A stretch of DNA of 64,000 nt from Agelas oroides (taxonomy: Eukaryota; Porifera; Demospongiae; Agelasida; Agelasidae): NCBI GenBank assembly GCA_949130485.1, contig OX422184.1, positions 22,033,506 to 22,097,505 of the forward strand. The letters run 5' to 3'. This document shows, piece by piece, positions 1-64,000 of this stretch. Within the stretch, counting starts at the first letter, position 1. Each line of letters opens with the position of its first letter. The position numbers and the translations under genes were made by a program. The notes beneath the pieces are model-generated. The model was not told where the DNA came from and did no database searches. It saw only the letters and a list, made by a program, of their open reading frames with translations.

Positions 1-2
1 GC

Positions 3-233
3 CCCACACCCACCGCAAGCCCAGTCCATGCCCCTACCCCTGATTCCACCCAGGACCAGCCACCTCCCCCTCCACTTAGCCCCACTAACAGTCTAACCTC
101 TTCCCATAGCACTAGCCCCCAGCATGAAGAATCCCTATCTGGATCCATCGAACTATTCAGCCCCACCCCCAGCATAATCCAGAACAAGTGGCCATCACCC
201 CCCCCCTCTCCCTCAACGATCCCCACGCATTAG
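3..233 (+). other. Proline/serine-rich open frame at window edge
   Basis: Open from the edge to a TAG at 231-233 (77 codons): PTPTASPVHAPTPDSTQDQP, a Pro/Ser-rich stretch, then ESLSGSIELFSPTPSIIQNK. Composition differs from the AT-rich surroundings. It could be the 3' end of an exon or of a transposon ORF that starts outside the window. I do not recognise it. Confidence 0.3.
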
Positions 234-481
234 GAGAAGACACAATTTACACAACTATGCGAGCCTTGCCTCAACAAATGGGAGCTACGATGTGCGTAGC
301 AGTGTTGGCGCTCCCCCACCCGATACCCCAACTGATTTAAGCGCCCAAGGGATGGGACAGTGCCTTTATGTTGACCTTTGCTTTTATGCTATCATTCCTA
401 CCTTGCTTGCTTACTTTTGGCATGCCATGCACCCTTTTACATTTTTAATGCTTTTTTTTATTTCTTGTATAATGTATATTT

Positions 482-1512
482 CCAGTAGAAAGTGACTTAT
501 CCGAACTTGAGTTATCAGAATCTTACTTATCTGAACCACAAAATTAATGATATTTGGGGCGAGTGTGAGCGAGCCCCACACTAGTGAGTCGAATTGCCGA
601 TTTTTCATATATTATGTGTATATGTGTATATCTGTTGTACGTCATTCTGTAAATGTAGGTTCATACTCTTTTATAACAATCCGCGCGCCGCATGCATGCA
701 TGTACGGACAGAATATTGAAAAGAACGCGTGCACACATACTCGGTCAAGTCGCTATATGAACTGCAACGTGGAGACCTACTTCAGAGTTTTACTTCACAG
801 TTTTACTTCGGAGTTTTACTTCCTTCGGAGTTTTACTTCAGAGTTTGTCGTTACTTGTTTCAAACATGAATATCCAGAGCAGTTCTAGAAGAGCTCTCAA
901 CTCACCGCAGGAGCTAGAAGATCGGCGGGACTAACAGTTGTGTAGAAAGGCTCATGCAGCTTACTGAACGCAGCAGGCGGCAGATATTTTGTTTCATAGG
1001 TGATGGTGGCGACTTCCCTCTACTATTTCTCAAGGAACCCTCAAGTCTTGAAGGACTATGCATGCCAGACCGTGTTCTGACTTAGCCTATAATTGCAACA
1101 ATTGGAATAGCTGTGTGTTGGTAGGACAAATCGCCAAATGGCTCTGTTGTGTGGTAGTACCCCACGAAAAGCTTTGTCTGCAACCATGACAATTTTTCTA
1201 AGCTATTGAGCACTTTTGTAGACAGTAGAGTTACAAACCTCGTTTTAGCTACATGCCATGCTTGAATTGCCTGTGTGCTGTCTGATCCTTACTGGTAAAG
1301 CCTTAGCTACATAACAGTCAATGCTGTAGTGCATTGCTTGCTCACGCTCGCCCCACAATGTTCTACATTCCCCTAGTCATAGATAGTTTGCTGTGCATTA
1401 AAAGGGAAGTAATCTGCTTGTACACAAATAGTATTGCTTTATTTATCAGAATATTTCAGTTATCTGAACACCCCTTAGTCCCGGCATGTTCAGATGAGTG
1501 ACTTTCTACTGT
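482..1512. mobile_element. pogo/Tigger-type MITE interrupted by another element
   Basis: Ends CAGTAGAAAGTGACTTATC (left) and its complement GTGACTTTCTACTG (right). The right ~130 bp matches the intact 205-bp copy at 31379-31584. The middle (about 556-1379) is a different element with GGGGCGAG ends, so this is a nested insertion. Confidence 0.7.
556..1379. mobile_element. GGGGCGAG-type non-autonomous element (nested)
   Basis: Starts GGGGCGAGTGTGAGCGAGCC and ends with GCTCACGCTCGCCCCACAATG plus TTCTACATT. The same ends bound 7906-8545, and a third left end occurs at 8562. No transposase frame was seen. Inserted in the pogo-type MITE at 482-1512. Confidence 0.65.
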
Positions 1513-2089
1513 ACTATATAAATGCTTCTCATATGTTGTGCCATATGTCATCACACACTCAAATTTAATGCATGAGCATCAGCATATAGTCGAAAGCAAA
1601 CAACACGTGGACATATAAAAGCTTGCATTGAACTGTTCCAATTCTACTTCAGACTTCTTGAGAGTTTACTTGTACCTGTATTGAACATGGATACCATGAG
1701 CATATCCACAAGAGCCCCTGAGCCATTGCAATACGAAGAAGACAAGAAATGGCACAGGAATGAACGGGACAGGTCGGGGCAGAGACAACGAAACAAAATG
1801 TACAAGTTTCATGTACATATGGCCAGCTACATTGGACATGGCATTCTTCCAAAACGCTGCAGCAGTCGTAGTGATTGTTGATCTCATATAACATCATGAA
1901 CCGGGTAGGGTGAGGTACTTAAGCATGAGACTAATTGAACATTTCAGCAAACTCCTCCTCCCCACTTTTGCCTCAAAGTAGTGTGCAAAAAGCAGGGCGT
2001 ATTTTCGGGAGCTTATGGTGTATTTGTAAACACATTTTCAAAAAGCTTGGGCAAACCTATATGAATCACACAATCAGTTAATTAATTAA

Positions 2090-2562
2090 CCATTTAAACC
2101 CTATAGTGCACTTTTGGTTACATCACACTACGCTGGTGCTGATTCTGAGTCAGCAGAAAGGGTGGGACAGGGACAAGTGGATGGGGTCACCTGCAGGGTA
2201 CTGTGCACATGGCAGCTGCTAGACTTGGCTATAAAAGAGCCATGGTTAGCACCGAGTGGGCCAATTCCCCACCGTGGTTGCATGGACAGGCATAGAAAAT
2301 GTTATTCTCACCTTTTGGGGGGTTAAATTCTGGTAGGGAAGGTGGCTTGGGCTCTGAGCGGGTATTTGCGAACCAAGAATGCTGACTATTGCATGCTCGT
2401 TAATGAGTGGGCATGGTTAAGGTCACAAGTCTACTTATTAAGGATGGAAGTGCAGTTGGGTTCAGTTTTGGAGTCAGAGCTCAGACAGATATAGTGTGTG
2501 TTAAAGGTATGCATTTGCTAAAATAGTCACAAGTGAAAAAAATTTAGGGTTTAAAGGGTTTT
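2090..2562. mobile_element. TTAA-type (piggyBac-like) MITE, degenerate
   Basis: TTAACCATTTAAACCCTATA at the left and its rough complement TTTAGGGTTTAAAGGGTTTT at the right, set in TTAATTAA sequence. Size and ends resemble the clearer TTAA elements at 12113 and 49010. Confidence 0.45.
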
Positions 2563-3225
2563 AATCAATTAATTAACTTAAACAAGAGCATTTTGTTTGT
2601 ATATAATGTACAGTAGAACCTCTCTAAGGTGGACACCATAGCTACTACTGCTGAATGCTCACTGTATGGAGGTGCCTATTTCAAAAATGGCACTTTCGCT
2701 ACCACACACTTTTGCATTTAGCTGTCTTCCACAAGGCTTTTGTCCAGCTATATGTGCCTTGCTGATCACAAAAGAGGAAGACTGGGCAATTAAATAAGCT
2801 TTTATTGTATTTGTGGTGAATTTATATGGCTTTCGGTTTATATTATGCATCTGTGCCATCCTAGTCTTGTTCCCAGACCCTTGGTACGGTATACACACGT
2901 CTTACTAAGCGTCTGGGAGCGAGACGAGTGTATTGACTCTGATACGTATGTATGCACATTAGTATAGGAATGGTGTTATTCAACTGAAAGTACTGTAGTC
3001 TTAGAATTGCTTGTACATGTACTTCAGGAAAGAAAGGAGCTAAGAAAACACAAGAAAGTGCAAAAAGAAGCTAGTTGAACATATTTAACATCATATGGCT
3101 AACTAAAAATTTGATATTCACAAGTGATCTCTTTCCTTAAATCTGCCAAGAAATGATGTGTAACAACCTAGCAACAACACTGCTGATCCTCACCTTTCTC
3201 TGCTTGTCAACAATATCGTATTCCA

Positions 3226-3870
3226 GATGCACAGAAGCAAACACTCATGCAGCCTGATTAGGAAACTCCAGACTGTGAAGCTTATGAAGCTATGGCAGTT
3301 CAAAGTACGAGTAATGAAGCCATGCTAAGTACTTAACACATTACAAATTGGATTACAAACACAGGAAACCACAAGATGCGTCACTTAAGTTGCGTGATAA
3401 CGAGATTCATAATTCATTTGCAGCAGCTTTTGTGCAGAACTGTCATACTTCAGGCGACATTCCAAATATCTCAGGAACAGTATCCCTGATTGGAACCGGA
3501 CAAGCAGCAAATGATTCTGCATGCATTGGTCTTTTCGGTGATGTATGATATAAGCCAGAGGTCAAAAATTGTGCTCGCAGTAATAATTTTAGATATGCTT
3601 GATGTGTTGCAGGAGCAAGTTTTAGCGTAATTGCCCAAAGTCTTTATAGCAAGAGCTCGAACATATATCGCTGCAACTAGAACATAATCAAGTCAGATAT
3701 TTGGAATGTAGAATTCTTATACAAGCTAAGTTCTAAAGCATGGTTTCTGCTTACTGCTTCTTAAACTATAAACTACATATTCAAACAGAGCTGTCTTAGA
3801 GCTTCAATATTGCTAGGTAGGGTGAGCAAAAACTGCACATCGTATGTTCAGCTCAGAAGGTTGAACCACT
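3226..3870. repeat. Dispersed repeat, pair with 12806-13500
   Basis: Long direct match to 12806-13500 (shared GATTAGGAAACTC, CAAATTGGATTACAAACACA, CAGCAGCTTTTGTGCA). No coding content recognised. Confidence 0.6.
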
Positions 3871-3879
3871 ATTATTGTA

Positions 3880-4990
3880 CAAGACTTAAAAAATGTAGAA
3901 AGATGTATAGGGATGGCATGCCAAAAAGTTTGCAAACGAGGTAGGGATGATATAGTAGTAAAGGTAAATTAACAAAGCCTCATCCCTGCATCGTTTTCAC
4001 ACCAGTTTGCAACTGTAATATAAAAACATGTAGGGATAGGGCTTTGTAAATTTTTAATGTTTTTTAAGTTTTGTTTCTGTACTTTTTTCCTCAGTTACAG
4101 TTAGACCTAAGCCTAAGAAGAATGTTTCTCTTAAGTGTAACCATAACCCTAGAACTTGAAGCAGCATCGACAGTCTAGTAGTGGTTCCAAGTATGTAGTA
4201 TACCAGCTGCAATCCGATGAAGGCCTAACCACTCTCCGTACCAGAATTCGAGCACTTTGTGAATCCAATTGCAGTCCTGGTTTTCGACCAAATGACAACT
4301 GACCAGCACAGAAAACTGTACTGACAGGGCATAAAAGCTGACCGGCGTTACTAAAGCTATATTTTGTAGTGTAGCTAAGCAACTAAATGCAGTGCATTAC
4401 ATATGTGGTGTCCATGAGCCTTCCCCACAACTACGGGAAGAGACCGTGCCGGTCAACGTGTGCAATTTCACGTGTGCACTAGTCTCATTCCCAAACCAAT
4501 GACAGTGGTTATTGGTTTGGGAATGAGACTGGATGTGCACATGCGTACAAGATTAGAAAATGGCGTCCTTCGCAACGGACAGCAGCCGGGCAGTGCTGTG
4601 AACAGCTCTTTTGACCACAGTAAATCTGAAGCTATGAAGTCGCTGAGTGGTTGGGAAGCTGTGCGCTCTGACGAGCATCAATTTCGTGTTAAAATCAAGG
4701 TAAGCAACTGAGCTGTTTTCGATTTATCGTCTTTTGACAAGTGGTCTGAACAAGGAAAGAAGAAAATGGCACTTTTGCTACCGCACACTTTTGCGTTTAG
4801 CTGTCTTCTGCGTGGCTTTTGGACAACTATATGAGTCTTGCTGATGACAAAGGCACTCAAAGAGGAAGCATGGGCACTTAAATACGCATTTGTGGTGAAG
4901 TTATATGGCTTTTGCTTAAGTATTGCATGTATTGGGTGTCGGCGCCATCCCTAAATAGAGAGCCTACCGACTCTCTGATAGTGGGTTATT
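3880..4990 (-). mobile_element. Copy of the 1.5-2.5 kb repeat family, reversed and diverged
   Basis: Reverse complement of much of 21217-22720: the ATGTAGGGATGG/GGCATGCCA block at the left, the CATTCCCAAACCAATGAC hairpin (4480-4532) in the middle, and AGAGAGCCTACCGACTCTCTG at the right. An open stretch 4559-4700 (SGWEAVRSDEHQFRVKIK) ends at a GTAAGC donor-like site, perhaps a relic of an exon carried by the element. Confidence 0.55.
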
Positions 4991-5084
4991 TTCAAAAATT
5001 CAGCCGGTCCCTCAAGCTGCATCCTGGTTACTGACCATAAATCCCTTTGGCTATGATGCAGCATAACATTATACAGAGCGGATG

Positions 5085-5950
5085 GTGTAGTTCTTGCAGA
5101 CTGAATATCTCCATCACTATCTACTGTTACTTGTGAATGATTTTTGCCGAGCAGATTAAGGCGAGGCTACCGATCTTGCATTGTCTGTTCTCTGTTGGCA
5201 GGGTGTGGCTTACATAGTTATGTGCTAACATCTGTCATGCAAAAATCTGTCACACTTAGAAATGCAAACAACATTATGCTTAAGAATACAACAGTGATCA
5301 TGGTTGGGAATGCATTTCCTACTCAGCACTGCAGCAGTGCTAGCAGTCTCATTGTTTCATACCGGCTGTGGTTTCATACCAGTACTGGGATCAGCAGAGC
5401 GGGGCCAGCGTGTGCCAGCACCAGCAAAGCAAAGGCAGAGAACTAGAACAGAGTAGAGCGATAAACAGAAGCTCGAGGAAGTGGATTCCGAGAGGCCAGC
5501 AGAGTGCAGTCAATGCCTTGCAACACTAAGGGAGTGACGACAAAGAGGCTAGTAGAGTGAAGCAAAAAGACAGTGATAGTGAAGTTACTATGCCATGCCA
5601 TTTTGGTGCTAGGCAAAGGTTGCAAAACCTTGCTAATGCCCACAACCCATCAAAAGCACACTCTGATAGGCTTCCTTCATGCCTCGAACTCTGTCCTTGG
5701 TCAATGACCATGGTTATGTATGCACCTTGTGTGCACAAGGTTTACTTCGCACAACCCTACCTTGGTTGCACACTATGGGAAGTAATCAGACCAATAAATG
5801 TTTATACAAGGCATTACATGTACGTACAAGCAAACAAGATTTTTCAGACAAAAGTTTCTGATTCTTAGAGGTGAAGCCCTGCTATTGTAAACACATTCAA
5901 GTGTTGGGAGGTACTTAGTGGTGTACTGTGTTACATACGAATGTTGATGC
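5085..5950. repeat. Dispersed repeat, pair with 13722-14500
   Basis: Shares GACTGAATATCTCCATCA, GAGGCTACCGATCTTGCATT, CCAGTACTGGG and TTCAAGTGTTGGGAGGTACT with 13722-14500; its right part also occurs at 25500-25870 and, more diverged, at 10660-11400. No intact frame. Confidence 0.6.
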
Positions 5951-7905
5951 AAACACTAATTCCACACTACTAGTAGTATGTGGCATACATGGAGGAACAA
6001 TTTTATTGGATGTTGAGAGTGGTGGGTATGGAAATTATGCTGTCATTCTGCAAGACTATGAAATGGATTGTCTCACAGGATTGACGTGATAAGGGTTGGT
6101 ACTTTGACAAAACATTTGTCAGGGTAGTTCAAATTCTGTCATCATCTTCATGAGGTAGCGGTGAACATTAGGGAAGATTTGTTCAGAAAAATTGAAGAAC
6201 CGTACATTCCACAGTTGTATATAGCACTGTGATTTGTTCAATCACTAGCTATAAATCTACTTTCAAATGGTGTATAGTACAATAGGCAGGTATGAAACAC
6301 CCTCTCTACACACCACTATTGAAATGTTAAGTGGGAAGCCAGGACAGCAACTGATATGGGCAGGGTTTAGGAAGTGATCCAAATGGTGCTCTTACATAAA
6401 TACACCACATTCAAATGGTGCTCCAATTAACCAAACGATGCAAAACCATCCACTAAAGGTCTAGCAAGAACCCTGCCTACAGCCATCTGCACTCAATCTT
6501 CAGCATCACTGTATGTTGACCGAAAATGGCCACGTGATCAACCGTTCCAACAGCTATACGCAGCTCGTCGCACAATGTTGTCATCATCCCGATTGTATAG
6601 CCAGCTTCCGTGAAGTAGCATCACTCCATTGTTGCCTGAGCTCCAGTATATTGCTGCAGCTGCTCCTGGGACAGTTTGCTACTGCAATCCACACCTACTG
6701 GCTGATGGGTACTAATATTCATAGGGTTCTTATGCTCGAGGGGGTACTACTATTCAGGAAATTGATAGCAAACACTTTGATAGGTGCTTATATTCATAGG
6801 GTACCTGTAATTGATGGGTACTTACACTCCAGAGTTGACAGTATGTAAAAGCAATATCTTGACATGCCGTTCATTTTCCATATGCTGTAAACTGTCAACA
6901 TTGCTAAAGGCATCTATTGCTTGTTACCTACTCTTTGTTCTTTAGTGAAAGAGTTCGACTTGGAAAGCCAGTGCTGATGAATGGCTCAACTTTTACAGCA
7001 GTCACTGTAACACTATACTACCAAAAATCAAGCATCATATTAACCACAAAGTAGCGGATATCTTCTGTACGCATTGTTATTTCAAAATTGCCAAGAGAGG
7101 TATATACCACCTAATACAGTTGGGAAGGTTGTGATTGAGTCACCATCTTTCATTATCTTCTCCTTATCACCACACAATATCTGGTGAGGCACAAATTGTT
7201 GCTCACTCCTTCATATACACAAAGGCCAGGACCAGGCCTTTCATCGACACAGACTGTCAACTATAGCTCACTTCTGATTTGTTTGATAACTAGCATGGTG
7301 CAGCGCTGTAGAGTAGCTGGCTAGCTACGTAGTATAAGGTTAGTAACGTGTCTTTACATGCAGCAATATCCAACTACCCGAACTACTGAAAACTTCAACT
7401 GAGAAGCTCTCGGACTCACCCCATTTCTGGCTGTAGGCAGCTAGCTCGCATGTCAATAGTTGTAGCTTAAATGGAGGCCAGCAGCAAAGCTAAGCAAGGC
7501 TAACTCAACAATTATAACCATAGAACTACTTGAGCTAGACCCCTCCATGCAAACCTTACAGAACTTTATAAGTAAACGAACAGCAGCTGAATTTTGCAGC
7601 TGCAAAAAGTTTGTGGACACAGGTCATTGTTGACAGTATGATTTGTCTACGCATTTCTGTTCCATGCATGAATAGATGTAAACCATGCCTGCAACTCATG
7701 CAAGTCCCATACAGACTTTGTGTAGCCAAAGTAACCTTTAGCTGTCCATACATGCCTGTTGCATCTATTTAATGAGCATGAAATGAACAGAAACATACCT
7801 TTATCATGCATGGCAAAGAAGGGAGAGTGGTACATGGAAGATGCATAGAATGGTAGACTCATGCATAGAATGGTAGATCCGTGCATGTAATGTACATGTG
7901 TTATT

Positions 7906-8545
7906 GGGGCGAGCCTCAGCGAGCCCCACACTAGCGGGACTGCATTGCGGAAGTGTGTATGCTTGTTTGCTTGCTTGCGGCCATATACCGTAAATTTTAA
8001 ATGAGCGCATTCAAATATTTCACGAAGTTCGATCTCGCGTACGAAGCATGTTACTGCCCAAGTGCTGCGTCGGCAACCTGGAGCAAAGACAACTGAAGTT
8101 AAACCATGTGTGGCAACTTCTGGTCTGTGTTTCTACCGACCATCAACGGTAGGCTGCTCACAGGCGGTACAAAATATGGACAGTGGTTGAGCCAGTCATG
8201 CATGGCATGAACGGCACTCATAAACGCCAGAAATCCAGCTCATGATTTCATTGTAAAGCTTAGTCAATGCATGTGTAGCTACATTAGCTTCCCTTGCTGG
8301 AGAAATGGCTGGCACATGTGATACTTAGCTATCTTGGGTGAGGACTTAACTACTTGTGTGTTTTGAAATTTGGCTATAGTGACAAATCCTGCTATATGCC
8401 ATGACAAATAAGTAAACCAGCAAGCACTTTCAAAGCCCCCTGTGAATGGTAAATGGATGTGCATGGACTTGATGTGTTACATCACTCATCAGTAGCATAA
8501 TATCCTGTATCAGCTTGCTCAGGCTCGCCCCCACAATGTTCTACA
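7906..8545. mobile_element. GGGGCGAG-type non-autonomous element
   Basis: Left end GGGGCGAGCCTCAGCGAGCC, right end GCTCAGGCTCGCCCCCACAATG. About 640 bp without coding potential. A further left end of the family starts at 8562; a right-end-like piece is at 19068-19090. Confidence 0.6.
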
Positions 8546-9571
8546 TTTTCTAGTGTATAGTTGGGGCAAGCCTGAGCGAGCCCCACACCAGCGGGACTGC
8601 ATTGCGCAGGTGATCACATGATTTTTATATTGTAGCCAGTGATGGCCAAGCCAATTTCAGCAAAAATCTATTTTTAGCATCTTAGCTACCAAATTTTCTT
8701 CTTATGCGATAAAGCACATCCTCTTCACTAAGAATCCTGGATGGGAAAATATGAATCGATTCGCTTTTTGAGAAAACCGTGACTTTCAATTTGGTGGCTC
8801 ACCATTAAAATGATGGTTTTGGCCATAATTGATTTTGTACAGCATGGTTTTGTTTCTCACGCAGGATCTCGGTCATTTACCCATTTCAACCTTACATCTA
8901 AAGGAAAAGAAATCGTTATTTTGGCAATGTATTTTTAGTCACTCTTTGGAAATAGCGATGTCATAATTGGTCATGTGATTATCAAAGTGGGCATGGCAAT
9001 TAAAGTTAATGAGATATCCAAATTCAGATTACGTATGTTAAGTGGAAAGAAAGATATGGAACCCTCCTACTTTTGTTTCCCACTCGTGTCATACACCTGA
9101 GTATGCCTAAGACCCTGAAGGTAGCAGACTTAGCTCAAAATTGGAATGCTAGGTCTGAGGAACAAGTGGAGCAAAACGGGAGCAATGCAAGAATGATAAT
9201 TTAAAGTGAATTTCACGGAAGTTTCCTAAAAGCATAACTTGGGCCAAAACTTGAAGCATAATAGACTCAGGCTATAAATGTGCAAAGTTAACATACATGT
9301 GTGGTGCCATGGTGATAATTAGAGCAATTTGTCAAATGTAACAATGAGGCAGATAGATTTCTATTGACACCAAACAAGTGGTTAATTACACCCTCACAAT
9401 ATATTCAGCCATACCTTGAGGCTGCACCCTGGATATTGACCATAAATCTCCTTGGCTACCATAAAAAAACCAATCTGTTCATATACAAGATTAATCCGTA
9501 GGCATGAGAATATTATGCCTATAATATCATTCTATGCTCTTATGCTCAAACAATGTGATGATTATCCTGTT

Positions 9572-10100
9572 AACCCTTTGAACGCGATAGGCATATATAT
9601 ACGCCTAATCTTTACTTCCTGTGAGCATGAACGGTGTATTTATACACCTGCATTACATTTGGGCCCCTACCGTGTGAAGAAGCAAAGCCAAGCAGCTCCT
9701 GAGGGTAAATCCTTTCCTATTTAGTGGTAACTGTTGAGGCCACACCTTTTCAATTACATCTCTATCCAGGAAAAGCAGGAAGGGGCGGTAGTCTCGCAAG
9801 CCAGACCTAACCAACCCCAGTGCGGATCGCTTTCAGTATAACGCACGGCGCTGTGGTTGGTTGGGTCTGGCTTGCGAGAGTAGAAGGGGTGGTAATACTT
9901 CGTGAGTGTAATTTGCCCAAGGGCTGCCAAACACGAAGCTTTTACTCAAATGAGGGGAGCAAGCGGCCTCCAGTTTTCACATATGACAGAAGTACTACCT
10001 TCAAATAACTTAGAAATTGGCTCAATCTGTTGGGGCTATGGGTATCAAGGGCACTATTTCAAAGTGCTGGTAAGTTACGAGTATAGTCACGCATAAATGG
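9572..10100. mobile_element. Relative of the TTAA element at 49010, one end recognised
   Basis: TTAA at 9568-9571 then CCCTTTGAACGCG and an ATATATAT stretch, matching the right end of 49010-49666 in reverse. Internal sequence around 9900-10020 (GCTGCCAAACACGAAGC) also matches in reverse. It carries a separate hairpin MITE at 9790-9885. The far end is not clear. Confidence 0.45.
9790..9885. mobile_element. Short hairpin MITE
   Basis: AGTCTCGCAAGCCAGACC at the left and GGTCTGGCTTGCGAGAGTA at the right form an inverted pair around ~55 bp. No coding content. Confidence 0.55.
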
Positions 10101-10309
10101 CTTCAAACAAGAGGAAATAGCTTACCTAGCAGTGGTCAGTAACTTAGATAAACTAGTCCACCCTAGTTACACGCCACTTTTATGCAAATCAGGCCACTGG
10201 CTAAGCCTAGCACTTGCTTAGCATGCTTGACACTTTGGTGCCTTTCAATTGAAGTCGGATAAAAAGTTGCCAACAGTACCTTTCGAGTGTTTCTGCATTT
10301 AAGCTACAC

Positions 10310-10348
10310 AAACGTGATCCTCCAGCATAGCACTGGAGGATCACGTTT
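10310..10348. repeat. Perfect 16-bp stem-loop
   Basis: AAACGTGATCCTCCAG, a 7-nt loop CATAGCA, then the exact complement. It sits 14 nt past the donor of ankyrin repeat 6, on the minus strand. Confidence 0.7.
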
Positions 10349-10361
10349 AACATCATCTCAC

Positions 10362-10460
10362 CTCTTTCTGTTGGTTTACATCAGCTCCATTTTTCAATAG
10401 GTAGGCAACAATCTGTTGATGTCCTTTTGCACTGGCAATGTACAGTGCACTCTGGCCAGT
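10362..10460 (-). CDS. Death/ANK gene: ankyrin repeat 6
   Basis: 99 nt, phase 0-0, acceptor TCACAG, donor GTGAGA. Encodes TGQSALYIASAKGHQQIVAY then LLKNGADVNQQKE. It is 8.7 kb downstream of repeat 5. A perfect 16-bp hairpin (10310-10348) lies just inside the following intron. No further repeat was recognised between here and position 1. Confidence 0.88.
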
Positions 10461-13400
10461 CTGTGAATACAAGGGATGCAGAATAAATTGCTGGTAATTC
10501 TCACTGTTTTACAAACGCTCACACTGTCTGCTTAGCCTCATTCCCAGGCACGTCCACACCTCCAGTTTTTGGTTGATGAAAATGATAAAGAGTGGAGATT
10601 AGGAAAGGCCTGGGAATGTGGCTGTAGCTAGTTCAGACATTTCACCTTTCAATAAGCATAACAATATACAGAGTGGATTATGTAGCTCTTGTAAATTGAT
10701 GACCTTCCTCACTATTTACTGTTACAGGAAAATTGTTATATTACATAAAAATCAATGTACTTGTGTGGTGCCATGGTAATAATTAGAGCAATTTGTCAAA
10801 CATAACAATGAGACAGATATTGTTAAACTCTAATTGATACCATCTGGGAGGAGAGTCTCAGCTGATGAATAATCATGTTCTCATAGTATATACAGACAGG
10901 GTTCATTGTGAGGTCAAGGTTCAATACAGTATAAATATTAGTGTGTATACCCACGACAGTATTGTCTCAGATACAGTCCTTGTGAAGTGGAGATACAGTG
11001 CATCTTATTTAGCCGTAGCTTAGTATGGGACATGTGGTGTGAACAACACCCTATGGTGGATTTTTATGCAGGATTGGTGCCTGGTGTTGGACTCCTGATT
11101 TGATAGCTGGCAATAGGTAGAACAATATTTCATGCAGCTTAAACTATCTTCTATGGATGTTGAGTGCAACCTCTGGGAAGCAATCAGACTAATAGATGTA
11201 TGTTTAAGGCAACAAAATTATCAAGACAAGGTTTTCAAGTCTTGCAGGTGAAGCCGTGTTCAATTGTAAACAAATTCAAGTGCTTTGGGTGGCACATGCA
11301 GTTAGTGGTGTACCATGTCACATGCAAATGGTGATACATGCCAAACAAATGAATCCCTAGCAACAACATTGGTGACCCTAACCTCTGTATACACATACAT
11401 TGGTTGTTGCATCAGTGAAACAAGGCTTCCATCTTATCACTGTGCCTCAGATTGACTATACCAATTACCATGGTACAATGCATACGTGTATCACAGATAT
11501 GACATGATATTTCAGGGTGGGTCTCAATTAGAAATCTCCTGGAAAATTAGTACAAAACATTTGGGAAGCAGTAAAGGTACGGCCAGAAAGGGAAATCGAA
11601 ATGAAAACAGAAATGGAACGCTTTGTATACAGATGGCATAAGTACGGATTACAGAATGGAGTGGTCAAAACCACTTACTCTGTGCGTTCTGTTCCCAGGA
11701 CACCACCCAGCTCTTGTCACTTTCAATATGGAAAAGCAGGGGGTCCTGAGAATTTTATCTTGTAAGCGACATCAAGGATTAATAAACACAGGTGGGACCA
11801 TTTTCACTACATACACATTATCGCTGGTGACCTTTTCTGAGTAGTCCTTTTAACTGTGTGTAAGTACAGTTCTTACAAAGTTTAGTATCAACGTTTAGCA
11901 CCACAGATGTACGGTAGTATATAAATAACATGCAGAGGCTGCGTAGCTCCACAACAATTAAACACACGTGCAAACAGTTAACTTTCACTTCTTCTTTGGG
12001 CTACTTCAGGTGGTATGACACAAAAGTTTCCACTATCATATTTCTACCCCTGATGTCACTCTGACGATAAAAGTTCCCAGGCCTGAGAATGAGGCTGTAT
12101 CATGTGCTTTAACCCTTTAACCCCTACGCGCATGCGCAGAAATCGATCGCGTGGTTACGAGAGAAGCTAATAAAAAATGGCGATTTTGTGAAGTGTTGAT
12201 TCATTGCGTTATATCTTGTATAATAGCTGAGTTCAGGCAATGATAGTTAGGCTTAGCTTAGTTGAAAACAAACCTGCTTTACTCAGAACGTAGTCAGAAG
12301 ACCTGCTAGAAAAGTCCGAAGAAGCTACAACGGTGGAAACGTAGGTACCCGTTGTGTACCTGAAAATGACCGATAATACACGGCAAAAGTTGGCAGACAG
12401 TTTCAGCGAAGATATGTTTCAACTGTCTCTGACACGATTAGATAGTATATAGACGATAGAACAAGTAGCGTGTGGATATAAGCTGTACTGTGGCTAACTA
12501 CGATCGGTAGGCAAACTTCGAACGCGAATTTGAGGGGAAGTCCCTATAGGACACCGCAGCTAATTATGCTTCGATTGACTTCCTGTTACACGTATAACTA
12601 ACTCCAAGTCCAAAAAGGTGCAGCGATCACGATAAATAGCGGAAGCGAAGTGCGGGCGCATTTGGCCACTATCGGGTGTAACGGATAAGAAATTTCACGG
12701 GCGCATTTGGCCGCTATCGGGTGTAATGGGTTAAGAGTGTCATCTATGACTATACCAACCTTGTCCTGGGAGTTGACTATGTCATGAATAGCATATTTCA
12801 TATTCCAGATGTACACAAGCAATCACTCATGCATAAACACTTGATCCTGATTAGGAAACTCAAGAGTGTGAAGCTTATTTCTAGTCTTAAGGTGGCAGTT
12901 CAAAGTAAGAGTGATGAAGCCACACTGAATACTTAACACACTACAAATTGGATTACAAACACAGGAAACCACAAGACTGTGTCACTAAAGTGCGTGATAA
13001 CGAGTTCATAATTCATTTGCAGCAGCTTTTGTGCACAATTTCAAATATCTCGGAACTGTATCCCTGATTGGAACCGGATAAGCAGTGAACGATTCTGCAC
13101 GCGTCGGCCTTTTCGGTGATGTATGATATAAGGCAGAGGTCAAAAATTGCGCTCGCTGTAATAATTTGATTGATGCGCTGCAAGAACAGGTTTTTAGCGC
13201 TATTGCCCAAAGTCTTTATAGCAAGCGCTCAAGCATACATCGCTGCAAATGGAACATAAAAAAAAAATTTTCATAATTTTCTGACCATCATCAAGTCAGA
13301 TATTTGGAATGTAGAATTCTTATACAAGCTAACTTCTAAAAAATGGTTTCTGCTTACTGTTGCTTAAACTACAAACTAGATATTCAAACAGAGCTGTCTT

Positions 13401-16400
13401 AGAGCTTACAAAAAGGCCAATATTGCTAGGTAGGGTGTGGAAAAATGCACATCTTATGACTAGTTCATCCCAGAAGGTTGAACCGCCACCTTAATATTGT
13501 ATAGTGGGTTATTTTCATAAATTCAGCCAGTCCCTCAATCTGTACCCTGGTTACTGACCATAAGCTATGATGCAGTAACTAGTAAGTAATAGCTGCTTAG
13601 CCTTATTCCAAGGCCCATCGACACCTCTCGTTTTTGACTGTTGAAAATGATTAAAAAGTGGAGCTGGAAAGTGTGGAAATGTGGCAGTAGCTAGTTCTTC
13701 TGAGAGAAGACTTTCAGTGGATTATGTAGTTCTTGCAGACTGAATATCTCCATCAATATCTACTGTTACTTGTGAATGGTTATTGTCGAGCACATTAGGG
13801 CGAGGCTACCGATCTTGCATTGTCTGTTCTCGGTTGGCAGGGTGTGGCTTACATAGTTATGTGCTAACATCTGTCACACAAAAATCTGTCACACTTAGAA
13901 ACGCAAACAACATTATGCTTAGGAATGAAAACATTAATCATGGTTAGGAATGCCCCAGCACAGCAGCATTCCTAGCAGTCTCATTGTTTCATACCGGCTG
14001 CGGTTTCATACCAGTACTGGGGTCAGCAGAGCGCGGCCAGCGTGTGCCAGCACCAGCAATGCGAAGGCAGAGAGCTAGACAGTGTAGAGCGATAAACAGA
14101 GCTCGAGGAAGTGGATTCTGATAGGCCATCAGAGTGCAGTCAATGCCTTACAACACTAAGGGAGTGACGGCAAAGAGGCTAGTAGAGTGAAGCAAAAAGA
14201 CAGTGATAGTGAAGTTACTATCCCATGCCATTTTGGTGCTAGGCAACGGCTGCAAAAATGTCGCTAATCTCCGCAAACCCATCAAAAGCATCACTTTGAT
14301 ATGCTTCATTCATGTCTCAAGATCACTGACCATGCTTTTATATATATGTACAAGCAAAGAAGATTTCAAGACAAAAGTTTCTAATTCTTAGAGGTGAAGC
14401 CCTGCTATTTGTAAACACATTCAAGTGTTGGGAGGTACTTAGTGGTGTACTGTGTCACATACAAATGTTGATGCAAACAAATAGTGCTGATTAGCAACAA
14501 CATTCCTGACCCTCACCTCTGAATACACATACATTGGTTATGAAACAAGGTTTCCATCATAATATTATATAACACACGCATGGAATTGGGATAGGCAACG
14601 TACTAGAAAAAATTCTGCAATCCTTCCTAAGGTCACATGCATACTCAAGCGGCCATGTGGGGATGGTCCGACACAAACCCAGCTGTGGTTTGCGATTGGG
14701 ACGATGGATGAAAACTTGTACTATATTGATTGGAAGATCACCTTTGACTTTGAACACATTAACATGGGGTGCTAGGTGACTCGGGTGAGCAAAAACTTAT
14801 TCAGTTTTATGTACAGATTATCATGGACGGTGTAGCTGTAGGAGAATAGAGCCAGTACCTATAGTGTCGTTCCCGTGCTGGAAAGTTGGGCGGGGGCCTG
14901 AAAATTAACTTCCATTTTGTTTATGTATTCCTGTGTAGTTATGATTAAATAGCTGGACGTTCTGATTAAGTGGGTAAGGCAGTGATTGCAAGTAGGTGGG
15001 GCAGTTATGGCTATATCAGTTACCAATATCATTTAGACACGTATGCTCCAAAAAACACTGGCCTTCAGTGTAGTACCCTTTCTGATCATTGCATGACTAT
15101 GGGTCTATTATGTCACTCTGCATTATGTCAATTTTACATACTACTAGGTATATGCAGGTGCACTGTGCCTCATGCAGGTCATGTGGGAGTCGTTTTATCA
15201 GAGAGTCGGTAGACTCTCTATGTAGGGATGGCGCCGACGTGCAATATATGCAATACTTAAGCAAAAGCCGTATTACTTCACCACAAACACGCTAAAAGCT
15301 TTTTAAGTGCCCAGGCTTCCTCTTTGAGTGCCTTTGTGATCAGCAAGACTCATACAAGTGGCCAAAAGCCATGCGGAAGACAGCTAAATACAAAAGTGTA
15401 CGCTAGCAAAAGTGCCATTTTTCTTATTCTTTCTTTCTTCGTTACGACTTTTGTTCAAACAACACTAACTCAATAACGGTTCAAGCACTCATCATGATTT
15501 TAGCACGAAACTGATGCTTATCACAGCGCGGAGCTCTACGACCACTCAGTGGCTTCATAGCTTCAAATTCACCCTGGTCAACAAAAGCCATTCACAACAC
15601 TCTGAGGCTGCTGTGCGTTGCTTAGGATGCCATTTTCTAATTGTGCACGCATGCGCACATGAAGTCTCGTTCCCAGACCAAAGACCACGGTCATTGGTCT
15701 GTAAGCGAGACGCGAAATCGCCAGCGGGCGGTACGCATGGCTGTCATGGTCTTTTCCTCCCGCCAGCATTGGGCAAGGCTTATGAACACTACGTAGGTAA
15801 GGCGCTGCATTCAGCTGCCTACTTGTAGCTACTCTACTCACAGCCTTATTGAACTGTAAAGCTAGGATGGTCAGTTGTCAGTATGACAGTAGCTTCTGTG
15901 CTGCAGCTGGTCAGTCGTCATGTGATTGACAACTGAAATTGGTTTCACAAAGTTTGGTAAGAAGAGTGGTTGGCCCTTCATCAGGTTCTAGCTGGCTATA
16001 TTACACATAATTATTTAATACATGCCTGGAACCACTAGTAAACGGGCATATGGAAAAGCAGGAAACGGAAATGAAACGGAAACTGGAAATGGAAACTGGA
16101 AATGGAAACTGGAAATGGAAACTGGAAATGGAAACTGGAAATGGAAACTGGAAACTGAAAACAGAAATGGAAATGCAACCTCTTAGCTGTTGCAGTCATT
16201 CAAATGTTGTTGGTTTTCGTTCCTAGGCATCCCAGTCCTCTCCCCACCTCCAGTTTTTGCCATCGCCGGCCCAGTTGTAGTATAATGTGCTCACTTGGGT
16301 CATTTTTATGTTCTCAGCAGTATTCTGTGTTCCATGCTTAGTAACTAGCTGATTCTGTATAAATATGCCCTGTACATGTCCTGAGATTAATGTCTAAATC

Positions 16401-19400
16401 AGAACACTACTCCAGTTTTGGAGGGGGGCAACGTGTTGGGAATGGGGCTATTGTACCCTGGCCCCATAATTTGCTTCACACATCAAAACTGGAAGTGGGT
16501 CTAGGAACGAGGCTGCAAGAGTAGGAATGCTGGTCTTGCTCCAAAACAAAGTAGATTACTCATGGTCAGATAGCAACTAGTCTCGTGCCCAGACCCTCTC
16601 ACATGTGAACCAGACTAAATTGCAACATTGCTTGCCACATGAGTGCTACTCAAAAGCAGTAATCACAAAGCACAGTACAGGAGTAAAGGCAAAGCACATG
16701 ACTCATAAAGCCAGTCCTATAACCATTGCTAAGTAGAATACTAGAGTAATGACTAAGCACACTATGAAGAAACATTGCACCAGTGATTGGTGGGTTTTTT
16801 TCCTCCCATTTCCGTTTCCAATTTCCATTTCCAGTTTCCATTTCCAGTTTCCGTTTCATTTCCGTTTCCTGTTTTTCCATATGCCTGCACAAAAAGGCTT
16901 CAAGCTCAGACCTCTATTAATTTTCCTACATCATTGACATTGGTATTGACATCACTCATGAGATAAATGCTCCCAGGCCTTGCCCCTACTAAACTGTCGA
17001 CGCCCTTTCAAGTTCTGGTGTTGTGATTACACTTGAAATAGGCTTAGGTCTAACTGTAACTGAGATTAACATCAAAAAAGTACAGAAACAAGACTTAAAA
17101 AAATTAAAAATGTAAAAAGATGTAGGGATGGCATGCCAAAAAGTGGGCAAACAAGGTAGGGATAATGCATGAAAGCAAAGGTCAACATATTGGCAAAGCC
17201 CCATCCCTACATCTTTTTCACACTACAGCTGATGCAATGCTGCTAGATCATATTAGCCTCGTTCCTGAGCCAACATGTGGGAGAAGGAATGTGGCCTTGG
17301 GACGAGGTTAAAACCATGCCATGTACTTTAACAACGCTATCATAAGTCTGCAGTCTACTCCAACTCACTGCTTAAGTTGTTGAAGAGGTTCCGTATAACA
17401 TAATGCTACCAAGAGGGTCATACTAGCCTCATTACCGGGCCATGTGGGAGGAGGAGGTGGCCTGAGAACAAGGCTACAGCCATGAACTACCAGTAATAAA
17501 GGTTATGAACTTGTGGTACGTTTTAGGAAGACCCCATGCACTAATTGTAGTGTGAAAAAGATGTAGGGATGGGGCTTTGCCAATATGTTGACCTTTGCTT
17601 TCATGCGTTATCCCTACCTTGTTTGCCCACTTTTTGGCATGCCATCCCTACATCTTTTTACATTTTTAATGTTTTTAAGTCTTGTATAGTTTTTCATGGG
17701 AACATCTGACAGTGGGAAATGTGTCTAGTGTGTGTACAAATATTAGTCTTTTTCCAATGATGCTGGCCAGCTCATGGACGTGGTTACAAGGTGTATGACA
17801 TACTAATGAAAAGTGCATCACTTACCAATGAGAAGTGTATCACTCAGTTGCTAGTACACAAGTTTCCTGTCATCTTGTGTAGTTTGTTACACACTAAGTC
17901 TGTAAATCACCCTAGCCTGTCCCACGTACCCTCGTCTTTGTGGCAAGGAGTGCATATGGCAGTGATGTTGCATAAACTACTATGTAAAATTTGTACACTT
18001 CAACCATAAACCCATTACGGACAGACGTAAAAGATGTACACACATAAATTCATACACACACACAACAAGCACAGACCTGAGACTAAGACCCCACCAGCAC
18101 CCACTGTGTGTGCACAATTATGTGCTTCATACTAAGACATTCAGCAACTAACGCCAGTCATCAATCTTGTGGACACAGTACGCTCTGTGAACACTGAAAA
18201 GCTTAATTTCATCAATCTAAATTATATCCTGGTGTTTGTAACCTAATCTGCTTGCCAGAAACATGATTTATGACCTTATTAAATGTATTATTGACATTGT
18301 AAAAACCACAAACTGCCTGGTGCCTTGTATCAATACAAATGTGCTACAGCATTAGGGATGAGGCTATTATGCTCAAAAATTCACAGTTTATGCTATGCTA
18401 GAATGCTTCAAACTATGTCCGATTATGCTCTTGGTGTGTTCCTATTATGCTCATGCAGCAAGTTAATAATTTAATAGAATTTAACCAAAACCGCACCCCA
18501 AGATGCTCGCACAAACAAAATTAGCGCTGCAAATCCACCCTTTAGAGTCTCATGCTACTTCATTGCTTTTATCATGATCTTTGTCAAAACAAACTTCACC
18601 ACAAACGAGGAGTCAGACATGAAACATCCCTCATGAATAGAAAGGTATGCCTCTAACAGCTTATACCCCCACACGCAGCCCAAGCACCTAGCGTGCTCAA
18701 TGTTACCTTCCGATTATTCCCGAATTATGCTTGCTCCGCAGAGCTACCGATTATTCCACAAACTATGCCCACATATTAGCCGCATCCCTATAGCAGCATA
18801 CCGGTTGCTACAGCTCTGACATGTACATTGATATCAACAATGTGACATCATGGATTCTCTGTTATCCTTGTCATAAGCTTGGGGTGAACCTGAATGAGTG
18901 GTCTATGTTGGTCCCAGTCACATACTAATGTCAGTATACATAACAGGGAATATACGATGTAGTATAAATGAGCGAACAGCTGCATATTTCTAAGCTGCCT
19001 CAAGTAAGGACAGGGCAGGAGACAAATAAGCAAGGTTGTGTGTGATTTGATATTAGTATTGTATTCCACTCAGGCTTGCCCCACAATGATGAATCCCCTG
19101 ACTAGAATACAGTACACAATCCTGCGCAGAAATGGAGGAATACACACACTTAACATGAGAAGCTTCACCTTGGTCTGATGGTTCACATTAGCTTTTCTCC
19201 TGAGAAGAAACGTCACAATCTGGTCGTGGCCTTTCTTACACGCTATGTACAATGCTGTCTGGCCATCCTGTAAATATAAGGGTGAGCAAGTCATGAAAAA
19301 CCATACCCCCACCTATCTTACACTAGCAGACGGAAACAGATAGGTAATGTTCAATTTCAAGTTCAAATATAACCACATAAGACAAGTTATTTCCAGTCAC

Positions 19401-22400
19401 AAGTAGACATGTCCTAGACTAATATGATGTGTTTACTACACAAAAGAAATACCTACATGTGCGTTGAATGACTAAAAACATAACTTCATCTGTTGTCTTG
19501 TCAATCCCAGTCTAAGACTTAGTGTCATTCTGTGTATAGTGGTTTGATTAAATTCTATGACTGTGTTTACGAAGCTACTTCAAGGATACTGATAGGAGCA
19601 AAAAATGTCTGAGAGCCACAGCAGTAATAGCATTTGTTGAAATGTCTGTGGTCAGTGTGGGTGTGTTCAAGTATGTCACATGTGCCATGTATAGCTATAG
19701 TGAAGTAGTTCAGCTTAGTGAACAGTTACTGTTCATTTTGAATGTGGACATATCATATTTCTTCAAATAGTCACCGCCCTCGAATAGTCACCGCCCTCGA
19801 ATAGTCACCGCCCTCAAATAGTCGCCGCCCTTTAATAGTAGCTAGCTAGCCACACAATCGGAAGCTCTGAACGAAATAAATACGGCCCTCGAATAGTAAC
19901 CGCGGCTACAATACGTGGCACGTGCACATGTGTAAATAGTAGCCGCGACATCTGGTCGAAGAAATATGGTACATGGAACAACTAGCCTTGTTCACAGACC
20001 ATTGTATGCCCAGATATTTTGTTGCTTACAGTACACCCAGATCACCACAGACAATGCAAGTCGCCTTCACTTAGTATCAATAGCCATCACCGATATTCTG
20101 TGGTACATGACTAGCGATGTAGCTGTTTGGCACAATCATTGTGAATATTGTCAAGCCAACATTGAACTAGGGGACGTATACTCAAGACAAATTGAATATT
20201 CAAGTAAACACCTCCTCCCATGTTTTGACTCAAAGTAGTGTACAGAAGGGGAGGGGGCACAATGTCATTGTAGTGTGCACTGTTCATCATCACAAACACA
20301 ATCTAACCATAACACTCCATCTCACCTTTGTCTCCTGCTCCACACTAGCTCCTGCTTGTAGTAGCAGCTCAACAACCAGGGCATGGCCTTCCTGACAGGC
20401 AACATGCAAAGCACCGAACCCATTCTGTGAAAGAGTCAACAATAAAGATCAATGTACATTTATAGTCAACATGTTTAGTGACACAGAGTAGCAAATGATT
20501 AATCAATACTTTACCACTGATCTGTTGCTAGGGCTACACAGGATGGAGCATAACACATAGCTCAAGGGTTAATTATACATGACATGCCTCGCCTGGCTGA
20601 CCAGTACTCTTAAAACATCTGGAGCAGCAACCATGTGAGCCAATTAGAGCTCAGCAACCTTATTAACTGGCAATCTTGTGACCTGCTATTACAAGAACAA
20701 TATAACCCGTTACCCAGGCAACATCTAAGAATGTTACCCATATCTCTCTTGTACAGTGATGTTGCCTAGGTAACAGGTTATATAATAGTTATATCCCTCC
20801 CTGGGGTGTGGTCTTGCACATTGGTGTCGGGCTACGCCTGACACCAATGTGTAAAACGACCACCCCCCAGGGAGGGATATAACTATTACTTAAAATAAGC
20901 TGCAGCTTGACTGGGGGCCAGCAGCAACGACTAATTACATACCTCAACATTTTATAATCAGACAGGTTGAACAACAGTAGTTGCACTTTGCTGCTGACAG
21001 TTTGTGGAGCCATGGTAATTGTTTACAGTATCATTTGTCCATGCATGGGTGGTCCATGCATAAAAAGAACAGAATCACACCTGTATCGTATATGGCCTGG
21101 GAGACTGATAAAGGAACATACATGGACTTGTAGATTCATGCATAGAATGTGCATGAAACGGTAGATTCATGCATGCACATTATTATAATGCATGTACGTA
21201 TTATGCAATATCTTGTCCATATCAGAGAGTCGGTAGACTCTCTATGTAGGGATGGCGCCGACGCGCAATATATGCAATACTTAAGCAAAAGCCGTATAAC
21301 TTCACCACAAATACGCTAAAAGCTTATTTAAGCGCCCAGACGTCCTCTTTGAGTGCCTTTATGATCAACAAGACTCATATAAGTGGCCACAAGCCACGTA
21401 AAAGACAGCTAAACACAAAAGTGTGCGGTAGCAAATGTGCCATTTTTCGTATTCTTCTTTCTTCGTTCAGCCTTCAATCTTTCAACAATGATATCTTGCA
21501 AACAGTTTAAATGCTCACCGTCATCTAAGCACGAACCTGATGCTTATCACAGCGCGGAGCTCTACGACCACTCAGCGTCTTCATAGCTTCAAATTCACCC
21601 TGGCCAACAAAAGCCATTCACAACACTCTGAGGCTGGTGTCCGTTGCTTAGGATGCCATTTTCTAATTTTGTACGCATGCGCACACGAAGTCTCGTTCCC
21701 AGACCAAAGACCACAGTCATTGGTCTGGAAACGAGACTAGTACACAACGCCAGCGGGCAGTACGCATGGCTGGCACGGTCTTTTCCCCTGCGGCATTGTG
21801 CAAGGCTTATGAACACCACGTAGGTAAGGCGCTGCATTCAGCTGTATACTTTTAGCTACACTAAAGATAGCCTACTTACAGCTTTAGTGAACTGTAAAGC
21901 TAGGATGGTCAGTTGTCAGTATGATAGTTTTCTGTGAATGGGTTTCACAATGTTTGGTAGGGAGAGTGGTTGGCCCTTCATCAGGTTCTAGCTGGCTATA
22001 TTACACATAATTATTACATGCCTGGAACCACTACTAAACTGTCAACGGCGTTTCAAGTTCTGGTGTTGTGGTTACACTTTTAGGCTTAAGTCTAACTGTA
22101 ACTGAGATTAACATCAAAAACGTACAGAAACAAGACTTTAAAAACATTAAAAATGTAAAAAGATGTAGTGATGGCATGCCAAAAAGTATGCAAACAAGGT
22201 AGGGATAATGCACGAAAGCAAAGGTGAACATATTGGCAAAGCCCCATCCCTACATCTTTTTCACACTACAGCTGATGCAATGCTGCTAGATCATATTAGC
22301 CTCGTTCCTGAGCTGGCATGTGGGAGAAGGAATGTGGCCTGGGGATGAGGCTAAAACCATGCCATGTACTTTAACGACACTATCATAAGTCTGCAGTCTA

Positions 22401-25400
22401 CTCCAACTCACTGCTTAAGTTGTTGAAGAGGTTCCGTATAACATAATGCTACCAATAGGGTCATATTAGCCTTGTTCCCAGGCCATGTGGGAGGAGGAGG
22501 TGGCCTGAGAACAAGGCTACAGCCATGAACTACCAGTAAAGGTTGTGAACATTTTAAGAAGACCCCCATGCACTGTCTAACTGTAGTGTGAAAAAGATGT
22601 AGGGATGGGGCTTTGCCAATATGTTCACCTTTGCTTTCATGCATCATCCCTACCTTGTTTGCATACTTTTTGGCATGCCATCCCTACATCTCTTTACATT
22701 TTTAATATTTTTAAAGTCTTTATTATTACATGTGGGCAATGTACATAAATGTCACAGTTTTACGGAAATATAGTGGAAACGGCCATGCATGAACAATCAA
22801 CGAACCACATCTCCCTTATAAAAACAGGCATAGATGTTATGCAAAGTCACCCACTGCGCAGGACGTGTTTCGGCCAATACTAGACCTCATCAGCTGCGCT
22901 GGGGTGACCGGGAGATGGGGACTGCCATATCATGCACAGAATGCAGTCAGGTGGCTGGCCTTATTCAAAAATCGATAGAGACTCCGATCCTTGAAAGCAC
23001 TGTCTCTTCGTGCAGCTGTCTTTCGTTCTAAGATCTTACGTAGCGATCGTAATCATTGATCGTCACATGTTATCGATATCGGTGCGTGCGTGTAAACGCA
23101 TGCGTGCACGTGCGAGCATACAGAGGCGTTGGAGGTACCGGAAGTATTAATGGCTAGTAAGGCACAATGCAAACTGTGTGAGGCAAACAGTGCGTGTTTA
23201 GGCTGTGTGTGTGTAAATGTGCTAGGCCAATTTAACTGCATGTTCAGGCTGTGTTAAACAGTAGGTAAGGCAATGCATTCAGTAATAATATTTTTCAGGC
23301 ACCTCCCGTACTTCTGTAAAGTCCTGGGGTAGCGATGCACAAAGGTCTTGTAGGTGCTACAGAGTTTTTGGTAGACGTATCCCTGTCTAAGTAATCTGGT
23401 TGTGAGTAGTTTAGATCTGTAAGCAAAATCTTGGTAATTACAACATATCCTCAAATATCGAACTAACTGTGAAATTACTACTCCGTATGCAGGTTTTGAG
23501 GGTATGTTGCTATCCATGTGTGGAAAATTGACTATTGAAAAGCTGAAGGTATCCCTCTTATCATACAAGTCTGTGCAAAACTTACAGTTCAGGACCTTAA
23601 TGTTAAGATCCAGGTAGGAACAGCTTGCAGAAGCAGTTGATACCAGGCTGTCTTTCTCCTCTCTCGTGTCCTCGGTACGAGGCTAACACCAATCCCTGCT
23701 TTGTTATGCTCCAAGGTGCTAGCTATACACAAGAACATGCCATGCTGGTGTGTGGCCTAGTAAACTCTGACCTGCTATGTAAATGTGGAAGCCTGCCACA
23801 AGATCCTTAGTACAACCATGAGAGCTCTACCTGGTTCTTTATAATACCAACAAGTGATATCCATGCTCAAGCCCAAGTGTATTCTAGATAGTATGTGTCA
23901 CTCTCCACTGGTCACTCTCCACTGGTCACATGCACATCACTAAGTCATACAAGCTTATTATTCGGTCATTGATTGAGGTGAGGCAGAGGTGGGATCTGAT
24001 TAGTGTTGACTACCTGGATCGACAGGACCAGCATGCTAGTGCTGGCCTGTACTGAGATGAAGTTCACACAGGTACCACCTAACTGGTGGCATGATTGTGG
24101 TGAAACAGTGACAAGTGAGGTAAAACAAAGAAGGGGAAGGTGATGAGGGTGGGTGACAATATCTGACTGCCCAGTGAACTGCAGGTGTGAACTTGTGTTC
24201 GCAATGCTTTATCTCGTAATCCTCAGATGATTAAATTATATTGTCTAGCACCTGTCACATGGTACCACACATCCATCCGGATGAGTACCCCAAAATTGAC
24301 ATCTTTAAGTGTGACAGACTTGTACACGCGTATGTACACATGAAAATTGTGAGAAGAGATCCTCCATTCGAAGTCTTGCACTAACGCACTCGGCAATAAT
24401 GCAACAGTTAAAACAGGTACAGTTTTCAACCAAAGCAAACCAAACTATCAATGAGTTAGTTTACACAATATAACGCAACTAATTGACATGACACAAAATT
24501 GCCATCTTTTAATAGCTCTCTCACACGTTCAGCAGTATAGTGCTTCCAACACGCCAAGGCTCTCAAAATGTGTGATGCAAAAATTTATGGGACTGCTACA
24601 TTTGTGTGTATAATTTTAGGACATTGTTTAGGGGTAGCTAGGCATGCATCAAGTAGGAATTTTCTGGAAACCTACTTTGTGACATCTGACTAGATGTTCT
24701 AGGTGTACCTGTCCTAGAGGTAATATTTCATCACCTACACAAAACTGAACTTCCATTAAAAGTACGTAGAGTTGATACACACTTCATAGACACATCAGAT
24801 ATTGATGCCCACCCTTAATGATGGTTCAGTTGATACAATGCATTAGCCTCATTCCCAGCCTCCTCCTAAGCTTTTCAAGTCGCATGACATATGAAAAATA
24901 AGACCGAACAGCTGAGGAGGGAACTGAAAACAAGGCTAACTGTGTGTTAATACAATGGAAATATGTGACTGAATAATGTCCAATTTGCACTCGGGACTTC
25001 CATAATTATAAAATATAGTGACATGTTCAGGGAGGCAATCATCTTCATGGACATACAGTGCTCAAGACGGCTTGTACCTAAATGTGTGGGACAGTATGAG
25101 TTACTGGAATTGTTTGCATATGCTCAAAAACACTGATTGTACCCATTCCATTATCACATGACTACAGATTTTGGTCCATTTTAAACTACTGACATGTAGT
25201 CCACTACTGAAACGGTGGGGCAACTCTCTGCCTGGGGATGCTTTGAGGAGTCCAGCTCTTGGTTTATTCACAATCTCTATATTGTGGCTACACAAATTGA
25301 GGGAGGGGCTTAACAGGTGAGGTTACATACGTACCATAATCTTTTCAAATAACTTGGGGAATGGCCAGAAAACAGATGGAACTATTCAAGTGTAAAGCAC

Positions 25401-28400
25401 AAACGACTAAAGATGTTTTTTTTCCAAGGCCCATCCACACCTCTTGTTTTTGACTGTTGAAAAGGATCAAATTCTTCTGAGAGAACACTTTCCACCATTC
25501 AATGTGCATAACAATATACAGAGTGGATTATGTAGTTCTTGTAGACTGATCACAGGTGGAAACAAAGTTTCACAATGCTTAAACTATCTTCAAGGCATCT
25601 TGGGTGCAAACTCTTGGAAGTAATCTGATCAATAAATGCACATACAAGCAAACAAGATTTTCAAGACAAAAGTTTCCAATTCTTAGAGGTGAAGCCCTGC
25701 TATTTGTAAACACATTCAAGTGTTGGGAGGTACTTAGTGGTGTACTGTGTTGCATACAAATGTTGATGCATAGCAAACAAATAGTGCTGATTAGCAACAA
25801 CATTCCTGACCCTCACCTGTGAATACACATACGTAACATTGGTCATGAAACAAGGGTTCCGTCATATGCACTGAACAGGGATAGGCAACGTAATAGGAAA
25901 AATTCTGTTACCCTTGTTAAGGTCATGCGGATGGTAAAGCAGCTGAGTGGGGATGGCAGACACAAACCCAGCTGTGGTTTGTGATGGAGATGATGGATGA
26001 AAACTTGTACATTGGAGGATCATTGTTGACTGTGAACACATTAACATGGGGTGCGAAGGCAACTCGGATGAGCAAACACTTATCCAGTTTTATGTGTATG
26101 GACAGGTGTAGCTGTAAGGGAATAAAGCCAGTACCTATAGTCTCGTTCCCAATCCTTTCCACCATTCAGTTTTGGTCAAAAACTGTACAGAGGGAAGGCT
26201 TGGGAACAAGACTAGCCAGAACCATGCAACCCTTCCAACCTAGCTAGATATTGCATAGTGTTTAGAGTTTGTGGTGACTGCAGTGAAGCATGATTTGAGA
26301 ATATGCTAATCAAGTTGCACTTCAAACTCCAGCATATAGCAGTCATTCACAGATGATTGCTTGCTGTGTATGGGAATACAGTGATGCATACTACTGTAAA
26401 TTGAGAAAAGTTTGAGGTGTAAAATTTTGCAAGATAACTTTTTGTGCTAAAATATTTTCATAGGCCATCATTTCTAGCAAATGTTTCAACACTGAAAGCT
26501 TTATGTGAAGCATCAAGGCGATCGAGCTCTGGTGTGGGCATGTGAGAGATTCAACTGTGGATGAGCTACCTCTGGCCAAAGACTATAGTAGCATTTGTGC
26601 CTACCATTATGTACCTGCATTGCAATCACTCATGAAGGCAGACAACAACCCTTGAGCAGATGCTTCAAAAGCAAAACTAAAATGAACACACTGCACTAGC
26701 ATTGCTGCCTCGATCCAATTCAGTTGTATCCCAAAATTCTGAGCTCAGCGCTAAAGTTTTCTGGTAGCAGTACTTACCCCACAGACAAGACAGAAACCTG
26801 AGCTTTATTTTTGCATGGTAAACAACCCTTGCTTTAAAGAATTAGCTTTCAAAGACGTTTCCATGAGTTTCTTTTTCGTTGCTGTCTACGACCACAAAAA
26901 TATTGTAATGTTGAAATTTTCCCAACAGTAGTTCATAAATGTTATTGTGTTTACATATAGGTGCAAGAAATGCTCTGACACTTCATACATTTGTAATGGT
27001 GTGGACATAACAATAACATGTACTGTACAAAACAACGTAAATGATATGAATCACTATGCATTGTATTTGGACGTTGCCTATCACTATTCTGTGTGCATAT
27101 TATCTATGCTTCCATCTTATCACTGTGCTTGAGATCAACTCTGCTATACCAAATACCATGCTACAATGCATATGCATATGACAAATATGATGTGATTTCT
27201 CAGGGTAGGTCTCAATGAGAAATACTATGGAAACCCAGTCCAAAAACATTTGATTATGTGCTTTAGTTGGGAAGTGGTAAAATTAGGAACAATGAACATG
27301 GGCACGGAAATGGAAACAAAAATGGAACGCTTTGCACACAGATGGACATTAGTGGAAGGTGCAGATTGGAGTTCTCAAAGAGTGATGATTTTGAAGTTAC
27401 TGGCCCCTCTGAACTCTGCTACCATTCTGTAATGTCAATAACACAAGAAGCAGACAATGGACAGCTATTACTGGATGGGGAGTAGATCAGTTGGATTACA
27501 CGGCACTGGAAATATGGTTTAGTGAGAGCATTGGTAGGGTAAGGGTTAGGGTTCGGGGAGGTGAACTGGATTTTCACTATTGTATTGATCCCAGGGAGCC
27601 CTCCAGATGCTCCTTTAGACAGAGTTGACAAAGACAGTGTTGTTCATCCCTACCTGCAGGCACTCTAATTAAGGCCCCATTATTCATTGTCTCTCCCATG
27701 AGTTATTCGACAACCCCATCCAAAACATCTTTAAGCCCCTCCTCCAATTTGTGTAGCTATATTAAACACAGACTTGTTAGGTACTATCTTGACAAGCATT
27801 GACCTTTACCACTTCCCATCCGAGTTAGTAGGTGCTCTAATTACTAACATAGCAACAATGATCAAACATCAGAAAACATTCTAGCTATAGTCATTACATA
27901 TGTTAAAGATCAGGGTTGGAGCTAAACAATAGTTGGTTCTGGAGAAGGCTAGAGGTACATGTAGAAATATGTGTGGGGCTGATGGTTGGGGCTAAAATTG
28001 TGCAGGCTAAACAATGGGCAGGATGGCAGCTGCTTCTGGAGGGGGGTACAGGTAGAAGTATGGGTGAGGCCGATGGGGTTAACTGGTAAAGGAGAGAGAC
28101 TGGTGGTAAAAGGTAAGGGGAAGGGCTAGGGTTAACTAATTCTACACTACTAGTACTATGCAGCATGTATGCATGGAGTTACGGACTCGGCTGTTCTAGA
28201 GTAGTGAGTATGGCCATTTTGCCATCATTCTGTGTCTTCAAGGACTATGAAATGGGGTTATAAAATTGTCGCAGGGGATTGAGGTGATGACAGTTGGTTC
28301 CTTGACAAAGGTTTCCCAGAAAAGCAAGACAAATGTCGGGGGATTCTGACATTGTCTTTGTGATGTAGCGGTGAACACAATGAACAGTGGAGATTAGTGC

Positions 28401-31400
28401 AGGAAAACTGAAGAACTAAACATTTCACATCACATCTGCAAATCCACAGTGATACACAACAGTAGCTAACTAGCTAGCTCATGAATCCACAGCATTACAT
28501 GTTACAATTATCCGGTACAATTCAAAAGATTCACTCTTTTGGAAAGGGAGCTTGGCAGCTTAGCTTAACTTGGCTAGACAGTATAGCTTTGTAGCTCTGT
28601 ATAGGCAATGAGCTACAGGGTAGCTATTAGTGTGTATATAGCACTGTGAGTCCATGGCACAGCATTACTACAACCGTCTATACATATCCAACTACTGAAC
28701 TACAGGTTGGAACTGCAACTGAGAAGCTTGGACTCACCCGGTCTCTGGCTGTAAGCAGCTAGCCCTCGAGCATGTCAATAGCTGTAACTTGACTAGAGGC
28801 CAGCAGCAAATCCAAACAAGACCACTTGAGCAAGACTCATCTAGAAATGAACAGCAGCTGTACTTTGCAGCTGCTAACAGTTTGTGAAGCCATGGTAATT
28901 GTTTACAGTATCATTTGCCATGCATGAACATTCAATCAATGAACCACATCAGATTCTGCCTTATAAAACATGCCTGGATGTTATGCAAAGTCACCCACTG
29001 CACAGGACGCGTTTCGGCCAATACCAGGTCATCAGCTATTGACATGCGCTGGGGTGACCGGGAGATGGGGACTGCCATATCATGCACAGAATGCAGTCAG
29101 CATGGCTGTCCCATGCATGAAAACAACAGAACCAAGTCTGTATCATGCATGGTCTGGAAGGGAGACGGATGTATGGAACATATGTGGACTTGTAGACTCA
29201 TGCATTACAATGGGTAGATCTGTGCGTGTATCATACGTGCATTATGCACAATACATGCACAGATCTACAATTCCATGAACATGTGCAGTCTAACATTAAC
29301 CCAATGGATATAGAATTACCCACAGAAGAATGTACGAACATTTTTCCATAGACTACATGCACGGATCTACCATATGCATAGCCCAATGGATATGAAATTA
29401 CTCACAGATGAACGTACAAACATTTCTTTCCATAGACTACATGTAGTGTAATAATGATTAATGTTCACTCCCAGGCCAAGTTATGAACATGTCATGCACC
29501 ATGCCTGCTTGAGGACACTTCCAAGGTGCTAATTATACACAAGAACAAGCCATGATGTGGCCTTGACCCTTAGTAACCTAGTAACCATGAGTGCTTTTCC
29601 AGCTCTTTATTATACCACTGTGCGATATCCACCCTAGTATTATGCTCAAGCCTATTCCACCAAGGTCTACCCAAGATGTTATGCATCACTCTTCTCTGGT
29701 CAACTACTATGCAGTGTCATGGGAGTTTATTATTTGGTCATTGATCGAGGTCAGAGCAGCATACCCACAGGTCTTGCAAGTACTGACTCTCTGGATCAAC
29801 AGGACCAGGATGCTGGAGCTGGATTGTATTGAGCTGTTTGGGATAAGGCCACACAAGGGTACTACCTAACTGGTGGTAGAGTAAGTTAGCAATCATCAGA
29901 CAGAGGATACAACTGGACACTCACACGTGCGTGTATACCACGTGAAGGTAGTAAAGGTACACAGTACCGTGCATACTAAAATGATGCCCACACATTGCAT
30001 CCTGTTCACACAAGAAGCAGTAAAATGACTGTCCAAAAACAAATAAATCCTCGGATAAATGTATGTATACCACTTCTCTGGAAAGCACTAGCTTTAACTA
30101 ATCTTATTATAATCAACCGATTTATAATACTGAAATTGCATTTGACATCATTGCTGCCACAATTTCCTCATATAAATATTGAAGCAATTTCGAGGATAGA
30201 TCTCAGTTGGCATCAATTAGAAATCCTCTGGAACCTACTTTATGACATTTGACTACGTAAACATGTACATGTGATGGACAATTTCTATGTGGGACTGCCA
30301 CATATAGATGCATGCACATGTATGTCAACACGCAGTAGACATACACAACATATCAGTGTACAGTGGAACCCAGCTATTCCACACCTCTGAAATGTGCATA
30401 TCTCATTTTTATGGACTTTTTGCTCACATGAATTGCACTTCTATTACAGCCGTACATTATACCCATGAAATGTGGACACCCCACTATTCCATAAAACGGA
30501 CGGATTCCAGGTCCTACAATTACTTGGCCTGTACAAAACTCAACTTGATAATGTGTACCCTCATGTGCCTCTCACGCAAATTGTCTGCCACCGCTGTTCA
30601 ATTCAACTATTGGACATTATAATACTTATAGTGTCTGGTTAGCCTTCTTTTCTACAGCAAGAGAGAGTTCTGAAACATGGCTTCATAGCACTCAATGGCA
30701 TGAGTATGCATTACTATGCATACCAGAAATATAATAGAAGCTTGCGAAATACATATGTGGCAGTCCCGAATAGAATTCGAATATTATTCCATCGCGTATT
30801 TCGAGCGTATCACCGAGTTTGACACGCTGTAGCGCTAAACTTCCGGTAGGGGCGGGGCTCATACACACTTCATAGACGTATCAGATATTCATGCATTTAC
30901 ATAGCGCATATGAGCACCGCCCTTAGCGGAAGTTCAGCGCTATAGCGCGTCAAACTCGGTGATGTGCTCGAAATACGCAACGGAATAATATTCGATTTCT
31001 ATTCGGGACTGCCACATATGTCCCCATATTCTGGACAGGCAGCAATAGGGTGTCTCTACTGTAACACCATTTGTAAATTAAATCTTAACACAATTTGCAT
31101 TTGATAATTACACAAGCGTACAACACGAAAGTGCAAGGCCCTGTATGTGCCCACACTAGTTTTCTGCAATTTACTACCACTGTTTTGCATTATGGAGCTT
31201 ACATTATTTCCTCCCCACAGGAAGTCAAAAGAAGCATAATAAGCTCAGTTTACATTGTAAGGCCACAGCACAGCTTGTATCCTATGAGCAACTTGCTCAA
31301 GAAGCCTATATTGTAAGTCTACAACACAACTCATATCCTACAAAGTAATCAAACATTCTACATTTGTAAGTATATATACAGTATAGGAAGTCACTTATCC

Positions 31401-34400
31401 GAACTTCAGTTATCCAAACTTTCACTTATCCAAACTCAATAAGATATTCATAGATATTTTGCTGTGCATTAAATGGAAAGTGTTCTGCTTTGTATACGAA
31501 TACTATTGTTTCACTTATCTGAACATTTCAGTTATCTGAACAACCCTTGGTCCCAGCATGTTCGGATAAGTGACTTCCTACTGTATGCAGTTTGAGTCCT
31601 CAAGCAACTTGCTCAATGAGTTTATTAATCATCTCAACCACTGTGGACACCTACTTTTTCTGAAACATTGAGCCAACAGTCATGGTTGATTAGAGTACTT
31701 GAGTGCCTTGAATTTACAATCACCTTGTCTCCAAAGTAAAGTAGGCATACTTATCAGCCATATTAAGTATAGCTAAATACACAGTATAATGCAATGGTTG
31801 AAATGATACAAATGCTTCTCTTGTGTGTGTCGGGGTATAAAGGCTTAAAAGGTCTCATGAGGCACAAATTCCTGCTCATTCACTATAGGCACACACACAT
31901 AGTCTGCATCATTGACACAGTTTGTTGACTGTAGCTACTGCCCTCACCTCTGTCTGTACATCAGGGTTAGCCCCACTGGCTAGAAGAAGTTCCACAACGC
32001 AAGAGTGGCCATGCAAGCTGGCAGTCAAGAGTGGTGCTTGACCAAACTAGAGTGAATGTATGAACAATCAATGAACCACATCTCCCTGAAAAAAGGCAGG
32101 CCTACATTTAGGCATAAGTACTAAGTTATGAAAGCCAACAATGCAAAGAGACTTGCATTATAGGAAAGGGACCACTACACCAAGTTGTAGTATACTGGAA
32201 GTGCACATACAACATCATCTCACCTGGTCCTGATAGTTCACATCAGCTCCTCTCTTCAATAGTTGGGTAACAATCTTGTCATGTCCTTTCTTGCTTGTAA
32301 TGTACAATGGTGTCCAGTTTCTCTGTTGATATATACAAGAACAAATAAAATACAAACTGGGTCACAATTCATGATATGCATCACCACAGCATTTACTATA
32401 AAGTTCTCTCTAAAATGCTCAAAGCATCTTGCCTCACGTTGGAAGTAAATGAATTTAGATGTTATGAGGCGAAAATAGAGGAAACCGAAAAAAGCCGGCA
32501 GTTGCCGGGAGTCGAACCCAGGACACCTCTGGCTTGAGCCGCCAGTGCTCTGCCACTGAGCCACAACAACCAGACAACCACCAACCCTCACAATCCTCTA
32601 TATGTACTGCACAAGTGGTACTGAATGCCTCAGTCGCACACCTGGCAGCCACTTGTATGTGCCGTCAGAACTCTTTTAGGGGTCGACCGGAAAATTCTCT
32701 CCATTCCAGATGGAGAGAATTTTCCGGTCGACCGGTCGGATTGTGAGGTCCATTCCAGATGGAGAGAATTTTCCGGTCGACCGGTTGGATTGTGAGGGCT
32801 GGTGGCTCAGTGGCAGAGTACTGGCGGCTCAAGCCAGAGGTGTCCTGGGTTCGACTGCCGGCTTTTTTCGCTTTCCTCTATTTTCATCTCATAACATCTT
32901 TTCTCTAGTAAAGGTGAAAATAATTCCCAATTTAATGAAAGCATCAAAAGTACATACAATTAACATTAACGGTTGTGTAACTAGTTGCCAGCCCTCACAA
33001 TCATCTACCGTATTGTCCCGGGCAAGTGCCCATTTCCGTGCAAGCGCCTACCCCCCAATTTTGACAGTTTTGTCGTTTTTTGAGATCCTCCGTGTAACTG
33101 CCCACCATGCAAAATTGTTGCATAATAAATCAAAAGTAGGTTCGCTGAGCTCACATACGTAGCTGTGATCATTCTAATGTGCTTCAGGCACCACGACATC
33201 TGGCATCAAAGTTTTGCACACACCCGTACGTAGCCTCGTTCATCGCGTTCTTCGATTGCGGCATGAACTTCACGTACTGCAAGCGACAAATGCTGAGGAA
33301 GTTTGGCAACAAGGCTGTGATTTGGTCCGCTTTCTAGCACAATACAGCGGACCTACTTTCGATAATTAGACCCAGAGGAGGTCGGACATGGTTGACCTTT
33401 TCTAATTAAAACAACTGAGGTCGTCACTAATAGATCTTGGCTATTGCAAGGTAGAAAGTTTTTCTGTTAATGGACTCAGCCTTGAATCTTGATTTGAAAA
33501 CTGGGGCACCCCTCAGTAAAAGTCGAGAGAGGTAGTCTGTTGAGATACGAAAATCAATTAGTGATGATCTCAGCCAGTAAAGTTCCGACCTCCTCTGAAT
33601 TGGACCATTCAAGCACCTCCTCCATGTAACCGTCCACCCTCAATTTTTGGTGCTTGAGCTGCGAGCGTCCATGGGCACTTGCCCGACTCCACACAAACAA
33701 GTACTTACGGTATCTTTGATGTCAACATCAATGCCAGCTGCTAGAAATCTGTGCACCACCTCCAGGTTACCCTCCTCACAAGCCTGGAACAGTTGCTCTG
33801 GGTCCTGGTGAAAACAACACAAGGAAACAACAAAATCAAGGAGAGGAAGGTTTGTACTGTTATAGGCCATCACACATACCATTATTTATTATTATCTTTC
33901 CTCCACAATAATCTGCTCATATTATGTCAAATCAGTTGGGCAGATGGGAGTATTGCTCAAACTTTTACCTATAGAACTGTGGTTTCTGCTCAGTGAGGCT
34001 GACAAATCAAAAGACGTTTGAGCACCATTCCTTGAATTGACCAGAATGATCAAAAGTGACGGAACACAGCTCAATCTACGAGCAGAATTAAAACCCTCTA
34101 ATTTTGCTACATTTTGAGTAGAAGACTGTTTGAGGATGTATATGCTAGCTATGGCATGCATAGATAAGTGAAAACGCCGGTATGATTCATATGTACTCAA
34201 AACCAAGACTCCCTCTGGAAACAGCTACATCCGCCAAATAACACTGTTTATATCTACAAAATTTGTAGAACATTCAAAGTAAACTTACTGCTGTGTCTTC
34301 CTCAGTGACATCCTCATAGATGCATTCACCCTCCACTGTCACCTTTAAAATACAATGCTGCTGAAAGAATTCGGTGTCAATTTTTGCTCTTTCGATAAGT

Positions 34401-36841
34401 GGCTCAATCAGGCCTGACGGAACAAGCCATGTGACTGAAAAACAGCCCTCACGAATGCGATCAAGTAATGTTGTTGGAGGCGAATCTGGCATAAGGTAGC
34501 GTGAAGAGAAGAGTTCCCAAACCTCAGCAAGGTAATGTAATGAGTGGTCAAGAAATTCTGTTTTCCATTCAACAGAACGATAGTAGCGAGGATCGTACTT
34601 TGCTCTTTTTGCTGGAGGAAGGGGGTCAGCAACATCAAAGTCAGCCTCAATATATTCTTCAACTGTGGTTACTACGGAGTGAGCTTTCACATCTTTCTTG
34701 TAGGTCTTCACCCAGCCCTCTATCTCAGGATCATTAGCTCCAAACTTTTTGGCAATTCGCACCAGTGGAGAGTAGTGCAAGTAATCCCACAGGCCGTGGT
34801 AGGTGATGGCTTCAAAGATTTTCAGCAAACTGGTTGGAGATTGAGGGATACAATCACCAGGAGGAAATTGATTTGCAACAAACAACCGAAACTCTTCAGT
34901 ATCAACTCCGTTCCTGAACAGCTTGCTGCACACATTTGTCTGAAAACCTGCGAATTTGTCGATAATGGCCTGGCGGTTTTCATGTGCAAAAACAGCAGCC
35001 TTACTCAACTCTTGATGACTACCAATAGCTGCGTGAGAACAGATACATACTATAGATATAAAAACTACTTATCTGATCTAGGATAGAGACTAGGCTAAAC
35101 TTCACCAGCTTTAATAGTGCAAGATTTTAGCACACAGACAATGAACACAGACAATTCCTATACTCCCATAACAATTGCACTATGCATGCCTGTGAGACAT
35201 AGCACAATATAACCATGCAGCCTGCTCTTCAGATTACATGTGTTGTACATCTTCAGTACAGATGTACTGTAAGTTATCCATACAAGATAATTCAACAACT
35301 CAACATTGTCCTAATTGCTAGCTGATAAATGCATAATACTGACATGGCAGGCTACTCAGAAGCGTGTTACATTCACCACTGTACTATCAAACTTACTCAA
35401 TTGTGTTTTAGTCACTCCATGTGGATTGGGTGATGTCTGCTGGGTCATGTTCACCATCAATTCAGATGTCTCTGTGGTAAATACAAAGTTCCAGACCCAT
35501 AGCGAGATAGCATAAACTACTTATCCACACATGTAGTTAACTATTGATAATTACAGTGGAACTGCATGGATATTAACAACAAAACATTAGCAGTGATAGC
35601 AGGCACGAATGCAAGCATATCCATTTCACATACTTTTAGCCTTGTGGTTCTGGGCAATCTTTGTTGCAAGAGACACATTTCCTCCACCTGCAGGATGGCT
35701 CACTGCCTTCACCAAATGCTGCCAAGTTGGTTCTCCAAACCTCTTCATGTTGTAGTTCCTATTCAGCCACTCTTTCAGTGTCGCGAGCAGGCAAGCAGTA
35801 GGGTTGCCAGTGTTCCCAGCTTGAATGGTATCCAAGACATCAGGTTTCAGACGTAACGCTAACCCCAAACTCTTCCAGTTGGAAGCAGTGGGGTTAAGCT
35901 CACTTTGCACATCAAAAAGGTCATCGAGATCTAAATTGTGGGTAGAATAATTGTTGACAAACAAGCTCACAAAGTACAACGAATCTTTAATGGTATGAAG
36001 AGAGATAAAGAAAAGCAAAAAGCCAGCAGCAATCATCAAACCCAGGTCAATTGGTTTGAGCTGCCAGTACTTTGTCCACTGAGCTATGACACCCGGCAAC
36101 CACCAGCCCTCACAATCTTCTACATATATATATTATACAGGTGGTACTGAATGCCTCAGTTGTAACACCTGGCATTCACTCTATATGTGTGTGCTGTCAA
36201 AACTCCATTAGATGTCGACCATAACATTTTCTCACTCAGAAGAGAAGCTGAGTGGTATCTTTGACTCTAAACATTTTCAAGCATCTTGCCTTAGATGCAA
36301 AAAAATGTATGCTCTGACTTCAATGCTATGAGGCGAAATAGGAGAAAAGCCAGTAGATCTTTCCTTAAGAGATACTGACTCTAAGGAGTCTATGTGATTT
36401 CAAAACCTGAGTGCAGCAAAGAGGCTACTATAATGGCAAGAATTTATAAAACATACAGATCCCATTGGATTAACATAAAAGCACACAGGATGCACATATA
36501 GGTGACTAGAGGATGCACTAGCTGTTGCATGCACAAGTTAGATGGCCCACAAAATGTCAGTCCCACACTGACCAAATAATATTTTGACATAAACAATACC
36601 TACTTAGTGTGACATAGAAAAAAAAAGAAAAAAATTTGTCATCCATCGGGTATCTACATCATGTATTAGAATACACCTCTATTAGTGTCCTCCTTTTCGA
36701 CATGAATTATTATCATAGATGGACAATATCCACAGCCAAATTGTGAAGACCACAAATGTCAAGTATCTTTGTAGCCACAATTACCTAGTGGAGTGGAATC
36801 AACTCCTGAGATATCAATGATATCAGAGGAACTCTGTGCAG
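10362..36841 (-). CDS. Death domain - unknown block - ankyrin repeat protein, gene span (both ends open)
   Basis: Nine exons on the minus strand join in phase: acidic linker, Death domain, a 246-residue block, then six ankyrin repeats. I associate this architecture with predicted sponge proteins in large families (recall, unverified). Death domains assemble homotypic signalling complexes, and ankyrin repeats bind proteins, so a cytoplasmic adaptor or immune-type receptor is likely; this is inference. The N-terminal exon(s) above 36841 were not identified. The C-terminus may lie below 10362 or outside the window, as no stop was found. Introns of 0.2 to 11.5 kb are filled with repeats. It diverges from the ARHGAP39-like gene. 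No enzymatic domain was seen. Confidence 0.8.
12113..12730. mobile_element. TTAA-type (piggyBac-like) MITE
   Basis: Flanked by TTAA at 12109-12112 and 12731-12734; ends CCCTTTAACCCC and GGTGTAATGGG. 618 bp. Inside, the piece with ATTTGGCC(A/G)CTATCGGGTGTAA occurs twice (12659-12690, 12706-12727). TTAA target duplication and CCC ends are piggyBac hallmarks; no transposase. Confidence 0.6.
12806..13500. repeat. Dispersed repeat, pair with 3226-3870
   Basis: Second copy of the repeat at 3226, with small indels. A neighbouring repeat pair (5085-5950 and 13722-14500) follows in both places, so the two may be parts of one larger transposon. Confidence 0.6.
13722..14500. repeat. Dispersed repeat, pair with 5085-5950
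   Basis: Second copy of the 5085 repeat, same orientation, in the intron between ankyrin repeats 5 and 6. Confidence 0.6.
15193..17700 (+). mobile_element. Copy of the repeat family with ~950-bp insertion
   Basis: Starts AGAGAGTCGGTAGACTCTC and runs parallel to 21217-22720, including shared open stretches and the flanking large inverted repeat (arms 17085-17229 and 17552-17697). Between about 16036 and 16986 it holds sequence absent from the other copy. Lies in the Death/ANK intron between repeats 5 and 6. Confidence 0.65.
16036..16986. mobile_element. Insertion with inverted GGAAACTGGAAAT arrays
   Basis: Defined by comparison with 21217-22720. Begins CATATGGAAAAGCAGGAAAC at 16048 and has the reverse complement ending at about 16882. 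Each end carries a tandem array of the ~13-nt unit GGAAACTGGAAAT (16075-16170 direct, 16805-16860 reversed). Related single units occur at 11585 and 27300. Class unknown. Confidence 0.5.
19169..19267 (-). CDS. Death/ANK gene: ankyrin repeat 5
   Basis: 99 nt, phase 0-0, acceptor TTACAG, donor GTGAAG. Encodes DGQTALYIACKKGHDQIVTF then LLRRKANVNHQTK. Confidence 0.9.
19750..19968. mobile_element. Short MITE with internal 17-bp tandem repeat
   Basis: CATATTTCTTCA at the left and GAAGAAATATG at the right. Inside, CCCTCGAATAGTCACCG is repeated about four times (19768-19835). A related piece is at 42360-42436 in ARHGAP39 intron 2. Confidence 0.55.
20326..20424 (-). CDS. Death/ANK gene: ankyrin repeat 4
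   Basis: 99 nt, phase 0-0, acceptor TCACAG, donor GTGAGA. Encodes NGFGALHVACQEGHALVVEL then LLQAGASVEQETK. It lies 11.5 kb downstream of repeat 3 across a repeat-filled intron; it could belong to a separate ANK gene, but strand, phase and exon size agree with one gene. Confidence 0.88.
20793..20886. mobile_element. Long perfect-looking hairpin
   Basis: AGTTATATCCCTCCCTGGGG and CCCAGGGAGGGATATAACT flank ACATTGGTGTC/GACACCAATGT, a near-complete palindrome of ~94 bp in the intron before ankyrin repeat 4. Confidence 0.65.
21217..22720 (+). mobile_element. Copy of the repeat family, uninterrupted
   Basis: Starts TATCAGAGAGTCGGTAGACT and ends in the second arm of a large inverted repeat (arms about 22125-22265 and 22585-22715, ATGTAGGGATGGGGCTTTGCC). 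Contains the hairpin AGTCTCGTTCCCAGACC (21690-21739). Two small TAGCCTCGTTCC-type pieces sit in the loop. No transposase or RT was recognised. Confidence 0.65.
22846..22908 (-). ncRNA. Type I minimal hammerhead ribozyme (retroelement-borne)
   Basis: The minus strand contains CTGATGAG, a 4-bp stem II (GGUC/GGCC) with loop UAGUAUU, then CGAAAC, a one-pair stem III, the cleavage triplet GTC (plus 22862-22864), and a closing stem I of 6 bp (GCGCAG/CTGCGC), an internal loop and 7 bp (GTCACCC/GGGTGAC). All invariant core bases of a hammerhead are present. Very short stem III is the form known from Penelope-like elements. It lies about 350 nt downstream of an RT fragment on the same strand, where a Penelope 3' pseudo-LTR would be. 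Confidence 0.8.
23254..23640 (-). pseudogene. Penelope-like reverse-transcriptase C-terminal fragment
   Basis: Minus-strand frame reading SYLDLNI, YDKRDTFSFSIVNFPHMDSN, PAYGVVISQLVRY, YQDFAYRSKLLTTRLLRQGY, ending LPTV and a stop. The YLDLxI, YDKRDxFxFxIVNFP, SNIP, PAYGV and SQLxRY blocks are familiar from the end of Penelope-like or related reverse transcriptases in animal genomes. The RT palm with its catalytic Asp residues is missing; a MITE-like end (GTTAGCCTCG) lies just upstream. So this is a 5'-truncated relic. Assignment to Penelope-like elements is supported by the hammerhead motif 350 nt downstream on the same strand. Confidence 0.7.
23690..24095. repeat. Dispersed repeat, pair with 29518-29885
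   Basis: Shares CAAGGTGCTA, TATACACAAGAACA, GGTCATTGAT(T/C)GAGGT, GGATC(G/A)ACAGGACCAG and CCTAACTGGTGG with 29518-29885. Possibly part of the same retroelement remains as the neighbouring RT fragment. Confidence 0.55.
24100..28900. other. Intron stretch with old repeats
   Basis: Within the intron between ankyrin repeats 3 and 4. Holds two small TA-target MITEs (24845-24945, TAGCCTCATTCCCAGCC ends; 26139-26214, TAGTCTCGTTCCCA ends) and the partial repeat at 25500. No coding exon recognised. Confidence 0.4.
25500..25870. repeat. Partial third copy of the 5085/13722 repeat
   Basis: Shares GTGGATTATGTAGTTCTTG, TTCAAGTGTTGGGAGGTACT and the ACCTGTGAATACACATAC end. In the intron between ankyrin repeats 3 and 4. 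Confidence 0.55.
28990..29058 (-). ncRNA. Second, damaged hammerhead ribozyme copy
   Basis: Same family as 22846-22908 (same outer GTCACCC/GGGTGAC stem, CTGATGA, CCGAAAC, GCGTC). Stem II has lost bases and stem I carries an extra segment on one side, so folding and cleavage are doubtful. Flanks 28918-29100 resemble 22785-22975, which suggests a second solo pseudo-LTR; no RT sequence was recognised beside it. Confidence 0.6.
29518..29885. repeat. Dispersed repeat, pair with 23690-24095
   Basis: Second copy, same orientation, also placed close to a hammerhead copy (28990-29058). That both copies lie 0.5-0.8 kb from a hammerhead suggests one retroelement family. Confidence 0.55.
30752..31020. 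mobile_element. Foldback MITE, GGCAGTCCCG family
   Basis: Ends CATATGTGGCAGTCCCG and its complement CGGGACTGCCACATATG. Both halves are nearly complementary (arms ~110 bp with GAACTTCCG/GGCGGGGCTCAT motifs). Same family as 62270-62534, with partial copies at 55830-56015, 56871-57240 and 44990-45185. Confidence 0.75.
31379..31584. mobile_element. pogo/Tigger-type MITE, intact short copy
   Basis: About 205 bp with terminal inverted repeats of the type AGGAAGTCACTTATCCGAAC and CGGATAAGTGACTTCCTACTG, flanked by TA. Same family as 482-1512, without the nested insert. Lies in the Death/ANK intron between ankyrin repeats 3 and 4. Confidence 0.7.
31948..32046 (-). CDS. Death/ANK gene: ankyrin repeat 3
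   Basis: 99 nt, phase 0-0, acceptor CTCTAG, donor GTGAGG. Encodes FGQAPLLTASLHGHSCVVEL then LLASGANPDVQTE. Canonical repeat, 177 nt from the previous one. Confidence 0.92.
32224..32322 (-). CDS. Death/ANK gene: ankyrin repeat 2
   Basis: 99 nt, phase 0-0, acceptor AACAG, donor GTGAGA. Encodes RNWTPLYITSKKGHDKIVTQ then LLKRGADVNYQDQ, a canonical 33-residue repeat (TPL, GH, LL, GADVN). Confidence 0.92.
32455..32612 (-). mobile_element. tRNA-derived SINE, copy 1
   Basis: On the minus strand TGGCTCAGTGGCAGAGCAC (A box) and GGGTTCGACTCCC (B box, about 32507-32519), followed by GGCTTTTTTCGG. Pol III promoter elements with tRNA spacing but no intact tRNA cloverleaf end; copies on both strands nearby show it is a SINE. 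Confidence 0.75.
32682..32790. repeat. Palindrome and direct repeats between two SINEs
   Basis: GGTCGACCGGAAAATTCTC and its complement around CATTCCAGATG form a palindrome at 32682-32732; then TCCATTCCAGATGGAGAGAA with TTTTCCGGTCGACCGGT is repeated once more (32749-32784). Confidence 0.7.
32790..32905 (+). mobile_element. tRNA-derived SINE, copy 2
   Basis: Plus strand GGCTCAGTGGCAGAGTACTG and GGGTTCGACTGCC, same tail as copy 1 (CTTTTTTCGCTTTCCTCTA). Faces copy 1 across a palindromic junction. Confidence 0.75.
33006..33711. mobile_element. MITE abutting ankyrin-repeat-1 splice donor
   Basis: Left TACCGTATTGTCCCGGGCAA plus GTGCCC; right GGGCACTTGCCCGAC and TACTTACGGTA, a loose inverted pair with TA at both ends. 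The donor of ankyrin repeat 1 (minus GTAAGT) lies within the right end. Interior carries matching CCAATTTTGACAG/CAATTTTTGG pieces. Confidence 0.5.
33709..33804 (-). CDS. Death/ANK gene: ankyrin repeat 1
   Basis: 96 nt, phase 0-0, acceptor CACCAG, donor GTAAGT. Encodes DPEQLFQACEEGNLEVVHRF then LAAGIDVDIKDT, a 32-residue N-cap-type ankyrin repeat. A MITE end abuts the donor (see findings). Confidence 0.88.
34289..35028 (-). CDS. Death/ANK gene: 246-residue block of unknown fold
   Basis: 740 nt in one exon, acceptor CACGCAG, donor GTAAGT, phase 1 in and 0 out. Opens IGSHQELSKAAVFAHENRQ. Further on: SPTSLLKIFEAITYHGLWDY, a basic KRAKYDPRYYR motif, EWKTEFLDHSLHYLAEVWEL, and GCFSVTWLVPSGLIEPLIER, ending VTEEDTA. 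Mostly helical in appearance. I recall near relatives next to Death domains in sponge gene models but know no named domain. No catalytic motif seen. The open frame shows no damage. Confidence 0.85.
35634..35930 (-). CDS. Death/ANK gene: Death-domain exon
   Basis: 297 nt, acceptor TTTAG, donor GTATGT, phases 1 in and 1 out. Encodes LDDLFDVQSELNPTASNWKS then GLALRL, LDTIQA, PTACLLATLKEWLN, GEPTWQHLVKAVSHPAGGGN and LATKIAQNHK. The W..LG..L, ..I.. , ...LL..W and TW..L..A helix pattern is that of the Death fold. The one longer exon encodes the whole domain. Confidence 0.85.
36010..36125 (-). mobile_element. tRNA-derived SINE, copy 3
   Basis: Minus strand ATAGCTCAGTGGACAAAGTA and GACCTGGGTTTGATGATTG; older and more diverged. 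It lies directly upstream of the Death-domain exon. Confidence 0.65.
36785..36841 (-). CDS. Death/ANK gene: acidic linker exon
   Basis: 57 nt between CTTCAG and GTAATT on the minus strand. Read with two leading bases it encodes AQSSSDIIDISGVDSTPL and leaves one base, the phase required by the Death-domain exon. Weak but consistent; no homology recognised. Confidence 0.5.
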   Translation of the reverse strand: MHRVPLISLISQELIPLH

Positions 36842-38660
36842 CTGAAGGGAGAAGAAACAGTCATTTATGGTACGACAAAACATGCTGCGCTGACAATATT
36901 CAAAAGCCCTTAATTTCATGGGTAAAAGGCCTTCATGCAAAATGATGTAAATAAAGTCCAATAAAATTGTTTTACTCTGCCCTAGTTTTGCAAGCAGATC
37001 CACTTGAACAAAGTAGGTTGGGTTCATGAGACTAGCTCTCCACATTCTACACAAACTGCATCCCTGTAGGCTGCAGCTGTATTTGTGCAGTCAACAGTCA
37101 ATACAAACATTTTAAGGTAACGTGCTTCAAGTAGTTACTTACATCCCCTAGCTACAAAAGGGATCCACCTTCATCAATACCTTAAAGTCATAACTATACT
37201 GTGGAAAGGGTGAAACAGCTCTTGCAAGCCAAGCTGTAAAGCATGGTGTCCACCCTTGACGTAAAAGCAAACTCTGACATAACAGATATCCTGTATGTCA
37301 TCCGACAAAATCACAGAAATTGCCAAAATCACAGCAGAAATCAGCCTTGACAAAAGCAGCACAAATTTGCTGCTAAAATCAGAAAACACGATTTCAAAAT
37401 CGTGGCATACGCTTCAGAGCTTCATGTCAATCAGACCCCTCATCCTATTGAAGGAATTTTCTATATATAACAAAACCTACAGTTCCACTGTTTGTCAACA
37501 ACACATGTTTAGGCAAAATGAAAGTGACAGAAGCTGATACAAGTCTGATACAAAGACCTGAAGTAGTCTCAAAAGCCAGGCCCACTTTTGCCAAATAAAG
37601 GGAAGGGTCAGGTGAACAGCACATACAAGCCACATCTTGCCACACAGTACGGTACAGTCTAGTCTAATCATCATTGCAGTATCTTGTCACATGACACATC
37701 ACAACATTGTTTGAAAAGAACAACAGTCTTGAAAATGGCCACAGAAAGCTAGGACATCTTTTCTGCCACTATACGAGCTGAAAAAACACTTCGACTACAC
37801 GAGAGCGTTCACACTTCGTAAGTGCATTATTTGAACTGGTTATAGCTATAAATGGCATTCCGGTGGGACACAGCTTATAATATTATAAACAGTTCACCTT
37901 CCCTTTTTTGCATAAGTGGGTATGGCTTGCAAGACTAGATCTGAAGTGCACGAGAAATTGGAAATTAATTTCTGATTATGTCTCTGCTGCTGACTTTAAA
38001 TCTCTCACTGTGCACAGGATTTTAACCAAAAAGTGGTTTTTAACTCTGTTACTCTGGTGTTTAACCACTTGACAGAAACAAAAATGGCATTTGGGTAAGT
38101 ATAGAAAATTTGATTAAAGGTTTTGGCTTTGATCTTTCATTACATTTTGTAGTCAGAACACCTACTAATGCATCATACAAAGTATTACCACTTACCCATC
38201 TTGCTCGGACACGCCCTACTGTTTACACATCACATGATTTACTAGTCTGGGACCCAAACGTGTGGCAGGGTGGAGTCTGGGAACGAGACTAGACCCAATG
38301 CTGGGCAATGGTGGGCGTGGTAATCGTAATCAATATTATATTTCTGACATCATTATCACGTGCGCCTCCTCAAACATGGCAGTGCCAGAGCTAGAGGGAA
38401 GCTAATTTGTTCCTGCATGAGGCATTCAGGCAGACGAGAAGCTCTACGTTTGCCGACATTACAGCATTGGCATAAGAACTCTAACAGATACGAACAAGTA
38501 AAATTATTTGCGGTGAGAACCTCTGACTAACTAGGCCTAGCTGACAGCTTGTTGTGAAGGTGGACCCTTTGAGGGGGGTGGTGATCTGTTTGATTCCAGA
38601 TAGGCGAGAGAAGACTCAACAAGATTACGGAAGCGGCTGAAGTGCAGCACACAAGTCATC
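36842..38660. promoter_or_regulatory. Divergent intergenic region, probable promoter area of both genes
   Basis: The minus Death/ANK gene and the plus ARHGAP39-like gene are transcribed away from this stretch, so their start sites should lie here or, for the minus gene, in an unidentified 5' exon. I see no convincing TATA box. The stretch also contains the alternative start at 38084 and a short upstream ATG at 38376 followed by a stop after nine codons. This is inference from layout only. Confidence 0.4.
38084..38094 (+). CDS. ARHGAP39: Alternative candidate first coding exon of ARHGAP39-like gene
   Basis: ATG GCA TTT GG followed by a consensus GTAAGT donor. It ends in phase 2, the phase required by the first WW exon at 42072. 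It has the stronger donor of the two candidates but a very short coding part. It may be an alternative first exon or chance. Confidence 0.3.
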
Positions 38661-62994
<24,334 letters not shown>

Positions 62995-63144
62995 TTCATG
63001 TGGGTGTTGGGTTGGATCCAAGGTTTAGTGGCTATAGACACACATGGTCACTGTATACCCTAAGCTACCAGCCTACATCAACACGACTGTCAGTTGTAGA
63101 CGTTCACGATGTTTCTTCTATTGTGAAGTGACTATACCCACTGT

Positions 63145-63251
<107 letters not shown>

Positions 63252-63479
63252 GGACAAAGGACAAACGTAAGGAGCTCCCCTAAAGGGGATATGCCCCCCC
63301 CAGACCAATTAAGGCTGGGACCCCTGTGCGCTACTTCAGGGAACACTGGGCCTAGCGCTAGACAAACTCCTGAAGCCAGGCCAAGCACTCGCAGGAGCAC
63401 TGACTATGCCCCTCCACTGTGGTGTGGGCACCCCAAGTCCCACCTGTACCTCAGTGGAATTAGGCACAGCCAGTGGTCT

Positions 63480-63680
63480 TGTCCTTCCCCAGCCTAAGCC
63501 AGGTTCCCAATTTACTATTTTACTTGGGCCTGGGTTGGGTGCCAAGTGGAGAAAGAAAGATGTTTTTGTTTTTTTTCTCCTGTGGTAACTGGTGGGACTT
63601 GAACCTGTGATCTTTCGATTGACATTGCGAGTGTGTTTATCAGGGAGCATTGCCGTCAGCAGCCATCCTCTCGCTTGAGG
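63480..63680 (-). mobile_element. tRNA-like SINE, third type
   Basis: Minus strand GGTTCAAGTCCCACCAG is a good B box; the A box is weak. It is followed on the minus strand by a T/A-rich tail (AAAAAAAACAAAAAC). Downstream of the ARHGAP39 stop. Confidence 0.45.
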
Positions 63681-64000
63681 TACTTTAGCAAAGCCGTAAG
63701 TTCGCAAGTTTACAAGAAATATGACTGGCAGCGTGCTAGCGCCGAGCTAGCTATATGTACAGCTCGATAGTGGTGCGCCAGGCAGGGCTAAGAGCACTAC
63801 TGAATGCATTACATCATTACGCGTTGCGGGCCCAGGCAAAAATGATATTGGCAGATTTTAATTTTGGCGGTTTCAACCCCAACCGCCAAACCACCAAATT
63901 TAATTCCCTGTCAAATTTTCCAGCTATATGGTTTACAAGTCATGTAGTTATTATGCAACCAAAAGGCGTCTGTCATATGTCTCTCTGAAATTTGATACTC

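Follow-up and report, generated by a model that had tools for sequence, protein, structure and literature searches.

A hammerhead motif at the 3' end of a probable Naiad-type Penelope-like retroelement in the sponge Agelas oroides

A reverse transcriptase (RT) combined with a GIY-YIG endonuclease is the mark of Penelope-like elements (PLEs) (PMC11167929; PMC12910113). Canonical PLEs and Terminons carry minimal hammerhead ribozymes. Like the motif that we describe here, these are of type I, are open at stem I, and have almost no stem III, and, again as here, they are found in tandem units, for which dimeric cleavage was proposed (PMC7229834, PMC7761336, and PMC6155905). The role of the hammerhead in PLEs was described as unknown (PMC7761336). 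In PAc, a PLE from Anolis, the ribozyme lies at the start of the open reading frame, whereas in our element it lies in the 3' untranslated region (UTR) (PMC11167929). Metazoan retrozymes also have type I hammerheads in tandem units, but they are non-autonomous, with RNAs of about 170–400 nt, while our unit has 3557 nt and encodes both an RT and an endonuclease (PMC7229834). Because this unit is coding, instead of being a short non-coding tandem repeat, we rejected the idea that it is a retrozyme.

Unlike canonical PLEs and Terminons, the element that hosts our motif has permuted domains. A permuted domain order was reportedly described by Craig et al. in 2021, and its animal members are said to have been named Naiads. 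Naiads reportedly have a CxC linker, favor microsatellite targets, form tandem copies, and are truncated at the 5' end (Craig et al. 2021). To our knowledge, this clade, with its N-terminal endonuclease, was reported by Craig et al. in 2021 to be without canonical hammerhead motifs. If so, then the element described here is a new variant. Its interest is in the combination of a hammerhead with the permuted domain architecture. Within a limited literature collection, we found no paper that links Naiad elements with a hammerhead or with GIY-YIG.

The motif and its host copy in the window

The window is the whole stretch of DNA that we analyzed (64 kb). On its minus strand, 3' of a fragment of an RT, lies a hammerhead motif of type I, which comprises stem I, stem II, and a short stem III strand, ACACGU (22845..22909, read from 22909 to 22845; sequence, Rfam, fold, and scan). 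Our analysis confirmed that this hammerhead-like motif is real. The core (CTGATGAG...CGAAAC...GTC, plus stems I and II) is complete, as the first-pass annotation had claimed: CTGATGA lies at 22893-22887, GAAA at 22871-22868, and the GUC cleavage triplet at 22864-22862, all on the minus strand. Given the known geometry of hammerheads, the cut is predicted to fall between 22862 and 22861. The invariant core of type I hammerheads (CUGANGA, GAAA, and NUH) is present together with stems I and II. The 4-bp stem II and the two-part stem I of that annotation are there as well: stem II is GGUC/GGCC, with one U-G pair, and stem I has an inner part, GCGCAG/CUGCGC, and an outer part, GGUCACCC/GGGUGACU. 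Along the minus strand, the order is GGUCACCC, GCGCAG, CUGAUGA, GGUC-loop-GGCC, GAAA, ACACGU, GUC, CUGCGC, GGGUGACU.

In the computed fold of the window copy, stems I and II are formed, with a z score of -2.18 (3 of 200 shuffled sequences were equally stable). In the minimum-energy fold, GAUG of the core is also paired with CGUC, whereas the core is open in the centroid. At the gathering threshold, Rfam reported no hammerhead in the window, only a tRNA. The covariance search that the first-pass annotation had put forward as a check did give a hammerhead model when it was relaxed: the best match was to RF02275 (Hammerhead_HH9), which aligned at full length with 21.8 bits (E = 0.0088) for the window copy and 23.2 bits for another copy of the element, versus a cutoff of 52. 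Because these scores are below the cutoff, the motif, though real, is outside the Rfam hammerhead family by the family's own rule.

This shortfall is the one point in favor of a hammerhead-like sequence that arose by chance beside an unrelated RT fragment. However, we scanned both strands for the core together with the A-U closing pair, a stem II of 4 paired bases, and a stem I of 5 or more; these requirements were chosen after the motif had been seen. The scan found a single site in the 64-kb window and none in 60 first-order Markov randomised windows. Furthermore, the motif and the RT fragment are parts of one repeated unit. On both grounds we rejected a chance motif, which seems to us barely conceivable.

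The ribozyme and the RT fragment together make up the 3' end, at about 23625-22786, of one 5'-truncated copy of a retroelement. By blastn, the copy at 22786..23625 (minus strand) corresponds to positions 2740-3557 of the 3557-nt unit, with 89.7% identity over 842 columns. The RT fragment is the C-terminal end of the RT frame and is open to its natural stop (23254..23625, minus strand; open reading frame plus match to the element's frame). As annotated at first, it is on the minus strand; it sits in an open frame at 23254-23682, with DNA similarity to the element starting at 23625, and it has 89% amino acid identity to the last 129 residues that the element's frame encodes. Pfam alone gave no match in the 142-amino-acid frame of the fragment. 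The coding part of the copy differs from the element at 12 of 369 bases; these are 4 synonymous and 8 non-synonymous substitutions, with a dN/dS ratio of 0.53, which are too few to judge. The stop codon is about 360 nt before CTGATGA, in agreement with the roughly 350 nt annotated between the RT fragment and the hammerhead. The motif belongs to the 3' UTR of the element. From the predicted cut to the common 3' insertion end there is a tail at 22786..22861 (minus strand), which is 75 nt in the reference unit. The window ribozyme is a slightly decayed end-piece of a young, multi-copy retroelement, which combines an RNA motif of the self-cleaving type with an unusual domain order in its enzyme.

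Similarity to the element revealed two more 3'-end copies in the window, both short and on the minus strand. The copy at 28933..29108 keeps CTGATGA, CGAAAC, and GTC, but small indels disrupt the inner strand of its stem I and delete two Gs from stem II; Rfam gave no hammerhead match at 28933-29108. The copy at 32057..32119 begins after the ribozyme, so that only the tail is left. Near it, at 32497-32570 (minus strand), is the tRNA found by Rfam, which ARAGORN identifies as tRNA-Glu (CTC). The window locus itself has a duplicate (L005) at a distance of 0.56 Mb, with 3 kb in common at 97.8% identity. Just downstream of the 3' end of the main copy is a 140-nt inverted repeat, 22132-22271 / 22581-22720, whose arms are 96% complementary and 309 nt apart; it looks like a foldback or MITE-type repeat. 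Elsewhere in the window, an open frame at 43441-44133 (plus strand) has a weak match to the WW domain (23.2 bits, cutoff 26.9).

The element across the genome and its encoded protein

With 76 nt around the ribozyme as the query, we searched the genome (259.3 Mb in 141 contigs). There were 1367 first-look candidates, which is not a copy number, and the 40 places that were scored all match the query at 96–100% identity. We compared 30 loci, which were chosen via ribozyme similarity and include the window copy as well as some mutual duplicates. In all 30 the match reaches the common 3' end at unit position 3554-3557, which is near position 22786 of the window, and the 5' starts vary. Copies in ten 9.9-kb loci are 97.7–99.8% identical to one copy that we took as the reference. 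Three of these ten loci have the complete unit, about 3557 nt long, with a frame of 1012 codons (the first Met is at residue 21); the remaining seven have truncation points ranging from unit position 413 to 2504. Among 11 units that we compared, five (two of which are from one tandem locus) differ pairwise by 0–2 bases over 1.05–2.86 kb; the other six differ more, by up to 32 bases. Such near-identical units suggest that the family moved recently. Unlike the window copy, the family looks recent.

In the 1012-codon frame, a GIY-YIG domain (residues 148-237) scores 24.7 bits against a cutoff of 22.6. RVT_1 matches residues 652-862 with 24.4 bits (E = 2.7e-05), below the curated cutoff of 29.6, and the frame contains YIDD. 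Between the domains, at residues 446-451, we picked out by eye CTTCKC, that is, a CxC linker motif (CKC at 449-451). The element has what is expected of a PLE: an RT and a GIY-YIG endonuclease in one frame, tandem or partial-tandem copies (pseudo-LTRs), and 5' truncation. Because GIY-YIG comes before the RT, the architecture is the permuted, Naiad-type one and not that of canonical Penelope; an endonuclease N-terminal to the RT is expected of the Naiad type. The link to PLEs made in the first-pass annotation holds in that the RT, GIY-YIG, and the hammerhead belong to the same element, but it needs amending because the endonuclease is N-terminal. Naiad-type PLEs are alike in having an N-terminal GIY-YIG, a C-rich linker, and then the RT, and in their tandems, 5' truncation, and TG/CA-rich targets; they differ in that they reportedly have no canonical hammerheads, while a hammerhead is part of the present element.

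We found no relative of the protein in viral_contigs or genome_contigs, and no match to a 27-nt ribozyme pattern in viral_contigs. A sequence search of the PDB gave four matches with E above 0.6; each was to a short part of a ribosomal protein, and we took them to be due to chance.

The element may also have a preference for target sites. We hand-picked 17 copies with a clear 5' end, and in 10 of these, TGCA, GCAT, or ATGC lies within 8 nt of the 5' junction, versus 7% of background positions (the motif was chosen after the junctions had been seen, and two of the copies share one site of a repeated flank). Two loci, L033 and L038, have differing 5' truncations at the same site of a flank that is repeated in the genome (91% identity over 648 nt), which points to site preference. 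Upstream of the insertion in L033, an open frame of 2111 codons, with no stops or unknown residues, runs off the end of the locus (1-6333, minus strand).

Stem III and a possible dimer

The core is intact in all 30 loci, but since the sample was drawn by ribozyme similarity, this proves no selection. As the stem III strand, 22 of the 30 have ACGCGU, seven (including the window copy) have ACACGU, and one has ACATGU. ACGCGU is a palindrome, so two copies can pair over six bases; the ACACGU of the window copy pairs poorly. Minimal PLE hammerheads were similarly described as being without helix III, with dimeric cleavage proposed (PMC7761336). When we compared the computed energy of a double hammerhead with that of two hammerhead monomers, the difference was -7.7 kcal/mol for the majority sequence and +2.5 kcal/mol for the window copy. 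Competing folds compute as more stable than the active one, which counts against it. The majority monomer has an alternative fold that pairs core bases, at -32.5 kcal/mol versus -30.1 for the hammerhead form. The best two-strand fold is at -70.8 kcal/mol versus -67.9 for the double hammerhead with the majority sequence, and at -66.7 versus -52.3 with the window copy.

The ribozyme might instead work as a monomer, by contacts between a bulge in stem I and loop II, as in canonical animal type I hammerheads. Stem I does have an internal bulge, loop II has 7 nt, and the closest Rfam model, HH9, also has a two-part stem I. However, stem III of the monomer is limited to one possible A-U pair, and we recognised no loop-loop motif by eye. 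A monomeric ribozyme is unlikely, in our estimation.

The window ribozyme differs from the majority sequence at three bases, and one of these differences breaks the palindrome. This change, from G to A, affects a CpG, which is what decay by methylation would produce. We rejected the stem III variants as evidence of covariation, as both ACACGT and ACATGT fit CpG decay of ACGCGT. The first-pass annotation had also suggested that the ribozyme may be still active. This is weakened by the loss from the window copy of the palindrome that is found in 22 of the 30 loci, even though the family looks recent; on the sequence, it is probably too hopeful for this copy.

Using a gapped pattern that leaves out the spacing of the main family, we also noticed a second family of hammerheads. 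The pattern had seven matches, and a reversed control had one. By eye, five of the seven look like deletion variants of the main family, and the other two (C10:6292959-6292991 and C12:2933640-2933672) are the second family, with GGCC/GGCC as stem II and either ACCGCGGT, which is a palindrome, or ACCGTGGT as the stem III strand.

Tandem units, insertion ends, and the proposed role of the ribozyme

The predicted cut is after unit position 3482. Between it and the 3' insertion end there are 75 nt, and by subtraction the stop codon is about 370 nt before it. We looked for unit-to-unit junctions, allowing up to 2 mismatches, and found eight places (six exact, one with 1 mismatch, and one with 2); controls gave none. 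In five of the eight junction loci, the upstream unit carries the ribozyme stretch. It has the majority sequence in L043, L045, and L046, one change in L041, and several in L047, where the inner part of stem I has a mismatch. The other three junction copies lack an upstream ribozyme and start at least 18 nt past the cut. In tandem copies, the motif thus lies upstream of the next frame, and in a tandem RNA about 207 nt would separate the predicted cut site from the first Met codon that follows. The pseudo-LTR position, which the first-pass annotation had named as known for hammerheads of PLEs, is seen in these tandem copies elsewhere and not in the window copy, a 5'-truncated insertion whose 3' UTR holds the ribozyme.

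We think it probable that the window contains a 5'-truncated copy, reduced to its 3' end, of a recently active, Naiad-type PLE with a hammerhead, and, taken jointly with this, that the ribozyme acts as follows. In transcripts of tandem units, two hammerheads would pair via the palindrome ACGCGU, form a dimeric stem III, and cut at GUC. Cleavage would yield RNA of unit length, beginning about 207 nt ahead of the first Met codon. The element's protein would nick TG/CA-rich DNA (often TGCAT) and would start reverse transcription just downstream of the ribozyme.

Several observations do not fit easily with cleavage. No insertion end among the copies in hand is exactly at the predicted cut. We rejected a short copy in L044 as a footprint of cleavage, since its start precedes the cut by about 6 nt. 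Where the ribozyme is retained (five of the eight junction copies), the template was either uncut there or circular, unless the tandem was formed in two steps. We looked for private changes shared between tandem units, which bear on a circular versus a linear template, but this was uninformative because the youngest copies are nearly identical. In PAc, mutating the hammerhead left insertion in vitro unaffected, cleavage required the protein, and RNA-seq showed no ends at the cut (PMC11167929). The results for PAc, the lack of an insertion end at the cut, and the junctions that retain the ribozyme count against a working ribozyme.

So we also considered that the motif might be a structural RNA of the 3' UTR, such as a binding site for the element's own protein or a start signal for the RT, which has a hammerhead-like fold whose cleavage no longer matters. 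In PAc, the cut is 26 nt into the open reading frame and the RT starts 111–118 nt into it (PMC11167929). By subtraction, 85–92 nt separate the PAc cut from the RT starts; with the 75 nt between our predicted cut and the insertion end, the distance in the two elements is some 75–92 nt. That spacing, the independence of PAc insertion from cleavage (PMC11167929), and the retained ribozyme at five of eight junctions all agree with a structural role beside the RT start, which is a fair rival. On the other hand, a mere stem-loop would not need the core that is intact in 30 of 30 loci (a sample drawn by ribozyme similarity). On balance, we consider a purely structural role somewhat unlikely and prefer a Naiad-type PLE whose hammerhead cuts as a dimer.

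In a canonical PLE, too, the ribozyme lies a short way upstream of the insertion end, and this resemblance suggests that a link between the ribozyme and the initiation of reverse transcription is shared. It is about as likely as not that Naiad-type PLEs have hammerheads whose stem III is dimeric and palindromic, which may be ancestral to the endonuclease-bearing PLEs or may have been regained, and that their placement reflects such a link. This would correct the reported lack of such ribozymes in the Naiad clade. And because this appears to be a young, multi-copy family with near-identical insertions and a precisely placed ribozyme, the role of the hammerhead could be tested using insertion ends and RNA from the host.
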